A stretch of DNA of 64,000 bases from Prochlorococcus sp. AG-347-L20 (GTDB lineage Bacteria > Cyanobacteriota > Cyanobacteriia > PCC-6307 > Cyanobiaceae). The notes below the pieces were generated by a model. The model saw only the letters and a list, made by a program, of their open reading frames with translations, was not told where the DNA came from and did no database searches. The stretch's first letter is position 1. Each line of letters opens with the position of its first letter. Position numbers and translations under genes: made by a program. This document shows positions 1-64,000 of this stretch, one piece after another. The stretch is taken from contig QCCP01000001.1 of NCBI GenBank assembly GCA_003281225.1, positions 186,001-250,000 on the forward strand, read 5' to 3'.

Positions 1-300
1 GAGAAGTTTGTTAAAGGTTACAAAGGTAAGTTTACAGCTGTTGATATAAGCATGAATCTTCCTGGCGATACTAAAGTTGGATTTAAATGGGACAACAATT
101 CAAATGCATATGAATTAGTTACTGATTTAGATCTGTGGAAATTTGATCTACCAGTAGAAAGATTTATCTCTAAGGTTACTCAAATGTATGCCTATGAAAC
201 AATTATTTCCAAAACAAAAGAGGATGGTTACCAAATCGTAGAACAAAAAAATCAAAATGATGGCTCTATTGAATTGGTTTTAACCAAGTGGGATAATTAA
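1..300 (+). CDS. ycf35: Ycf35 family protein (DUF1257), C-terminal part
   Basis: The reading frame is open from the first base of the window, so this is the C-terminal ~99 codons of a gene that begins upstream. The internal ATG at position 52 is not the real start. The sequence has the family's GFKWD block, the KVTQMYAYETI block and the final LVLTKW, all typical of the Ycf35/DUF1257 proteins of cyanobacteria and red-algal plastids. Their function is not established. A ferredoxin gene follows 9 nt later in the same direction, which suggests co-transcription and perhaps a redox-linked role (inference). Confidence 0.85.
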   Translation, partial: EKFVKGYKGKFTAVDISMNLPGDTKVGFKWDNNSNAYELVTDLDLWKFDLPVERFISKVTQMYAYETIISKTKEDGYQIVEQKNQNDGSIELVLTKWDN

Positions 301-309
301 CCTTATATT

Positions 310-669
310 ATGGATTTAACAGATCCATTTGATAATTTTGAAGAGAATATTGAAATTACAGGCTTTGAGCCTGTACTTGGTGGAAAGTTAGCAGAAAAAG
401 CAGTTTGGGTTGATGAGGCTAAATGCATTGGTTGCCAGTATTGTGTACACGTAGCTTCGAACACTTTCATGGTAGATGAATTTCATGGTAGAAGTCGAGC
501 TATGCGACAAGATGGAGATAGTGCTGATGTTATACAAGAAGCGATAGATACGTGCCCTGTTGATTGTATTCACTGGGTGAATTTTGAAGAATTGGATGAT
601 CTAGAGAACAGTCTCGATAGGGATATGTTTCAATCATTTGGAAAACCACCAAGAATGAATAAACATTAA
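310..669 (+). CDS. 4Fe-4S ferredoxin-like protein
   Basis: A 119-residue soluble protein. It carries Cys39, Cys42 and Cys45 in CIGCQYC and Cys82 and Cys86 in CPVDC, the ligand pattern of a single [4Fe-4S] (or 3Fe-4S) cluster. In classical bacterial ferredoxins a fourth Cys follows the first three closely; here that place holds no Cys, so Cys82 is the likely fourth ligand. The gene starts 9 nt after ycf35 and ends 11 nt before an aldo/keto reductase, so the three form an apparent operon. Being an electron carrier is well supported. Its partner enzyme is unknown. Confidence 0.85.
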   Translation: MDLTDPFDNFEENIEITGFEPVLGGKLAEKAVWVDEAKCIGCQYCVHVASNTFMVDEFHGRSRAMRQDGDSADVIQEAIDTCPVDCIHWVNFEELDDLENSLDRDMFQSFGKPPRMNKH

Positions 670-680
670 TTTTTAAAAAG

Positions 681-1874
681 ATGCAATATCGGAGATTTGG
701 TCGAACCAATCTGAATATCCCTATTTTATCTCTAGGTGGTATGAGATTTCAAAAGAGTTGGGAACAATTAGATTTTTCTGAGATTTCATATGATGAACAA
801 AATAAAGTAGAAAATATTTTAAATCTAGCAAACAAATATGGCTTAAGTCATGTCGAAACTGCTAAATATTATGGGACTTCTGAGGTGCAATTAGGAATGG
901 GTTTTAAAAATTTAAAAAAAATCCCAAACATTATTCAAACTAAGATCCCTCCAGATAGTGATCCAGAAATTTTTGAGAGAGATGTTATGACAAGTATTGA
1001 AAAATTAAAAGTTAAAAGAATTGATTTGCTAGCAATACATGGCATTAATACAGATGAACATTTACATCATGCTATTAAAGATGGAGGTTGTATTGACATA
1101 TTAAGAAATTTGCAAAAAGAAAATCTAATTGGTTCTATTGGATTTTCAACTCATGGAAAATCTTCTCTAATCGAGAAGGCTATATCAACAAACCTTTTTG
1201 ATTATGTAAATTTGCACTGGTATTTCATCAATCAAGAAAATACAAAGGTTATAAATTTGGCAAAAAAGTATGATCTTGGGGTTTTTATAATTAGTCCTAC
1301 TGATAAAGGGGGACATCTTCATACTCCCTCAAAAAAAATGTTGGAATTTTGTAAGCCACTTCATCCTATAGTTTTTAACGATCTCTTTTGCTTAAGAAAT
1401 CAAAATGTCCATACTCTTAGTGTGGGTATTGCAAAAGAGGCGGATTTTGATTTGCATTTAGAAGCTGTCTCTTTGTTATCAGACTCTGAGAAGTATGTAC
1501 CAAAGATAATAAACAGATTAAGGCAGGAATCAATTAATTCTTTGGGTTTAGAATGGCATCAAAATTGGAATAGAAATTTGCCTAGTTGGGAATATACGCC
1601 GGGAAATATTAATATTCCCGTGCTACTTTGGCTTTCAAATTTAATTGATTGGTTGGATATGGAAGGGTTTGCAAAAGCTAGATATCAATTGCTTGGTAAT
1701 GGAGGTCACTGGTTCCCAGGAAATAACTCTAATTCAATAGATATGGATGTTTCTGAGGTCCAATTATTGAGAGTATTAGAAGGTCATATAAATCCAAAAA
1801 AAGTTATAAGAAAATTGAGAACTTTAAAAGAAAAGTTTGGGGATAAAGTTGCTAAAAGATTATCAAAAAAATAA
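681..1874 (+). CDS. Aldo/keto reductase family protein
   Basis: A 397-residue protein with an N-terminal TIM-barrel aldo/keto reductase domain. The catalytic tetrad can be placed at Glu59 (usually Asp), Tyr64, Lys88 and His120 in the VETAKYYGTSE, IIQTKIPP and LLAIHG blocks. The Asp-to-Glu change is unusual. The ~100-residue C-terminal extension, rich in Trp, Asn and Leu, is seen in aldo/keto reductases that carry a C-terminal Fe-S domain, but the needed cysteines are absent here. It sits in an apparent operon behind a ferredoxin, which would suit a redox function. The substrate is unknown. Confidence 0.75.
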   Translation: MQYRRFGRTNLNIPILSLGGMRFQKSWEQLDFSEISYDEQNKVENILNLANKYGLSHVETAKYYGTSEVQLGMGFKNLKKIPNIIQTKIPPDSDPEIFERDVMTSIEKLKVKRIDLLAIHGINTDEHLHHAIKDGGCIDILRNLQKENLIGSIGFSTHGKSSLIEKAISTNLFDYVNLHWYFINQENTKVINLAKKYDLGVFIISPTDKGGHLHTPSKKMLEFCKPLHPIVFNDLFCLRNQNVHTLSVGIAKEADFDLHLEAVSLLSDSEKYVPKIINRLRQESINSLGLEWHQNWNRNLPSWEYTPGNINIPVLLWLSNLIDWLDMEGFAKARYQLLGNGGHWFPGNNSNSIDMDVSEVQLLRVLEGHINPKKVIRKLRTLKEKFGDKVAKRLSKK

Positions 1875-1876
1875 TT

Positions 1877-2617
1877 TCATAATGGATTTTTCTGAGGTTT
1901 GCCAACTTTTCTTGGGTAGATTTTAGGACAAATATTTTTTGGTTGAATAAGAATAATATTTCGGGTGCCTTTATTTCTTGGTAATATTATCTCTTTTTTA
2001 TCTTTAACTTTCCCTTCTAAAATTTCTAAAGTTTTATATAGATTTTTGCTTTCTTGATTCGTCCATTTGCCACAATATAAAACTCCAAACCCTTCTTTTT
2101 TTAACATTGGTAGTATATATTCTGAAACTGTTGATGGATTACTAACCGCTCTAGTTGTTGCAATATTAAAATTATTTCTCATTGACGATTGGTGGGCTAA
2201 GTTCTCAATACGATCATTTATTACATGAATATTGTTTTTGAAATTGATCTGTTCAACTAAAAATTTTATTGCATCTGTTTTCTTTTTCAAAGAATCAATT
2301 AGGTATATCTCAGAATTAGGATGAGTTATGGCATAAGCTAAACCTGGGAAGCCACAGCCTGATCCAATATCTAAAAACTTTTTACTATCAAAATTAATAT
2401 TCGTGAAAGCTTTGAATGGCCAAATGCTGTCAAAAACTTGAGATACCCAATAATCATCCCCATCAGTTAATCTTGTGAGATTGGTTTTATTATTTAATTC
2501 TTTAATTTTAATTTGTAACTCTTGAAATAAATTTATTTCTTCTTCAGTTATTAAGGAAAGAATTTCTTCTGGAATGTCTTGTTTTTTCATTTCGTTATAA
2601 ATATGAATTTTAACCAT
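1877..2617 (-). CDS. rsmG: 16S rRNA (guanine527-N7)-methyltransferase RsmG
   Basis: RsmG (GidB) methylates N7 of G527 in 16S rRNA using S-adenosylmethionine. The 246-residue protein shows the SAM-binding block FLDIGSGCGFPGLAYA, followed by a motif II region (EIYLIDSLKKK) and the TTRAVS motif typical of the family. It is somewhat longer than the ~210-residue E. coli enzyme because of a basic C-terminal tail. It faces the aldo/keto reductase gene convergently with only 2 nt between stop codons. Loss of this enzyme in other bacteria gives low-level streptomycin resistance. Confidence 0.93.
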   Translation of the reverse strand: MVKIHIYNEMKKQDIPEEILSLITEEEINLFQELQIKIKELNNKTNLTRLTDGDDYWVSQVFDSIWPFKAFTNINFDSKKFLDIGSGCGFPGLAYAITHPNSEIYLIDSLKKKTDAIKFLVEQINFKNNIHVINDRIENLAHQSSMRNNFNIATTRAVSNPSTVSEYILPMLKKEGFGVLYCGKWTNQESKNLYKTLEILEGKVKDKKEIILPRNKGTRNIILIQPKNICPKIYPRKVGKPQKNPL

Positions 2618-2679
2618 CCATTAAATACATTCTATTTAGTAAAAATTTATTAGAATTACAATATTAATAAAAAATTATT

Positions 2680-3120
2680 TTGAAAGGGGAAACTTCCTAT
2701 TACAAAGTTTTAGGTGTAAATGAAAATGCATCCAATCATGAATTAAGAAAGGCGTTTTGTAAACTTTCTATTGAGTTGCATCCCGATACAACTTCATTAG
2801 AAATTGATGTTGCTAAAAGTAAATTTCAAGAAGTTCTTGAAGCTTATGAACATTTAAATAATAGTAATTTAAGGAAAATATATGATGACAAACTAAAAGA
2901 AAACTCTAGAAGTACAAAAAATAGTAACGTTTTAAATAATTTAGTAATCGATTCTAATAATCAAAATTTATTAGGAAATAGAAGACCTTTTTCGAATGGG
3001 GAATTGTTTTCGTTGTTTCTTTTAATTATTATCATTTCTATAAGTTTAATTTGTTCAATTTTTATTGCTTCTTTTACTGGAAAAGAATTAGAGACAATAC
3101 CTCTTTGGCTCATTAAATAA
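2680..3120 (+). CDS. Membrane-anchored J-domain protein
   Basis: A 146-residue protein with an N-terminal J domain (residues ~6-72) that includes the essential HPD triad at 34-36. A single hydrophobic segment lies at about residues 108-132. J domains stimulate the ATPase of Hsp70 partners, so this is probably a DnaK co-chaperone tethered to a membrane. It lacks the Gly/Phe and zinc domains of true DnaJ. The start is TTG: no ATG fits the frame before the J domain. The DUF3143 gene follows 15 nt later, so the pair is probably co-transcribed. Confidence 0.8.
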   Translation: MKGETSYYKVLGVNENASNHELRKAFCKLSIELHPDTTSLEIDVAKSKFQEVLEAYEHLNNSNLRKIYDDKLKENSRSTKNSNVLNNLVIDSNNQNLLGNRRPFSNGELFSLFLLIIIISISLICSIFIASFTGKELETIPLWLIK

Positions 3121-3135
3121 TTTTTTAAAAAGTCT

Positions 3136-3393
3136 GTGAATCCCTCCAAAAAACCTATCAATCAAAATTCACTTCAATCATTGGAACTGTGGTTAACTGA
3201 TTTAGGTGCTGTGAAGGATATTAATAATCCATCTAAATGGTATCTGTTACTTTCAAATTGGAATGCAACTATTATTTTTGAACAAGAAGATTTAAGTGTT
3301 ATCTGGGAAAGTGAAGGACAAGAAACTAAAAGACTATTTTCCTATTGCATTAATAGAGAAGATGTGGAAAATGCAATACTGCAGGGACCTTAA
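3136..3393 (+). CDS. DUF3143 family protein
   Basis: An 85-residue acidic soluble protein starting at GTG. The pattern LELWLTDLGA...WYLLLSNWNATIIFEQEDLSVIWE, seen here in pieces, is typical of the cyanobacterial DUF3143 family, which is often found next to a J-domain gene, as here. The function is unknown. A second reading frame that overlaps its 3' half (3296-3490) has no coding character. It converges with bioA, with 8 nt between the stop codons. Confidence 0.75.
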   Translation: MNPSKKPINQNSLQSLELWLTDLGAVKDINNPSKWYLLLSNWNATIIFEQEDLSVIWESEGQETKRLFSYCINREDVENAILQGP

Positions 3394-3401
3394 ATTTCTG
3401 T

Positions 3402-4703
3402 CTAAAGATTTTCTAAGATTTGACTTATTATCCAGTAACTTTTTTCTAATTGATCATCGGTTATACAGAGAGGTGGCAAGAGATAAATAACATTACCGAG
3501 GGGTCTAATAAATAAACCTTGCTTAATTGCAAGACTCTTTATTTCTTTCCCAATATTGTTGAAATAACCTTTTTTGTCCCCAATATCTAAATCGAAGGCA
3601 GCAATTGTGCCGGATACCCTTATTTTTTTTATATAAGGTAATTTTTTAAATTTAATTAAGTGAGATAAATGTTTTTCTTCAAATGAAAGGTATTTTTGAG
3701 GTTCTTTTTCTAATAAATCAAGGCTAGCATTAGCGGCAGCACAACCTAAAGGATTAGCAGTAAAACTATGTCCATGCCAAAAAGTTTTTCTTGGGGAATC
3801 ATCAATAAAGGATTGAAAAATTTTTTCTTTACATAAAGTTATTCCCATTGGTAAAAATCCACCAGTTAAGCCTTTTGAAATACTTATTAAATCAGGAACG
3901 ATTTTTGCCTTTTGAAACGCAAAAAGACTTCCACATCTTCCAAACCCAGTCAAAACTTCATCAGCAATTAACAAAGAATTATTATTTTTTATTATTTCTG
4001 AAACTTTTTTTATAAACTGAGGCCTAACCATATTCATTCCTCCTGCTCCTTGAACAAGTGGCTCAAGGATTACTGCAACTGTGGGAGTTTTAAGTAGAGT
4101 TTCTAATTTTTGGATCGCCTCATTTTCTTTATTTTCTACTTCTTCATCGTTCATCCAAGTTGAAGGCCAGGGGACTCTCCTAACTGGGAACATAAGATTA
4201 TCGAAATTCTCATTAAAAATATTTCTCTCACCTAAAGCCATTGCTCCAAATGTATCGCCATGATAGGCGCCATCAAAAGCTACTATTTGAGTTCTTGTCT
4301 CTCCTTTATTTTGCCATGATTGGAAGGCAATTTTTAAAGCGACTTCTACTGCAGTAGAACCGTTATCAGAAAAGAATAATCTTTCTAGTTTTGTTAATTC
4401 ACTAAGTCTTTCCGCCAATTTTTTTGCCTGTGGATGTAAAAAATCAGCAAATATAACTTGCTCAAGTTTTTTTGATTGAATAAAAATGGCATCCGCAATA
4501 TATTCGTTACTATGACCATGAAGAGTTACCCACCAACTACTAATTGCATCTATTAGCTCTTTTTTAGGATTTTTAGTAAATAGGAGAGCATCCTTACCAT
4601 GAGTTACTTCTATTTGCGGTTTACTGTTATTGATTTGTGTAAAAGGTGGCCAAATATTTGGGTGCCAATCTTGATTTGGAGTTTTTGAATCCAAAGATTT
4701 CAT
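3402..4703 (-). CDS. bioA: Adenosylmethionine-8-amino-7-oxononanoate aminotransferase
   Basis: BioA transfers an amino group from S-adenosylmethionine to 8-amino-7-oxononanoate, giving 7,8-diaminopelargonate in biotin synthesis. This is a class III PLP aminotransferase of 433 residues, the usual length. Visible motifs are SSWWVTLHGH near the N terminus, FDGAYHGDTFGAMALG, LLIADEVLTGFGRCG and the PLP-lysine motif SISKGLTGG. It is the last gene of the minus-strand order bioF-bioK-bioC-bioD-bioA; the bioD stop is directly adjacent to the bioA start region. The biotin synthase gene bioB is not in this window. Confidence 0.95.
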   Translation of the reverse strand: MKSLDSKTPNQDWHPNIWPPFTQINNSKPQIEVTHGKDALLFTKNPKKELIDAISSWWVTLHGHSNEYIADAIFIQSKKLEQVIFADFLHPQAKKLAERLSELTKLERLFFSDNGSTAVEVALKIAFQSWQNKGETRTQIVAFDGAYHGDTFGAMALGERNIFNENFDNLMFPVRRVPWPSTWMNDEEVENKENEAIQKLETLLKTPTVAVILEPLVQGAGGMNMVRPQFIKKVSEIIKNNNSLLIADEVLTGFGRCGSLFAFQKAKIVPDLISISKGLTGGFLPMGITLCKEKIFQSFIDDSPRKTFWHGHSFTANPLGCAAANASLDLLEKEPQKYLSFEEKHLSHLIKFKKLPYIKKIRVSGTIAAFDLDIGDKKGYFNNIGKEIKSLAIKQGLFIRPLGNVIYLLPPLCITDDQLEKSYWIISQILENL

Positions 4704-5369
4704 TTAACTTATTTTTGAGTTTAAAAGTGAGATCAACTTATTTTTAATTTCAAGTTCTTTCCATAGTATATCTAAATTATTTGAATCCATTTTTTTGATG
4801 TAAGGAAATTCAGCAATTAAAGGAATACCACTAAAATCAACTAGAGTTTTTGGATTATCTAGGTGTTTTTCGCCATTGACTACTAAACCTAAAATCTCAA
4901 TATTTCGTCGTTTTAAGGCCTCAATACTAAGCAGGGTATGATTAAGAGTGCCAAGTGAACTCTTACATACAAGTATTACTGGAAGATTCCATTGTTTTAT
5001 TTGATCTATTTGTAAAAAATTGCGTGTTATTGGAACCATTAATCCACCTGCAGTTTCTACAATTAATGAGCCTTTTACTTTTGGCAATCTCAACATGTCA
5101 AAGTTAATAGTTTTTTGATCTATTTCAGCAGCCCAATGAGGAGATAGAGGTTTTGTAAAGACATAAGCTTCTTTAATTATTTTCTCTTTACTGACTTGTG
5201 AAAGTTTTTCAACAGTTTGACTATCAGTTTGCGATTCAATACCACTTTGAATAGGCTTCCAATAAAAGGAATTTAATCCTTTAACGAAAAAAGAGCTTAT
5301 TAAAGTTTTCCCAATATCAGTATCTGTTCCACAAATTATAAATTTGAAAATATTTTTGTGACTACTCAT
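4704..5369 (-). CDS. bioD: ATP-dependent dethiobiotin synthetase
   Basis: BioD closes the ureido ring of dethiobiotin from 7,8-diaminopelargonate, CO2 and ATP. The 221-residue protein begins with the P-loop CGTDTDIGKT and contains the family blocks YWKPIQSG and VETAGGLMVPI. The length is normal. Its start overlaps the bioC stop by 4 nt (5366-5369), and its stop is immediately in front of bioA, so the three are translationally coupled. Confidence 0.95.
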   Translation of the reverse strand: MSSHKNIFKFIICGTDTDIGKTLISSFFVKGLNSFYWKPIQSGIESQTDSQTVEKLSQVSKEKIIKEAYVFTKPLSPHWAAEIDQKTINFDMLRLPKVKGSLIVETAGGLMVPITRNFLQIDQIKQWNLPVILVCKSSLGTLNHTLLSIEALKRRNIEILGLVVNGEKHLDNPKTLVDFSGIPLIAEFPYIKKMDSNNLDILWKELEIKNKLISLLNSKIS

Positions 5370-6136
5370 AATTTCTTTATGATTTGAATCTCAATTTGCC
5401 ATGAAAGGTTCACTGTATTATTGTAATTCTTTGGCCAAAACTTTTGAATTTCCTTTAACTCTTTCACTGTTTTGCGTTTACAATTTGTTGATTGTGCTCC
5501 TACATTTTTTATGCTTCTAAAAAGCTTATATATATCTTCAAAATTTTCAAGATAATTAAACTGTTCTGAATAATGTATTTCAGTTGATTTGAAATCTTTT
5601 AATAATTCTTTAGAGCAAAGGAAATTAAGACCACTATATTCAATATCAATTTTTTTACAAGTATCTTTCCATTCAGGAAAACAATCTTTTGTTGGATATG
5701 AAATGATTAAAAAACCTCCAGGTGTTAATTTGCTAAACCAATTTTTTATTATCTTTTCTGGGTTGTTTAACCAATGTATACAAAAGTTAGATGTTAATAG
5801 AGAACAGTTATTTATTTCAGGAGGTAAATCATTATTCAAATCCCATAAAATTTTTTTTTTAGATAATTTATTCTCAAGCAGCATTTTCTTGCTGAAATCA
5901 ATTCTGGACACTTTTTGGGAAGAAAAATTTTTTTCTATTTCATCTGCTAATAGTCCTGGTCCTGATCCTAGATCTATCCATTCACCTATTTTTTGGGGAT
6001 TTAATTCTTTTATAAATTGAACAATCTTTTTTGCAAAAAATTTCTGAATATTTGAATGCTCTAAATACCGATATGCAGCATCATTGAAATTATTTTTTAT
6101 TTTCTCATTCCACTTCTTACTATCCATTTCACTCAT
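5366..6136 (-). CDS. bioC: Malonyl-ACP O-methyltransferase
   Basis: BioC masks the free carboxyl of malonyl-ACP as a methyl ester so that fatty acid synthesis can extend it to pimeloyl-ACP methyl ester. The 256-residue protein has the SAM-binding motif WIDLGSGPGLLADEI (around residue 53) and a class I methyltransferase layout with SNFCIHWLNNPEKII. It overlaps bioK by 8 nt upstream and bioD by 4 nt downstream. The pairing with an esterase gene supports this assignment over a general methyltransferase. Confidence 0.88.
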   Translation of the reverse strand: MSEMDSKKWNEKIKNNFNDAAYRYLEHSNIQKFFAKKIVQFIKELNPQKIGEWIDLGSGPGLLADEIEKNFSSQKVSRIDFSKKMLLENKLSKKKILWDLNNDLPPEINNCSLLTSNFCIHWLNNPEKIIKNWFSKLTPGGFLIISYPTKDCFPEWKDTCKKIDIEYSGLNFLCSKELLKDFKSTEIHYSEQFNYLENFEDIYKLFRSIKNVGAQSTNCKRKTVKELKEIQKFWPKNYNNTVNLSWQIEIQIIKKL

Positions 6137-6833
6137 TAAGTTTATTAAGTAAGATCTCGTATAAATTTAAATTATTCAAACAATGACCTTGTTGAGCTAA
6201 TTTAATTAAAATTGGCTTCCTATCAAGTGTTTTATTTAAGGAATCTAAAAAGTTATTATTTGATTCGTTGTCAAGAATCAAATCATTTTCTGATTTTATA
6301 AAAATAATTTTGCAATCTTTTCTTAAAAATACTGGAAAATCTCTATCGATGTAAAGTTGCTTTAAATCACTTAAAAGAAGAGTTTTATTTAAACTCTCTA
6401 GACTTTTATAAAAGATATTTTTAAAACCATTATTCATATGATTTGGCATAAATGATCTATTTATAAATTCTTTCAACATATCCTTATGTTCATCTTTTAT
6501 GATTTTTGTTTCCATTCTTTTTAGAGACCTCAAAATAAAGTTTCTCTTATTACTTAAAGGAAGAAAATTATTAAAAGAATTTATAAGAACAATATGAGTT
6601 GCTTCTTTTAAAATTTTTTTTTGCATTAAATGAAAACCAAATGAATGGCATAAAGTCATTCTGATTTCTTTTTTAGATTCGCTTTTAATCCATTTTGCTT
6701 GATAATTATTTGTCGAAAAATAGCCCCTTTCATTATCTTGCCAATGCCAATTATTATTTAAAAAATCAACTTTATAATCATCCCAGAAATATTTATTTAG
6801 TCCCCACCCATGTTGAGTAATAATTTGTTTCAT
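6129..6833 (-). CDS. bioK: Pimeloyl-ACP methyl ester esterase, BioK type
   Basis: The 234-residue protein shows a divergent alpha/beta-hydrolase pattern. A nucleophile elbow LCHSFGF places Ser64, with Cys instead of the usual Gly two residues before the Ser. SENDLIL is a likely acid region and QQGHCLN holds the likely catalytic His. Its position between bioF and bioC fits the step that demethylates pimeloyl-ACP methyl ester. In marine picocyanobacteria this role has been assigned to BioK, which replaces BioH or BioG (established for the group; identity here inferred from context and motifs). It overlaps both neighbours by 4-8 nt. Confidence 0.8.
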   Translation of the reverse strand: MKQIITQHGWGLNKYFWDDYKVDFLNNNWHWQDNERGYFSTNNYQAKWIKSESKKEIRMTLCHSFGFHLMQKKILKEATHIVLINSFNNFLPLSNKRNFILRSLKRMETKIIKDEHKDMLKEFINRSFMPNHMNNGFKNIFYKSLESLNKTLLLSDLKQLYIDRDFPVFLRKDCKIIFIKSENDLILDNESNNNFLDSLNKTLDRKPILIKLAQQGHCLNNLNLYEILLNKLNE

Positions 6834-7969
6834 TTAAACTCTTTTAATACTGCAATGAAATTCTTTAGCAAATTAAAATCTAAGTTTCTTCGTATTGTTA
6901 TTCTGATTCTTGATTGCCCCACTGGAACAGTTGGAGGTCTTATCGCAATTGCTAAAAACCCATTTTCTTCGAGATATTTTTGTAGATAAATTGCCTTCTC
7001 TTCTTGGCCAGTAATAATTGACAAAATGTGACAATCTCCCTGAACTGGAAAACTTAGATTTTTAATAATTTCATCTTTCCATACATTCGCAGAAGATAAT
7101 AAATCATTACCCCATTCTTTATTTTCTAAAATTTTTTTTAAACCTTCTAGCGCCCCAGCAGCTAGAGATGGCGCAAGTGCGGTTGTATATCTGAATGCAC
7201 CACTTGTTTGGATAAGATATTCTCCAATTTCTAAATTGGAAGCTATAAAAGCCCCACCGCTTCCAAATGCTTTTCCAAAAGTTCCAGTAATCATGGTTAT
7301 ATCTGAACGATAATTAAAACTTAAACCCCTGCCTTCAGGGCCCAAGATCCCAATTGCATGAGCTTCGTCAACTAATAATTGAACACTATTTTTTTTGCAA
7401 ATTTCCGTTATTTCTCTGAGCGGAGCAATTGATCCCTCCATGCTATAAAGAGATTCAACAACAACTAAAATGGAATTTTTTGTAGGGTTAGATTTAATGA
7501 TTTTATCTTCTAAATCTTTTAAATTATTGTGTGAAAATCGAATTAGTTTTGCTTGAGCAGCTTTGACTCCAACCAATAAAGAGTTATGGATCAATTTATC
7601 TGCTATTACGATACTATTTCTGTTTGCTAAAGCCTGGATAGCGGCTATATTTGCTTGAAATCCGCTTGGGAAAAGTAATACTTTTTGTTGATCAAGCCAA
7701 TTGGCAAGTTCTGTTTCTAATAATTTATGTATTGGTCTTGAACCTGTAATAAACCTAGAGCTTCCTGAACCAATACCCTCTAACAAGCTTATTTCGTAAG
7801 CAGCTTTTATTAAATCCTTGTCCCTACTTAATCCAAAATAATCATTACTGCATAAGTCTATAAGTTTTTTATTTTGTGAATTTAAACTTAGAAGTTCGAA
7901 TGATTTTTTACCTAAAGAAAATGTTTTTAATTCACGGATTCTATTTTTTGGAATTTTTACTTTTTTCAT
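6830..7969 (-). CDS. bioF: 8-amino-7-oxononanoate synthase
   Basis: BioF is a PLP enzyme that condenses pimeloyl-ACP with alanine to form 8-amino-7-oxononanoate. The 379-residue protein has the alpha-oxoamine synthase blocks SNDYFGLSRD, GSGSSRFITGSRPIH, LLVDEAHAIGILGPEGRG and the PLP-lysine motif TGTFGKAFGSGG. It is the first gene of the five-gene bio operon. The promoter should lie in the 137-nt AT-rich gap shared with the divergent helicase gene. Confidence 0.95.
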   Translation of the reverse strand: MKKVKIPKNRIRELKTFSLGKKSFELLSLNSQNKKLIDLCSNDYFGLSRDKDLIKAAYEISLLEGIGSGSSRFITGSRPIHKLLETELANWLDQQKVLLFPSGFQANIAAIQALANRNSIVIADKLIHNSLLVGVKAAQAKLIRFSHNNLKDLEDKIIKSNPTKNSILVVVESLYSMEGSIAPLREITEICKKNSVQLLVDEAHAIGILGPEGRGLSFNYRSDITMITGTFGKAFGSGGAFIASNLEIGEYLIQTSGAFRYTTALAPSLAAGALEGLKKILENKEWGNDLLSSANVWKDEIIKNLSFPVQGDCHILSIITGQEEKAIYLQKYLEENGFLAIAIRPPTVPVGQSRIRITIRRNLDFNLLKNFIAVLKEFK

Positions 7970-8106
7970 TTTGGTAAAATAAAACAGTTGATTTAATTAA
8001 AAAGATTTAGATTTACTATTAAAGTTTGCAAGGTATTTTTTGTTTATTAATATCTATATAGATCATATATTAAGAAGTTAACTCATCCTCTCTTCAATCA
8101 CAATTA

Positions 8107-10833
8107 TTGCTTAATTTAGAGGAATATTTCCCCTTTCCACTAGATGATTTCCAATTAGAAGCAATACGAGCTATTAATAGCGGAAATTCTGTTGTTTTAA
8201 CGGCACCAACAGGTTCGGGTAAAACATTGATAGGTGAATTTGCTATATATAGAGGCTTATCTCATGACAGCAGAGTTTTTTATACAACGCCTTTAAAGGC
8301 CCTGTCAAACCAAAAGTTTAGAGATTTTGCTAATCAATATGGTGAGAATAAAGTTGGTCTTTTAACTGGAGATATAAGCATAAATAGAGAAGCACCAATC
8401 TTAGTCATGACGACTGAGATTTTTAGGAACATGCTTTATGGCGAATTTGATGAATTTGATGATCCCTTAGAAAATTTAGAATCTGTGATTCTTGATGAAT
8501 GTCATTATATGAATGACCCCCAAAGAGGCACAGTTTGGGAAGAAACTATAATCCATTGCCCTAGTAGAACTCAAATATTAGCTTTATCAGCAACAATAGC
8601 AAATGCAGATCAATTACAAAATTGGATAGAAAAAGTTCATGGGCCCACAGTACTAATTAATAGTGATAAGAGACCAGTCCCACTTGATTTTATTTTTTGT
8701 AGTGTTAAAGGCCTCCATCCACTTTTAAATAATAAGGGTAATGGAATTCATCCAAACTGTAAGATTTGGAGAGCTCCTAAAGGGCAGAAAATAAGAGGAA
8801 AAGTGGGTAGGATAATGCAACCAAAGTCTCCTTCAATTGGCTTTGTGATTTCGAAACTAGCTGAACGAAATATGTTGCCAGCTATTTATTTTATTTTTAG
8901 TAGAAGAGGATGTGACAAGGCAATTGAGAATATAAAAGATTTAACCTTAGTAAGTTATTCAGAAGCAAGTATGATATCCCAAAAATTAGATGTTTATCTT
9001 AAAAATAATCAGGAAGCAATTAAAGATAAATCTCAATGCGAGGCATTAAAACGCGGTATTGCATCTCATCATGCTGGATTATTGCCTGCATGGAAAGAAT
9101 TGGTTGAGGAATTATTTCAGCAAGGTTTAATAAAAGTTGTTTTTGCAACTGAAACTCTTGCTGCAGGAATAAATATGCCCGCAAGAACAACTGTTATTTC
9201 TTCTTTATCAAAAAGGACAGAAGATGGGCATAGATTATTATTTAGTAGTGAATTTTTACAAATGTCAGGAAGAGCTGGAAGAAGAGGAAAAGATACCCAG
9301 GGATATGTTGTTACATTACAAACAAGATTCGAAGGTGCCAAAGAAGCAAGTGCACTGGCTATTAGCAAACCAAATTCTTTAGAAAGTCAATTCACTCCTA
9401 GCTATGGAATGGTACTTAATCTTTTACAAAGTTATACTTTAGAGAAATCTAAAGAATTAATTAAAAGAAGTTTTGGAAGTTTTTTATATTTAGGTGAATC
9501 ATCAGGTGAGAATATAATTCTTGAAAATTTAGATAAGGATTTAATTGAATTAAAAAAAATTACATCTAACGTTTCATGGAAAGATTTTGATGCATACGAA
9601 AAGTTAAGAAATCGTCTTAAAGAAGAGAGAAGACTCTTGAAAATTTTAGAAAAACAATCAGCAGAAAAATTATCAGAAGAGATAACCAATGCACTGCCAT
9701 ATATTAAAGATGGAAGCTTAATTTCAATCAAAGCACCCCAAATAAAAAGAAAAATTGTTCCAGGATTAATTTGTAAGAAGATATATGAATCCCAAAAAAT
9801 TAAGAGTTTATTGTGTTTGACAATTGATAATTTATTTATTCTTATAAAACCCTCATACATAGTAAGTATTTTTAATGATTTGGATGCAATTGATGTCTTA
9901 GGACTTGAAGTGCCAAAGATGTATTTTTCTGGAGAGGTATTTAGGGGAGATGATATGTCGCAGTGTTATGCGGATCGAATTTTTGAAGTTTCTAAAAAAA
10001 ATGATTTACAAACCCCTCAATATGATTTGACAATGGAAGTTTTGGCTCAACAGCAACAAATTAATAATTTAGAAAAAACAGTTACTGATCATCCTGCACA
10101 CAGATTTGGAGACTCCAAGAAATTAAAGAAATATAGAAAAAGAATTATTGATGTTGAACAAGAAATAAATATTAGAAAAAAACTTCTTGAGGATAAAGAA
10201 AATCATAACTGGAGAACTTTTACCGATTTGATACAAATTTTGAATCATTTTGGTTGTTTAAATGATTTGGAATTGACAGAAGTTGGACAAACAGTGGGTG
10301 CAATAAGAAGTGAAAATGAATTATGGATTGGTCTTGTTTTAGTTAGTGGTTATTTAGACGATTTAGATCCTCCTGAGTTAGCTGCAATTATTCAAGCTAT
10401 ATGTGTTGATGTAAGGAGGCCTAATCTTTGGTGTAATTTCAAGCCCTCTTCAAAGGTAATAGATGTTTTTAATGAATTAGATGGTTTAAGAAAATTAGTC
10501 TCTTTTCAACAAAATAAGTTTCATATTGAAATTCCTATCTATTTAGAAACAGAGTTGACTGGAATTATTTCTGAATGGGCAAGAGGAAAAAAATGGAAAG
10601 ATTTGGTTTTTAATACTTCATTAGACGAAGGCGATGTAGTGAGGATTATTAGAAGATCAATTGATGTCCTTTCTCAAGTTCAATACTGTATTGGTGTTAG
10701 TAATAAATTAAAAAGCAACGCAAAGCTAGCATTAAAAGCTATTAATCGTTTTCCTGTTTCTGAATCTAATAGTCTTATGAAAGTTTCTGAAGATATTAAT
10801 CCTGCAACAAAAAGAATTGACAATAATTCTTAA
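8107..10833 (+). CDS. Ski2-like superfamily 2 RNA helicase
   Basis: A 908-residue SF2 helicase with motif I APTGSGKT, the TTPLKALSNQK block, motif II DECH (in ILDECHYM), motif III SAT and motif VI QMSGRAGRRGKDTQGY. The second half holds the extended helical region of Ski2/Mtr4-type RNA helicases. Cyanobacterial members are usually called DEAD/DEAH-box or antiviral Ski2 helicases and probably act in RNA turnover (inference). No ATG fits the start: the frame is open back to a stop at 8071, and TTG at 8107 is the only near-cognate start codon close to the conserved N terminus. Confidence 0.88.
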   Translation: MLNLEEYFPFPLDDFQLEAIRAINSGNSVVLTAPTGSGKTLIGEFAIYRGLSHDSRVFYTTPLKALSNQKFRDFANQYGENKVGLLTGDISINREAPILVMTTEIFRNMLYGEFDEFDDPLENLESVILDECHYMNDPQRGTVWEETIIHCPSRTQILALSATIANADQLQNWIEKVHGPTVLINSDKRPVPLDFIFCSVKGLHPLLNNKGNGIHPNCKIWRAPKGQKIRGKVGRIMQPKSPSIGFVISKLAERNMLPAIYFIFSRRGCDKAIENIKDLTLVSYSEASMISQKLDVYLKNNQEAIKDKSQCEALKRGIASHHAGLLPAWKELVEELFQQGLIKVVFATETLAAGINMPARTTVISSLSKRTEDGHRLLFSSEFLQMSGRAGRRGKDTQGYVVTLQTRFEGAKEASALAISKPNSLESQFTPSYGMVLNLLQSYTLEKSKELIKRSFGSFLYLGESSGENIILENLDKDLIELKKITSNVSWKDFDAYEKLRNRLKEERRLLKILEKQSAEKLSEEITNALPYIKDGSLISIKAPQIKRKIVPGLICKKIYESQKIKSLLCLTIDNLFILIKPSYIVSIFNDLDAIDVLGLEVPKMYFSGEVFRGDDMSQCYADRIFEVSKKNDLQTPQYDLTMEVLAQQQQINNLEKTVTDHPAHRFGDSKKLKKYRKRIIDVEQEINIRKKLLEDKENHNWRTFTDLIQILNHFGCLNDLELTEVGQTVGAIRSENELWIGLVLVSGYLDDLDPPELAAIIQAICVDVRRPNLWCNFKPSSKVIDVFNELDGLRKLVSFQQNKFHIEIPIYLETELTGIISEWARGKKWKDLVFNTSLDEGDVVRIIRRSIDVLSQVQYCIGVSNKLKSNAKLALKAINRFPVSESNSLMKVSEDINPATKRIDNNS

Positions 10834-10843
10834 ACTTTTTTAA

Positions 10844-12229
10844 TCAAATCATTGAACTGATATTCATTGCTTCATCAAATTCATCTTCGTTTAAATAACC
10901 TAATTTAAGTGTTGCCTCTTTTAAATTTAATGATTCTTTGAAGGCAAGGTTTGCAATTTTAGCTGCTTTTTCATAACCAACTTTTGGCACTATGGCTGTA
11001 ACCAACATTAGTGAATTTTCTAAATTTAACTTCATTTTCTTTTGATTAGGTTCCATACCATCAACTAAATGTATTGTAAAGTTTTCTATTACATTTTTAA
11101 TTAATTTTAAACTTGTGAGAATATTAAATCCAATAAGAGGCTTATATTCATTCATCTGTAAAGTGCCACTAGAATTTGCCATTGTGACTGCATATTCAAG
11201 ACCCATTATCTGAGTGCAAACCATTGATAAGGCTTCGCATTGAGTTGGATTCACTTTACCCGGCATGATAGAACTTCCAGGTTCATTTTGAGGAATAATT
11301 AGTTCATATATTCCTGATCTTGGACCAGAAGATAGAATTTTTATATCATTTGAAATTTTAAATAATGCACCTGCTAATATTTTTATCTGACTCATTACTT
11401 GAGCTAGACGATCATGAGAGGCCATGATAGAAAAATTATTTTTTGATTTATAGAACATTAGATTAGTATCATTGGAAATTGATTTTATAGACTCTTCACA
11501 AAATCCTTTTGGACAATTAATCCCTGTTCCAACTGCAGTTCCTCCCAAAGGTAAAAAATACAATTCGTTCAGACTTATAATAATTGCATTCTCAGCATCT
11601 TTAATTTGCTCTGACCATCCTGATATTTCTTGTCCAAAAGTAAGGGGCACTGCATCTTGGAAATGGGTTCTTCCTATCTTTATGAGGTCTTTCCATTGTT
11701 CACTTTTTTTATCAAGAATCTTAGTAAGTTCTCGTATCGTTGGAATTAAATTTTTGATTATTTCATTAACAACTGATATTTGAATCGCAGCAGGAAAAGT
11801 ATCATTAGTTGACTGAGATTTATTTACATCATCATTAGGATGAATTGGTTGATGACTACCAAGCTCTGAATTTGTTTTTAATGCTGCAATATTTGAAATT
11901 ACCTCATTAACATTCATATTTGTTTGCGTGCCACTTCCTGTTTGCCAAACCTTTAAGGGAAACTGTGAATCATGAAGCCCATCAAGTATTTCTGTACATG
12001 CCTCTACAATCAAATCTTTTTTTCTTTTATCTATTAACCCTAAATTGAAATTGGCGATTGAAGCAGCTTTTTTTATGAGGGTGAGTGAATAAATTAATTC
12101 AATTGGAATTAATTCTTCTCCAATAGAAAAATTTTTTATCGATCTTTGTGTTTGAGCGCCCCACAAAGCTTCAATGGGAACCTCTATTGTTCCCATACTA
12201 TCATTTTCAATCCTAAAGTTTTTTGTCAT
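10844..12229 (-). CDS. fumC: Fumarate hydratase class II
   Basis: FumC interconverts fumarate and malate; in cyanobacteria it also recycles fumarate released by purine and arginine synthesis. The 461-residue protein matches the class II iron-independent family with GSGTQTNMNVNEV, the signature GSSIMPGKVNP and the TNDTFPAA block. The length is typical. purB, whose reaction releases fumarate, lies 48 nt upstream on the same strand, so the two genes may be co-transcribed and are functionally linked. Confidence 0.95.
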   Translation of the reverse strand: MTKNFRIENDSMGTIEVPIEALWGAQTQRSIKNFSIGEELIPIELIYSLTLIKKAASIANFNLGLIDKRKKDLIVEACTEILDGLHDSQFPLKVWQTGSGTQTNMNVNEVISNIAALKTNSELGSHQPIHPNDDVNKSQSTNDTFPAAIQISVVNEIIKNLIPTIRELTKILDKKSEQWKDLIKIGRTHFQDAVPLTFGQEISGWSEQIKDAENAIIISLNELYFLPLGGTAVGTGINCPKGFCEESIKSISNDTNLMFYKSKNNFSIMASHDRLAQVMSQIKILAGALFKISNDIKILSSGPRSGIYELIIPQNEPGSSIMPGKVNPTQCEALSMVCTQIMGLEYAVTMANSSGTLQMNEYKPLIGFNILTSLKLIKNVIENFTIHLVDGMEPNQKKMKLNLENSLMLVTAIVPKVGYEKAAKIANLAFKESLNLKEATLKLGYLNEDEFDEAMNISSMI

Positions 12230-12277
12230 TATTCTTCTGAAAACACTAGTTTAATTTAGATAAGGTTTTCAGTAATT

Positions 12278-13573
12278 CTATATACCTAACTTCTCCCATA
12301 TTACACTTAAATTATTGAGATGAATTGAAGGATTAAAACATTCTTCTAACTCACTTTGATCAATAAAATCCATTATTTCATTATCTCTCTCTATATTTTG
12401 TTTGAAATTCCCATTTTCGGTATTCCACGCATGATGCGCATTTTTTTGTACTAAGCTATAAGCTTTTTCTCTAGACAACCCTTTTTCTACAAGTAAAAGT
12501 AAAACTTTCTGACTAAAGATTACACCACCATATATATTTAAATTTTTGAGCATATTTTTTGGATAAACTTCCAAATTGCTTACTATATCTTTCATTTCCC
12601 TGAGCATAAAATGCAAACAGATTGATATGTCAGGTAACATGATACGTTCATTTGAACTATGGCTTATATCTCTTTCGTGCCAAAGTGGAACATTTTCCAG
12701 TGCTGTTAAGACGTAACTCCTCAAAATTCTTGCTAAACCGCTTACTCTTTCACTTCGAATAGGATTTCTTTTATGAGGCATTGCAGAACTTCCTTTTTGC
12801 CCTTTTGTAAAGCCCTCCTCAACTTCTAAAACATCAGTTCTTTGTAAATTTCTTATTTCAGTTGCAAATCTATCTAGAGAAGCGCCAACTAGTGCAATAG
12901 TTTGAACATATTCTGCATGCCTGTCTCTCGATATGACCTGCGTACTTGCTGTATCTGGCTTTAAGCCGAGTAAATCACAAGTTATTTGTTCTACTTTGGG
13001 ATTCGTATTAGCGTAAGTTCCCATTGCACCACTTATTTGTCCAATAGCTACAGATTCTTTTAGTGTTAACAATCTTTTTTTGTTCCTTATTATTTCTGCT
13101 AACCATCCAGCAAGTTTAAAACCGAAGGAAATTGGCTCCCCATGAATTGCATGAGATCTGCCAATCATTAAGGTATTTTTATGCTTCCTTGCTAATAATC
13201 TGACTTCATTTTCTAGGTTCTCAATTTCTTCTAATAACAATTCGCAAGAATCTTTTAACTGAAGAGATAAGCCAGTATCAAGTACATCACTACTGGTCAT
13301 ACCAACATGTATATATCTTCCAGAATCTCCTACAAATTCATTAACGCTTGTAAGAAATGCTATGACATCATGTTTAACTTCTTTCTCAATTTCTGTAATT
13401 CTAGATTCATCAAACTTTGCATTTGAACGTATCTCTTTCATTGCATTCTCAGGAATATTTCCCAGGGAAAAATTCGCTTCACATGCAGCTATTTCAACCT
13501 TAAGCCAACTCTGGAATTTTGCGCTATCAGTCCAGATTTTCCCCATTTCGGGTAATGTGTAACGCTCGATCAC
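12278..13573 (-). CDS. purB: Adenylosuccinate lyase
   Basis: PurB cleaves SAICAR and adenylosuccinate in purine synthesis, releasing fumarate in both cases. The 431-residue protein has MTSSDVLDTG, the catalytic-loop signature GSSAMPHKRNP and the usual N-terminal block MIERYTLPEMGKIW. fumC lies directly downstream. Nothing unusual is seen in the frame. Confidence 0.96.
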   Translation of the reverse strand: MIERYTLPEMGKIWTDSAKFQSWLKVEIAACEANFSLGNIPENAMKEIRSNAKFDESRITEIEKEVKHDVIAFLTSVNEFVGDSGRYIHVGMTSSDVLDTGLSLQLKDSCELLLEEIENLENEVRLLARKHKNTLMIGRSHAIHGEPISFGFKLAGWLAEIIRNKKRLLTLKESVAIGQISGAMGTYANTNPKVEQITCDLLGLKPDTASTQVISRDRHAEYVQTIALVGASLDRFATEIRNLQRTDVLEVEEGFTKGQKGSSAMPHKRNPIRSERVSGLARILRSYVLTALENVPLWHERDISHSSNERIMLPDISICLHFMLREMKDIVSNLEVYPKNMLKNLNIYGGVIFSQKVLLLLVEKGLSREKAYSLVQKNAHHAWNTENGNFKQNIERDNEIMDFIDQSELEECFNPSIHLNNLSVIWEKLGI

Positions 13574-13638
13574 AATTTTTATTAATTATCAATTTAAACT
13601 TTATAACCAAAATCGAATAATTGCTCTATACCTTAAAG

Positions 13639-13716
13639 ATGTACTTGCCATTGAAGATATTTGCCTGGCTATTGTTCTCTTATGTAACATTTTTCTGGCT
13701 AATTAAGAAAGGTTAA
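13639..13716 (+). CDS. Candidate 25-residue membrane microprotein
   Basis: A short ATG-to-TAA frame of 25 codons in the purB-tlyA gap. The product, starting MYLPLKIF and ending WLIKKG, is one hydrophobic segment rich in aromatic residues with a positively charged end. This resembles the size and layout of the small photosynthetic or respiratory complex subunits of cyanobacteria, but it does not match PetN, PetL, PsaM, PsbT or PsbM as I recall them. There is only a weak purine-rich AAAG before the ATG. It may be a chance frame. Confidence 0.35.
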   Translation: MYLPLKIFAWLLFSYVTFFWLIKKG

Positions 13717-13862
13717 ATATAAAGTTGTTTGCATTTATTCCTTTAATCCTTTCGTTAATAATGGGTGATTTTTTTTTTCTTATTTAAAATTGGAAGGTAT
13801 TAAAGAATTTGGATCTTAATCTTGTAGAAGTTCATTATTCAGTTTTTTTTATTGATTTATAG

Positions 13863-14675
13863 ATGATTAAAAAAAGTAGATTAGACCTTTATCTTCTTAA
13901 AAGTGGTTTATGTGAAACTCGTCAAAAAGCCCAAGGTTTAATTCTTGCGGGCAAGGTTCGAGATATCAATGGAAAAGTATGGGATAAACCTGGACAACAA
14001 GTATTAATTGGATCTGAATTTTTTATTGATTCCGAACCTATGTTTGTATCAAGGGGCGGCGAAAAATTATTGGAGGCATTTAATAAACTTGAAATTAAAG
14101 TAAAAGATAAAATATGTATTGACGCAGGAATCTCTACTGGGGGATTTACTGATTGCTTATTGCAACAAGGAGCAAAGTTAGTTTATGGGATAGATGTTGG
14201 TTATGGGCAGACTGCATGGAAGATTAGAAATAATCCAAAAGTCATACTTTTTGAACGAACTAATATTCGAAATTTAAAACCTAATGATCTTTTATCTAGA
14301 AGTAATGAGTTACCAAATTTTGTAGTTGCTGATTTGTCTTTTATTTCATTAAAGTTAGTTTTTAAATCTATTGGTAATTTATTAGAAGGTGATTGTATTG
14401 AGGGAATATTTTTGATTAAACCCCAATTTGAGGTGGGTAAAGATAAAGTCAGTAAAGGCGGTGTTGTTCGCAATCCTAGATTTCATACAGAGGCAATAGA
14501 GTCTGTTATTTATGCTGCTAAGAATTTCCAATGGAATATAAAGAATTTGATAGCTTCTCCTCTAGTAGGTCCTGCTGGAAATCATGAATATTTAGCTTGG
14601 ATGAGCCTAGGAAATCAATCAAATAAAAGTATTAATAGTGAATATATACAAAATTTAGTAAAAGAAACTCTTTGA
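13863..14675 (+). CDS. tlyA: TlyA family rRNA 2'-O-methyltransferase
   Basis: A 270-residue protein with an N-terminal S4 RNA-binding domain (residues ~4-60, RLDLYLLKSGLCETRQKAQ) followed by an FtsJ-like SAM methyltransferase domain (DAGISTGGFTDCLLQQGA, then VVADLSFISL and FLIKPQFEVG). TlyA enzymes methylate cytidines in 16S and 23S rRNA, although older annotation calls them hemolysin A. The length is typical. It converges with glnB with a single base between the stop codons. Confidence 0.9.
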   Translation: MIKKSRLDLYLLKSGLCETRQKAQGLILAGKVRDINGKVWDKPGQQVLIGSEFFIDSEPMFVSRGGEKLLEAFNKLEIKVKDKICIDAGISTGGFTDCLLQQGAKLVYGIDVGYGQTAWKIRNNPKVILFERTNIRNLKPNDLLSRSNELPNFVVADLSFISLKLVFKSIGNLLEGDCIEGIFLIKPQFEVGKDKVSKGGVVRNPRFHTEAIESVIYAAKNFQWNIKNLIASPLVGPAGNHEYLAWMSLGNQSNKSINSEYIQNLVKETL

Positions 14676-14676
14676 A

Positions 14677-15039
<363 letters not shown>

Positions 15040-15285
15040 TTAATTGTTTTTTGGGAAAACATCCAACATTGAAATATCAGAAAAACATTCAATATTAAGT
15101 CCTGCATTCGTAGCGTCTTCAATTAAAAGTTGGGAATTTTCTTCAGAAATTAATACTGTACTATTTGACAAAGCTTCCCACTGATCATTCTCAAAATGTG
15201 TTTGAAGCCATAACATTCCAAATGCGCTTTTTGGTTGAAGGGATTTATTTAAAGTGTTATCGATAGTTATCAAACAAATGTCCAT
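15040..15285 (-). CDS. Conserved hypothetical protein upstream of glnB
   Basis: An 81-residue soluble protein. The AFGMLWLQTHFENDQW segment and the regular helix/strand spacing suggest a small alpha/beta fold. I do not recognise a named family. It lies 24 nt upstream of glnB on the same strand and behind a near-consensus NtcA site, so a role tied to nitrogen status is possible (inference). Confidence 0.7.
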   Translation of the reverse strand: MDICLITIDNTLNKSLQPKSAFGMLWLQTHFENDQWEALSNSTVLISEENSQLLIEDATNAGLNIECFSDISMLDVFPKNN

Positions 15286-15337
15286 TAATTTTTTATTGAA
15301 CTAAATACATATAACCCTTTTGGCCGACATTATGAAT

Positions 15338-15351
15338 GTTACAACTGATAC
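15338..15351 (-). promoter_or_regulatory. Near-consensus NtcA box ahead of the glnB unit
   Basis: Read on the minus strand the site is GTATCAGTTGTAAC, that is GTA-N8-AAC, one base off the NtcA consensus GTA-N8-TAC. About 24 nt further downstream on the same strand is TATATG at 15308-15313, close to the spacing seen in NtcA-activated promoters. The start of the 81-residue gene lies 53 nt from the box. The call rests on pattern and position only. Confidence 0.5.
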
Positions 15352-15473
15352 AAAAATAAGATTTTACAGCTTTTGACTTAGTCAATTGTAATACTTAGAT
15401 TTGTTGATACTTTTGCGAATTTTTATCTTTATATATAGTTTTTATATAGGTTTAGTAAAAAAGTTTACTAATA

Positions 15474-15884
15474 ATGAATACAGCTAAATTAGAAGATTCG
15501 ACTCAAAGACCGCTATATGGTGAAAGAATTATTGAAGAATCAAAAATAATTTGTTTTGATAATCCGAACAAGAAAAGAATTTATGAAATTTCTATTCAGT
15601 TACCTGAATTTACATGTAAGTGCCCTTTTTCTGGTTATCCAGATTTTGCAAAGCTAAATATTATTTATCAACCTAATTTGAGAGTCTATGAGTTGAAGTC
15701 TTTAAAGCTTTATATTAATAATTTTAGAGATATAAAAATATCACATGAGGAAGTTGTGAATAGAATTATGGATGATTTAGTTCATGAAGGTTCACCTCAC
15801 TGGATACATTTAAACGCTGCATTTAACCCCAGAGGGAATGTTTCTATGCAGTTAGATATTTTTAGTGGGCAGAAAAGAAATTAA
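15474..15884 (+). CDS. queF: NADPH-dependent 7-cyano-7-deazaguanine reductase
   Basis: QueF reduces the nitrile of preQ0 to preQ1 in queuosine biosynthesis. The 136-residue protein is the short unimodular form. It has the catalytic Cys in [14 protein letters not shown] and the QueF motif [13 protein letters not shown]. The H-W-I-HLNA and NPRGN blocks near the C terminus are also typical. It overlaps the convergent ccs1 gene by 4 nt. Confidence 0.94.
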
Positions 15885-17167
15885 AATTTTTTTATTTCTT
15901 CTGATAATTTAAAAAATTCTTTTTTGAAACCAACTAGATTTTTATTGCTAAGGCCTCCAATAGATAACTTTTGTGATTCTTTATTTACAAGAATCCATAA
16001 TTGGTTAGTTGGTATAAGACTTATTATTGTTCCAAAAATTATTAAAATAAAAGAAAAATAAATAAATGGTATAGACGGATCATTTTTTATTATTAAACCA
16101 CTGCTGGGAATTATTTGTTTCAGAGAAACTTTGGAAGAATTAACTTCTAAAGGATTGTCATTGATAAAGAGATTAATCCCTGAAAAATTTTCTATATTCG
16201 AAATTTTAAGTGGACCATTTTCATTATCTATTGTTAAAAGGAAATTTTTTTTAGTCTCTGATCCTAATTCAATTAAAACTCCCCAAACTTGATTACCGAT
16301 TTCGGGAATTTCCTTTAATTGTAATTGATAAAAGATATTATCTATTTCCAAAACAACATTTGATATTGCCCAATCTGCTTGATAAATAGTTAATCCTTTA
16401 AACCTGATTGGGTGATTAACTTTGGTGGTTTTTATTTCATTTAGATTTAGATCTTCAGAAGAAAAATTTAATTTTGAAATAAACTGTTTGGGTACTCCAT
16501 CACTTTCTCGTTCTATAGAAAAATCGACCAATTTTACATTTGCTTTTGAGTTTGTGCTCTCATTAAAAAGATCCAAACTTTCTCCAGGCAGTAAATATTG
16601 TTCTTTTGTTTGACTTGTAAAACTTCCATATGCTGAACCTATCAGTAAGACTATTAATCCGATATGTACAACTAAAGGACCGATTTTTCCAATTAAACCC
16701 CTTCTTGCAGAAATATGACTTTTAAATTTGTATGTTTTCCACCCTCTTTTTTTAAGTAATAAATCTACTTTTGATATATGTTCTCCATCTTGATTGATTG
16801 GATGACTTGTAGTTAGTTGCAGTTTGCTTAATTTTTGTTCGCTCTTGTATTCAATCCATTTTAATGAAGCTTTTAATGAAGGGATTTGCCTCCTGAAACT
16901 ACAAGCTGCTAGAGAAATGCAAAGAAGAATTAATGTAAATAAAAACCAAAAGCTTGTATATACATGATCCAATTGAAGTAATAAGACTTTTTCTCCATTT
17001 AAAAATCCAAAAATGGGAGCACTATCGAAATGATCAATATAAAATTTATTACTACTACCTTGAGGTATAAAAGTACCTATGCCACTCGTAATAGCTATGA
17101 AGATTATCAGTGATATGGCGAATCGCAAACTTGATATTTTTAATATTAGATTCTTAAAAATAATCAT
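15881..17167 (-). CDS. ccs1: Cytochrome c biogenesis protein Ccs1/ResB
   Basis: Ccs1 works with CcsA and CcdA in system II cytochrome c maturation, carrying haem to apocytochromes on the lumenal side. The 428-residue protein has N-terminal membrane segments ([19 protein letters not shown], then [17 protein letters not shown]), a third at ~165-185, a large lumenal domain and a last membrane segment near residue 370, as in the ResB family. ccdA ends at the base before it begins, so the two are coupled in one operon. Confidence 0.92.
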
Positions 17168-17824
17168 TTAAATCCAATTTGATAATAAATTTAATAACCC
17201 AAGGGAAACTAAAAATATCCCACTTAAAGTCGGAATTATTTGACTAAATTTTCTAAGCGCTAAAAATTGTTTTAAGTTTTCTGCAGTAGCTCCTGCAACG
17301 ATTAATGGAGTTACTTGGCCTATCCCAAAGAAAAATAAAAAAATAACAGATATTGTTGGATTTTTAGCTTGCGATACCCAAGCCAGAAGAGTTGCTAAAA
17401 CTGGAGTAATGCAAGGTGAAGAAGCTAGTCCAAAAGTAGTCCCTATGGCAAAAGGTGCTATAAATGTTGGTATCTTATCTTCAATTATTTTTAAATCAGG
17501 TCCATTCGGGAACTGAAACTTTAGAAAACCAAGTAAATTTAAACCCATTATTATTGCTATCAAGGCAACGATCGAAGTGTAATAAGATGGGATTTGGCCA
17601 TATATCCTACCTAAGAATCCACTGGCAGCGCCAAGCGCAACTAGTGAAAAAACGACTCCTCCCGAAAAACTAATAAGTTTAAATTTATTTTTCTCTGTTC
17701 CTCCTATATAAGCAATAGTGATTGGTAGTAATGATAATGAGCATGGCCCAAGACTAGTTAAAAGTCCTGCGCTGAAAACCAAAAATATAGTCAATGGGCC
17801 AGGATTATTAAGGCCATTCTGCAT
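17168..17824 (-). CDS. ccdA: Cytochrome c biogenesis membrane protein CcdA
   Basis: CcdA moves reducing equivalents across the membrane to keep apocytochrome c cysteines reduced for haem attachment. The 218-residue protein has about six membrane segments. The two redox-active cysteines of the family can be placed in LTSLGPCSLSLLP and in LASSPCITPVLATLL. It lies directly upstream of ccs1, the usual cyanobacterial arrangement. Confidence 0.92.
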   Translation of the reverse strand: MQNGLNNPGPLTIFLVFSAGLLTSLGPCSLSLLPITIAYIGGTEKNKFKLISFSGGVVFSLVALGAASGFLGRIYGQIPSYYTSIVALIAIIMGLNLLGFLKFQFPNGPDLKIIEDKIPTFIAPFAIGTTFGLASSPCITPVLATLLAWVSQAKNPTISVIFLFFFGIGQVTPLIVAGATAENLKQFLALRKFSQIIPTLSGIFLVSLGLLNLLSNWI

Positions 17825-17906
17825 AAGCAGATTACCTTTTTGAGATAATTCTGAAATAACTAAATTAAATGATTCGATAGCTTGACTTAAATCTTACAAA
17901 TTCTAA

Positions 17907-19142
17907 CTAATTAAGAGTCTTTCGTGTACTAATCATACCTATGAGGCCTGTAGATTCTAATGAACATCTCAGTAACATCCCTGCGATAAAAAATGATGCG
18001 ATTAATGAATTCCCACCATAACTAATGAAAGGTAGTGGTAAGCCGGTAGTAGGCATAGAGCCTGTTGCTACAGCAATATGCATTATTGATTGACCTATCA
18101 ACAATACACCACATCCAATAGAAACTAATTTTGTATAGTTGTTCCTGCACTTAAGAGCAATTCTTACAGTTATATAAGAGAAAACTGCTAGAAAACCTAG
18201 GAATAAAGTACACCCTAACAAACCAAATTCTTCAGCAAAAATGGCAAAAATAAAATCTGTGTACATAAAAGGTAGGTACTGTAATTTTTGTATAGACAAG
18301 CCAAAACCTTGACCGAATAGACCACCTGAACCTATAGCTAATAAACTTTGAACCAATTGAAATCCACTTTCCTGTTGATCTTCCCAAGGATTAAGAAATG
18401 AAGTAACTCTAAGTTTTTGATATTCGTTATTGAGGATACTAATACATCCAGTAATAAATCCTAATGAGGCAAATGAGCAGAGAGAACTTAGTTTTACGCC
18501 CCCACATAAACCCATTACCCAAAAAAGAATTCCAGTTAATGATGCAGTACTTAAATTAGGCTGCTTTAGTATTAATAAAATTAATAATCCAAAAGAGAAT
18601 ATTGAAATTAATTTTTTATCATTCTTAATCAGATTCCAGTGAGCGAAAAGGTTAGAAGCCTCTAGAATTAGAAAAGGCTTTATTAATTCAGATGGTTGTA
18701 GACGTAAATTTCCGAGTACTAGCCATCGTGAAGATCCGTTAACTGTAATTCCAGTAATATTGGTAAGGAATATTAGAAAAAATAAAATAAAAAAAATAAT
18801 TCTTGAAAATTTTAAAAGATTTCTAATGTTTGTATTCAGAACAAAATAGAATAGACCTATTCCTGGAATTGTCCAAATAATTTGTTTTTTTAAGAAGTAA
18901 GCCCAATTTCCCATTTCCCTACTAGCCACCCACCAACTTGATGATCCAAGAATGCATATTCCTAATATTGACCAAATTCCAATGAGAACAACTAGGATTT
19001 TTGCCTCATAGGGCCATATCGTCCAAGGTAAGGGAAAAATAGACTCTGTTAAATTGCTTAGATTTTTTTTGTAATTAGAATTAAAGGTTTTTTTTCTTTT
19101 AGAAATTCTTTTATATTTTATTTTTGCTTGACTTATCTCCAA
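17907..19142 (-). CDS. ftsW: Peptidoglycan polymerase FtsW (SEDS family)
   Basis: A 411-residue SEDS-family membrane protein with about ten hydrophobic segments, a ~40-residue basic cytoplasmic N terminus, the block GSSRWLVLGNLRLQPSELIK and the C-terminal TGLPLPFISYGGNS. These are hallmarks of FtsW/RodA glycosyltransferases. FtsW is favoured over RodA by resemblance to cyanobacterial FtsW. It is divergent from the ATP synthase operon across a 267-nt gap. Confidence 0.85.
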   Translation of the reverse strand: MEISQAKIKYKRISKRKKTFNSNYKKNLSNLTESIFPLPWTIWPYEAKILVVLIGIWSILGICILGSSSWWVASREMGNWAYFLKKQIIWTIPGIGLFYFVLNTNIRNLLKFSRIIFFILFFLIFLTNITGITVNGSSRWLVLGNLRLQPSELIKPFLILEASNLFAHWNLIKNDKKLISIFSFGLLILLILKQPNLSTASLTGILFWVMGLCGGVKLSSLCSFASLGFITGCISILNNEYQKLRVTSFLNPWEDQQESGFQLVQSLLAIGSGGLFGQGFGLSIQKLQYLPFMYTDFIFAIFAEEFGLLGCTLFLGFLAVFSYITVRIALKCRNNYTKLVSIGCGVLLIGQSIMHIAVATGSMPTTGLPLPFISYGGNSLIASFFIAGMLLRCSLESTGLIGMISTRKTLN

Positions 19143-19409
19143 TTTTTTAGATGTATATGTACTATTGAGACGTTTAATTGAGATTTTGCCAAGTCTTTTA
19201 TTAACTTTTAAAGTGTTAAAGCAATTAATAAAAATGACTTTTCATAAATTTAATTTTTGAAAAATAAAGTAAAAAATGGTCTACAGATTCATGATAAATC
19301 TTAAGAATTAATTTTTTATAGAAAAAAACTAGCTAAAAGGCACCTCTCCGTGATAGATTCCGTGAGTTTATATACTTACTTCAAACCATTCAGAGAGGGT
19401 TTTTAAACT

Positions 19410-19886
19410 ATGTTCACATCAGTGGACTCAAATAGAAAAAAACTTGAGCATCCTTCTAATGAGAATGTTCAATATCCTCAATCCTTGAATAATTCGATCA
19501 TCAAAGAAAGTAAATCAGGCATTGCCAATCAAATAGATAATTTGCTTTCTCAAAATGATGAATACACAAAATTGCAACTAACAATTTTTGGAATTACTTT
19601 TATTGTTTCTATTTTATTATCTTCAATAACTGGAATTTTTCTTGGATTTACTTTTGGTTTTAGTATTTTTATAGGTGCAATTGCCGGCATTTTTTACCTA
19701 CGTTTGCTTGCCAAAAGTATAGGGAAACTTGGTAGAGAATCATCAGGTATATCAAAATTGCAACTATTAGTTCCAGTTTGCCTCTTTATTTTTGCGAGCA
19801 AGCTAGGATCTTTGGATATTTTTCCTGCAATGATAGGTTTTTTCATTTATAAGCCTTCACTAATTCTTTATTTTTCACGTTCTTAA
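19410..19886 (+). CDS. atp1: ATP synthase accessory protein I (Atp1)
   Basis: The first gene of the F1Fo operon encodes a 158-residue protein with a polar N terminus and four hydrophobic segments from about residue 58 on. Atp1/AtpI proteins assist assembly of the c-ring and possibly Mg2+ supply. The position directly ahead of atpB and the membrane layout support this; the sequence itself is poorly conserved. The operon promoter should lie in the gap upstream, which also has inverted CCTCTC/GAGAGG blocks. Confidence 0.8.
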   Translation: MFTSVDSNRKKLEHPSNENVQYPQSLNNSIIKESKSGIANQIDNLLSQNDEYTKLQLTIFGITFIVSILLSSITGIFLGFTFGFSIFIGAIAGIFYLRLLAKSIGKLGRESSGISKLQLLVPVCLFIFASKLGSLDIFPAMIGFFIYKPSLILYFSRS

Positions 19887-19907
19887 GTAAATTTTTATTC
19901 AAAACAA

Positions 19908-20633
19908 ATGTTTTTTAATTCCTTGCTAACAAATTTAGCAGCATTAGAAGTTGGTCAACATCTTTATTGGCAAATTGGAAATATCAGACTTCATGGGCAG
20001 GTATTTTTAACATCTTGGATTTTATTAGGAGCTTTATTAGTTTTTATTTCCTTAGGAACTAAAAAAATGGAAAATGATCCTAAAGGCCTTCAAAACTTGC
20101 TTGAGTTCCTATGGGATTACATAAGAGATCTTGCCAGGACGCAAATAGGTGAAAAAGTTTATAGAGATTGGATGCCATTTATAGGCACTTTATTTTTATT
20201 CGTCTTTGTTAGTAATTGGGGCGGAGCTTTAATTCCTTGGAGATTGATTAAGTTACCAAGTGGAGAATTAGGAGCACCTACTGCAGATATCAATACAACT
20301 ATAGCTTTGGCTTTGTTGGTTTCACTTTCTTATTTCTATGCAGGTTTAAGCAATAAGGGTTGGAGATACTTCGAATACTATGTTCACCCAACTCCAATTA
20401 TGCTTCCTTTCAAAATTCTAGAGGACTTTACGAAACCTTTATCACTCTCTTTCAGGCTTTTTGGAAATATTTTGGCTGATGAACTTGTAGTTGGTGTTCT
20501 AGTTTTTTTAGTTCCGCTAATTCTCCCAATACCAGTTATGTTCCTAGGATTATTTACTAGTGCAATTCAGGCATTGATTTTCGCAACTTTAGCGGCCTAC
20601 TACATTGGAGAAGCTGTTGAAGAACATCATTAG
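19908..20633 (+). CDS. atpB: ATP synthase Fo subunit a
   Basis: Subunit a forms the two proton half-channels beside the c-ring in the thylakoid and plasma membrane. The 241-residue protein has the key arginine block [19 protein letters not shown] and the C-terminal [21 protein letters not shown], both diagnostic. About five or six membrane segments are visible. In older cyanobacterial nomenclature this gene is atpI. Confidence 0.97.
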
Positions 20634-20700
20634 CTGTCTTCTAATACATTCGGACGCTTTTACAAAGGGTCTGTAATCTGGCAAAATATCTAATCGCGTA

Positions 20701-20719
20701 GGTCTGAAAATATCAGACC
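20701..20719 (+). other. Intercistronic hairpin between atpB and atpE
   Basis: GGTCTGA-AAATA-TCAGACC is a perfect 7-bp stem with a 5-nt loop, 78 nt before the atpE start. It has no T tract immediately after it, so it is more likely an mRNA processing or stability element than a terminator. Subunit c is needed in many copies per complex, and differential mRNA levels in this interval would make sense (inference). Confidence 0.55.
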
Positions 20720-20778
20720 CATTCTTAAAAAAAGGATGTCCAAGCGTGTATGTCAACAAAGATTATCACAAGTATTAA

Positions 20779-21042
<264 letters not shown>

Positions 21043-21047
21043 AAGTT

Positions 21048-21078
21048 AATATTGCTTCTAATCCTTATTAGCAATATT
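21048..21078 (+). other. Stem-loop behind atpE
   Basis: Two nested stems, AATATTG/CAATATT outside and CTAAT-CCTT-ATTAG inside with a 3-nt bulge, begin 6 nt after the atpE stop. No T tract follows. It may be a processing site or partial attenuator separating the abundant atpE message from the rest of the operon. Confidence 0.5.
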
Positions 21079-21111
21079 TAAATTTAATTTTTTTAACTTC
21101 AACTGAATCAT

Positions 21112-21573
21112 ATGTTGGCCTTTAATTTTTTTGGTGCTACAGAAGGTGGATTATTTGACATAAATGCCACTTTGCCATTAATGGCAATACAAGTAGTTGC
21201 GCTTACTTACATATTAAATTCTCTCTTTTTTAAGCCTGTTGGCAATGTTGTAGAAAAAAGAGAAAAGTTTGTAAGTAATAATATTATTGAGGCCAAAAAT
21301 AAACTTTCTGAGGTTAAAAAATTAGAAGCTGATTTATTAACCCAGCTTCAAAGTGCTCGTACTGAAGCCCAAAGAATTGTTAGCGAAGCTGAAAATGAAT
21401 CTGACAAGCTCTATAAAGAAGCACTAGAACTTGCCAACAATGAAGCAAATGCTTCAAAAGAAAAAGCAAGACTAGAAATTGAAAGTCAGACGTCTGCTGC
21501 TCGTGATCAACTTTCTAAACAGGCTGATGATCTAAGCGAACTTATTGTTAATAGATTGATTCTAGAAAAATGA
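21112..21573 (+). CDS. atpF2: ATP synthase Fo subunit b'
   Basis: Photosynthetic organisms have two different b-type stator subunits. This 153-residue protein has one N-terminal membrane segment ([20 protein letters not shown]) and then a long charged coiled coil, as expected for b'. It overlaps atpF by 4 nt. The second b subunit directly downstream confirms the assignment. Confidence 0.93.
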
Positions 21574-22082
21574 ATTTAACTCTTTTAGCTACAGAAGGTT
21601 TTGGATTAAACTTCAATTTATTCGAAACTAATATCCTTAATTGGGCTGTAGTAGTTTTCGGTCTTTATAAATTTTTGCCTGGTTTCCTAGGTAAAATGCT
21701 TCAAAAAAGGAGAGAAGGAATCCTTCTTGAATTAAAAGATGCTGAAGATCGACTCCTAAATGCAACTAAAGCTTTAGAAAAGGCCAAGAAAGATTTATCT
21801 TCAGCAGAAGAAAAAGCTTCTCAAATAAAAGCAGATTCCCTTAAAAGATCTGAATCAATCAGAATGGAAAGTGAGAAAAAAGCGATAGAGGAGATGGCCC
21901 GAATTAAACAAAGTGCAATCTCTGATGAGAGCTCTGAAGCATCCAGAGCAATTTCTCAACTTCGAAAAGAAGCTGTTGAACTGGCAATTAAGAAAGCTTT
22001 AGATTCTCTCCCAAATCGACTTGATAAGACAACACAAGAAAATTTGGTAACTCAATCAATTAACAATATTGAGGTGAACTAA
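21570..22082 (+). CDS. atpF: ATP synthase Fo subunit b
   Basis: A 170-residue stator subunit with one N-terminal hydrophobic segment ([16 protein letters not shown]), followed by a long charged helix rich in Ala, Glu, Lys and Arg. With b' it forms the peripheral stalk linking Fo to subunit delta. It starts inside the last codons of atpF2 and ends on the first base of atpH, so translation is coupled in both directions. Confidence 0.95.
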
Positions 22083-22624
22083 TGCCACTTTTAAATTCAG
22101 TTACTACACCATACGCAGAGGCATTACTTCAAGTTGTGAATGAAAATTCTCAAACTGAAGAGATGGTTTCTGAGGTTAAACAACTCTTGGAATTAATAAA
22201 TGATTCCCCTGAATTGGAGAAGGCACTATCCTCTCCCATTTTAGAGACAGATGCTAAGAAGAAAATCATTGTTGAAATTTTTTCAAATAAGGTTAATTCT
22301 TCTTTACTGAATTTCTTAAAATTATTGGCCGATAGGCAAAGAATTGGAATCCTTACTTCAATTCTTGATAGGTTTTTAGAGATTTACCGAGAAAATAGTA
22401 ATATTGCATTGGCAACTGTTACTTCTGCAGTCGAGCTTACTGATGAACAGAAAGGTTTAATTACCAAAAAGATCATCAATATTGCTGGAACAGAAAAATT
22501 AGAACTTGTAACTAAAATCGAACCATCTCTTATTGGTGGTTTCGTCGCCAGTGTAGGATCAAAAGTAATTGATGCTTCTCTTGCTTCACAAATAAGAAAA
22601 CTTGGCTTATCTCTTTCCAAGTAA
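22082..22624 (+). CDS. atpH: ATP synthase F1 subunit delta
   Basis: The 180-residue protein has the delta/OSCP pattern: an N-terminal helical domain starting TPYAEALLQV and a C-terminal domain with VTSAVELTDEQK and PSLIGGFVASVGSKVID. It connects the stator b/b' stalk to the top of the alpha3beta3 head. It shares one base with the atpF stop codon. Confidence 0.96.
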   Translation: MPLLNSVTTPYAEALLQVVNENSQTEEMVSEVKQLLELINDSPELEKALSSPILETDAKKKIIVEIFSNKVNSSLLNFLKLLADRQRIGILTSILDRFLEIYRENSNIALATVTSAVELTDEQKGLITKKIINIAGTEKLELVTKIEPSLIGGFVASVGSKVIDASLASQIRKLGLSLSK

Positions 22625-22642
22625 CTTTTAAATCAACCTTAA

Positions 22643-24172
<1,530 letters not shown>

Positions 24173-24190
24173 ATTTATTTAGGAGATACA

Positions 24191-25141
24191 ATGGCAAATC
24201 TTAAAGAGATTAGAGATCGAATCGTTTCCGTTAAAAATACGAGAAAAATAACGGAGGCCATGAGACTTGTTGCAGCTGCAAAAGTTAGGAGAGCTCAAGA
24301 TCAAGTTCTTAAGAGTAGACCTTTTGCAGATAAACTTGCACGAGTCTTAGAAAATATTCAATCTAGAGTACAATTTGAGGCTGTCGACTCTCCTCTATTA
24401 TCCAAGAGAGAAGTAAAGAGTATCTCCTTGGTATGCATAACTGCGGATAGAGGTTTATGCGGTGGTTACAATACAAATATTATAAAAAAGGTAGAAATAA
24501 GATACGCAGAATTAGTCAAACAAGGATATCAGCCAAATTTAATTTTGGTAGGGAAGAAAGCTATTGGATATTTTCAAAATAGAAAGGATAGATATGTAAT
24601 TAAAAGTACTTTCAAAGAACTAGAACAGGTGCCCACAGTCAAGGATTCTGAAGGAGTTACAAATGAGATTTTAGCAGAATTTCTTTCAGAAAATTCTGAT
24701 AGGGTGGAAATTATTTATACGAAATTCATCACTTTAGTTAGCTGTGCCCCTGTCGTTCAAACACTATTGCCACTTGACCCTCAAGGAATCGCTGAGGAAA
24801 ACGATGAAATCTTCAGGTTGACTACAAAAGATAGTAAGTTACTTGTTGAAAAATCAAATATTGAAAAAAGTGATTCAGAGAAGTTGCCATCAGATATTGT
24901 TTTTGAACAAAGTCCTGATCAACTATTAGATTCCTTATTACCTTTATATTTACAGAATCAGGTACTAAGAGCTCTTCAAGAGTCGGCAGCTTCTGAATTA
25001 GCTTGCAGGATGACTGCTATGAATAATGCAAGTGATAATGCTAAAGAATTAGCAAGTACTTTGAATCTAACCTATAACAAAGCCAGACAAGCAGCTATTA
25101 CACAAGAAATATTAGAAGTTGTAGGAGGTTCAGCAGTTTAG
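24191..25141 (+). CDS. atpG: ATP synthase F1 subunit gamma
   Basis: The central rotor shaft of F1, 316 residues. It has the N-terminal [15 protein letters not shown] block and the C-terminal [22 protein letters not shown] helix seen in pieces. It also carries the ~30-40 residue insertion (around residues 195-235) typical of photosynthetic gamma subunits, but without the redox cysteine pair of chloroplast gamma, as in other cyanobacteria. An AGGAG site precedes the ATG. Confidence 0.97.
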
Positions 25142-25157
25142 CAATAAGATTTAGGAT

Positions 25158-25484
25158 ATGCCTGAATACAATATCAAAGTTCAATTTGAGCAAAAGACTT
25201 TTAGTTTTTTATGTTCTGAGGATCAAGATATTATTTCAGCGGCAAAAATGAATGGAATAGATTTACCAAGTAGTTGTTGTTCAGGAGTTTGTACAGATTG
25301 TGCATCCATGATATTGGAAGGATCTGTAGATCAGGAAGATGCTATGGGATTAAATGATGATTTACGGGAAAAGGGCTTTGCACTTTTGTGTGTAGCATAC
25401 CCCAAGTCAGATTTGAATATTGTTATTGGTAAAGAAGTCGAAGATGATTTGTATAATGATCAATTTGGTAAATATCAAAAATGA
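25158..25484 (+). CDS. Plant-type [2Fe-2S] ferredoxin
   Basis: A 108-residue ferredoxin with the ligand pattern C-x4-C-x2-C in SSCCSGVCTDCA and a distant Cys in FALLCVAYP. This is the beta-grasp plant-type cluster fold. It differs from the main photosynthetic ferredoxin in its longer, acidic C terminus. It lies 16 nt behind atpG and overlaps the next small gene by 4 nt. The specific electron-transfer partner is unknown. Confidence 0.9.
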   Translation: MPEYNIKVQFEQKTFSFLCSEDQDIISAAKMNGIDLPSSCCSGVCTDCASMILEGSVDQEDAMGLNDDLREKGFALLCVAYPKSDLNIVIGKEVEDDLYNDQFGKYQK

Positions 25485-25672
25485 AATTAAGTTCAGTTGA
25501 TTATTATTTAGATTGGCCGGTTTCAATAAAATTAAAACATTTAAGGGAATTTATAATTGTAAATTTAGAAAAAAAAGGTGATTTAATTCGATGGTCAATT
25601 GTTGATATTCAAAATTCTATTGACTCTTTTGGAACAAAAAAACTTAAAATTAAAGCTGTCATAGCTAATTAA
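25481..25672 (+). CDS. Small conserved hypothetical protein
   Basis: A 63-residue basic soluble protein whose ATG overlaps the stop of the ferredoxin gene (ATGA), which is good evidence that it is translated. The DWPVSIKLKHLREFIIVNL core suggests a small alpha/beta fold. I do not recognise a family. Coupling to a ferredoxin points to a linked function. Confidence 0.65.
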   Translation: MKLSSVDYYLDWPVSIKLKHLREFIIVNLEKKGDLIRWSIVDIQNSIDSFGTKKLKIKAVIAN

Positions 25673-25699
25673 AAAATATAAATTGAAATATTTTTAATA

Positions 25700-26758
25700 A
25701 TGGAAAATTCACCAACAATATTCATTGTTCCAACTGGTATTGGTTGTGAAGTAGGAGGTTTTGCAGGGGATGCACTTCCTACCGCTAAATTATTAGCATC
25801 CGCAAGTGGATGTTTAATTACTCATCCAAATGTTATGAATGGCGGTACTCTTTCTGAAAAAGATAAAAATATTTTTTATGTTGAGGGTTATAGTTTAGAC
25901 CGACTTGCTAAAGGAGAAATCGCTTTAAAGAGAGTAAAGCAACAGAAAATTGGGATAATTTTTGATTTAGCCATTGAAAAAGAAATATTAGTAAGACATT
26001 TACAAGTTGCTGATGCATGTGTTTCTACTTTAGGGATTAATGTTCATTCTTATGTGATTACAAAAAAGCCATTAAACATCGTTATTGATTCTGATTCTTC
26101 AATAATCAGTGGTGGCACAATTGAAAATCCTGATACTCTAATTGATGCTGGAAAATGTTTAATAGAAAAAGGAGTTACAGCAATAGCAATTGTGGCAAAA
26201 TTTCCAGATGATCCAGATTCTTTAGAAACAAATATCTATCGAGAGGGAAAAGGGGTTGATCCTATTGCTGGAGTCGAAGCAGTTATAAGTCATTTAATAA
26301 GCAAATTTTTAAAAGTTCCCTGTGCTCACGCACCTGCTCTAAATCCAATTGAATTGAATGAAAATTTAGATCCTCGTGCAGCTGCAGAAGAAATAGGATA
26401 CACTTTTTTACCATCTGTACTGATTGGTTTAAGCAATGCACCTGACATTGTTGAATTGCCCGCTAAAAATGAATCAATCTCACTACACCCTGATCAGATT
26501 GAATCTATTGTTGTTCCTAATGGAGCACTAGGTGGAGAAGCTGTACTAGCAGGGATTGAAAAAGGTTTAAATATTATCTCTGTAAAAAATCAAAATACAT
26601 TAAAAGTGACAAATGAGTTTTATGATTATCCCAATCTTTTTGAAGTGGATAATTATTTAGAAGCTGCAGGCATAATTCTTGCTATCAAAAAAGGTATCAA
26701 TCTTGATTCAGTTAAACGGCCTTTAAAAAAAATCCAACAGTGTTTTTATGGTGATTAA
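25700..26758 (+). CDS. DUF3326 family protein
   Basis: A 352-residue soluble protein. The N-terminal block IFIVPTGIGCEVGGFAGDALP, HPNVMNGG and the later VPNGALGGEAVLAGI match the cyanobacterial and plant DUF3326 family. The function is unknown. It overlaps the convergent nadE gene by 4 nt. Confidence 0.8.
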   Translation: MENSPTIFIVPTGIGCEVGGFAGDALPTAKLLASASGCLITHPNVMNGGTLSEKDKNIFYVEGYSLDRLAKGEIALKRVKQQKIGIIFDLAIEKEILVRHLQVADACVSTLGINVHSYVITKKPLNIVIDSDSSIISGGTIENPDTLIDAGKCLIEKGVTAIAIVAKFPDDPDSLETNIYREGKGVDPIAGVEAVISHLISKFLKVPCAHAPALNPIELNENLDPRAAAEEIGYTFLPSVLIGLSNAPDIVELPAKNESISLHPDQIESIVVPNGALGGEAVLAGIEKGLNIISVKNQNTLKVTNEFYDYPNLFEVDNYLEAAGIILAIKKGINLDSVKRPLKKIQQCFYGD

Positions 26759-28452
26759 TAAGATATTGCTATGGGAACTCTCCAATCACTTCCTAATGAT
26801 TGGCTACTCAGTTTTAGGATTGGAGGAGCCTGCTTTCTTTTGAATTCCGCTTTTTTTATGAGTGAGATAATTTTTAAAATTAAATCTTTTTTATAACCAT
26901 CTTCTTCTAGCTGTAGTAAATCTTTTTTCTCTTCAATAATTCCTTTAAGAATATTATCTAAAATAGAATAAGGCGGGAGAGAATCAGTATCTAATTGATC
27001 AGGACCTAACTCGGCACTTGGAGCTTTCGTTCGGATATTTTCTCCAATTATATTTTCATTAGTATCTAACATATATGACTTTCTATGATTTATTGATTCT
27101 TCACTATCAAGCCAATTGCATAATTTAAAAACATTAGTTTTATATAAATCCCCAATTACCGATAATCCCCCATTCATATCACCATAAAGTGTGCAATATC
27201 CTACAGCTAGCTCTGATTTATTTCCTGTTGAAAGTAATAAATGCTTTTCTTGATTTGCTAAAGCCATCAGAAGAGTTCCTCTGATCCTTGATTGAATATT
27301 TTGATTTGTTATTTCGGCCATCTCGAAAGATATGGTTTTTATAAAAGATTCTTCAAAAGAATTCATTAGGTTTTCAATTGGGATGCTATTGAAATTTATT
27401 TTTAATCTCCTTGCTAAATCTTTTGCATCACTTTTTGAATGGGATGAACTCCATTTGGAGGGCATTGAGACGCAATAAATATTATTGCTGCCAAGAGCAG
27501 CTGTCGCAATTGCTGAAACTAGTGCTGAATCAATGCCACCACTTAGTCCAATTAAAGCTGTTTTAAAACCGCATTTTTGAGCATAATCCCTAACCCCAAG
27601 GACTAATGCATCAAAAATTGATGATATTTCAGATTGTTCAAATTCTTTTTTCTCGGGTATTGTTTGCTTAATGTGCCAACTTGAGAGGTCTTCTGAAAAA
27701 GATTTCAATTGCTTAATTTTAGATCCATTCTTATCAAGAATAAAACTATTTCCATCAAAAATTAAATTATCATTTGCACCAATCTGGTTTACATATATGA
27801 GCGGTACTTGAAGATATTTAGCAGCAAAACTGGAAACTTTGGATCTTAGCTCTAACTTTTTGAAGGTATATGGGGAGGCCGATAGATTCACTAAGATATC
27901 AACTTTTTTTTTCTTTAAATCAGAAATAGGATTTTCTTTATGCATTCCTCTACCTTCTATATTTTTGTTGACCCATAAATCCTCACATATAGTAAAGCCA
28001 ATTCGCCAAGTTTTATTATGTATTTCTTTTGTTAATACGGAAACTTTTTCCTCAGATCTAAAGTATCTTTTTTCATCAAATACTTCATATGTGGGAAGAA
28101 TAATTTTTCGAGCAATTATTTTCCACTCACCGCGCTCAAGCAATGCAATAGAATTATAAAGATTTGGGAAAAAAGAATCATTTATTATCTCAGCTATCCC
28201 AACTGTGATACTCAAGTTTCCATATTTTTTATTAATAACTAAAGCTAATTGGTCAAGAATTTGATGTTGATTTCTGATTAAATTATTTTTTAGAAGTAAG
28301 TCATTTGCTGGATATCCCCATAATGACAATTCTGGAGTAAGAACTAAATCAGCAGAATTTGAGCTAGCTTTCGAAGCAGCATTAAGAATTTTTTTTGCAT
28401 TACCCTCTAAATCTCCAACAACCGGATTAATTTGAGCAAGTAAAAACTTCAT
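26755..28452 (-). CDS. nadE: Glutamine-dependent NAD+ synthetase
   Basis: A two-domain enzyme of 565 residues. The N-terminal nitrilase/amidase domain (residues ~1-260, with ELSLWGYPAND, the Lys near KIILPTYEVFDEKRYF and the Cys of GFTICEDLW) releases ammonia from glutamine. The C-terminal ATP-pyrophosphatase domain (IGLSGGIDSALV, LLSTGNKSELAVGYCTLYGD) amidates nicotinate adenine dinucleotide. nadD, which makes its substrate, is 4 nt upstream. Confidence 0.96.
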   Translation of the reverse strand: MKFLLAQINPVVGDLEGNAKKILNAASKASSNSADLVLTPELSLWGYPANDLLLKNNLIRNQHQILDQLALVINKKYGNLSITVGIAEIINDSFFPNLYNSIALLERGEWKIIARKIILPTYEVFDEKRYFRSEEKVSVLTKEIHNKTWRIGFTICEDLWVNKNIEGRGMHKENPISDLKKKKVDILVNLSASPYTFKKLELRSKVSSFAAKYLQVPLIYVNQIGANDNLIFDGNSFILDKNGSKIKQLKSFSEDLSSWHIKQTIPEKKEFEQSEISSIFDALVLGVRDYAQKCGFKTALIGLSGGIDSALVSAIATAALGSNNIYCVSMPSKWSSSHSKSDAKDLARRLKINFNSIPIENLMNSFEESFIKTISFEMAEITNQNIQSRIRGTLLMALANQEKHLLLSTGNKSELAVGYCTLYGDMNGGLSVIGDLYKTNVFKLCNWLDSEESINHRKSYMLDTNENIIGENIRTKAPSAELGPDQLDTDSLPPYSILDNILKGIIEEKKDLLQLEEDGYKKDLILKIISLIKKAEFKRKQAPPILKLSSQSLGSDWRVPIAISY

Positions 28453-28456
28453 TCAA

Positions 28457-29026
28457 CTAATTTGTGGATTCATATAAATTATTCTTTTTAACAAAATCTA
28501 TTAAAGACGGTGGTAAATTAGAATAATTAAAATTTAATCTGAACTTAGAACTTGAAATGTTTGGGATTTTTATGGATGAAATCTTAAATTTCACATTATA
28601 AGTTTCTAACATCTTAAGAGTATTTGATTCAACAGGATAACCCTCTCTTAAAATTATAAAAAAACTTACCTCTTTAATAATTTTTTCAAAATTTTTCCAG
28701 CAGAAAATATCTTGAATTAAATCACTCCCAATAACGAAATCTAAATTATCAATTTCGTAAATTTTTTTACATTTTTTAATCGACTCTACTGCCCATTTGC
28801 TAGTGATACTTTGATTAAATAATATTTTATAATCATCTAAATCTTCAATAAGAGTTTTTAATAATTGGCTACGGATTGCGATATCCTCTTTATGCTTTTT
28901 TTTCGGATTGTTACTTACATAACAAATGGTATGAGCATATATTTTGGATAATTCTTCTAATATTTTCTCATGACCAATGGTAGGTGGATCTGCACTGGTA
29001 CCAAATAATGCAATGCTTTTTCCCAT
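28457..29026 (-). CDS. nadD: Nicotinate-nucleotide adenylyltransferase
   Basis: The 189-residue protein has the nucleotidyltransferase motif LFGTSADPPTIGHEKIL. The usual first His of the HxGH motif is Thr, a form I associate with cyanobacterial NadD. The ISSSKFR motif lies near the C terminus. It makes nicotinate adenine dinucleotide, the substrate of the adjacent nadE, so the pair is the end of the NAD pathway in one operon. Confidence 0.9.
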   Translation of the reverse strand: MGKSIALFGTSADPPTIGHEKILEELSKIYAHTICYVSNNPKKKHKEDIAIRSQLLKTLIEDLDDYKILFNQSITSKWAVESIKKCKKIYEIDNLDFVIGSDLIQDIFCWKNFEKIIKEVSFFIILREGYPVESNTLKMLETYNVKFKISSIKIPNISSSKFRLNFNYSNLPPSLIDFVKKNNLYESTN

Positions 29027-29033
29027 TTAAGTT

Positions 29034-30275
29034 TCAAGGCAGAATGCTAATAAAATTATTATTAAAATTTCTATTTGAAAAATAAATATTTATATGATTA
29101 AAAATCTCTGAGTCATTAAAATTCATATTCTGGATCATAACAGCAGGCTCTATAAAGGAAGCTTTGCTTCTTATAAATATCTCTTTTGCTGCTAATTTCC
29201 CAAGTATTTTTGTTGAATACACCGCGATTGCTGCTTGAGTAATTGCTATGGGTCCATATGGTAATAATGAAAGCCCGTTAGTAAAAGGTGCTGTTAATAG
29301 AATTACTTTCTTAATTAGGTTGAAAGAGGTATTGACGCCGACTTGAGTGACTCCCAAACATAAATTATTAATGGATATATTTTTAAATATTTTTCTTGTA
29401 GATTCACCTTTCAACTTTAAGCCATAAATCTTACTTAATTCGTTAATCAATGCAGTATCTAGTGCGAAACTACCAGCAACATCAAAAAAAATAAAAGGAT
29501 TAAGAGCTACTGCGGATGCCTTTATAGTCGAAAATTTGCCGATAGTTGATTGAGCTAATTTCTGCCTTCTTTTCAATCTTTGTTCTTTTAATTGCAGAAA
29601 AAATTTGTCAGCTAATTGAATAGAATTTAGTATTAATAGTAACTCACCATATTGATTGATTAATTTTGCTATGTAATTTTTAAGATTGTTTCCATTATTA
29701 ATAATTATTGGAATATTTAAATCTTTTGGAAGCTTAAACTTTATATTTTCAATTATTTCTTTTAATTCATTTTTATTAAATAGATCGATTTTGTTTAAAA
29801 TTAAAATAATTTTTTTCCCATCTTTTATAAAAGAGTTGATTTCGTTTAACTCATTTCTATTTAAATCTCCCGAAACTGTAAAAAGAATAAGATCTGAATG
29901 ATTTATGTAAGAGTAAACTTTATCTGGAGATTTAATATTGCAGAAATCAAATCCTGGAGAATCTAGCAACTCTAAACTATTGAGTGTTTGATCTTTAAGG
30001 TTACAAATTTCCGATTGTATTTCTTTTGTGGTCCCATTAATAATATCTGTTTTGAATATGTCTTTTTTTAATAAAGAATTCAAAACAGAGGATTTTCCTA
30101 CACCTGATTTACCATATGCGCCAATTCTTATTTTTTTTTCTTTGAGCCTTAAAAGTTGTTGATTAAAAGAAATTATTTCTCTATTAAAAAAACTTTTTTC
30201 ATAATTGGTAAGATCAATAGTCTCCCACCATTTTTTTAAAAGTAAATAATTTTCTTTAATTTTAAATTGTTTCAT
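29034..30275 (-). CDS. Dynamin/Era-like GTPase with hydrophobic C terminus
   Basis: A 413-residue protein. The GTPase motifs are G1 AYGKSGVGKSSVLNSLL (residues ~55-70), G3 DSPGFDF and G4 LNKIDL. The C-terminal half holds hydrophobic helices (VALNPFIFFDVAGSFALD, VILLTAPFTNGLSLLP), as in cyanobacterial GTPases with DUF697-like tails that associate with membranes. Its start overlaps the stop of the CNNM gene by 4 nt. The function is unknown; envelope or ribosome-related roles are both possible. Confidence 0.8.
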   Translation of the reverse strand: MKQFKIKENYLLLKKWWETIDLTNYEKSFFNREIISFNQQLLRLKEKKIRIGAYGKSGVGKSSVLNSLLKKDIFKTDIINGTTKEIQSEICNLKDQTLNSLELLDSPGFDFCNIKSPDKVYSYINHSDLILFTVSGDLNRNELNEINSFIKDGKKIILILNKIDLFNKNELKEIIENIKFKLPKDLNIPIIINNGNNLKNYIAKLINQYGELLLILNSIQLADKFFLQLKEQRLKRRQKLAQSTIGKFSTIKASAVALNPFIFFDVAGSFALDTALINELSKIYGLKLKGESTRKIFKNISINNLCLGVTQVGVNTSFNLIKKVILLTAPFTNGLSLLPYGPIAITQAAIAVYSTKILGKLAAKEIFIRSKASFIEPAVMIQNMNFNDSEIFNHINIYFSNRNFNNNFISILP

Positions 30276-31255
30276 AATTTATTCTTCCACCAACCAGCTA
30301 ATACAGATAACACAGCTTCTGCACCAATAATTCCCACGAATCCCCCGAATTCATCTACTACTACTTTCACTCCTTTATGATCCTTGTCAAATTTAGTTAA
30401 TAATTGATCTGCTTTAATCATTTCGGGAATGTAGTTCACAGGTTCACAAATTTCTGATAATAATTTTTTATTTTGCCCATTAATTAACTCTTCCAACATT
30501 TTTTCACGCTTAACTACCCCTTGTATTTTGTCAACTTTATCTCCCAAAATAACCCACCATGGAGAGCTGTCAGACATTATAAGTTTTGAAATTTCATCAA
30601 TATTTGAAGACCCATCAAGACAAGGTGCCGATACCCTAGGGGTCATTAAGTCTTTTGCTTTTAAGTCATTTAATTGAAAAACCTTAAATATCATTGCTGC
30701 CTCATCAGCCTCTATAAAACCTTTTTGACTTCCAATTTTTGCCATTTGTCTAATTTCTTCTTCATCAGTTGAAATTTCGTTTTCTGCTGTAATAACAGGA
30801 AATATCTGTTCAATTAATATTAAGAATGGCCTCATTAAAGTATTTAATATTCGCAAGATAGGAACAGATAATAGTGCTATTTGAATTGAAAATCTTGTGC
30901 CAAGAGCTTTTGGTAGTACTTCTCCTACTAAAACAACTAATATGTAAAAAGCTATTGAAAAAAGGGTTAAACCAAAACTGCTATTAATTACCAATGCACC
31001 GTATACTCCTAAAATAAGACTGCCAATTATATTAAATCCATTATTTGTAATAGTAATTACAGTTAGCGTCCTTCCAAGATGTTTCCTGAGTTTTAGAAGT
31101 TGATTTGCAGAACTTTTTGGCTTTTGTCTAGAGGCAATTTCTAAAATTCTAATTGAATTTACGGCTAAAAAAGCTGCTTCTACTCCCGAACAACATGCTG
31201 ATCCAATTAAAATAATTATTATTAGTAAAAATAAACCGTAAACACTTGGTTCCAT
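30272..31255 (-). CDS. CNNM/HlyC-type membrane protein with CBS domains
   Basis: A 327-residue protein. The N-terminal DUF21/CNNM transporter domain has about four membrane segments (YGLFLLIIIILIGSACCSGV, then ILGVYGALV and IAFYILVVLVGEVLPKALG). CBS domains follow from about residue 195 (KDLMTPRVSAPCLD, WWVILGDKVDKIQGVV). Members of this family are linked to Mg2+/Co2+ movement. The old name hemolysin C/TlyC is misleading. Confidence 0.85.
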   Translation of the reverse strand: MEPSVYGLFLLIIIILIGSACCSGVEAAFLAVNSIRILEIASRQKPKSSANQLLKLRKHLGRTLTVITITNNGFNIIGSLILGVYGALVINSSFGLTLFSIAFYILVVLVGEVLPKALGTRFSIQIALLSVPILRILNTLMRPFLILIEQIFPVITAENEISTDEEEIRQMAKIGSQKGFIEADEAAMIFKVFQLNDLKAKDLMTPRVSAPCLDGSSNIDEISKLIMSDSSPWWVILGDKVDKIQGVVKREKMLEELINGQNKKLLSEICEPVNYIPEMIKADQLLTKFDKDHKGVKVVVDEFGGFVGIIGAEAVLSVLAGWWKNKL

Positions 31256-31329
31256 TAAAGTAGATTAGGTACTAAATCTGTTTTAATTCATTCTTCCATT
31301 TTTTTTTTAAACACGCCAATACACAATTT

Positions 31330-32655
31330 ATGTTTGAACCTGATCATAAAGTTTTTGAAGAAAGAAGAGAAATATTCCTAAATAAATTAGGTGGGAAAGC
31401 TGCTATTATTCCTGGGGCTAATCTTGTAAAGCATCATGCTGATTGTGAATATCCTTTTAGGCAAGATAGTAATTTTTGGTATTTAACAGGTTTCGATGAG
31501 CCAGATGCAATCGCTCTTTTCTTATCGCATAAGCCAAAGGGAGAGAGATTTATTATGTTTGTCGCTCCTAAAGATGTTATAAGCGAAGTCTGGCATGGCT
31601 TTAGATGGGGTTTAGAAGGCGCTGAAAAAGAGTTTAAGGCTGATAAGGCTCACTCAATAAACGAATTAAGAGATTTACTCCCAAATTACATAAATGGTTC
31701 TGATGAACTTGTTTTTTCAATTGGAAAGCATCCAAAAATAGAGAAAATAGTACTAGAGATATTTTCACAACAACTTGAAAATCGCTCAAGATCAGGGATT
31801 GGTGCAAATTCTATAAAATCTCCAGAAATTTATTTAAATGAGATGAGATTAATTAAAAGTGAATTTGAGATTAAGAGAATGAGAGAGGCAATACAAATTT
31901 CAGCCGAAGCTCATGAACTAGTTAGAGAATCTATCTCATCAAAGAAAAATGAAAGACAAATTCAGGGTCTTCTTGAGGGATTCTTTTTGGAAAAAGGGGC
32001 TAGAGGACCAGCTTATAACTCAATTGTTGCATCAGGAGACAATGCCTGTATTTTGCATTACACCTCAAATAACTCACCCTTAAAGAAGGAAGATTTATTG
32101 TTGGTGGATGCTGGTTGCTCACTAATTGATTATTACAATGGAGACATAACAAGAACCATTCCAATAGGTGGTAAATTTTCTAATGAGCAAAAAGTTATCT
32201 ATGAAATTGTATTGAGTGCGCAGAAAAATGCAATTAAAAGTGCTGTAAAAGGGTCGAATTCTAATACTGTTCATAATGTTGCGTTAACAATTCTTATAGA
32301 AGGATTAAAGGAAATTGGATTATTGTCGGGCAGTACTGAGGAGATAATTGAGAATCAATCTTATAAACATCTTTACATGCATAGAACTGGACATTGGCTC
32401 GGCTTAGATGTTCATGATGTTGGAGCATACAGAATGGGTGACTATGAAGTGCCATTACAGAATGGAATGATTCTTACGGTAGAACCTGGGATCTATATAA
32501 GTGATAGGATCCCAGTCCCTGAGGGACAACCCCCTATAGATGAGAGATGGAAAGGCATAGGGATAAGAATTGAAGATGATGTCCTGGTCAAAGATACAAA
32601 CCCAGATGTTTTAAGTATTGCTGCACTTAAAGAAATTTCTGATTTAGAGTTTTGA
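31330..32655 (+). CDS. pepP: Xaa-Pro aminopeptidase P
   Basis: A 441-residue two-domain metallopeptidase of the pita-bread fold that removes N-terminal residues next to proline. The N-terminal domain has DSNFWYLTGFDEPDA. The two metal ions are held by residues in VDAGC, the DITRT block, HRTGHWLGLDVHDVG, TVEPGIY and RIEDDV. The length and order of motifs match PepP closely. Confidence 0.93.
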   Translation: MFEPDHKVFEERREIFLNKLGGKAAIIPGANLVKHHADCEYPFRQDSNFWYLTGFDEPDAIALFLSHKPKGERFIMFVAPKDVISEVWHGFRWGLEGAEKEFKADKAHSINELRDLLPNYINGSDELVFSIGKHPKIEKIVLEIFSQQLENRSRSGIGANSIKSPEIYLNEMRLIKSEFEIKRMREAIQISAEAHELVRESISSKKNERQIQGLLEGFFLEKGARGPAYNSIVASGDNACILHYTSNNSPLKKEDLLLVDAGCSLIDYYNGDITRTIPIGGKFSNEQKVIYEIVLSAQKNAIKSAVKGSNSNTVHNVALTILIEGLKEIGLLSGSTEEIIENQSYKHLYMHRTGHWLGLDVHDVGAYRMGDYEVPLQNGMILTVEPGIYISDRIPVPEGQPPIDERWKGIGIRIEDDVLVKDTNPDVLSIAALKEISDLEF

Positions 32656-32709
32656 AATTTGACTTATCTAGTTAATAGATTTATTTTTTATTAAGTTTAA
32701 AACTCAAAA

Positions 32710-32868
32710 ATGAATAAGTCTGATTCATATGATTCGAAACTTTCTCAAGCAAGAGGCTTAGCTAGTCAGCTTGGCATGTTCGCAGAAGAAAACGATATCC
32801 CCAAAGATCTTTGGGATTCATTAGAAGCCACTATTTATGATTTTTATGAAGTAACTCATGATAGATAA
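32710..32868 (+). CDS. Small conserved hypothetical protein (52 aa)
   Basis: A clean ATG-to-TAA frame of 52 codons between pepP and the PSRP-3 gene. The product is acidic and predicted helical, with LASQLGMFAEENDIPKDLW and the C-terminal YDFYEVTHDR. Codon use matches the neighbouring genes. I do not recognise a family. Confidence 0.6.
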   Translation: MNKSDSYDSKLSQARGLASQLGMFAEENDIPKDLWDSLEATIYDFYEVTHDR

Positions 32869-32973
32869 AATCCTGTTTGGAAGTTATCAATTACTAAAAT
32901 CAAGAAATTTTGAATAAATCAATCAAAATGTGACCATAAACTGATAAATTATTTATTAAACACAAATAAGTGA

Positions 32974-33450
32974 ATGACCTCAACAGATAAGTTAAATCAA
33001 AATTCAACAGAAAAAAAGGAAAAAAACAGTGATGCACCAAACTCTAAAAATTCTTCTCCTAATTCAGGAATGATGGGTGCCACAGCTGTATTGGCAGCTG
33101 CCACAATTGATGAAGATGGGGTACCTACTGGTTATACTCCTAAACCCGATGAAGGAAGGTTCATAATTAAAGTATTGTGGTTACCTGATAATGTGGCTCT
33201 AGCAGTGGATCAAATAGTAGGTGGAGGCCCAAGCCCTCTTACTGCTTATTATTTTTGGCCAAGAGACGATGCTTGGGAAAAATTAAAAAGTGAACTTGAG
33301 AATAAAGGTTGGATTACAGATAACGAGAGAGTAGAGATATTGAATAAGGCTACTGAAGTTATAAATTATTGGCAAGAAGAAGGCAAAACAAAAAAGTTAG
33401 AAGAAGCCAAATTAAAGTTCCCCGAAGTAACTTTTTGTGGAACCGCCTAA
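32974..33450 (+). CDS. 30S ribosomal protein PSRP-3 / Ycf65
   Basis: The C-terminal ~100 residues, with [35 protein letters not shown] and [11 protein letters not shown], are the plastid-specific ribosomal protein 3 (Ycf65, cS23) domain of cyanobacterial and chloroplast small subunits. A ~55-residue low-complexity Asn/Ser-rich N terminus precedes it; the true start could be a later codon, but the ATG at 32974 is the only one upstream of the linker. It converges with atpC, with 3 nt between stops. Confidence 0.9.
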
Positions 33451-33453
33451 ATA

Positions 33454-33858
33454 TTAGTTCTTTGCAGCTTGAATCCTAGCCTCAGCCTTTGAAACCTCTT
33501 TCAAGGCTTTAATTTTCTCTGGATTTTTTTCATTTTCAGAAAATTTGCTAATTGCTAATTTTGCTTCTTTAAGGTCTTGTTCAGCATTTTGAACATTAAT
33601 TTCAGAACCAATTTCAGCATTATTTACTAGAACTATAACTTCATCTGATTCAATTTCAGCGAAGCCTCCCATAAGAGCGATTGATTTCCACTGGGAATTC
33701 ATTCTTAGCCTTAAAACGCCAATATCTATAGCAGTAACTAAAGAGATGTGTCCTGGTAGTACACCAATTTGACCAGTAGTACTAGGAAGGATTACTTCTT
33801 CAGCTTCGCCTTGATAAACATTTTTATTAGGAGCTAAAACTTTTAGAGAAATTGCCAT
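33454..33858 (-). CDS. atpC: ATP synthase F1 subunit epsilon
   Basis: The 134-residue subunit has the N-terminal beta-sandwich ([39 protein letters not shown]) and the C-terminal helical hairpin that inhibits ATP hydrolysis. It lies 40 nt behind atpD in a separate atpDC operon, the normal cyanobacterial split from the main atp cluster. Confidence 0.97.
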
Positions 33859-33898
33859 TAATTTAAAATTATTGAAGGTTAAATATATATTTAAATAT

Positions 33899-35362
<1,464 letters not shown>

Positions 35363-35444
35363 TTATTGATTGGTGATGAATAGCTGATTTAAACAGCTCA
35401 TAATCCGAAAATACTACCACCTCATGGGTAAATTCGTTAAATGG

Positions 35445-35460
35445 GTTCGGCCACCCGCAC
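35445..35460 (+). promoter_or_regulatory. K-box operator of groESL
   Basis: GTTCGG-CCAC-CCGCAC fits the cyanobacterial K-box consensus GTTCGG-NNAN-CCNNAC at every fixed base. It lies 118 nt before the groS start. K-boxes are reported upstream of groESL in other cyanobacteria and are linked to light and stress control. No CIRCE element (TTAGCACTC-N9-GAGTGCTAA) for HrcA is seen in the gap. Confidence 0.75.
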
Positions 35461-35577
35461 AGTTTAAGTATGGTTTAATTGCCGCTTTGCAGATTATGTT
35501 GTTGATGATACGGATGGAGAATTTCTCTTTCCATTTTTATGACGCAAAGCGTCTCAATCATGATCCTCCATTAATCT

Positions 35578-35889
35578 ATGGCAGCTGTTTCACTTACAGT
35601 CTCTACAGTAAAACCACTGGGAGATAGAATATTTATTAAAGTTTCCGCATCTGAGGAAAAAACTGCTGGGGGCATCCTTTTGCCTGATTCAGCTAAAGAA
35701 AAACCACAGGTTGGAGAAGTTGCTCAGGTGGGCCCTGGCAAACTTAATGACGATGGTTCTCGACAAACTCCAGAAGTGAGTATTGGCGATAAAGTTTTGT
35801 ACAGCAAATATGCTGGCACAGACATTAAATTGGGAGGAGATGAATATGTCTTGCTCTCAGAAAAGGATATTTTAGCTGTAGTAAGCTAA
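35578..35889 (+). CDS. groS: Co-chaperonin GroES
   Basis: The 103-residue cap of the GroEL chamber. It has the N-terminal [12 protein letters not shown], the mobile loop [14 protein letters not shown] and the C-terminal [13 protein letters not shown]. It is 51 nt upstream of groL in the same operon. A short GACGC-AAA-GCGTC inverted repeat at 35541-35553 lies in its leader. Confidence 0.98.
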
Positions 35890-35913
35890 AATATTTGTTT
35901 CAAAAATTATTAA

Positions 35914-37578
<1,665 letters not shown>

Positions 37579-37612
37579 CTAAACAATAGTTTTTAACAAA
37601 TTTTTAAATTTT

Positions 37613-37648
37613 TAAAAGGGATCATTCAAAATGGTCTCTTTTTTTTAT
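37613..37648 (+). terminator. Rho-independent terminator of groESL
   Basis: An A-rich stem (AAAGGGATCATT) pairs, with two G-T wobbles, with AATGGTCTCTTT across a short loop and is followed by a run of T. It starts 35 nt after the groL stop. Read on the other strand it can also serve the end of secG. Confidence 0.75.
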
Positions 37649-37655
37649 TCAAATT

Positions 37656-37883
37656 TTATGAAATCCAACCAGCGCTAAGAATAATTGCCAGAGACAAAAA
37701 TATCACTAAAAAAGTCCAAGTTATTTTGTTTAGAGAGGCTTCTGCACTACTTGCGCTGTTGAACATAGAGCTTCCACTGGCTGCTATTCCTCCCATTCCA
37801 TCACCTTTGGGGCTATGAAGTAAAACTAGGAGAATGAGAAGAACTCCAGAGAATACCCATATCCAACTAATAATTTGAATCAT
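37656..37883 (-). CDS. secG: Preprotein translocase subunit SecG
   Basis: A 75-residue protein with two hydrophobic segments (IISWIWVFSGVLLILLVLL and TWTFLVIFLSLAIILSA) separated by the conserved loop HSPKGDGMGGIAASGSSMF. This is the standard layout of SecG, the non-essential partner of SecYE in protein export. It lies 22 nt behind gpmI on the same strand. Confidence 0.93.
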   Translation of the reverse strand: MIQIISWIWVFSGVLLILLVLLHSPKGDGMGGIAASGSSMFNSASSAEASLNKITWTFLVIFLSLAIILSAGWIS

Positions 37884-37905
37884 TGCTTAAAAATTTTTAT
37901 ATACT

Positions 37906-39528
37906 TTAAACGTGTTGAATGACCTTATTATAACCCTTTAATTCAATTTCTTGAATAAGCGATTTACCTGTCATTTCTCTTGGTATTGGTAGATTTAATA
38001 ATTGCAATAAAGTGGGAGCAATATCTGCTAATCCCGCGTTTTCTCTTAAATTAATTTCATTTCCCATATTTGGTATTTTTCTTTTTTCACCTTCAATCAA
38101 AATTAAAGGAACTTTATTTGTAGTGTGAGCTGTCCATGGTTCTCCTTCAGATCCTTTCATTACCTCTGCGTTACCATGATCGGCTGTAATAATAATGCTT
38201 CCGCCCATTTCTCCAGTAGCATTAACTATTTGACCTACACATTTATCTACTTTTTCTATAGCTTTAATTGTTGCATCCATGTTGCCTGTATGACCAACCA
38301 TATCAGGATTGGCAAAATTGATCACAACAAAAGCATAATTCCCGCTTTTAATTGCTTTAGAGCAACTAATAGTTAAATCTTCCGCAGACATTTCGGGTTC
38401 CATATCATAAGTTGCGACTCTTGGAGATGGAATCAAATATCTCTCCTCTCCAGGTAAAGGTATTTCAACTCCTCCATTGAAAAAGTATGTTACGTGAGGA
38501 TATTTTTCAGTTTCCGCGGTTCTGTATTGTTTAAGTCCGTTTTCTGAAACTATTTGGCCTATAAAATTATTTAGTGATTCAGGAGGAAATGCAACTTCAA
38601 CGGGAAATTTCGGATCATATTGAGTAAAAGTAACAAAATTTAGATTTGGATAATTTTTTCTTTCAAAGTCTAAGAATTCATTGACTGAAAGGGATTTGAC
38701 TATTTGTCTTGCTCTGTCTGGACGAAAGTTAAAGAAAATCAAACTATCCCCATCTTTAAGATAGTTTTCAGAAATTCGTATGGGCTCTATAAATTCATCG
38801 GTTATGTTTTTGGCATAACTTTTTTCTATGTACTCCATGGGAGAAATATTTGTTATTTGAATATCTGGATCAGTCAAATTAGAATATGCTTTTTCTGTTC
38901 TATCCCATAAAAGATTTCTATCCATTATCCAGTATCTTCCGCATATGGAAGCTATTTCGCCTACGTTAAATTTTTTTATACATGTTTCTATTTGATTTAA
39001 ATATTTCGAGGCACTTTTTGCAGGAGTGTCTCTTCCATCAGTAATAATATGGATTGCAACTTTTTTAAGATTATTGTCAGCAGCCCATTTTATTAAACCT
39101 AATAAATGATCGATATGACTATGAACTCCTCCATCGGAACATAATCCCGTGATATGCAAAGTAGAATTATTTTTCTTTAATGAAGCGGCCATCTCTTTTA
39201 ACTCATTTACCAAGCCTAATTGATTATTTTTTACAATATTTGAAATCCTTACAAGTTCTTGTTGTATTATTCTTCCGGAACCAATTGTAAGGTGCCCTAC
39301 CTCTGAATTACCCATTTGACCATCGGGGAGCCCTACATCAGATCCACTAGCACTTATAAGGGTGTGTGGGTAAGCATGCCACAATGAATCCATGATTGGT
39401 GTACTGGCATTTTTTATAGCATTATTTGATTTTTCTTTTCGATATCCCCACCCATCTAGTATTGCAAGAACTACAGGGCTCTGAGGAACACTTAATCTTT
39501 TTATATTTTTGCTGCTAATCTTTGACAT
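37906..39528 (-). CDS. gpmI: 2,3-bisphosphoglycerate-independent phosphoglycerate mutase
   Basis: Interconverts 3- and 2-phosphoglycerate with Mn2+ and a phosphoserine intermediate. The 540-residue protein has the metal-binding N terminus [11 protein letters not shown], the catalytic-Ser block [39 protein letters not shown] and the C-terminal [14 protein letters not shown] and ITADHGNAE. The length is slightly above the usual ~515. Confidence 0.97.
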
Positions 39529-39665
39529 ATTTAGATCAAATTCATTGTTAACTGATCCAACCTTAAATCTAGCTTCAAACGTTACTCTTTAACAATTTAT
39601 ATTTAACATAGTTAGCTTTTGCTAATTTATGAAAATATTAGATTAATTTTATTTCTTGATAAATC

Positions 39666-40202
39666 ATGTCCAAGAAGACAAAAAAGATCGTAATACTTAC
39701 TGAAGTTGAGCTTAGAAAAACTATTTCGCGTTTGACTTGCGAAATTATCGAAAAAGTAAAAAAATTGGATAACCTTTTATTGGTTGGTATCCCGACTAGA
39801 GGAATTGAGCTGACAGAAGTGCTAGAAAAGGAATTATTCTCTAGAACAGGTTTAAGAGTTAGAAAAGGAACAATTGATCCAACTTTTTATAGAGATGACC
39901 AAAATAGAGTTGGAACTCGCCTAATACAAGCTGCAGATATTCCAACTCCTATTGAGGAACAAGAAATTCTTTTAATAGATGATGTAATTTATACAGGTAG
40001 AACAATTAGAGCCGCAATGGATGCTTTATATTCATGGGGCAGACCTCAAAGAGTGATGTTATTAGCAATGGTAGATAGAGGTCATAGAGAATTACCTATT
40101 CAACCAGATTTTTGTGGTAAAAAAGTGCCAACTAGTAAAATGGAAAGTATTAGTTTACGTTTAAAAAATGTTGATAATGAAGAAGGAGTTTTTCTTGAAT
40201 AG
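39666..40202 (+). CDS. pyrR: PyrR bifunctional regulator / uracil phosphoribosyltransferase
   Basis: A 178-residue type I phosphoribosyltransferase with the PRPP-binding motif ILLIDDVIYTGRTIRAAMDAL and the PyrR-specific blocks VGIPTRGIELTEVL and LAMVDRGHRELPIQPDF. In Gram-positive bacteria PyrR binds pyr leader RNA. Whether it regulates in this lineage, or serves only in uracil salvage, is not clear from the sequence. Confidence 0.92.
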   Translation: MSKKTKKIVILTEVELRKTISRLTCEIIEKVKKLDNLLLVGIPTRGIELTEVLEKELFSRTGLRVRKGTIDPTFYRDDQNRVGTRLIQAADIPTPIEEQEILLIDDVIYTGRTIRAAMDALYSWGRPQRVMLLAMVDRGHRELPIQPDFCGKKVPTSKMESISLRLKNVDNEEGVFLE

Positions 40203-40209
40203 CAATCTT

Positions 40210-41778
40210 TCAGAGGATATTTCCTAAATTATATTCTCCAAAAAATTCATCTTTAATATTGAAACACTTAACTAATAAATCAGCATTTTTCGTAATTTTA
40301 AAAAAAAGTTTTAAGGTGTCTTCTCCAATATTAGATTCATTTTTTAATGCTATTTTGAGTGGTTTTTTGTCCCACTTTATAATTTCTTCTTCATTTTGAA
40401 TCTCTGATAACTTTGGTAATCCATTTTCAAAAATAACGTCATATGCTCTCTCTTTTTGCGTCTCTCCAATTATTATTTCGAATATTTTCTGATTCTTTTT
40501 ACTGGCTTGAAGGATCAGTTTAAATGGTGCTTCAGTTGGCCATGTTTGACCTTTGCAAAAAATAGGATGCCAAAGGTGTTTTTGCTCTCTTTTATTAAAT
40601 AATCTTATAGATAATCCTTTGTTTAGTATGTCTTTAATTCTTACCCCCGGAGTCATTGCTAAAGCTCCCAAAGCTACTGATTCAATAGGGGGTGGCGATT
40701 TTATTTGAATTCTTGGAATTTTTTTTGTTATCCATTCTTTAATCAATGGTATTTGAGTTCCTCCACCAACCAAAACAATTGTATTTAAGTCGTCAACTGT
40801 GCAAAATTTACCTCTTGCCTGATTTAATAAATCTTTTAGTAAAGAGTTAAGGTGATTAAGAAGATTATTGTCAATGAGAATTTTCTCAAATATTTCTTTA
40901 CTTAGGTAAAATTCACTTTCTTTATTTTGTTCAGTAAATAATTTTATTGGATATCTATTTTCATATTTGATTACAGATGAGCTGAGTTTACATTTTATTT
41001 TTTCTGCCTTTGAAAGATTATTAATATAATTATTCTCTGGAATAAAATAATCAACTATCCATTGATCAATATCTTTCCCACCAATTTTTGAGCCTGTTTT
41101 TCCAATTATTTCAGCACATCTTATTTTTTGTTTCGAAATTGAGCTTACATCATTACCTTGAAATTTTAATAGTTCAGCTATTGGACCAGATTTGCCTTCT
41201 CCTCCTTCTATTTTAACTATATTCATGTCGATTGTACTTCCTCCAATATCTAAAGTCATAATTTTTGAGCCAAATGGTACATTTATTCCTAAACTGGCCG
41301 CAGTAGGCTCATCAACAAGGGCGATTTCATCTACAGATATTTTCTCGCAAAGGTTAACTAACCATTCTCTGTACCCCTTATATGTATCTATGGGAGCAGT
41401 TAGAACAAGTCTTTTGATCACATACTTTTGCGGAATGTTTGCCCACAAAATTTGAAAAAATTTTTCGCCACATTCATTAGGGGTTAAAATATTTTTTTGG
41501 TTAATTTTTTCAATAGAATTCCCAATTAATCTTTTAAAGTTCGAATGAAAAAATAAATCAGAATTTAAGTTATCCCTCATCTTTAAAGCACTAATACCAA
41601 TTTTAGGAATCTTTGAAGGTTCCTCGAACCAAACTGCTGAAGGGATAACTCCTGGAGATGATGTAATATTAGGAATTTCAACTAAAACAGAATTTATATC
41701 TTTTTGATCTTGAAAAGCTACAACAGTATTAGTGTTCCCTAAATCAATAGCAAGTGTTCCGGATAAACTTTCTTCCAT
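40210..41778 (-). CDS. Hsp70-family (DnaK-like) ATPase
   Basis: A 522-residue actin-fold ATPase. The phosphate-1 motif is GTLAIDLGNTNTVVAF, followed by VDEPTAASLGINVP and MTLDIGGSTIDMNIV, and the adenosine motif is IVLVGGGTQIPLIKEWI. After the ATPase domain (~380 residues) only a short substrate-binding-like domain of ~130 residues remains, without a DnaK lid. This is a divergent Hsp70 common in cyanobacteria, not the main DnaK. The role is unknown. Confidence 0.85.
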   Translation of the reverse strand: MEESLSGTLAIDLGNTNTVVAFQDQKDINSVLVEIPNITSSPGVIPSAVWFEEPSKIPKIGISALKMRDNLNSDLFFHSNFKRLIGNSIEKINQKNILTPNECGEKFFQILWANIPQKYVIKRLVLTAPIDTYKGYREWLVNLCEKISVDEIALVDEPTAASLGINVPFGSKIMTLDIGGSTIDMNIVKIEGGEGKSGPIAELLKFQGNDVSSISKQKIRCAEIIGKTGSKIGGKDIDQWIVDYFIPENNYINNLSKAEKIKCKLSSSVIKYENRYPIKLFTEQNKESEFYLSKEIFEKILIDNNLLNHLNSLLKDLLNQARGKFCTVDDLNTIVLVGGGTQIPLIKEWITKKIPRIQIKSPPPIESVALGALAMTPGVRIKDILNKGLSIRLFNKREQKHLWHPIFCKGQTWPTEAPFKLILQASKKNQKIFEIIIGETQKERAYDVIFENGLPKLSEIQNEEEIIKWDKKPLKIALKNESNIGEDTLKLFFKITKNADLLVKCFNIKDEFFGEYNLGNIL

Positions 41779-41875
41779 ATGAAATTATTTAAATCAATTA
41801 AGTTCTTTTTGTAATTTATGTTTTGAAAAGGTCGAATAAACTGTAAAATATATTTTATAGTAAAAAATTTTTTTA

Positions 41876-42112
41876 ATGAACATATCTAATAGTGCAGGTA
41901 TCAATTCTAATGATCTTGCGAAAAGAGGTGAGAGCTTGATAAGAAAATCAACTAATAGATACTTAACTACAGTCAAAATTGCTTTCAGAGCTAAACAAAG
42001 ACGTTTTGATGATTTTGATGGCTTGTTAGAAGAGTCAACTATTAAACCCGTTCAAAGGTCAATTATTGAATTAAGCGATGAACAAGATCAACCAGATTTA
42101 CTTCCAGGCTAA
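41876..42112 (+). CDS. rpoZ: RNA polymerase subunit omega
   Basis: A 78-residue protein with the cyanobacterial omega pattern: [27 protein letters not shown] seen in parts, then [21 protein letters not shown] and the proline/leucine C terminus. Omega stabilises the beta' subunit. The next gene begins 2 nt later. Confidence 0.92.
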
Positions 42113-42114
42113 TT

Positions 42115-42486
42115 TTGGTAAAAGACCAAAAAAGATGGAGATTACTTAGAGATTTTAAAAAAGGCAAATTTTGCTTTTTGATTAGTGTTGATAATTGGTC
42201 AATCGAGTTACAAAAAAGTGAATTCTATTCGCTTTACCTTCTACTCTTAAGAATTAATGAACAATTATTAGTTATCAAGGATCAACTAATGGATGAAGAA
42301 TCTATTACTTTAGAATTAGAAAAACTCCCTTGGTATATTCAGTTAGAGGGAAACAAGACTGAATGGAGTTTAAAGTTTGTTTTTGAAAGCCAAGAACAAA
42401 CTAGATCTTTCGAAATGTATTGGCCGATACCAATAGCACAAAATTTATTTTATGAAATAAAAAACATGTGGGAATCAATGGATTAA
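42115..42486 (+). CDS. DUF1818 family protein
   Basis: A 123-residue soluble protein starting at TTG, 2 nt behind rpoZ. The blocks WRLLRDFKKGKF, WSIELQKSEFYSLYLLLLRI and FEMYWPIPIAQNL match the cyanobacterial and plastid-lineage DUF1818 family. The function is not known. Coupling to rpoZ is striking, but the meaning is unclear. Confidence 0.8.
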   Translation: MVKDQKRWRLLRDFKKGKFCFLISVDNWSIELQKSEFYSLYLLLLRINEQLLVIKDQLMDEESITLELEKLPWYIQLEGNKTEWSLKFVFESQEQTRSFEMYWPIPIAQNLFYEIKNMWESMD

Positions 42487-42538
42487 AAGATAAATAAAAT
42501 TGGAAATTTTAGAAAATATTTCCCCCTCCCAAAAAAAA

Positions 42539-42602
42539 TTTTTCACAACTTTTCCACAGTATTTTTTTAAAAAATATCTGATAATCTAAAGCATGTGGAA
42601 AA
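42539..42602. promoter_or_regulatory. Cluster of three DnaA-box matches
   Basis: TTTTTCACA at 42539-42547 and TTTTCCACA at 42550-42558 lie 2 nt apart on the plus strand, and TGTGGAAAA at 42594-42602 is the same TTTTCCACA on the minus strand. All fit the DnaA box TTWTNCACA. Between them is an AT-only stretch with an imperfect palindrome around 42561-42576. This could titrate DnaA, regulate the flanking genes or be an accessory origin element. Nothing else in the window suggests that the chromosome origin is here. Confidence 0.5.
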
Positions 42603-42799
42603 CTGCTGATATTTTATAAATCTTTATATTTAAGTAAGATTTAATTTTACAAAATTAATTTCCATGACTTCCCTATTTGTGACTGAATTCTCATTATTCT
42701 ATAACCTGAGACTATCTCCTACACAATACTTGTTGACGTTTTAGTAATTTTGAAGAAAACTACATCTTGTAGCTTTAAATTCCAAAAAGTTTTTTCAAT

Positions 42800-43051
42800 A
42801 TGCAAGAGTTAAATTACGACGAAAATTCAAAAGTATTAAATAATAAAGATGAAGTAATAAGTTTCAAATGTGAACTTCAAGAAAATCTTCAAAAGGCTAT
42901 GAAAGAATTCGTAGAGGAGCATCCTAATTGGGATCAATACAGAATACTACAAGCTGCTATTGCAGGATTTTTGATGCAAAAAGGATTTCAAAATAGGGAT
43001 TTAACGAGACTCTATATCGGCAATATGTTTTCAATGAATTTTAGGGATTAA
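42800..43051 (+). CDS. DUF2811 family protein
   Basis: An 83-residue protein. The core FKCELQENLQKAMKEFVEEHPNWDQ (shown in part), ILQAAIAGFLMQKG and the C-terminal RLYIGNMF match the small cyanobacterial DUF2811 family, which looks like a ribbon-helix-helix-sized domain. The function is unknown. The 313-nt gap upstream holds the DnaA-box cluster and an AATCTTTATATTTAAGTA repeat. Confidence 0.72.
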   Translation: MQELNYDENSKVLNNKDEVISFKCELQENLQKAMKEFVEEHPNWDQYRILQAAIAGFLMQKGFQNRDLTRLYIGNMFSMNFRD

Positions 43052-43058
43052 AAATTTT

Positions 43059-43517
43059 TTATATTTTTTCTAATAGTATTTTTGCAATATCGTTTCTGAC
43101 AGGTAATATAGATAACCTATTTCCTTTTTTTACGACTAATAATTCATCCTCATTAAATAAAATCTTTAATTCAGGTAAACTTAAAATCTTATTTGATTTG
43201 GAAATGTATTTTACTTTTACACAATCCCATCTCGGATTATCAGGTTTTGATTTTGGATCAAAATATTTTGAATCTTGATCAAATTGAGTAGGATCAACAA
43301 TATTTAGATCTATTACCTCCATAAGTCCCACAATACCTGGGGGTTTACAATTCGAATGATAGAAAAACACTTTATCTCCTTTATTCATTTTTCTCATAAA
43401 ATTTCGAGCCTGATAATTTCTTATTCCATCCCATAAAGTTATACCGTCATTTTTTAAAGTATCTATGCTGTAAGCATCAGGCTCACTTTTCATTAGCCAG
43501 TAGTTTATTTCAGTCAT
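43059..43517 (-). CDS. EVE domain-containing protein
   Basis: A 152-residue protein with the EVE-domain (PUA-like) opening YWLMKSEPDAYSIDTL and the blocks WDGIRNYQARNFMRKM and FYHSNCKPPGIVGLMEV. EVE proteins bind modified bases in nucleic acids. The length is typical of the single-domain form. Its first codons are inside the left copy of a ~163-bp direct repeat; the right copy, 6.15 kb away, carries a broken-off version of this gene start. Confidence 0.9.
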   Translation of the reverse strand: MTEINYWLMKSEPDAYSIDTLKNDGITLWDGIRNYQARNFMRKMNKGDKVFFYHSNCKPPGIVGLMEVIDLNIVDPTQFDQDSKYFDPKSKPDNPRWDCVKVKYISKSNKILSLPELKILFNEDELLVVKKGNRLSILPVRNDIAKILLEKI

Positions 43518-43659
43518 ATCAATAATTTAGAAGAAAATTACAATGTGTGAACGGTGTGTGAACAGAATATTAAAAACGTTCAAATCTAGGTTAATTATCC
43601 ATCAAATTATCTATTTAGGAAAGTGATGGTTGGTATGGAGTAATTAATTCTCTAAATAT
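43496..43659. repeat. Direct repeat, left copy (A)
   Basis: About 164 bp running from the seventh codon of the EVE gene through its start codon into the intergenic region. It matches 49651-49813 with about nine substitutions, roughly 94% identity. It contains GTGTGAAC twice within 20 nt and TATTTAGGAAAGTGATGG near its right end. The two copies enclose about 6 kb of accessory genes. Confidence 0.85.
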
Positions 43660-43710
43660 TAATGTTTTTATCACTTAAATCAAAAAATAAATATTTAAAA
43701 TCGAAAACAG

Positions 43711-43725
43711 AAATGATTTTCATTT
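43711..43725. promoter_or_regulatory. Fur/Zur-like palindrome
   Basis: AAATGA-TTT-TCATTT is a perfect 6-bp inverted repeat around a 3-nt centre, extended outward to GAAATGA/TCATTTTC. The size and AT-rich form resemble Fur-family (Fur/Zur) operators of the TGATAATNATTATCA type. It lies 42 nt upstream of a CobW-like gene, and such genes are often zinc-controlled. The assignment to Zur rather than Fur is inference. Confidence 0.4.
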
Positions 43726-43766
43726 TCATATTGGTGTAAATTTTATACATTAGGTAGTATTTTTTT

Positions 43767-44549
43767 ATGAGTCAAGTCTGTTTAATATCAGGTTCGCCAG
43801 GATGCGGTAAGACAAATTGGATACTAAATACTTTTAAGAATTATTCTGGTAATTGTGGTTACTTACGTCTAGGAGGATATTCTGAAATTAATTTAGAGCA
43901 AGCAATAAATTCAAAAATTGATTTTGCTTTTTTGAAAGATCAAATTCCTAACTTATTAGACTTATCTATTTCAAACTCAATATCAGAGAAAGATAAAGAA
44001 AACATTTTAATTATTATTGAATTTCCACAATTTTTTACACCTAAATCTCAGGGTATTAATGGAGTTGATCTGAGAATTATTAATGAACTTGAAAAATATA
44101 ATCTCCAGCCAAATAGATATCTTCATTTTGGTAGAGATCCAGAATTATCAATTAAAGATACTTTAGATTTTAGAGAAATTGAATCAATAAGCCTTGATCT
44201 TCAAAAGCATATTTGGGATCCTGCAAGCTTGAATACTTTTTGGTTTGAATTAGTTAATGGTGCTTATGGGGATGTATATAGAGCAAAAGCATTAATGAAC
44301 TTACCTGATGGGCGTTACATCTTGTTTAATTGGATAGTCAGTCAGCAAGGATCTCAATATCAAACATTAAACCAAGTTGCCCCTCTTAATGGAAGACCAG
44401 AAAGATGTTCTGAAATTGTTATACAAGGGAAAAATTTAAACTTCGAGTCAATAAAAGCAACGATTCATAATTGCCTTCTTAATGATGCTGTACTAGATCA
44501 TCATCAAACTTCACTTAGAAATTCACAATTACAAACTGCTCGCCGTTAA
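43767..44549 (+). CDS. CobW-like (G3E/COG0523-type) P-loop protein
   Basis: A 260-residue protein. The P-loop GSPGCGKTNWIL lies at residues ~9-20, a Walker-B-like IIIEFPQFF at ~83, and the C-terminal region (DGRYILFNWIVSQ, CSEIVIQGKNL) resembles the CobW C-terminal domain. The CxCC metal motif of metallochaperone members is not present. It leads a three-gene unit with two phosphoesterase-like proteins, behind a Fur/Zur-like palindrome. A nucleotide-dependent metal-handling role is likely but unproven. Confidence 0.65.
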   Translation: MSQVCLISGSPGCGKTNWILNTFKNYSGNCGYLRLGGYSEINLEQAINSKIDFAFLKDQIPNLLDLSISNSISEKDKENILIIIEFPQFFTPKSQGINGVDLRIINELEKYNLQPNRYLHFGRDPELSIKDTLDFREIESISLDLQKHIWDPASLNTFWFELVNGAYGDVYRAKALMNLPDGRYILFNWIVSQQGSQYQTLNQVAPLNGRPERCSEIVIQGKNLNFESIKATIHNCLLNDAVLDHHQTSLRNSQLQTARR

Positions 44550-44556
44550 CTTAAAA

Positions 44557-45372
44557 ATGAATCAAGCTGTCATCTCATGTTTACATGCAAATCTACCTGC
44601 AGTAGAGGCTGTCTTAAAAGATATTGAACTCCAAGGAATTACAAATATTACCTGTCTTGGAGATCTAGTGGGTTATGGTCCTCAACCTAATGAGGTTATT
44701 GAGTTAATAAGAGATAAAGAAATTCCTACTTGTCAGGGATGTTGGGACGAAGACGTTGTTGATGGATTAGATGCTTGCGATTGTAGTTATCCTTCTCAGC
44801 TTGCTGAAAAAAGAGGTCATTTTGCTCATCAATGGACTACAGATAAATTAACTACAGAAAATAAGGATTATCTAGCTAATCTACCCTACTCAATACGTAA
44901 AGATAAGTGTCTTTTTGTTCATGGTAGTCCTAATAGTCAACATGAATATCTTCTACCCGATATGGATGCATTCGCAGCTCTTGAGAGAGTTGAAAATGCC
45001 AGAGCAGAGATTCTATTTTGTGGTCATACTCACCAACCTTATATTCGCGAATTAGCAGATGGTTCAATTGCTGTAAAGATCAAAAATGCTGTTCCCAAAG
45101 ATACTCAAGAAAAAGAAATTCAATTGCCGATGCGAAGAATAGTAAATGCAGGTTCAGTTGGAGAGCCAAGACATGGAGGAACTAAAGCTACTTATGTTGT
45201 TTATAACGATGTCACTAATGAAGTAAAAATTAGAGAAGTGGAATATGATATTGAACTTACTTGTAAAGCAATAATAGATGCCGGTCTTCCTCCGATTTTT
45301 GCATGGCGTTTAAAAAATGGATTCGAATTTGCAGAACAAGCTGAAGATGCATCTCATGTTTGTGAAAGATGA
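44557..45372 (+). CDS. Metallophosphoesterase-like protein with altered metal site
   Basis: A 271-residue calcineurin-like fold: ISCLHANLPAVEAVL, CLGDLVGYGPQPNEVI, LFVHGSPN and FCGHTHQPYIREL follow the order of the DUF2436/YfcE-type phosphoesterases. The usual first DxH motif is CLH here, so the first metal-binding Asp is replaced by Cys, and the GNHD/E motif is GCWDED. Cysteine enrichment (C-x3-C and DACDC near residues 56-74) suggests a different metal or a non-enzymatic role. It overlaps the next gene by 4 nt. Confidence 0.75.
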   Translation: MNQAVISCLHANLPAVEAVLKDIELQGITNITCLGDLVGYGPQPNEVIELIRDKEIPTCQGCWDEDVVDGLDACDCSYPSQLAEKRGHFAHQWTTDKLTTENKDYLANLPYSIRKDKCLFVHGSPNSQHEYLLPDMDAFAALERVENARAEILFCGHTHQPYIRELADGSIAVKIKNAVPKDTQEKEIQLPMRRIVNAGSVGEPRHGGTKATYVVYNDVTNEVKIREVEYDIELTCKAIIDAGLPPIFAWRLKNGFEFAEQAEDASHVCER

Positions 45373-46088
45373 TAGAACGCTGGGCACTCGTAAGTGGTCT
45401 TAAAGGGGATCTAGATACTTATGAACTTATTCAAAAAGACTTAAAAAAAACTCCTGGTAATATAACTCTTTTTGTTTTGGGGGATATGATAGGTCCTGAA
45501 AAAAACTGTAATAGGCTTCTCCATAGGTTAATTAATCCAAAAAGTAATGATTTACAACCATGGTGCATATATGGTTGGTGGGAAGAACAAATCCTCTTGG
45601 AAAGTGGTTACCGTGGTGATCAAAGAGCTGAAGCTTTGAGAATAAATAAGGGTGAAGAAGTAGTTAAGTCTCTTACGAATGCTGTAGACAAATCATTTCT
45701 TGATTGGATAGCAGCACTTCAATTTGGATTTGTTGAACTTGATTGTGGTTTGATTCACGGAAGCTCAAAAGATGTTGGCGAAAATTTAACACTAGATACG
45801 CCGCCACTAACACTCCTTGATAGACTTACACGTCTTCAAGTAAACAGATTATTTACTGCGAGAAGTACACAACAATTTCATTTGGAATTAACAGAGGGGA
45901 TTCTTAATTCGGAAGTACACGATTTAACCGGAAATCATAAGAAGGAGCAGAAGGTTCCTCAAAAAGCTGTCATTGGTGTTGGAGCAGGTAAAAATTATAC
46001 TCTTTATGATGTCGGGACCGATAATACTCAATTCGTACAAGCAGGATATAAAACAGAAAAAAGAATTAAGGGATTTGGAAGGCTTTAG
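45369..46088 (+). CDS. Degenerate metallophosphoesterase-like partner protein
   Basis: A 239-residue protein whose segments VSGLKGDLDTYELI, LFVLGDMIGPEKN, IYGWWEEQ and CGLIHGSSKDV can be laid over the DIHGN, GDxxG, GNHD and HG motifs of calcineurin-like phosphoesterases, although most metal ligands are lost. It looks like a diverged paralogue of the gene just upstream, with which it overlaps by 4 nt. The two may form a heteromer in which this subunit is non-catalytic (inference). Confidence 0.6.
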   Translation: MIERWALVSGLKGDLDTYELIQKDLKKTPGNITLFVLGDMIGPEKNCNRLLHRLINPKSNDLQPWCIYGWWEEQILLESGYRGDQRAEALRINKGEEVVKSLTNAVDKSFLDWIAALQFGFVELDCGLIHGSSKDVGENLTLDTPPLTLLDRLTRLQVNRLFTARSTQQFHLELTEGILNSEVHDLTGNHKKEQKVPQKAVIGVGAGKNYTLYDVGTDNTQFVQAGYKTEKRIKGFGRL

Positions 46089-46163
46089 TTTTTAGCATCA
46101 AGTACCCACTTCATTAGCCAAAAATTTTCTTAAGTCATATCAAGGGAATTGAAGGAATTTATC

Positions 46164-46183
46164 TGCTAGAATTTTGCTAGAAT
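46164..46183. repeat. 20-bp repeat, copy 1
   Basis: TGCTAGAATTTTGCTAGAAT, itself built from two TGCTAGAAT units, is found again without change at 49575-49594. Each copy is followed within 21-57 nt by sequence related to the long direct repeat, so the two may mark the same kind of junction. Confidence 0.8.
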
Positions 46184-46203
46184 GAGATTTTTTTTATATG
46201 TTT

Positions 46204-46254
46204 ATTATCCATCAAAGTCACAATTTAGGAAAGTAATGGGTGGCATGGGGGTGC
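46204..46254. repeat. Third, partial copy (C) of the long direct repeat
   Basis: TTATCCATCAAA, then seven unrelated bases, then TTTAGGAAAGTAATGGGTGGCATGGG in parts, correspond to the right third of copies A and B with a few substitutions. The flanks then diverge. It lies directly behind the metallophosphoesterase unit, about 20 nt after the first copy of the 20-bp repeat. Confidence 0.65.
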
Positions 46255-46305
46255 ATAGGACCGTGCTGCATCGTATATATGATCTGATACATTTCTGTTA
46301 AAAGT

Positions 46306-46455
46306 TTACGGGTACAACCTTTCAATAGCTTCTTTCTGTTCTTGCTTTTTTATGTCTTCAGCATCTAAAACAGGGCACGAGTTTTGATTTAGTGATAAGA
46401 GAAAAGTGCTTTTTTTGAATAGTTTGAAAAGTGGTGTAAGTAATAAGTTTTTCAT
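46306..46455 (-). CDS. Small island protein (49 aa)
   Basis: A 49-codon frame from ATG at 46455 to TAA. It starts MKNLLLTPLFKLFKKS and ends with a charged helix (AEDIKKQEQKEAIERLYP). The ATG follows the stop of the 61-aa gene without a gap, which suggests translational coupling. The function is unknown. Confidence 0.6.
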   Translation of the reverse strand: MKNLLLTPLFKLFKKSTFLLSLNQNSCPVLDAEDIKKQEQKEAIERLYP

Positions 46456-46641
46456 TTATTCCCAAGTTTTCATATCAGAGAAGTCGCTTGCTATTGCATG
46501 AAGCATCCCTCCTACAAATGATCTAGGGCAACCAAGTTTGTTAACTAAAACTTCTGATTGTTTTTTGATATCTTCCCATGTAGGTCTGATATCCTCATTT
46601 ATTTGTTTAAGGCTAGGTTTAAATTCTTCTGAATCATTCAT
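46456..46641 (-). CDS. Small island protein (61 aa)
   Basis: A 61-residue acidic protein with a predicted helix-turn-helix-like layout (IRPTWEDIKKQSEVLVNKLG, CPRSFVGGMLHAIAS). I do not recognise a family. It forms a two-gene unit with the 49-aa gene immediately downstream. Confidence 0.6.
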   Translation of the reverse strand: MNDSEEFKPSLKQINEDIRPTWEDIKKQSEVLVNKLGCPRSFVGGMLHAIASDFSDMKTWE

Positions 46642-46723
46642 ATTAATTAAAAGGTATTAACTTATTAAAATTCAAATGATAGTAAAGAAAATCTCATTTA
46701 TTTAAATAAATATTCAATAAAAA

Positions 46724-46879
46724 TTACAAAATAAATTCTTTAGAAATTATTCTAAGCTGATTTAAATTCAGATTATTTAAATAATTATTTGCAATCAATT
46801 TTTCCTCATTAATTTCGAGATCTTTAATCTCAGAAATAATGCTATTAGATATTAAATCAATTAAATGTTCTTTATCCAT
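46724..46879 (-). CDS. Small island protein (51 aa)
   Basis: A 51-codon acidic frame starting MDKEHLIDLISNSIISE. It is rich in Asn, Ile and Leu and probably helical. There is no recognised domain. Its start is well defined by the only ATG in the frame. Confidence 0.5.
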   Translation of the reverse strand: MDKEHLIDLISNSIISEIKDLEINEEKLIANNYLNNLNLNQLRIISKEFIL

Positions 46880-47080
46880 GACTTATATATAAACCCAAAA
46901 CAAACATTAATTATTTAAAGTCTTCAACTCAACATATAAGTAAAAATACTCAGATAAATATAAAACTCATAGGTTTGCTAAATCACTTTAGATGATTGGT
47001 ATAGGGTGCACGCGAATTATCAGCTACTCACACTTGAGCTTTTTATGTAACATAATAAGTTTACATAAAGTAACAATTAA

Positions 47081-47275
47081 ATGAAAAGACTTTTTCCTTA
47101 TATAGCTTTTGCATGTTTAACTGGTTTTACGGCTACGACCGGTTTACCAGTTATAGCAGGCGGTTGTAGTAGCCACATGAACAAAAAAGCTGAAATCAAA
47201 TGTGCTGAAGATGATACTGAGTGTCAAATTGAAAAAGCTGAAAAGTTTGATTTAAAAGATTCTCTCAAGTCATAA
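47081..47275 (+). CDS. Small exported Cys-rich protein (64 aa)
   Basis: A 64-residue protein with a basic N terminus and a hydrophobic segment (LFPYIAFACLTGFTATTG), then VIAGGCSSH, which could be a lipoprotein or ordinary signal cleavage region. The mature part holds two more cysteines (IKCAEDDTECQIEKAEK). It is probably exported to the periplasm or lumen. The function is unknown. The next small gene begins 4 nt later. Confidence 0.65.
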   Translation: MKRLFPYIAFACLTGFTATTGLPVIAGGCSSHMNKKAEIKCAEDDTECQIEKAEKFDLKDSLKS

Positions 47276-47279
47276 AATC

Positions 47280-47384
47280 ATGACTCAAATTGGTTTATTT
47301 ATGAACTCTGCCCCAAGAGATTTGATTGAGTTCACATTCTTTTCGGCTGTTGGTTTTACTGCAGGATTATTTGGTCTAATTTAG
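47280..47384 (+). CDS. Membrane microprotein (34 aa)
   Basis: A 34-codon frame starting 4 nt after the exported Cys-rich gene. The product has a C-terminal hydrophobic segment (FTFFSAVGFTAGLFGLI). The short spacing supports co-translation with the upstream gene. No family is recognised. Confidence 0.5.
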   Translation: MTQIGLFMNSAPRDLIEFTFFSAVGFTAGLFGLI

Positions 47385-47394
47385 TTATAGAAAA

Positions 47395-47487
47395 TTGACC
47401 CATTCTTTTTTTCTCTTTACCTTTTCAAGTCTTTCTTTCTTTTATGTGATTGCTTGCTTATGGAGAGATTTAATTAATCAAAAGTAA
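47395..47487 (+). CDS. Possible membrane microprotein (30 aa, TTG start)
   Basis: A 30-codon frame from TTG, 10 nt after the previous stop. It encodes one membrane segment (FSSLSFFYVIACLW) and a polar end (RDLINQK). There is no clear ribosome binding site and the start codon is weak, so this may be chance. Confidence 0.3.
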   Translation: MTHSFFLFTFSSLSFFYVIACLWRDLINQK

Positions 47488-47502
47488 AAAATATTTTTTA
47501 AA

Positions 47503-47646
47503 TTACCTTTTATAGATAAATCTTTGAATGTCTTCGAATAGATTAGATTTTGATTTGAAAAATCCATTACTTTTTAAATAAGATTTTCCTTTTTCTATAT
47601 TTTCAATTCTTTTTTCATAAGAATTTTCATCTAAATTTTTTTGCAT
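47503..47646 (-). CDS. Small basic island protein (47 aa)
   Basis: A 47-codon frame starting MQKNLDENSYEKRIENIEKG. It is highly charged, probably helical and rich in Lys and Asn. There is no recognised domain. Confidence 0.5.
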   Translation of the reverse strand: MQKNLDENSYEKRIENIEKGKSYLKSNGFFKSKSNLFEDIQRFIYKR

Positions 47647-47668
47647 AAAAAATAGTCGGACTCTTATT

Positions 47669-47776
47669 ATGAATAATGCTCACAAAAAAGCGGTTACCTT
47701 AAATACAAAATTTAAATTCTTTTTTGAATTTCTTTTCATTCAAACTAAAGATCAAATAAAAAAGTTTCTTTTTTAA
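47669..47776 (+). CDS. Possible basic microprotein (35 aa)
   Basis: A 35-codon ATG frame (MNNAHKKAVTLNTKF, then FFFEFLFIQTKDQ) between two minus-strand small genes. There is no clear ribosome binding site. Base composition is as AT-rich as the flanks, so coding status is uncertain. Confidence 0.28.
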   Translation: MNNAHKKAVTLNTKFKFFFEFLFIQTKDQIKKFLF

Positions 47777-47780
47777 ATTT

Positions 47781-47918
47781 CTAAGAATCTTTTGATATCT
47801 TCTTCTTCATGTCCTCAATATTATTAATTAATTTGTCTAACCATTTTGTATTATCTTCTGGTTTTAAATATTTAATTTTTGGTTGATTAATTTCAAGAGT
47901 CTCAAAATCTCCACTCAT
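47781..47918 (-). CDS. WLD-LIN-IE microprotein, paralogue 1 (45 aa)
   Basis: A 45-codon frame with a good ribosome binding site (GGAG, 5 nt before ATG). The C-terminal core NTKWLDKLINNIEDMKKKIS is shared with two other small genes in this window at 55340 and 56250. The core is predicted to be an amphipathic helix. The N-terminal half is variable. The function is unknown; shared cores in such short proteins suggest a protein-binding or membrane-binding helix. Confidence 0.7.
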   Translation of the reverse strand: MSGDFETLEINQPKIKYLKPEDNTKWLDKLINNIEDMKKKISKDS

Positions 47919-48039
47919 AAATTCTCCTTTGTATATTCGTTTAACTACCTCTTTGTTCTAATTGATTTGACTAAAACACTGCGTATCTAATGTGTGCGGT
48001 TTGAGGAACATTTAGGTACGGAAAGAGGTATGTTTTTTT

Positions 48040-48120
48040 AGCCATTTAAATCAATGGCTGACCTAAATTAGAAATATGGTTGTCATGAGTCGGTTGCGTT
48101 GCTGCAACCGAAATCAACCA
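48040..48120 (+). ncRNA. Structured leader or small RNA: two strong hairpins
   Basis: AGCCATT-TAAATC-AATGGCT (48040-48059) is a perfect 7-bp hairpin. It is followed by a second element with outer stem TGGTTG (48077-48082)/CAACCA (48115-48120) and inner stem CGGTTGC (48091-48097)/GCAACCG (48104-48110). The second is far more GC-rich than its surroundings. It ends 25 nt before the ATG of the 60-aa gene, so it may be its 5' leader or a separate RNA. It matches no riboswitch or Yfr RNA that I can recognise. Confidence 0.45.
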
Positions 48121-48145
48121 TGAACTTTAAATTGCATTTAATAAA

Positions 48146-48328
48146 ATGACTTACTACAGTTGCTTTGATCAAAAAGGAAATATAATTGCTCGCTGTCAGA
48201 CTAAAGAAGATATAGATGTTCTTAAGAAAATGGGCAGACCAATAATGGAAATAAAAGAAATGAAAAAAGAGGAATCAGTTGTTTGTTCTTTAACTGGTAG
48301 TCCATCCGATTACAATGAAGATTATTAA
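48146..48328 (+). CDS. Small island protein (60 aa) behind a structured leader
   Basis: A 60-residue soluble protein starting MTYYSCFDQKGNIIARCQTK, with two N-terminal cysteines and a third at VVCSLTG. The pattern YYSCFDQKGNIIARC hints at a small beta-hairpin domain. The function is unknown. The two strong hairpins directly upstream suggest post-transcriptional control. Another small gene starts 4 nt after its stop. Confidence 0.65.
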   Translation: MTYYSCFDQKGNIIARCQTKEDIDVLKKMGRPIMEIKEMKKEESVVCSLTGSPSDYNEDY

Positions 48329-48332
48329 AAGT

Positions 48333-48464
48333 ATGACTCAAAGATCACTTCAATTAAATCAACATGGAAGATCAGTAGTTCTTTTGTTGGTTGCATTGAA
48401 TAGCATTTGTACTTTCTTTTTTACTTTTGAAAAAGCATTAACTGATCGCGAAAGAGCGAGATAA
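48333..48464 (+). CDS. Membrane microprotein (43 aa)
   Basis: A 43-codon frame 4 nt behind the 60-aa gene. One hydrophobic segment (VVLLLVALNSICTFFFTF) is followed by the charged end EKALTDRERAR. The spacing supports a two-gene transcript that ends at the terminator at 48517. Confidence 0.6.
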   Translation: MTQRSLQLNQHGRSVVLLLVALNSICTFFFTFEKALTDRERAR

Positions 48465-48516
48465 AAATATTTAATTATTTGTGGATTAACAGTAAATAAA
48501 TAAAATTTAAGACATA

Positions 48517-48544
48517 AAAAAAGACCCTTTTACAGGTCTTTTTT
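48517..48544 (+). terminator. Strong bidirectional terminator
   Basis: AAAAAAGACC-(8 nt)-GGTCTTTTTT is a perfect 10-bp inverted repeat with a T run. It lies 52 nt after the stop of the 43-aa gene and would end the two-gene plus-strand transcript. Confidence 0.85.
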
Positions 48545-48590
48545 AAATGGTGACGACAGAAAGGAGATCTATTTAATAATCAGATTAAGA

Positions 48591-48782
48591 ATTTTCTTAG
48601 AAATTAGTTTTGAATGTAAAAGTGATTACTCACTTCTTCATGCTTTACAAACGACTTTATTTTTAAGATAGTTCAGAATTAATCCCGAAAGATTAATTTC
48701 TGATTACTTAACATTCTTACCGTAAAGGTTAGATAAGTTAATTTACCTTGGTGTTGCAGACCATGGATTAGTGAAGATCTAG
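48591..48782 (+). pseudogene. Possible remnant of a PHP domain (DnaE-like N terminus)
   Basis: In one frame the DNA encodes FECKSDYSLLHALQ (48609-48650) and then, after two stop codons, KLIYLGVADHGLVK (48735-48776). The first resembles the HVHSDYSLLDG opening and the second the LGMPAIALTDHG block of DNA polymerase III alpha PHP domains. The gap between them is longer than in intact genes, and the frame is broken by stops at 48669 and 48729. The rest of the 466-nt gap (48465-48930) holds only the terminator and no usable frame. This is a tentative reading. Confidence 0.3.
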
Positions 48783-48930
48783 TTGGTCAATCTTGGTCGA
48801 GTCGATCACCAGAACTGTCGTAAACATAAATTAATCGGTCATAAATATTTTGCATGAATCCTTAAGAATGATTTAATCATGATTAATTAAATCTTTAATC
48901 CGCGGACCACATCATCTCTCAGTAAGCATT

Positions 48931-49287
48931 TTATTTGTTTGTTTTACAAAGAATATAAAGCCAACCAAAGAAAGTAGCAAAAGCAATTATTAAAGCAATA
49001 TTGTTATTCAATGGACTTAAATATCTTTCTATTGAAAGTGGCACATGGAGAATAACAAAATACCAATATAGAGCAGATAGTAATCCAAACAATAAAGCTA
49101 GAAGAATATAAAAAGGCAGGATATAAAATCTTCTTTTTTTTATTCTTTCCTCTGTAATATTTTCGGCTAAACCAATTCTTGACCAATAACCACCATTTAA
49201 TTGAAGAAAAAACTTTAAAAATATTCCGTAAATATTTATAAAAAACCTAGATAAAGCAAATAACGGTGAAATTATAAATCTTTGCAT
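48931..49287 (-). CDS. Small polytopic membrane protein (118 aa)
   Basis: A 118-residue protein with hydrophobic segments near residues 5-30, 52-80 and 93-112 and a central charged loop (LAENITEERIKKRRF). I do not recognise a family. The 57-aa gene lies 14 nt upstream on the same strand, so the two may be co-transcribed from the TTGACA-type motif at 49503-49522. Confidence 0.6.
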   Translation of the reverse strand: MQRFIISPLFALSRFFINIYGIFLKFFLQLNGGYWSRIGLAENITEERIKKRRFYILPFYILLALLFGLLSALYWYFVILHVPLSIERYLSPLNNNIALIIAFATFFGWLYILCKTNK

Positions 49288-49301
49288 TACTGCTTTAAAA
49301 A

Positions 49302-49475
49302 TTAAATTTGTTCAGTTATGGAAATCTGGCTTATATTATTAACTTTTTTTTCTCTATATTTCGTTAGGAAAAATACCATTGAGCTAAAAACAACTAAAAA
49401 TCCTATTAATGATATTCGATAGAAAAGGTCATCAGACATATCAAAAAAAGCTGATCTTTTAAATTTGTTTCTCAT
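49302..49475 (-). CDS. Single-pass membrane microprotein (57 aa)
   Basis: A 57-codon frame: a basic N terminus (MRNKFKRSAFFDMSDDLF), one membrane segment (ISLIGFLVVFSSMVFFL) and a polar tail. It is preceded by a hairpin and by the repeated TTGACA-N-TCGATCTA motif. Confidence 0.55.
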   Translation of the reverse strand: MRNKFKRSAFFDMSDDLFYRISLIGFLVVFSSMVFFLTKYREKKVNNISQISITEQI

Positions 49476-49483
49476 CAAAAAAA

Positions 49484-49501
49484 AGAGGGTTTTATCCCTC
49501 T
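49484..49501 (-). terminator. Hairpin with T run on the minus strand
   Basis: On the minus strand AGAGGG-ATAAAA-CCCTCT is followed by TTTTTTTT, a classical terminator. It lies between a promoter-like motif (49503-49522) and the start of the 57-aa gene, so it could act as an attenuator of that gene or end transcripts coming from the right. Confidence 0.6.
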
Positions 49502-49502
49502 A

Positions 49503-49522
49503 AGTTTAGATCGAATGTCAAT
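49503..49522 (-). promoter_or_regulatory. Repeated promoter-like motif, site 1
   Basis: On the minus strand ATTGACATTCGATCTAAACT, a TTGACA -35-like hexamer fused to TCGATCTA. The same 16-bp core with one variable base is found at 52603-52618 and 54377-54396, each time 28-56 nt upstream of a minus-strand gene. Confidence 0.5.
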
Positions 49523-49574
49523 CACAAATTATCCTAAATCTTTACCTCAATGGATGCTTTATATTTATTAGTTT

Positions 49575-49594
49575 TGCTAGAATTTTGCTAGAAT
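49575..49594. repeat. 20-bp repeat, copy 2
   Basis: An exact second copy of the 20-bp sequence at 46164-46183 (two TGCTAGAAT units). It is 56 nt upstream of the right copy of the long direct repeat. Confidence 0.8.
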
Positions 49595-49650
49595 AAAATT
49601 TTATAAATTTCAAAAAACCTAGTTATATCAAGCTGGTACATGGTTCATTT

Positions 49651-49813
49651 GCCAGTAATTAATTTCAGTCATATCAATACTTTAGAAGAAAACTACAATG
49701 TGTGAACGGTGTGCGAACAGAATACTAAAAACGTTCAATTCTAGGTTAATTATCCATCAAATTATCTATTTAGGAAAGTGATGGTTGGTATGGGGTAATT
49801 AATTCTTTAAATA
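49651..49813. repeat. Direct repeat, right copy (B), with truncated EVE gene start
   Basis: About 163 bp, ~94% identical to 43496-43659. On the minus strand it still encodes the EVE start MTEINYW and then reads into unrelated sequence with an early stop. The two base changes inside these seven codons are both at third positions and silent (ATA/ATT, AAC/AAT), which suggests the copy diverged while it was part of a working gene, perhaps in another strain. Confidence 0.85.
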
Positions 49814-49896
49814 AAATTGTTGTTATAACTTATTTGCGTATAAAAATTTCTTGATAAATCAAAAAAACATGAAATAATTCTGTTTTATTGAATCTT

Positions 49897-50013
49897 ATGG
49901 CACTAATCCCTTTTAAATCAACTGAAAAACAAGGTAAAGCTAATAGTAAAAGTATTCTTAGCCTTGTTCTATTGATGTTCTCATTGGTAGCTTGGATGTG
50001 CTTATTTAGGTAA
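49897..50013 (+). CDS. Single-pass membrane microprotein (38 aa)
   Basis: A 38-codon frame: the polar N terminus MALIPFKSTEKQGKANSKS, then a hydrophobic segment ILSLVLLMFSLVAWMCLF. It begins about 80 nt after repeat copy B and 7 nt before the next small gene. The function is unknown. Confidence 0.6.
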   Translation: MALIPFKSTEKQGKANSKSILSLVLLMFSLVAWMCLFR

Positions 50014-50020
50014 AAAAATT

Positions 50021-50155
50021 ATGACTAAAAAAGAAGGAAAAGAATTAGCTACGGTAAAGGTTTATCTTAATACTGGAATTATCGCGGGATTAATTGGGGT
50101 AGGATTTATTGCTTCAACTTTAGTTTTTGGAGTATTACTTCTGGTTTTAAAATAA
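50021..50155 (+). CDS. Single-pass membrane microprotein (44 aa)
   Basis: A 44-codon frame with the charged start MTKKEGKELATVKVYLNTG and a long membrane segment (IIAGLIGVGFIASTLVFGVLL in parts). It lies 7 nt behind the 38-aa gene. Its 3' 94 nt overlap, tail to tail, the 141-aa gene on the other strand, so at least one of the two ends may be less well defined than it looks. Confidence 0.55.
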   Translation: MTKKEGKELATVKVYLNTGIIAGLIGVGFIASTLVFGVLLLVLK

Positions 50156-50487
50156 TTGTTTAAAAAAGATTTAAATTCTTTTTCATTAGATTTCGAGAAA
50201 TCATATGAACAGATTGATTTAACATCAGATTTGAAAATTTCTAAAAATTGATTCTCATCTTTTATGTAATTATCAGGAATAGATGAGAAGAAATATTCGT
50301 ATTTTAAGGTTGATTCTTTATCAAGACCTTTAAATAGATTTTTTTCTAAAGAATCACAATATTTTTTGGCTAAATTATTATTGGCTATTTTTTTCTCAGT
50401 ATATATTCCTCCAAATAAAGGCAAACCATTTATAAGATTTATTTTGATGATAAATCCAATTAAAAATGAAATTAGAACAAATTTCAC
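50062..50487 (-). CDS. Exported or membrane-anchored island protein (141 aa)
   Basis: A GTG-started 141-residue frame with an N-terminal signal-like segment (FVLISFLIGFIIKINLINGL), then a charged helical domain with two central cysteines (KKYCDSLEK, DVKSICSYDF). Its GTG overlaps the stop of the 51-aa gene as GTGA, which supports translation. The C-terminal ~30 residues overlap the plus-strand 44-aa gene and look like antisense read-through. Confidence 0.55.
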   Translation of the reverse strand: MKFVLISFLIGFIIKINLINGLPLFGGIYTEKKIANNNLAKKYCDSLEKNLFKGLDKESTLKYEYFFSSIPDNYIKDENQFLEIFKSDVKSICSYDFSKSNEKEFKSFLNNYFKTRSNTPKTKVEAINPTPINPAIIPVLR

Positions 50488-50639
50488 TGATCTTCTTTTA
50501 GATTTAGGAAAGGTCTTATTTTATTTTTTAGTTCACTAAGTGGCTTTTCAATAAAATCAGGTTTTTTTAAGACTGCAAGAAAAATCCATCCTGCACTAAT
50601 AGCAAGAACCATCCCTAGGTAGGCAAAACCATAAATCAT
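50484..50639 (-). CDS. Membrane microprotein (51 aa)
   Basis: A 51-codon frame with an N-terminal membrane segment (FAYLGMVLAISAGWIFLAVL) and a basic tail (KKPDFIEKPLSELKNKIRP). It overlaps the downstream 141-aa gene by a GTGA junction, so the two are coupled. Confidence 0.6.
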   Translation of the reverse strand: MIYGFAYLGMVLAISAGWIFLAVLKKPDFIEKPLSELKNKIRPFLNLKEDQ

Positions 50640-50664
50640 AAGTACTTTTTAAATTTTCTTTTTA

Positions 50665-50838
50665 TTATGCTTGTTTTTTGACTCCTACAGCGGGTTCGAT
50701 GTTCTTGTCTTCTTCAACTTTTTTCTTTTCTATATCTTTAATTATTAATTTATTTTCGGTTCTTCCAAAATCATCTTTACCTGCAATAAAGAAAATAAGT
50801 GCACTGATAAAAAAAAGTGCAAAAAGCAAAACTTCCAT
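50665..50838 (-). CDS. Membrane microprotein (57 aa)
   Basis: A 57-codon frame with an N-terminal hydrophobic segment (VLLFALFFISALIFFIAG) and a long charged tail rich in Lys and Glu (IKDIEKKKVEEDKNIEP). It lies 25 nt upstream of the 51-aa gene on the same strand, so three small membrane genes form a run here. Confidence 0.6.
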   Translation of the reverse strand: MEVLLFALFFISALIFFIAGKDDFGRTENKLIIKDIEKKKVEEDKNIEPAVGVKKQA

Positions 50839-51189
50839 TTGCTAATACCATTTAATTAAATCCAAATTAGTTTAGAGGTCTAATTTTAATCAACATCAAA
50901 TAATACAATTCACGGTAAATTAAGTGCAATCAAATTCAAAATATAAAATTCTTTAATATCAATCTATTTAAATATTTAATAACCTAAAAGTGTTATTTAT
51001 TTTACTATGAAAATATTCTTAAAGGATTATTTTTGTGATAATTAATTTTGATATGCATCTTTTTAATTACAATCTGCTCATTTAATCTTTATATTTAAGT
51101 ATGATTTTTTCTTCCTTATTTTATAAATTTTGAACTTGAATTAATCTTTAAAAATATTTATGGTTATTTAGTAATTTAATTTATAGAAC
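50839..51189. other. 351-nt AT-rich gap between divergent genes
   Basis: No frame longer than about a dozen codons begins with a good start here. The gap must contain promoters for the divergent small membrane gene (left) and the PsbN-like gene (right). The only notable item is a 24-nt segment at 51084-51107 (AATCTTTATATTTAAGTA plus TGATTT) that is repeated with one change at 42619-42642. Confidence 0.6.
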
Positions 51190-51405
51190 ATGTTGGGAAC
51201 AATCAAAGATCCAACTTTATTTCTACTTTTGAGTAGTGTTGGAATTTTACTATTTGGGTCAATCGGATATGGGATTTATACAACAGTTGGACCATCATCA
51301 TATAAGTTAAGAGACACAATTAAAGAGCATGCAAGGATGCATGAATTAGGTATTGCTCATGGTCACAATCATCAAAACCATAATGAAGTAGAACATATTC
51401 ACTGA
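51190..51405 (+). CDS. PsbN-like protein with a histidine-rich tail
   Basis: A 71-residue protein. An N-terminal membrane segment (FLLLSSVGILLFGSIGYGIY) followed by YTTVGPSSYKLRDTIKEH matches the PsbN pattern (one helix, then Y-x-x-x-GPxxxxLRD). PsbN is needed for photosystem II assembly and is normally ~45 residues. Here a ~25-residue tail adds eight histidines (HARMHELG, then HGHNHQNHNEVEHIH), a likely metal-binding region. It is probably an island paralogue rather than the main psbN. Confidence 0.65.
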   Translation: MLGTIKDPTLFLLLSSVGILLFGSIGYGIYTTVGPSSYKLRDTIKEHARMHELGIAHGHNHQNHNEVEHIH

Positions 51406-51414
51406 GAAATATAA

Positions 51415-51552
51415 ATGTATTTATATTTTTTTGATTCAGAATTAACAACAGAATTCTTCTTTATTGCGATTCTTTCTGGAGCATTATTATCATTCTTTAT
51501 TTTCCTATTATTTTGGTTGACAAATCAAAATGCAATTTTTAAAAAGCAATAA
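51415..51552 (+). CDS. Membrane microprotein behind the PsbN-like gene (45 aa)
   Basis: A 45-codon frame 9 nt downstream of the PsbN-like gene. The product is almost entirely hydrophobic (FFFIAILSGALLSFFIFLLF) with a short basic end (NQNAIFKKQ). Its position suggests a shared transcript and perhaps a shared complex. Confidence 0.6.
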   Translation: MYLYFFDSELTTEFFFIAILSGALLSFFIFLLFWLTNQNAIFKKQ

Positions 51553-51712
51553 AGTTACTTTTGAAAATTTTAACAATTTCGATATGTAGTTTTTGAAAAC
51601 TATAAATTGCTACATTCTTAATACATTTATGTATAGGATGAATCATTTGATACAGCGATTGCTCGATCTCGCTTTACATTAAGTAATATTTTAATACTAA
51701 TTCTTAACCTTA

Positions 51713-51829
51713 ATGGACTCAAATAAAGATATTCTCAACCGAGCCATAGGAAGACCAGCAATGATGGCTTTCATGATCTTAGTGGGAACATATTTAACAA
51801 CCGGTCAACTCATCCCTGGTGTTTTTTAA
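51713..51829 (+). CDS. hli: High-light-inducible protein (HLIP), 38 aa
   Basis: A very short HLIP. The chlorophyll-binding helix NRAIGRPAMMAFMILVGTYL keeps the R-x-A-M motif and the TTGQLIPG end, but the first helix residue is Ala rather than the usual Glu, and N-G is replaced by I-G. HLIPs bind chlorophyll and carotenoid and protect photosystem II under stress. It overlaps the next hli gene by one base (TAATG). Such genes are abundant in Prochlorococcus islands. Confidence 0.88.
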   Translation: MDSNKDILNRAIGRPAMMAFMILVGTYLTTGQLIPGVF

Positions 51830-51972
51830 TGAAAAATAAAAATCAATCAAGAAATATTGATCCACAAAAAATAAGAGCAGAGAATTTAAATGGCAGATTT
51901 GCTCTTGTTGGTCTAGTTGCTCTTGTGGGAGCATACATAACGACTGGTCAAATTGTACCCGGAATCATTTGA
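51829..51972 (+). CDS. hli: High-light-inducible protein (HLIP), 47 aa
   Basis: A canonical short HLIP. The helix AENLNGRFALVGLVALVGAY carries the ExxNGR chlorophyll-binding motif (Glu18, Asn21, Gly22, Arg23), followed by TTGQIVPG. It shares its first base with the stop codon of the upstream hli gene, so the two proteins are probably made in a fixed ratio and may form a heterodimer. A terminator follows at 52076. Confidence 0.92.
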   Translation: MKNKNQSRNIDPQKIRAENLNGRFALVGLVALVGAYITTGQIVPGII

Positions 51973-52075
51973 TTTTTTTCAACCAATATTTTCTTTGAGT
52001 CAGCTAGTAGTAATACAGGCTGGCTTTTTGCTGAAGAAATTCATGTGGTTTTAGTGATAAGTTTTACATTAAAAG

Positions 52076-52103
52076 TTCGAATGAGGTTCGAATGGATTTT
52101 TTT
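52076..52103 (+). terminator. Terminator of the hli pair
   Basis: TTCGAA-TGAGG-TTCGAA forms a 6-bp stem with a 5-nt loop. After TGGA comes a run of seven T. It lies 104 nt behind the second hli gene. Confidence 0.65.
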
Positions 52104-52138
52104 GTAAAAAATAAATTCTTTACCTCTTTTTATAGAGC

Positions 52139-52321
52139 TTATTGTTGCTGTTGATCTTGTATTTTCTTTAGTTTTTCGTATTCAACGTGCAGAACACCTA
52201 GACGCCAAGCATCTTTCAATCCTTTTACACCTCCCATTAATAGCCTTGCATCAGCAGGTGAATGTGACTTCATATTCAAGAAATCTTTTTGCCAAGATTT
52301 ATCATTCCATTTATTAGTCAT
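52139..52321 (-). CDS. Small conserved island protein (60 aa)
   Basis: A 60-residue basic soluble protein. The middle part (SPADARLLMGGVKGLKDAWRLG) is well ordered and the C terminus ends in four glutamines after EYEKLKKIQD. I do not recognise a family. It lies on the minus strand behind two small membrane genes. Confidence 0.65.
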   Translation of the reverse strand: MTNKWNDKSWQKDFLNMKSHSPADARLLMGGVKGLKDAWRLGVLHVEYEKLKKIQDQQQQ

Positions 52322-52334
52322 TCAATTTATTCCT

Positions 52335-52418
52335 TTAGTAATGCCAAAGTAACCAAAATAATCCACAGCCATAAATAATCCCTGTGGTTACTATTACTGG
52401 CATTAGTATTTTTTTCAT
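52335..52418 (-). CDS. Membrane microprotein (27 aa) with nested inverted repeats
   Basis: A 27-codon frame (MKKILMPVIVTTGIIYG, then CGLFWLLWHY) with one membrane segment. Its ATG overlaps the stop of the upstream 52-aa gene as ATGA, good evidence for translation. The DNA of the gene also contains three nested inverted repeats (AATGCCA/TGGCATT, GTAAC/GTTAC, CACAG/CTGTG; 52340-52404), so its mRNA would fold strongly. Confidence 0.5.
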   Translation of the reverse strand: MKKILMPVIVTTGIIYGCGLFWLLWHY

Positions 52419-52573
52419 TTAATTAAAAATCTACCCATTTCATTCATGAAAAACCAAATTGCGATTGAAAGATTTAATAATACTGTGATAGAAATGGATA
52501 TTTTTAAAAACTTTTTACCAACTCCTGATTGATTTGCATCTTTATCGGCAACTGAAATCGACTCAAGTTTCAT
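52415..52573 (-). CDS. Single-pass membrane microprotein (52 aa)
   Basis: A 52-codon frame. A polar N terminus (MKLESISVADKDANQSGVG) is followed by a membrane segment (ISITVLLNLSIAIWFFM). It is 30 nt downstream of the repeated TTGACA-type motif at 52603-52618, and its stop overlaps the start of the 27-aa gene. Confidence 0.6.
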   Translation of the reverse strand: MKLESISVADKDANQSGVGKKFLKISISITVLLNLSIAIWFFMNEMGRFLIK

Positions 52574-52602
52574 ATCAAAAAGGTACTAACTGCAGATTAT
52601 TC

Positions 52603-52618
52603 TAGATCGACTGTCAAT
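52603..52618 (-). promoter_or_regulatory. Repeated promoter-like motif, site 2
   Basis: On the minus strand ATTGACAGTCGATCTA, the same 16-bp core as at 49503-49522 and 54377-54396. It overlaps the stop codon of the ABM-domain gene and lies 30 nt upstream of the 52-aa gene. Confidence 0.5.
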
Positions 52619-52922
52619 CATGATAACCAACTTTAGAAACAAAATTTCCTGAAACGGGATCGGTAACTCCAAGTTCATGAGATAACTCTTCCTTAAATCC
52701 TCTAACCTCATCAAGATGAGCAATCATAGCTGGTCTTTGAGATGCAATAGCTTCTGCATTTTTCCAGATCCCAACAAAACAGTAATCATAATTTCTAGTT
52801 TTTGCGATATATCTTTGAGTCATCCCCTCAAAACTTGTTTTATCTATTACTTCAAAATACTGATCTATAGAATCTGACTTTAATTTAAATCGAACAACAT
52901 TCATAAAATTTTGAACAGTCAA
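52614..52922 (-). CDS. Antibiotic biosynthesis monooxygenase (ABM) domain protein
   Basis: A 102-residue dimeric ferredoxin-like fold protein by its pattern: VVRFKLKSDSIDQYFEVIDK, TRNYDYCFVGIWKNAEAI and the C-terminal FKEELSHELG. ABM proteins include quinone-forming monooxygenases and haem-degrading enzymes; many have no known substrate. The strong terminator directly upstream (52928-52951) shows it has its own promoter or relies on read-through. Confidence 0.65.
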   Translation of the reverse strand: MTVQNFMNVVRFKLKSDSIDQYFEVIDKTSFEGMTQRYIAKTRNYDYCFVGIWKNAEAIASQRPAMIAHLDEVRGFKEELSHELGVTDPVSGNFVSKVGYHD

Positions 52923-52927
52923 AAAAA

Positions 52928-52951
52928 AGGAGCTAAATGCTCCTCTTTTTA
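52928..52951 (-). terminator. Terminator of the cupin gene
   Basis: AGGAGC-TAAAT-GCTCCT with A runs on the left and T on the right. On the minus strand the hairpin is followed by eight T. It lies 41 nt behind the cupin gene stop. Confidence 0.8.
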
Positions 52952-52991
52952 GTTTGAATGTAAATCAAAAAAAGTGATTTAAGATTAAAAT

Positions 52992-53420
52992 TTATCCTTC
53001 AGCGGGAATTAAAATTGGAACATCTTTTGCTCCAATTGCTGCGAACCAAACTATTGCGTTATCAGTTTTTGCATTACCCATTGTATGTTTTGGTGTCTTT
53101 GGACCAACTATAAAAGTATCCCCTGCTGTATAGGTAAGATCCTCCATCCCTTGTCTTTTGACAACAATCGTACCTTGCTCAACATTGCCTAATAATGGAA
53201 TTGGATGAGAGTGGAGTGGAACTATTCCTCCTTCAGCCAACTCGACTCTTTGTAATCTTATTTCTGCTTTTCCTTTTGGGTATTTAAGAGCATCTCCATC
53301 CATTGTCTCGGAACCTACAAAGACTTCTTGTACATCAACGGGAGATTCTGCAGCTAAGGAAATACTAGGGTTGATAAGCATTAATGCAAAAGCAAATGCT
53401 ATAAATAAATTTTTAATCAT
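52992..53420 (-). CDS. Exported cupin-domain protein
   Basis: A 142-residue protein with a signal peptide (LFIAFAFALMLINPSISLAA, residues ~4-23) and one cupin barrel. The first metal motif is VPLHSHPIPLLGNVEQG with two His and Glu, and the second holds His in PKTPKHTMG. It probably acts in the periplasm or lumen. The substrate is unknown. It has its own terminator. Confidence 0.8.
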   Translation of the reverse strand: MIKNLFIAFAFALMLINPSISLAAESPVDVQEVFVGSETMDGDALKYPKGKAEIRLQRVELAEGGIVPLHSHPIPLLGNVEQGTIVVKRQGMEDLTYTAGDTFIVGPKTPKHTMGNAKTDNAIVWFAAIGAKDVPILIPAEG

Positions 53421-53601
53421 GAATTTGAATTTCTAAAAAATTATTTAGACTCATAGTATTTATTTTTTTCATTTTTGGCAGTAATTGATTTGACTTTTAA
53501 AGTTATTTAATCTAAAGCCATTTTTTAAAAGTTTTTCATGAAGGTATTGAATTTTAATAAATTATTAGTGCAGACACTAATAAAAATTATTCTCAAGAAT
53601 T

Positions 53602-54321
53602 TTAATAATTTAATTCTTTCATCAATAAATTCCAACCAATTAATGATGCATCTTTATGGAAATTTTCTCTTTCCTCGCACATAAAGCCATGATCAGCTCC
53701 TTTAACTTCGACATAAATAAATCTTTCTTCTAACGGATCTAGTTTTTTAAATCTTTTTTTAATTTCTAATCTATCTTGTACAGGAATTAAATCATCTGAA
53801 GAACCACATATGAAGTTTAATTTTCCAGAAACTTTTTCTAGTAAATCCATAGGTGCAAAATTAGTATCCTTTCTTGGTGCAATTACCCCTGCCCCATAAA
53901 AACAAAATGTACTATCTATTCCTTTTAAAGAAGAGGCTATAACTGCTGCATGACCCCCAAAACAAAATCCAATAATTGAGATTTTCTTTTTTGGATATTT
54001 TTCTTTAATCCAATTCAGAGCTCCAGAAATATCTTTAATAATATTTTTTGAAGTGGTTAAATTTTTATGATGCCTGCCTAATTTTAAGTCTGCTTCGCTG
54101 TATGATAAATCTAATTTTGGAGCTGTTCTACCGTAAAGAGGTAAGGCTAATACAGGTACATTTTGCTTAGCTAATTTTTCAGAAAAACTCCTTATCCAGT
54201 GATTTATCCCAAACACCTCTGGTAAAACTATAGATATATATTCACACTCACCACCTGAATCTACCCACCAAGATCTAAGAGGTAAATCACCACTATAAAT
54301 GTTTTTCCATTGACCTTTCAT
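53602..54321 (-). CDS. Dienelactone hydrolase family protein
   Basis: A 239-residue alpha/beta-hydrolase with the nucleophile Cys120 in GFCFGGHAAV, which marks the dienelactone hydrolase family. The acid lies in CGSSDDLIPV and the catalytic His in GADHGFMCEER. Glu35 in LPEVFGIN matches the family's accessory Glu. The physiological ester or lactone is unknown. The repeated TTGACA-type motif lies 56 nt upstream. Confidence 0.85.
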   Translation of the reverse strand: MKGQWKNIYSGDLPLRSWWVDSGGECEYISIVLPEVFGINHWIRSFSEKLAKQNVPVLALPLYGRTAPKLDLSYSEADLKLGRHHKNLTTSKNIIKDISGALNWIKEKYPKKKISIIGFCFGGHAAVIASSLKGIDSTFCFYGAGVIAPRKDTNFAPMDLLEKVSGKLNFICGSSDDLIPVQDRLEIKKRFKKLDPLEERFIYVEVKGADHGFMCEERENFHKDASLIGWNLLMKELNY

Positions 54322-54637
54322 TTGTGATTACATAAAAAGTTTGTGTCAGAAAAAAAGAGTCTTAATTTATTCTCTTAGTTTAGATCGATTGTCAATGTAA
54401 ATTTTCCTTAATTCATTTTTATAAATTAAATCTTAAATTATATAGAGAAACTTATAATCAACTCATTTTTATATAAGTTATATAAATCAAAATAAGTAGT
54501 CTTTTTTACCAATTTAATATACCTGTTGTTAAATAAATATATTTGTACTCGAAAAGCTCCTAAAAAATACTTTTTCTTGAAATAAAGATTGACAAGACAT
54601 TCATAAAAAAAACTTTTATAAAACATTAACTTCTTTT
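54322..54637. other. 316-nt AT-rich gap with a promoter-like motif
   Basis: The gap between the dienelactone hydrolase gene and the divergent 104-aa gene holds the third TTGACA-N-TCGATCTA motif (54377-54396). A 62-codon minus-strand frame at 54438-54626 has strongly biased Tyr/Phe/Lys content and no ribosome binding site, so I do not count it as a gene. Confidence 0.6.
54377..54396 (-). promoter_or_regulatory. Repeated promoter-like motif, site 3
   Basis: On the minus strand ATTGACAATCGATCTAAACT, differing from site 1 (49503-49522) by a single base over 20. It is 56 nt upstream of the dienelactone hydrolase gene. AT-rich sequence suitable for a -10 element follows. Confidence 0.5.
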
Positions 54638-54952
54638 ATGAATATGTTTCTAACTAACAAGACTCGTTTAAAAATTAAGGATATTGTAAAGAGGATTTCA
54701 ATAGATGAACCTGTTGCATTGGAGGAAAGAATTTATGTAGAAAAGTTTGCAAAACATAATTCAACTATATGGACATGGCTTAAGAAAGCTAACAGTTTAA
54801 GGAGATATGGTAAACAAAAATCTGACGGAATAAATGGACTAATTCAGAATCTTGGCCTTGATGGTTTAGAAACTGAAAACCATTTCGATCCCAAAAATGA
54901 TGATCTTGCTGATTGGTTTAGCGGATCTCCTGATTGGGTGAGGAGGAGCTAA
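54638..54952 (+). CDS. Conserved island protein (104 aa)
   Basis: A 104-residue soluble protein: a basic helical first half (RLKIKDIVKRISIDEPVALE) and an acidic, Trp-rich end (DDLADWFSGSPDWVRRS). A second ATG at 54644 is an equally possible start. I recognise no named domain. It converges with the 56-aa gene at 54980. Confidence 0.65.
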   Translation: MNMFLTNKTRLKIKDIVKRISIDEPVALEERIYVEKFAKHNSTIWTWLKKANSLRRYGKQKSDGINGLIQNLGLDGLETENHFDPKNDDLADWFSGSPDWVRRS

Positions 54953-54979
54953 TTGCCCTTCGTTTAAAATCGATTCAAA

Positions 54980-55150
54980 TTAATAATGAAAAAAGGGAAC
55001 TTCCTCAACTTGTCTTGGAGCATAATCACAAATTCCGAATTGCATACATTCCATTTGAGCATCAGATAATTTTCTCTCAATTGATAACGTATCAAACAAA
55101 CCACCAAATGCATGTTGAATTTTATTTTTAATTAGATTTCTGTAAGTCAT
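54980..55150 (-). CDS. Small conserved protein (56 aa)
   Basis: A 56-codon frame with a good ribosome binding site (GGAG, 6 nt before ATG). The product (MTYRNLIKNKIQHAFGGLFD, then ERKLSDAQMECMQFGICD) has two cysteines 7 residues apart near the middle. The overlapping plus-strand frame at 54934-55131 has no such support. The function is unknown. Confidence 0.65.
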   Translation of the reverse strand: MTYRNLIKNKIQHAFGGLFDTLSIERKLSDAQMECMQFGICDYAPRQVEEVPFFHY

Positions 55151-55339
55151 AATTAACTCCTTTTTTTAGAAGTTATTTAGTATTGGTTATATACAAGAAT
55201 CAAGAGTTTTATTACCTAAATACAAATTATAAATTATTCTTTTTTAAAATATTTCACTAAATTCATAATCAGTATTTTTGCTCTAGGAAATTTGAATCAT
55301 CACCTTTAAATTAGATCTACTGATTGGAGGTTTAACTTC

Positions 55340-55447
55340 ATGAGTACTTACAAAACGAAATACTTTAAAAACACAAAAAAGATCAATAACACTCTTTGGT
55401 TGGATAAATTAATTAATCAACTTGAAAAAAAATCAAAGGGAGTTTGA
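55340..55447 (+). CDS. WLD-LIN-IE microprotein, paralogue 2 (35 aa)
   Basis: A 35-codon frame with a strong GGAGG ribosome binding site 10 nt upstream. The core NTLWLDKLINQLEKKSKG matches the microproteins at 47781 and 56250. It is followed 2 nt later by the twin-CX3C gene, so the two are probably translated from one mRNA. Confidence 0.7.
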   Translation: MSTYKTKYFKNTKKINNTLWLDKLINQLEKKSKGV

Positions 55448-55449
55448 TC

Positions 55450-55614
55450 ATGAATACATTTAGAAATAAACAATTTAAAAATGAATTAGATCCCAAGTAT
55501 GCCTTTTATGATTGTCTTCGTAGTTGCGAAATTAAGAGTAATTCTGAAATGTCTTTAGAAGAATGCGTCGAAAATTGTGAACCTAGATTATTACCAGAGA
55601 ATCTCGATGGCTAA
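55450..55614 (+). CDS. Twin-CX3C miniprotein (54 aa)
   Basis: A 54-residue protein with cysteines at 22, 26, 39 and 43: CLRSC, 12 residues, then CVENC. This is the twin CX3C arrangement known from small helical-hairpin proteins such as the mitochondrial Tim9/Tim10 chaperones, with two disulfides clamping a helical hairpin. Similarity to that family is only in layout. It begins 2 nt behind paralogue 2 of the WLD-LIN-IE family. Confidence 0.65.
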   Translation: MNTFRNKQFKNELDPKYAFYDCLRSCEIKSNSEMSLEECVENCEPRLLPENLDG

Positions 55615-55626
55615 AAATAGGAATTT

Positions 55627-55664
55627 AAACTCTATTCAATACCTATTTTGACCTTATAGAGTTT
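55627..55664 (+). terminator. Possible terminator behind the twin-CX3C gene
   Basis: AAACTCTAT and ATAGAGTTT form a 9-bp stem around a 20-nt loop, with two more T on the right. The loop is long, so this is a weak call. It lies 12 nt after the twin-CX3C stop. Confidence 0.35.
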
Positions 55665-55691
55665 TTATATAGATTTAAGGAGGGTAATCTT

Positions 55692-55850
55692 ATGACCAAC
55701 CTCGCAATTGAGCTACTATTTCTAATTGTAGTTTTAGTGAATTTTGGAGCGATCCTTACCGCTAAAATTTATTCACAATCGGTAAAAGAAATTCAACGTA
55801 AGAGATTATTCTGTAGTGAATCTATAAGTAACCCATATTGTGTTTTTTGA
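55692..55850 (+). CDS. Single-pass membrane microprotein (52 aa)
   Basis: A 52-codon frame with a perfect AGGAGG ribosome binding site 8-13 nt upstream. The N-terminal membrane segment (LAIELLFLIVVLVNFGAIL) is followed by a basic region and a tail with two cysteines (LFCSESISNPYCVF). An 8-bp perfect hairpin (TAGATCTC/GAGATCTA, 55870-55891) follows the stop. Confidence 0.65.
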   Translation: MTNLAIELLFLIVVLVNFGAILTAKIYSQSVKEIQRKRLFCSESISNPYCVF

Positions 55851-55869
55851 TAAATTACTTCTAAACTAA

Positions 55870-55891
55870 TAGATCTCAAACTAGAGATCTA
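55870..55891. other. 8-bp hairpin between convergent small genes
   Basis: TAGATCTC-AAACTA-GAGATCTA lies 19 nt after the stop of the 52-aa gene and 27 nt from the end of the minus-strand 35-aa frame. No T tract is present, so it may protect 3' ends rather than terminate. Confidence 0.45.
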
Positions 55892-55917
55892 ATATTAAAA
55901 GTTAAAGTCTACCAAAA

Positions 55918-56025
55918 CTAAAAATAAGGTGTATATGGTACTTCTGTTTTTAATGAATCTCCATAGTAACTTTCAGCTGACTTTACCAAGATCCAATAAA
56001 TGAAATTTAGAAATGATTTTTCCAT
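55918..56025 (-). CDS. Possible small island protein (35 aa)
   Basis: A 35-codon frame (MEKSFLNFIYWILVKSAESY, then GDSLKTEVPYTPYF) with a short hydrophobic N-terminal half and a polar aromatic end. There is no clear ribosome binding site at normal spacing. It is the only frame of note in the 399-nt stretch from 55851 to 56249. Confidence 0.4.
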   Translation of the reverse strand: MEKSFLNFIYWILVKSAESYYGDSLKTEVPYTPYF

Positions 56026-56249
56026 AGGAATATCTATACCCTTTCCTAATTCAAATCAGAATTTAAAATAAAAACATCGTAGAAAATACTTAATTGAAGA
56101 GATTTAGATTTTCTTAGTTAATTTGTGTTGGTTAGGTTTGTATGAAATGCTACTAAAGCTTGTCTTATCAATTGATTTGGTAATATTGCTTATTGATTCC
56201 TGTAATTTCAAAAGATATATTAAATGGACAATATTAATAAAAGAAATTT

Positions 56250-56366
56250 ATGAGTACTCAAAAAAGTCAAAACCATAAAAGACAAGAGCAAAATAATACA
56301 GAATGGTTAGATGAATTAATCAATAAAATTGAAAATATGAAAAATAAAATATCTAATACTTTTTAA
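56250..56366 (+). CDS. WLD-LIN-IE microprotein, paralogue 3 (38 aa)
   Basis: A 38-codon frame. The polar N terminus (MSTQKSQNHKRQEQ) is followed by the core NTEWLDELINKIENMKNKIS, very close to the core of the 45-aa protein at 47781. The helix places Trp, Leu, Leu, Ile and Ile on one side. The function is unknown. Confidence 0.68.
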   Translation: MSTQKSQNHKRQEQNNTEWLDELINKIENMKNKISNTF

Positions 56367-56424
56367 CTTATTACTTCTTCTATTATTTATTCCGTTATTA
56401 AATTTTTTAAATACTTTTGTAATT

Positions 56425-56441
56425 AAGCCAGCTGGCTTTTT
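56425..56441 (+). terminator. Possible terminator behind paralogue 3
   Basis: AAGCC-AGCT-GGCTT followed by TTT. The stem is short but the most GC-rich element in the gap. It separates the small-gene region from the guanidine cassette. Confidence 0.45.
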
Positions 56442-56573
56442 AATAGAATTATGTATTTTTTTTGCAAATAGTTATTTAACAATGTTTAAATGAGAATCTT
56501 TTAAAGCAAGTTTATGGTTCATTTTTATTTTTATTGACAATATTGAAATAAGTGTAAAAAGAATTTTTAATTT

Positions 56574-57764
56574 GTGACTACAGAATCATCTAAAAATCAA
56601 AACTTTATAAGGAAGCATCCCAGCGAAGGAATGGATGCTTTAGAAAAAGAATCAAAATTACCTCTTAAAGGGTGGGAAAAGGAGGTTGCCCGAGCAAAGG
56701 AATATGGTTTAGAAGGAGCAAAAAGTATTGTTGATAGAAATATATCTACATTTTCAAGAGGAGAATTACCCCATTTTGCAGGTATCAATACTTTCATGAA
56801 AGCTCCATATGTAGAAAATGTAAATGAAGTGGGAAGTTATGATGTTGCGATCGTTGGTGTTCCTCATGATTCTGGAACTACTTATAGACCAGGGACAAGA
56901 TTCGGACCTCAAGGAATTAGAAAAATTTCTGCTCTCTATACTCCTTACAATTACGAAATGGGAGTGGATCTGAGAGAGCAGATATCTATTTGTGATGTAG
57001 GAGATATTTTTACAATTCCAGCTAATAATGAAAAAAGTTTTGACCAAATTTCAAAGGGGGTTGCTCATATTTTTGCTAGTGGTGCATTTCCAATTATTTT
57101 AGGTGGAGATCATTCAATAGGTTTCCCCACCGTTAGAGGAGTTTGTCGCCACTTAGGAGATAAAAAAGTAGGGATCATTCATTTTGATAGACATGTAGAT
57201 ACTCAAGAAACAGATTTAGATGAAAGAATGCATACCTGTCCATGGTTTCATGCAACTAATATGAAAAATGCACCTGCAAAAAATCTTGTTCAATTAGGAA
57301 TTGGAGGTTGGCAAGTACCAAGAGAAGGAGTGAAAATTTGCAGGGAACGAAGTACAAATGTTTTAACAGTTACTGATATCTGTGAAATGGGATTAAAAGA
57401 GGCCGCTGATTTTGCGATTGATAAAGCTACGGATGGAACTGACTGTGTATATATTTCTTTTGATATTGATTGTATTGATGCTGGATTTGTCCCTGGAACT
57501 GGTTGGCCTGAACCTGGGGGTTTATTACCTCGAGAGGCATTAAAACTTTTGGAGTACATTATCAGAAAAGTTAATGTATGCGGAATTGAACTTGTTGAGG
57601 TTTCGCCTCCATATGATGTAAGCGATATGACAGCTCTATTAGCTACTAGAGTTATTTGTGATTCAATTGCACATCTTGTAGTAAGTGGTCAGCTCCCAAG
57701 AAAATCTAAACCAGAATGGATTTCAGAAAAATGCAATATGTCCGTTGATCAAAAATGGAGATAG
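56574..57764 (+). CDS. gdmH: Ureohydrolase, probable Ni-dependent guanidine hydrolase
   Basis: A 396-residue arginase/agmatinase-superfamily enzyme with metal ligands His180 (GGDHS), Asp205, His207 and Asp209 (HFDRHVDTQ), and Asp297 and Asp299 (SFDIDCID). It is longer than ordinary agmatinases and, with the DRHVD form, the ~75-residue N-terminal extension and the GTGWPEPGGLLPREAL block, resembles Sll1077 of Synechocystis, shown to be a Ni-dependent guanidine hydrolase giving urea and ammonia. The HypA/HypB-like genes directly downstream strongly support Ni dependence. The start is GTG. Older annotation calls this speB/agmatinase. Confidence 0.85.
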   Translation: MTTESSKNQNFIRKHPSEGMDALEKESKLPLKGWEKEVARAKEYGLEGAKSIVDRNISTFSRGELPHFAGINTFMKAPYVENVNEVGSYDVAIVGVPHDSGTTYRPGTRFGPQGIRKISALYTPYNYEMGVDLREQISICDVGDIFTIPANNEKSFDQISKGVAHIFASGAFPIILGGDHSIGFPTVRGVCRHLGDKKVGIIHFDRHVDTQETDLDERMHTCPWFHATNMKNAPAKNLVQLGIGGWQVPREGVKICRERSTNVLTVTDICEMGLKEAADFAIDKATDGTDCVYISFDIDCIDAGFVPGTGWPEPGGLLPREALKLLEYIIRKVNVCGIELVEVSPPYDVSDMTALLATRVICDSIAHLVVSGQLPRKSKPEWISEKCNMSVDQKWR

Positions 57765-57770
57765 ATTTTC

Positions 57771-58127
57771 ATGCATGAAGTAGATATGACAAAATGCCTT
57801 ATTCTTTCCGTGGAAGAGTGGGCAGAGAAAAAAAATAAAAAAAAAATAGTTGTTGAAAAGATTAATCTTAAAATTGGGGAATTTACTTGCGTAGAACCAA
57901 TATCATTAATTAATACTTTTAATGCTGCAGTCTTGGGTTCATGGTTAGATTCCTCTGAGATTACAATTGAGACAATACCTTTTGAAGGGAAATGCTCTAA
58001 ATGCAATAGATTATATTTTCCAAAGAAAGAGAATGGATATAAATCTCCATGTTGTAATTTTAATTTAGAGGAAATTATTAGTGGGAGGGAATTAAAAATC
58101 GCATCTATTGATTTTAAAGAAAATTAG
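57771..58127 (+). CDS. HypA-like nickel insertion protein
   Basis: A 118-residue HypA/HybF homologue. It begins MHE, whose His2 and N terminus bind Ni in HypA. The zinc-binding loop holds Cys75 and Cys78 (CSKC) and Cys94 and Cys95 (SPCC instead of the usual CPxC), so the second Cys pair is shifted. No hydrogenase genes are seen; the position between the ureohydrolase and a HypB-like gene fits the GhaA-type role of loading Ni into guanidine hydrolase. It begins 6 nt behind gdmH. Confidence 0.85.
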   Translation: MHEVDMTKCLILSVEEWAEKKNKKKIVVEKINLKIGEFTCVEPISLINTFNAAVLGSWLDSSEITIETIPFEGKCSKCNRLYFPKKENGYKSPCCNFNLEEIISGRELKIASIDFKEN

Positions 58128-58167
58128 AAATTTAGTATCTAGAATAAAAACGTATTTTCAAATATAA

Positions 58168-58851
58168 ATGCATTTACCAATTTCAGACAAAATTGAATTA
58201 AATATTCTTCATCAAAATAGTCATCAAGCAGAGAAAAATAAAGTTAAGTTTAATAATTATAATTTACTTTGCTTGAACATAATGAGCAGTCCAGGTGCAG
58301 GAAAAACGAGATTACTTGAAATAACTTTAGAAGATCTTTCAAAAAAATTTCATAGTGCTGTTTTAGAGGGTGATATGACCACTAATCTTGATGCGGCAAG
58401 ATTAGAAAAATTAAATATTCCAGTAGTACCAATTACAACTGGAAGAGCATGCCATCTCGATGCAAATATGGTTAGTGGAGGTTTGAAATTACTAGAGAAA
58501 AAAATAAATCCTGATTCACTAGATATTTTGTTAGTGGAAAATGTAGGAAATTTAGTGTGTCCTGCAGAATTTGAGATTGGAGAACATTTTAAAGTTGCAC
58601 TTTTAAGTATTACCGAAGGTGAGGATAAACCTTTAAAATATCCAATAATGTTTAGAGAAGCAGATTTAATTTTGATAACTAAAGTTGATTTGTTACCCCA
58701 TTTGAATTTTGATATTAACGAATTAAAATCGAACATAGCTTCGACTAATCATAAGGCAGATGTGATAGAAATTTCTTCGGTAACCAAGTCTGGATTTGAT
58801 TTATGGCAAGATTGGATTAGTAAAAAGATTCTGAAATTTAAAAATATTTAA
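58168..58851 (+). CDS. HypB-like nickel-inserting GTPase
   Basis: A 227-residue SIMIBI-class GTPase. It has the P-loop MSSPGAGKTRLLE (~41-53), EGDMTTNLDAARL, the Ni-site region TGRACHLDANMV, ENVGNLVCPAEF, TEGEDKPLKYPIMF and the base motif TKVDLL. It lacks the N-terminal CxxCGC motif and the His-rich stretch of hydrogenase HypB. Next to gdmH it is best read as the GhaB-type GTPase that drives Ni insertion. Confidence 0.88.
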   Translation: MHLPISDKIELNILHQNSHQAEKNKVKFNNYNLLCLNIMSSPGAGKTRLLEITLEDLSKKFHSAVLEGDMTTNLDAARLEKLNIPVVPITTGRACHLDANMVSGGLKLLEKKINPDSLDILLVENVGNLVCPAEFEIGEHFKVALLSITEGEDKPLKYPIMFREADLILITKVDLLPHLNFDINELKSNIASTNHKADVIEISSVTKSGFDLWQDWISKKILKFKNI

Positions 58852-58881
58852 TATTGATTAAGTAAGAGTAATCTCTTAAAA

Positions 58882-58895
58882 GTATCAGTCATTAC
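58882..58895 (+). promoter_or_regulatory. Perfect NtcA box ahead of the ABC importer
   Basis: GTATCAGTCATTAC is an exact GTA-N8-TAC NtcA site. A TATTGA hexamer 25 nt downstream (58921-58926) could be the -10 element. This would place the transcript start near 58933, only about 17 nt before the ATG at 58950. The first eight bases are identical to the glnB-associated site at 15338. The site makes nitrogen-stress control of the importer likely. Confidence 0.7.
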
Positions 58896-58949
58896 AACTT
58901 TAGATTTGCTTTTTCTTGAGTATTGATAGTACGTAAAATTTTTTCAAAA

Positions 58950-59948
58950 ATGTTTAAAAAATTGAGAGTTTTTGTTGCCTCTTTGCTGGCTCTATTATTA
59001 GCGATTTCATTGAGTACACTATCAAGTCCTGCAGCTCCAAAAGGTGAACCAATCACTTTGGGATACAGTAACTGGGCAGGATGGTGGCCCTGGGCGATAG
59101 CTGTTGATCAAAAAATGTTTGAAAAAAATGGAGTTAATGTTCAGATGAAATGGTTTGATGGATATGTTCAATCCATGGAAACTTTTGCTGCTGGTAAAAT
59201 TGATGGAAATTCGCAGACTCTTAATGATACTATTTCGTTCTTGCCAGGAGAGAATGGAGGGGAAGTAGTTGTTTTAGTTAATGATAATTCTGCAGGAAAT
59301 GACCAAATAATTGCAGATAAATCAATTAAAAGTGTTACTGATTTGAAAGGTAAAACAGTAGCAGTAGAAGAAGGTGTTGTGGATGATTTTTTACTTGTTT
59401 TGGCTCTGAATGATGTTGGATTAACTCGAGATGATGTAATTATTAAAGGACTTCCAACTGATCAGGCTGCAACTGCATTCGCAGCAGGAAAAGTTGATGC
59501 AGTTGGTGCATTCCCTCCATTTACAGGAACTGCAATGAAGAGGCCTGGAGCAAGAGTTATTGCTAGTTCAAAAGATTATCCCGGTGCAATCCCTGATTTA
59601 TTAGCTGTAAGCGGAGATTTGATTTCTGAAAGACCAGATGATGTTCAAAAAATTGTTAAAACATGGTGGGATGTAAGAGAATTCATGGAAAAAAATCCAA
59701 GAAAATCTGAAAAGATCATGGCAAAGCGAGCTGGGATTCCAACACGCGAATACAAACAATATAAAGATGGAACTAGGTTCTTTACTTTGGAAGAAAATTT
59801 AGAAGCTTTTAGTGATGGCTTTGGTATGAAACATATGCCTTATGCAGCAAAACAAATGGCAGACTTTATGGTAAAGGTAGGATTTATTCCTGAAAAACCA
59901 GATATGAGTAAATTATTTGACTCTTCGTTCGTTAAAAACATCAGTTAA
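58950..59948 (+). CDS. ABC importer substrate-binding protein (NrtA/TauA/SsuA type)
   Basis: A 332-residue periplasmic binding protein with a basic start (MFKKLR) and a signal peptide (VFVASLLALLLAISLSTLSS). The mature part LGYSNWAGWWPWAIAVDQ, LNDTISFLPGENGG and KVDAVGAFPPFTGTAM follow the nitrate/taurine/sulfonate family. An in-frame TTG at 58923 is rejected as start because it sits on the predicted -10 element. By context the ligand is guanidine or a guanidino compound; the equivalent Synechocystis genes are next to sll1077. Confidence 0.85.
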   Translation: MFKKLRVFVASLLALLLAISLSTLSSPAAPKGEPITLGYSNWAGWWPWAIAVDQKMFEKNGVNVQMKWFDGYVQSMETFAAGKIDGNSQTLNDTISFLPGENGGEVVVLVNDNSAGNDQIIADKSIKSVTDLKGKTVAVEEGVVDDFLLVLALNDVGLTRDDVIIKGLPTDQAATAFAAGKVDAVGAFPPFTGTAMKRPGARVIASSKDYPGAIPDLLAVSGDLISERPDDVQKIVKTWWDVREFMEKNPRKSEKIMAKRAGIPTREYKQYKDGTRFFTLEENLEAFSDGFGMKHMPYAAKQMADFMVKVGFIPEKPDMSKLFDSSFVKNIS

Positions 59949-59964
59949 TTGATACAAAATTAAA

Positions 59965-60783
59965 ATGGTCAGTTCGAAATTAATCAAGAGGGATAAAAAA
60001 TATTTATCCCTCTTTTCATTTGGTAGTGAACCGAAAAAATTAAATAAAATATTTCTTCAAATAGCCTCACTTTTGCTTCCCCTTTTAATTTGGACATTAG
60101 TTTGTCAATTAAAACTTGTAAGTGAAATGTTTTTACCATCACCGTTAGCGGTCTTTTATTCTCTTTTGGATATGGCTGAAAGTGGAATATTATTTGAAGA
60201 TATTTTTGCAAGTACTGGTAGGGTATTTGCTGGTTTTATAATTGCAACAATTTTTTCAATTCCTTTAGGAATTTTAATGGGTTCTTTCCCTTCTTTTTGT
60301 GCATTATGTGAACCATTAATTGCGATGCTTAGGTATATGCCTGCTGCTGCTTTTTCTCCTTTGCTTATTATTTATTTAGGAATAGAAGAGGCTCCAAAAA
60401 TCGCATTAATTTTCATTGGTACTGTTTACTTTAATGTTCTGATGGTTATGGATTCAGTAAAATTTGTACCCAAAGAACTCATTGAAACAACGCTTACTTT
60501 AGGAGGTAATACACAAGATTTATTGATCAGAGTAATAGCCAGATATTCATTGCCAAGTATTATTGATACTTTAAGAATTAATATCGCAACTTCATGGAAT
60601 TTAGTAATTGTTGCAGAGTTAATTGCAGCAGAAGTTGGTTTAGGTAAAAGGATTCAATTGGCTCAAAGATTTTTTCGCACAGATCAAATATTTGCAGAAT
60701 TAATAGTTCTTGGATTAATAGGATTTGCTTTGGATATGAGTTTTAGATTGCTACTTAGACGTACATGTAAATGGGCTGTTTAA
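59965..60783 (+). CDS. ABC importer permease (SsuC/TauC type)
   Basis: A 272-residue inner-membrane protein with about six membrane segments and the EAA-type cytoplasmic loop ELIETTLTLGGNTQDLLIRV before the final segments. It begins 16 nt behind the binding-protein gene, and its stop codon abuts the start of the ATPase gene. Confidence 0.92.
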   Translation: MVSSKLIKRDKKYLSLFSFGSEPKKLNKIFLQIASLLLPLLIWTLVCQLKLVSEMFLPSPLAVFYSLLDMAESGILFEDIFASTGRVFAGFIIATIFSIPLGILMGSFPSFCALCEPLIAMLRYMPAAAFSPLLIIYLGIEEAPKIALIFIGTVYFNVLMVMDSVKFVPKELIETTLTLGGNTQDLLIRVIARYSLPSIIDTLRINIATSWNLVIVAELIAAEVGLGKRIQLAQRFFRTDQIFAELIVLGLIGFALDMSFRLLLRRTCKWAV

Positions 60784-61545
60784 ATGAAATTAGATGTTAA
60801 TAATATTTCAAAATATTTTGGGGAAGGTTCAAATAGAAAAAAGGCAATTGAGGGAATAAGCTTTTCAATAAGTTCTGGCGAATTTAAAACTCTTGTTGGG
60901 AGCTCTGGATCAGGTAAAAGTACTATATTGAGGATTATTGCTGGGCTTGAGAGTCCATCTAAAGGGAATGTAAAAGTAGATGGAAAAATAGTTAGTGGAC
61001 CGGGATTGGATAGAGGAATGGTTTTTCAGAAATATAGTCTTTTCCCTTGGCTCACAGCATCTGAGAATATTGCATTTGGAATGAATTTAAATTCTTATAA
61101 GTTGAAAGAAATAAAATATAGGACATCTTATTTATTAGAAGTAGTAGGTCTTCAGGATTCGGGTAATAAGTATCCAAAAGAATTATCTGGTGGAATGCAA
61201 CAAAGGATTGCAATCGCAAGAGCTCTAGCGACTAACCCTAAAATTCTACTTTTAGATGAACCTTTTGGAGCCTTGGACTTACAGATAAGAGAATCTATGC
61301 AGAAATTTCTCTATGAATTATGGAAAAAAACTTCACTGACAGTTTTACTTATAACCCATGATATTGAAGAAGCATTAGCTCTCTCTCAGCAAATATGTAT
61401 TTTGTCGCCAAATCCTGGAAGAATCATAAAAGAAGTTAAGGTAGATCTACAAAAAGGAGATTTAGATAAATTGAAACTTGATGCGGATTTTGCAAAATTA
61501 AGATATGAGTTATCTGATTTTTTAAGAGGCCTCCAAAAAAAATAA
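60784..61545 (+). CDS. ABC importer ATP-binding protein (SsuB/TauB type)
   Basis: A 253-residue ABC ATPase with Walker A GSSGSGKST, the Q-loop region VFQKYSLFPWL, the signature LSGGMQQRIAIARAL, Walker B ILLLDEPFGALD and the switch His in LLITHDIEEAL. It follows the permease without a gap and is followed 3 nt later by the Rieske gene. Confidence 0.95.
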   Translation: MKLDVNNISKYFGEGSNRKKAIEGISFSISSGEFKTLVGSSGSGKSTILRIIAGLESPSKGNVKVDGKIVSGPGLDRGMVFQKYSLFPWLTASENIAFGMNLNSYKLKEIKYRTSYLLEVVGLQDSGNKYPKELSGGMQQRIAIARALATNPKILLLDEPFGALDLQIRESMQKFLYELWKKTSLTVLLITHDIEEALALSQQICILSPNPGRIIKEVKVDLQKGDLDKLKLDADFAKLRYELSDFLRGLQKK

Positions 61546-61548
61546 ATA

Positions 61549-62571
61549 ATGTCAACTAGTTTTTTGCCTACTTGGCTTTATAAAGACCAAAAAATTTTTG
61601 AACTTGAATTAGATAACTATTCAAAAAATTATTGGCACCCATTGATTTTCATAGGAGAAATCAAACCTGGCGAAATATTGGAAAAAAAATTCTTTAATCA
61701 ATCATTATTTATCTCGCGTTCAGAAAATAATTTAATAACTGTTTTTAAAAATAGATGCCCTCATCGTGGGTCAAAATTGTGTTTGCCAAAAACAAAATTT
61801 AATCCTTCTAATAATATTTTTTGTCCCTACCATGGCTGGACTTTTGATAGTTTTGGTAAACTTAAAACCTTGCCATTAAAGCACAATTTTGAAACAAAAA
61901 TAGAAACAAAGGATTATTTTTTAGAAAAAGTTAACTCTTTAATAAATGGACCTTTAATTTGGATTAATTTCAGCAAAAAACCAATATCTATAGATGATCA
62001 AATTGAGCTTGTTGGGAGAAAATGTAATGATGAATGGGATATGAATTACAGTATTTTTTCTGAATTTTCTGATACCTTAAATTGCAATTGGAAAATTGCC
62101 CATGACAATACACTGGACGATTATCATGTAGCAATAGCTCATAAAGATACCCTACATAAAGAACAAGGTCCAATTAAAAACTACAGGTATTTCTTCAGTG
62201 AATTTTGTAATGTACTTGTTACCCCTCTTAGTAGTGAAGGAAATCTATATACCTTTGGATTACTCCCATGGACCCATCTAATAATCTGGCCTGGTAAAGG
62301 GATTGTTTTAATAAATTATCTTCCTAAAAATATTGGTCAGTGTATTATTGAAATTAAATTAGCCTCTGCTTCTTTATGTAAAAATGATTTAGAAAATTGG
62401 AAAAAAAGTATATTAGAATTTCTTGGAGAGGATAAAGTTATTGTCGAATCAGTTCATAAGTCTTATCTCGAAAATTTTAAACTTGGTCCGCCTAATAGAC
62501 TTGAACAAAGGATTATACACTGGCAAAATATTTATAAAGATTTTCTAAATGCATCAGGCATTTCTTTCTAA
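61549..62571 (+). CDS. Rieske non-heme iron oxygenase
   Basis: A 340-residue alpha-subunit-type oxygenase. The Rieske [2Fe-2S] ligands are Cys70 and His72 (RCPHRG) and Cys92 and His95 (CPYHGW). The mononuclear iron site is NTLDDYHVAIAH with His193 and His198; the third ligand Asp is expected in the C-terminal part. It starts 3 nt behind the importer ATPase, so it is almost certainly co-expressed. A role in oxidising an imported guanidino or N-alkyl compound is inference. No reductase gene is adjacent, so a ferredoxin from elsewhere must supply electrons. Confidence 0.85.
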   Translation: MSTSFLPTWLYKDQKIFELELDNYSKNYWHPLIFIGEIKPGEILEKKFFNQSLFISRSENNLITVFKNRCPHRGSKLCLPKTKFNPSNNIFCPYHGWTFDSFGKLKTLPLKHNFETKIETKDYFLEKVNSLINGPLIWINFSKKPISIDDQIELVGRKCNDEWDMNYSIFSEFSDTLNCNWKIAHDNTLDDYHVAIAHKDTLHKEQGPIKNYRYFFSEFCNVLVTPLSSEGNLYTFGLLPWTHLIIWPGKGIVLINYLPKNIGQCIIEIKLASASLCKNDLENWKKSILEFLGEDKVIVESVHKSYLENFKLGPPNRLEQRIIHWQNIYKDFLNASGISF

Positions 62572-62685
62572 AATAATTTCTATTTAGTTCACAAATATTA
62601 TTAATTAAATTCTTAATTTGGTAGGGATTTGACTACATATTTAATATACTTTATTGATAATGTAGTTAAGTACAAAAAGTTAATT

Positions 62686-63003
62686 ATGAAAAATTTTATA
62701 CTAATAATAGTCTCTTTATCTTTCTTATCTTCTTGCAGTAATGACAAAGATTTTTTTCTCACTGAGGGGAACGCTTTGTTAAGTTGCGGAGGTAAATCTC
62801 GTATCATCGAAAATGATAAAGAAGAGATAATTAATACTGAAGTCAAGGATTTAAGAGATGGAATTGGTAAATACGTTGAATTTACAGTTGTTGAGACTGA
62901 TAAAAAAGGAGGCAAATATAGGATTATTAATTGTTTCCCAAGTGAAGAACCACAAGATTCAATAATAAAAACTGTTAAAACAAATTATAAATTAAGTAAT
63001 TAA
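62686..63003 (+). CDS. Small lipoprotein
   Basis: A 105-residue protein with a lipoprotein signal: MKNFILIIVSLSFLSSC, with the lipobox Cys at residue 17. The mature part is polar with a likely small beta-rich fold (GKYVEFTVVETDKKGGKYRI) and two further cysteines. An earlier in-frame TTG (62629) would add a non-signal stretch and is rejected. The function is unknown. Confidence 0.7.
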   Translation: MKNFILIIVSLSFLSSCSNDKDFFLTEGNALLSCGGKSRIIENDKEEIINTEVKDLRDGIGKYVEFTVVETDKKGGKYRIINCFPSEEPQDSIIKTVKTNYKLSN

Positions 63004-63031
63004 AAGTTATTTAAAAATAATTAGCTTACCT

Positions 63032-63886
63032 TTAAGCTGAGATTTTTGATGATTTGATAATTTCCCATGCTTCTGGTGCGGTGTCTGCATATTGGAAAAG
63101 ATTTAAGTTTTCATCCGAAATTAATCCAAGATCAGCTAGATATTCGAAGTTAATTATCTTATTCCAATAATCTTTACCAAAAAGTATGATTGGGATTTTA
63201 GTTTTCATTCCTGTTTGACAAAGTGTCAATAGTTCAAATAATTCATCTAGTGTTCCAAAACCTCCAGGAAAAAATACAGCAGCTACTGATCGCATGACAA
63301 AATGGATCTTTCTTAATGCAAAATAATTAAACTTAAAGCAAAGACCTGGAGTTATAAAAGCATTTGGGATTTGTTCATTAGGCAGACTGATATTTAACCC
63401 TATAGATTTACAATTTGCTTCAAATGCACCTCTATTAGCAGCTTCCATAATTCCTGGCCCCCCACCTGTCACAATCACATGAGAATTACAGTTTTTATTT
63501 TGATTACTAATTGAAGCAAGTTTAGAAAACTCCCTTGCGGATTGATAGTAATGACTCATAAGAAGCAAATTTTCTAATCTATTTAAATTACGTTTTAAAA
63601 GTATCGATTTAGGATTTTTTTTAATTAACTCTTCTATATTTTCAAGTCTCTTTTTTATATTTGATTCTTCTGTAATGCTTGCGCCTCCAAAAATAATTAT
63701 TGTTGAAAGAATTTTATTTTCTTCAAGGATTAAATCTGGTTTAGTAATTTCAAGAAGCATTCTGACTCCACGCATTTCATTTCGGCTAAGTAAACCAATA
63801 TCTTCGTGAGCCAATTTATAAGTATCAGAATTAATAATTAAATTCAGATTTTTTAAATTATTACTAGGGGATATATGTTTTTTCAT
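63032..63886 (-). CDS. LOG family protein (Rossmann nucleotide-binding)
   Basis: A 284-residue protein with the LOG/TIGR00730 motifs VTGGGPGIMEAANRGAFEA and FFPGGFGTLDELFELL. LOG enzymes release free bases from nucleoside 5'-monophosphates (cytokinin-activating in plants); bacterial roles are less clear. This is the long form with an ~80-residue N-terminal extension. ATG at 63886 is preferred over an upstream in-frame TTG that would overlap the preceding gene's stop. Confidence 0.85.
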   Translation of the reverse strand: MKKHISPSNNLKNLNLIINSDTYKLAHEDIGLLSRNEMRGVRMLLEITKPDLILEENKILSTIIIFGGASITEESNIKKRLENIEELIKKNPKSILLKRNLNRLENLLLMSHYYQSAREFSKLASISNQNKNCNSHVIVTGGGPGIMEAANRGAFEANCKSIGLNISLPNEQIPNAFITPGLCFKFNYFALRKIHFVMRSVAAVFFPGGFGTLDELFELLTLCQTGMKTKIPIILFGKDYWNKIINFEYLADLGLISDENLNLFQYADTAPEAWEIIKSSKISA

Positions 63887-63887
63887 T

Positions 63888-64000
63888 TCAAACAAGAGTT
63901 TTAACTTTTCTTTCTAGAGGATTAAAATAGACCCTTTTGATTTTGTTATTTTCGTAAATCCAATAAACAGGCGGACTTTTTCTTGCCTTAATTAAATTAA
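63888..64000 (-). CDS. Partial gene at the right edge (C-terminal end)
   Basis: An open minus-strand frame enters from the right edge and ends at TGA 63888-63890, giving about 36 residues (KARKSPPVYWIYENNKIKRV, then YFNPLERKVKTLV). The stop is one base from the LOG start codon, so the two genes are coupled. Too little is visible to name it. Confidence 0.6.
   Translation of the reverse strand, partial: NLIKARKSPPVYWIYENNKIKRVYFNPLERKVKTLV

Follow-up and report, generated by a model that had tools for sequence, protein, structure and literature searches.

In this work, a cluster of seven genes was followed up in the window, i.e., the whole stretch of 64,000 nucleotides of Prochlorococcus sp. 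AG-347-L20 that was analysed, and by means of this cluster the cell very likely takes up guanidine and degrades it for nitrogen. The interpretation of the cluster in terms of guanidine and nickel has already been published (PMC10119275). The new elements here are a Rieske oxygenase that appears, from gene content, to be tied to the guanidinase cluster across cyanobacteria, the missing riboswitch in the Prochlorococcus group, and an NtcA-type box within the cluster; neither the riboswitch loss nor the box was the subject of any paper among the matches listed in a literature search made mostly without subscription papers. The explanation that best joins the gene order, the protein families, the intact ligands, the co-occurrence, the riboswitch absence and the conserved box, all of them read from the DNA, combines guanidine import, a Ni-dependent hydrolase, NtcA-type control and a Rieske enzyme feeding the hydrolase, and we regard this whole as probable. 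The features concerned are the following:

56425..62600 (ends approximate), no strand: segment missing in cassette-less relatives, i.e., the insertion/deletion unit (flank alignments)
56482..56528 (approximate ends), plus strand: conserved block upstream of the hydrolase, near-invariant in 21 aligned copies
56574..57764, plus strand: predicted guanidine hydrolase of the GdmH/Sll1077/SpeB2 type (GTG start; PF00491; 754.5 bits to 7esr/7oi1)
57771..58127, plus strand: HypA-like nickel metallochaperone (PF01155 above cut-off)
58168..58851, plus strand: HypB-like GTPase (TIGR00073, 271.8 bits, cut-off 121.2)
58882..58895, plus strand: NtcA-type box GTATCAGTCATTAC between hypB and the binding-protein gene (GTA-N8-TAC)
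58950..59948, plus strand: periplasmic binding protein of the SsuA/NMT1 family (TIGR01728, 271 bits, cut-off 163.5)
59965..60783, plus strand: ABC permease (PF00528)
60784..61545, plus strand: ABC ATPase (PF00005)
61549..62571, plus strand: Rieske non-heme iron oxygenase (PF00355 and PF00848)

The preliminary description had placed seven genes in a single plus-strand block at 56574-62571, and all seven open reading frames were found as described, with the Pfam calls Arginase, HypA, CobW/HypB/UreG, NMT1-type binding protein, BPD_transp_1, ABC_tran, and Rieske plus Ring_hydroxyl_A in this order. The comparison of gene neighbourhoods across Prochlorococcus that it had proposed returned an identical order in all 21 congener loci that extend as far as the hydrolase (of 28 fetched, the others being cut by contig ends). 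The median dN/dS of the seven genes in the congener comparison was between 0.04 and 0.20, so they are real genes and not chance reading frames; locus L108 (genome G341), with a partial and frame-broken Rieske gene, was left out of this calculation, and only 18 sequences were used for hypB owing to truncation or length differences. The binding-protein frame opens at TTG 58923, with an alternative start at ATG 58950. The ATG is more likely the true start because its context is kept in 24 aligned copies, whereas the stretch around the TTG is variable.

The cassette behaves as a presence/absence insertion, carried by 29 of the 121 genomes of the genus. The cassette-less locus L121 joins window positions 55891-56424 straight to 62601-64000, and L122 and L123 also align on both flanks with the cassette absent. 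Ten cassette-less genomes were searched for the flank gene (G095 gave no match) and six empty-site regions were fetched, of which three aligned on both flanks and three on the LOG-gene side only. Such a site eases the comparison of carrier and non-carrier strains.

The hydrolase is an arginase-family protein that closely matches the solved guanidinases, with 754.5 bits to PDB 7esr/7oi1 and 572.2 bits to 9fek, the next best match being 171.8 bits. The DRHVD motif that had been pointed out earlier is present and identical in both solved guanidinases aligned. On the other hand, the protein also exceeds the NCBIfam agmatinase equivalog cut-off (181 vs 174.3 bits), which counts against a guanidinase. 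Identity among congeners is 96-98%, and the median dN/dS is 0.061. The assignment to the Sll1077/GdmH type is supported by the match to the solved enzymes, by a guanidine-I riboswitch upstream of the hydrolase in 36 of the 39 other Cyanobiaceae cassette genomes scanned, and by the published Sll1077 assays (PMC8390497). With the other guanidino compounds tried, methylguanidine included, the guanidinase of N. inopinata released no urea that could be detected, apart from a very minor amount from agmatine, and its authors regard this as in line with previous results for the cyanobacterial enzyme (PMC11410670).

The HypA- and HypB-like helper genes adjoin the hydrolase gene. The HypA-like protein falls under the NCBIfam hypA equivalog cut-off (73.4 vs 88.1 bits), and it is the single PF01155 match in the whole genome, in which no match to a [NiFe] hydrogenase large subunit was found. 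The suggestion that this pair, lacking a hydrogenase, serves nickel loading of the hydrolase is thus strengthened, also by the reviewed Synechocystis case (PMC12186494). We infer guanidine as the substrate, the use of nickel and the supply of nitrogen: the importer formed by the binding protein, permease and ATPase would take up guanidinium and probably small N-substituted guanidines too, HypA and HypB would load nickel into the hydrolase, the hydrolase would split guanidine into urea and ammonium, and the urease, whose alpha subunit is encoded elsewhere in the genome, would release the remaining nitrogen. The earlier idea of guanidine uptake as a nitrogen source agrees with this in its core and is already in print for the cluster (PMC10119275). 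The role of guanidine as a nitrogen source in the sea has come under study only recently, and Prochlorococcus ranks with the most abundant phototrophs.

Dore et al. (2023) described the cluster as Pro-eCAG_004/Syn-eCAG_001, with speB2/guanidinase, hypA, hypB and a Tau-like ABC importer as in the window, and noted that most Synechococcus/Cyanobium carriers have a Rieske gene downstream (PMC10119275). The same set of guanidinase, HypA/B-like helpers and ABC importer makes up sll1077-sll1082 of Synechocystis PCC 6803, an operon that has a guanidine-I riboswitch, whereas none was found in the window (PMC8390497, PMC12186494). The Synechocystis operon is described as lacking the Rieske gene, which the accessible text of PMC10119275 treats as a difference from Synechocystis; here, by contrast, a related Rieske gene was found in the same place, directly after the ATPase gene, in G416 and G481, two genomes that belong to a single genus of a different family.

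Guanidine detoxification is a very doubtful alternative, according to which the cassette would remove guanidine made in the cell rather than scavenge it. In its favour, Sll1077 raises the guanidine tolerance of Synechococcus 7942 (PMC8390497); however, importer genes lie next to the hydrolase in 38 of the 39 outside Cyanobiaceae genomes (G186 carries them elsewhere, and single importer genes went uncalled in L033, L044, L051 and L067) and in 21 of 21 congener loci reaching the hydrolase. Moreover, the NtcA-type box points to nitrogen supply, and the published distribution of the cluster, which is absent from low-iron regions, has been interpreted in terms of nutrients (PMC10119275).

No guanidine riboswitch was found in the window, in the genome or in the 16 congener loci scanned, while one also precedes both cassettes of G416 and G481. 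Three outside genomes lack it as well, namely G024 and G097 (one genus) and G186, so the loss is not unique to Prochlorococcus. A riboswitch remnant in the upstream 1.8 kb was considered and dropped, as the Rfam search of 54900-56700 (E up to 10) returned five chance-level matches, none of them a guanidine riboswitch. The near-invariant block at 56482..56528 is a putative promoter or operator. In the accessible text of PMC10119275, the riboswitch is described in Synechococcus, with no regulatory change described in Prochlorococcus.

The GTA-N8-TAC motif at 58882..58895 lies in the widest intergenic gap of the cassette and is kept in all 24 aligned copies (the window and 23 congener loci), the exact 14-mer in 22. 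Of the five congener loci omitted from this alignment, four end before the box and one (L101) has the motif outside the cut. The motif was absent within 600 bases upstream of the binding-protein frame in all 38 outside loci. Judged from its position before the importer genes, the box probably brings import and the Rieske gene under the control of nitrogen stress. The box might instead be a chance match, with the importer transcribed from the hydrolase promoter only, which we hold to be rather unlikely. The window contains 16 such motifs vs 6.4 expected, and TATTGA begins 25 bases after the box, which gives no clear canonical NtcA -10 spacing; at NtcA-activated promoters the box is centred about 41.5 bases before the transcription start, with a -10 element (PMC3898017). 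Against chance stand the full conservation of the motif within a 39-base block around which the bases vary, and its location in the widest gap. Another box at 56140-56153 was rejected as an NtcA site of the hydrolase, lying more than 400 bases upstream, outside the cassette, and being shared with a cassette-less relative. The missing riboswitch together with the conserved box offers a testable case of a streamlined genome trading substrate sensing for general nitrogen control.

The Rieske gene had been given no role in the preliminary description. Its product retains the CxH...CxxH ligands and the 2-His-1-carboxylate iron site of an alpha subunit: C70, H72, C92, H95, D190, H193, H198 and D295 are invariant in 28 of 28 sequences (the window and 27 congeners), and in a 36-row alignment H95 is kept at 90% or more and the other seven are fully invariant. 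We take C70, H72, C92 and H95 to be the Rieske ligands, H193, H198 and D295 the iron site, and D190 the bridging residue; in the alignment, CntA has Glu at the position of D190. The AF2 model (pLDDT 88.6) gave best fold matches with Z 30-32 and rmsd 2.3-2.9 over 312-326 residues, led by the carnitine monooxygenase CntA (Z 32.2, rmsd 2.4, 325 aligned) and stachydrine demethylase (Z 30.4, rmsd 2.7, 325 aligned), two C-N-cleaving Rieske enzymes that act on N-methylated cations and share about 20% identity with it. Ring-hydroxylating Rieske enzymes follow about 1 Z under stachydrine demethylase and about 3 under CntA, and the fold match leaves the substrate unfixed. No equivalog cut-off was reached by the protein, the GbcA profile giving 84.7 vs 670 bits. 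It is probably an N-dealkylating monooxygenase. An aromatic substrate is compatible with the fold; nothing in the gene neighbourhood favours it.

In a family sample of 251 genomes, 59 of the 60 Rieske carriers also have the guanidinase (Fisher p 1.6e-34, shared ancestry ignored). The exception, G153, has an 81% complete genome. G074, G063 (one internal stop) and G044, with partial guanidinase hits, were counted as carriers, and the Rieske match is split in two pieces in G048, G051 and G108. A further 11 genomes whose Rieske matches were weak (E about 6e-16 to 1e-10) were left out, as was another such match in the genome of the window itself. Conversely, 28 of the 87 guanidinase genomes have no Rieske gene, so the latter is dispensable for guanidine use. 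In a phylum sample of 292 cyanobacteria, of which 44 have the guanidinase, it is present in 13 of 13 Rieske carriers (p 3.8e-12, shared ancestry ignored).

The best reading, by analogy, is that the Rieske enzyme frees guanidine from N-substituted guanidines, in a reaction like that of MgdH in Vreelandella boliviensis, where this 2-oxoglutarate enzyme, encoded in a guanidine-riboswitch operon, hydroxylates methylguanidine (PMC12508155). The proposed likeness is one of reaction and not of family. In both organisms a non-heme iron oxygenase is added to a guanidine pathway; riboswitch control and guanidine release are those of Vreelandella, which uses MgdH, a separate lyase and guanidine carboxylase, whereas a Rieske protein and a hydrolase are found here (PMC12508155). 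By profile, the cassette protein lies outside the MgdH family of 2-oxoglutarate/Fe(II) dioxygenases, as Pfam finds Rieske and Ring_hydroxyl_A only, and the cassette holds neither an MgdL-like lyase nor a reductase gene. We hypothesize that the enzyme most likely hydroxylates a carbon on the guanidino nitrogen of a substituted guanidine, e.g., methylguanidine, and that the product would fall apart into guanidine and an aldehyde, the guanidine feeding the hydrolase. The tested relatives of the hydrolase barely accept substituted guanidines. NtcA binding and the Rieske reaction are both what we infer, and the joint proposal that the enzyme dealkylates N-substituted guanidines to guanidine and that Prochlorococcus has swapped riboswitch sensing for NtcA control of nitrogen status is tentative. 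If true, guanidine dealkylation would be a new reaction for the Rieske superfamily, as far as the literature searched shows, and substituted guanidines would be an ocean nitrogen source. It would mean that methylated or otherwise substituted guanidines are open to the cell as well and that iron supply is linked to the use of this nitrogen, in keeping with the absence of the cluster from low-iron regions (PMC10119275).

A similarly tentative standing is due to the idea that the Rieske enzyme is unrelated to guanidine production and oxidises another imported compound, such as a quaternary ammonium or a sulfonated amine, so that two uptake functions would be combined in the cassette. Among subfamily profiles, the binding protein passes only one for sulfonate binding (TIGR01728), which also counts against the guanidine reading; in G186 the importer and Rieske genes form a unit about 160 kb away from the hydrolase and HypAB genes, a related Rieske gene in G424 is accompanied by another ABC importer and by a hydrolase of the isochorismatase family on a contig other than that of the guanidinase, and in G481 the gene directly after the Rieske gene is of the TauE/SafE type. 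However, all phylum-sample Rieske carriers have the guanidinase, and among the outside carriers scanned the single-block loci mostly have the guanidine riboswitch before the first gene. Taurocyamine, a sulfonated guanidine, was kept as a lead only, the TauE-type gene being missing in G416. In G525, a related Rieske gene lies beside a heme oxygenase gene, on a contig other than that of the guanidinase.

It is improbable, though slightly less so than detoxification, that the Rieske gene of Prochlorococcus is decaying and persists as a linked passenger, with relaxed constraint behind its fast change. Its median dN/dS of 0.204 is the highest of the seven (0.041-0.097 in the other six), and its stem to the genus measures 2.07 changes per column vs 0.31 for the hydrolase, in a tree that places the Rieske clade from outside the Cyanobiaceae at a distance of 3 changes per column and in which several rows, Prochlorococcus included, are of deviating make-up. 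Furthermore, the frame is broken in G341, in addition to a contig end. Yet the frame is full-length and open in 27 of 28 congener hits, the eight metal-site residues are invariant throughout the genus sequences, and the dN/dS is well below 1 and lower, too, than the value for the neighbouring gene outside the cassette at 62629-63003 (0.260, from 7 sequences only).

Between hypB and the binding-protein gene, 12 of the 39 outside genomes carry a gene resembling type III glutamine synthetase, with or without the Rieske gene; it was not seen in any of the Prochlorococcus loci and is taken as a variable extra. A shortened copy of it is present in L041.

The ORF map and the profile searches showed seven ORFs on the plus strand (window 56574-62571: hydrolase, hypA, hypB, binding protein, permease, ATPase, Rieske oxygenase), so the coordinates in the preliminary description were exact, and the families named there were matched by profile. 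The start of the binding-protein gene is probably ATG 58950, because the ATG context is kept in the other Prochlorococcus genomes (congeners). The hydrolase scored 754.5 bits against Synechocystis Sll1077 (PDB 7esr/7oi1; residues 15-396 aligned) and 572.2 bits against the guanidinase of Nitrospira (9fek), and the following match had only 171.8 bits, which bears out in the main the proposed guanidine hydrolase. It also exceeded the NCBIfam agmatinase cut-off (181 vs 174.3 bits), a label formerly attached to Sll1077 as well. The substrate of Sll1077 was described as guanidine, not agmatine (PMC8390497), and the Synechocystis operon as riboswitch-controlled, with Ni-loading helpers and an importer (PMC12186494). 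The window genome (1.65 Mb, 36 contigs) contained one HypA match and the urease alpha subunit, and no NiFe-hydrogenase large subunit was found in it, in agreement with the suggested HypA/B pair without hydrogenase. The economical reading of the cassette is guanidine to urea to ammonium. The same cluster was reported in both Prochlorococcus and Synechococcus by Dore et al. (2023; PMC10119275), whose account already interprets the genes in terms of guanidine, nickel, and transport, and mentions a Rieske gene for most of the carriers in Synechococcus/Cyanobium. The cassette is real and its outline reading correct and largely known; the initial idea was right in the main, not new. What is new here is the regulatory change in Prochlorococcus and an uncharacterised Rieske oxygenase tightly coupled to guanidine use.

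The Rieske gene was present in 29 of 121 genus genomes, the window's included (9 of the 42 with a completeness of 90% or more), and the best protein matches in named genomes were Prochlorococcus or uncultured picocyanobacteria. Loci of the 28 other carriers were compared, as had been proposed, and the gene order was identical in all 21 loci extending to the hydrolase. The cassette was followed by a LOG gene in 27/28 loci and preceded by a 104-aa ORF in 19 of the 20 extending that far. Three cassette-less relatives could be aligned on both flanks. In locus L121, window 55891-56424 and 62601-64000 adjoin each other, thus a segment of about 6.2 kb is either there or missing as a whole. The long upstream gap also contains two similar small ORFs (56250-56366 and 55340-55447, both plus strand; 38 and 35 aa, pattern MST...WLD.LIN...), the former strongly conserved in congeners, with its region retained in a cassette-less relative.

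In 36 of 39 Cyanobiaceae cassette genomes outside the genus, a guanidine-I riboswitch precedes the hydrolase gene (by batch 8/10, 10/10, 6/7 new, 8/8 new, and 4/4 new), the exceptions being G024, G097, and G186. Searches of the window gave none, either at the gathering threshold or with E relaxed to 10, and none was detected in the window's genome or in the 16 congener loci scanned of 28. The sole gathering-level Rfam match in the window was the ATPC RNA motif (RF01067, 96 bits, 20659-20748, plus strand); in the outside genome G162, a glutamine-II riboswitch (L059 1003-1064, plus strand) precedes the guanidine-I riboswitch by about 0.8 kb. Between hypB and the binding-protein gene of the window, GTATCAGTCATTAC at 58882-58895 matches the NtcA consensus GTA-N8-TAC, and we infer that NtcA binds there. 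The motif sits inside a 39-base conserved block and was retained in all 24 copies of the alignment (that of the window plus 23 from congener loci), with the exact 14-mer in 22. In 38/38 outside loci, the 600 bases preceding the binding-protein ORF did not contain it, although the higher G+C content that many of these genomes seem to have may by itself make the motif less frequent. Directly ahead of the hydrolase, another block (~56482-56528) was almost invariant in 21 copies. Across the window, GTA-N8-TAC occurred 16 times against 6.4 expected, above all 100 shuffles, and many of these may be NtcA sites.

The Rieske frame was full-length and intact in 27 of 28 congener matches; that of G341 was cut by the contig end and broken. 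Eight metal-site residues were invariant in all 28 sequences (window and 27 congeners). The median dN/dS was 0.204; the other six genes of the cassette had 0.041-0.097, and the adjacent gene outside it (62629-63003) had 0.260 (7 sequences). For the Rieske protein, the stem leading to the genus measured 2.07 changes per column, and for the hydrolase 0.31, both lengths being rough because the letter make-up deviates. The AF2 model (pLDDT 88.6, poor at residues 195-202) was closest in fold to CntA (Z 32.2, rmsd 2.4, 325 aligned) and then to stachydrine demethylase (Z 30.4, rmsd 2.7, 325 aligned), followed mostly by ring hydroxylases (Z 27-30). Profile scores did not identify the protein as CntA or GbcA.

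Among 251 Cyanobiaceae genomes, guanidinase was found in 87 (at least 78% identity, three partial ones included) and the Rieske gene in 60 (E <1e-40, leaving out 11 genomes with weaker matches). Guanidinase accompanied 59 of the 60 Rieske genes, 28 genomes had guanidinase alone, and 163 had neither (Fisher p 1.6e-34, shared ancestry ignored). In 292 cyanobacteria, all 13 Rieske carriers (E 1e-40) were among the 44 with guanidinase (p 3.8e-12, shared ancestry again ignored). G416 and G481, which belong to a single genus of a different family, have hydrolase, hypA, hypB, importer, and Rieske gene in the same order with the riboswitch in front, only a 75-aa hypB-like ORF being called in G481. The guanidinase family is narrow in substrate: for the Nitrospira enzyme, no detectable urea was reported from the other guanidino compounds tried, agmatine alone giving a very minor amount (PMC11410670). 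The Vreelandella riboswitch operon is described as including a 2-oxoglutarate oxygenase, MgdH, that converts methylguanidine to guanidine (PMC12508155); the proposed likeness to the Rieske enzyme is in position and chemistry, not in family. By this analogy, hydroxylation by the Rieske enzyme would take place at the carbon adjoining a guanidino nitrogen and so release guanidine as substrate for the hydrolase. Its electrons would come from ferredoxin, since the cassette has no reductase gene. The main rival, still plausible, is that the enzyme acts on some unrelated compound that this importer also takes up. In its favour, the importer-Rieske unit of G186 lies about 160 kb away from the hydrolase-HypAB unit, so that in this genome the Rieske gene is linked to the importer.

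Related Rieske genes also occur on contigs other than that of the guanidinase. In G424 (L210 7363-11906, minus strand), the gene follows a different ABC importer and a hydrolase of the isochorismatase family (resembling biuret hydrolase, with a score below cut-off), possibly a separate uptake-oxidation unit; in G525, the Rieske gene comes after a heme oxygenase gene. No riboswitch was found in the stretches scanned around either. In G481, a TauE/SafE-type exporter gene (L207 7082-7876, minus strand), not in G416, directly follows the cassette Rieske gene. A type III glutamine synthetase/GlnT-like gene stands between hypB and the binding protein in 12 of the 39 Cyanobiaceae genomes from outside the genus, of which 7 carry the Rieske gene and 5 do not:

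L066 6081-7454, minus strand, type III glutamine synthetase-like gene (ten further outside loci besides this and the next)
L039 3752-5158, plus strand, type III glutamine synthetase-like gene between hypB and the binding protein

The two scanned scored 564.9 and 547.9 bits with TIGR03105 (cut-off 469.6), and a possible function is the capture of ammonium or alkylamine.
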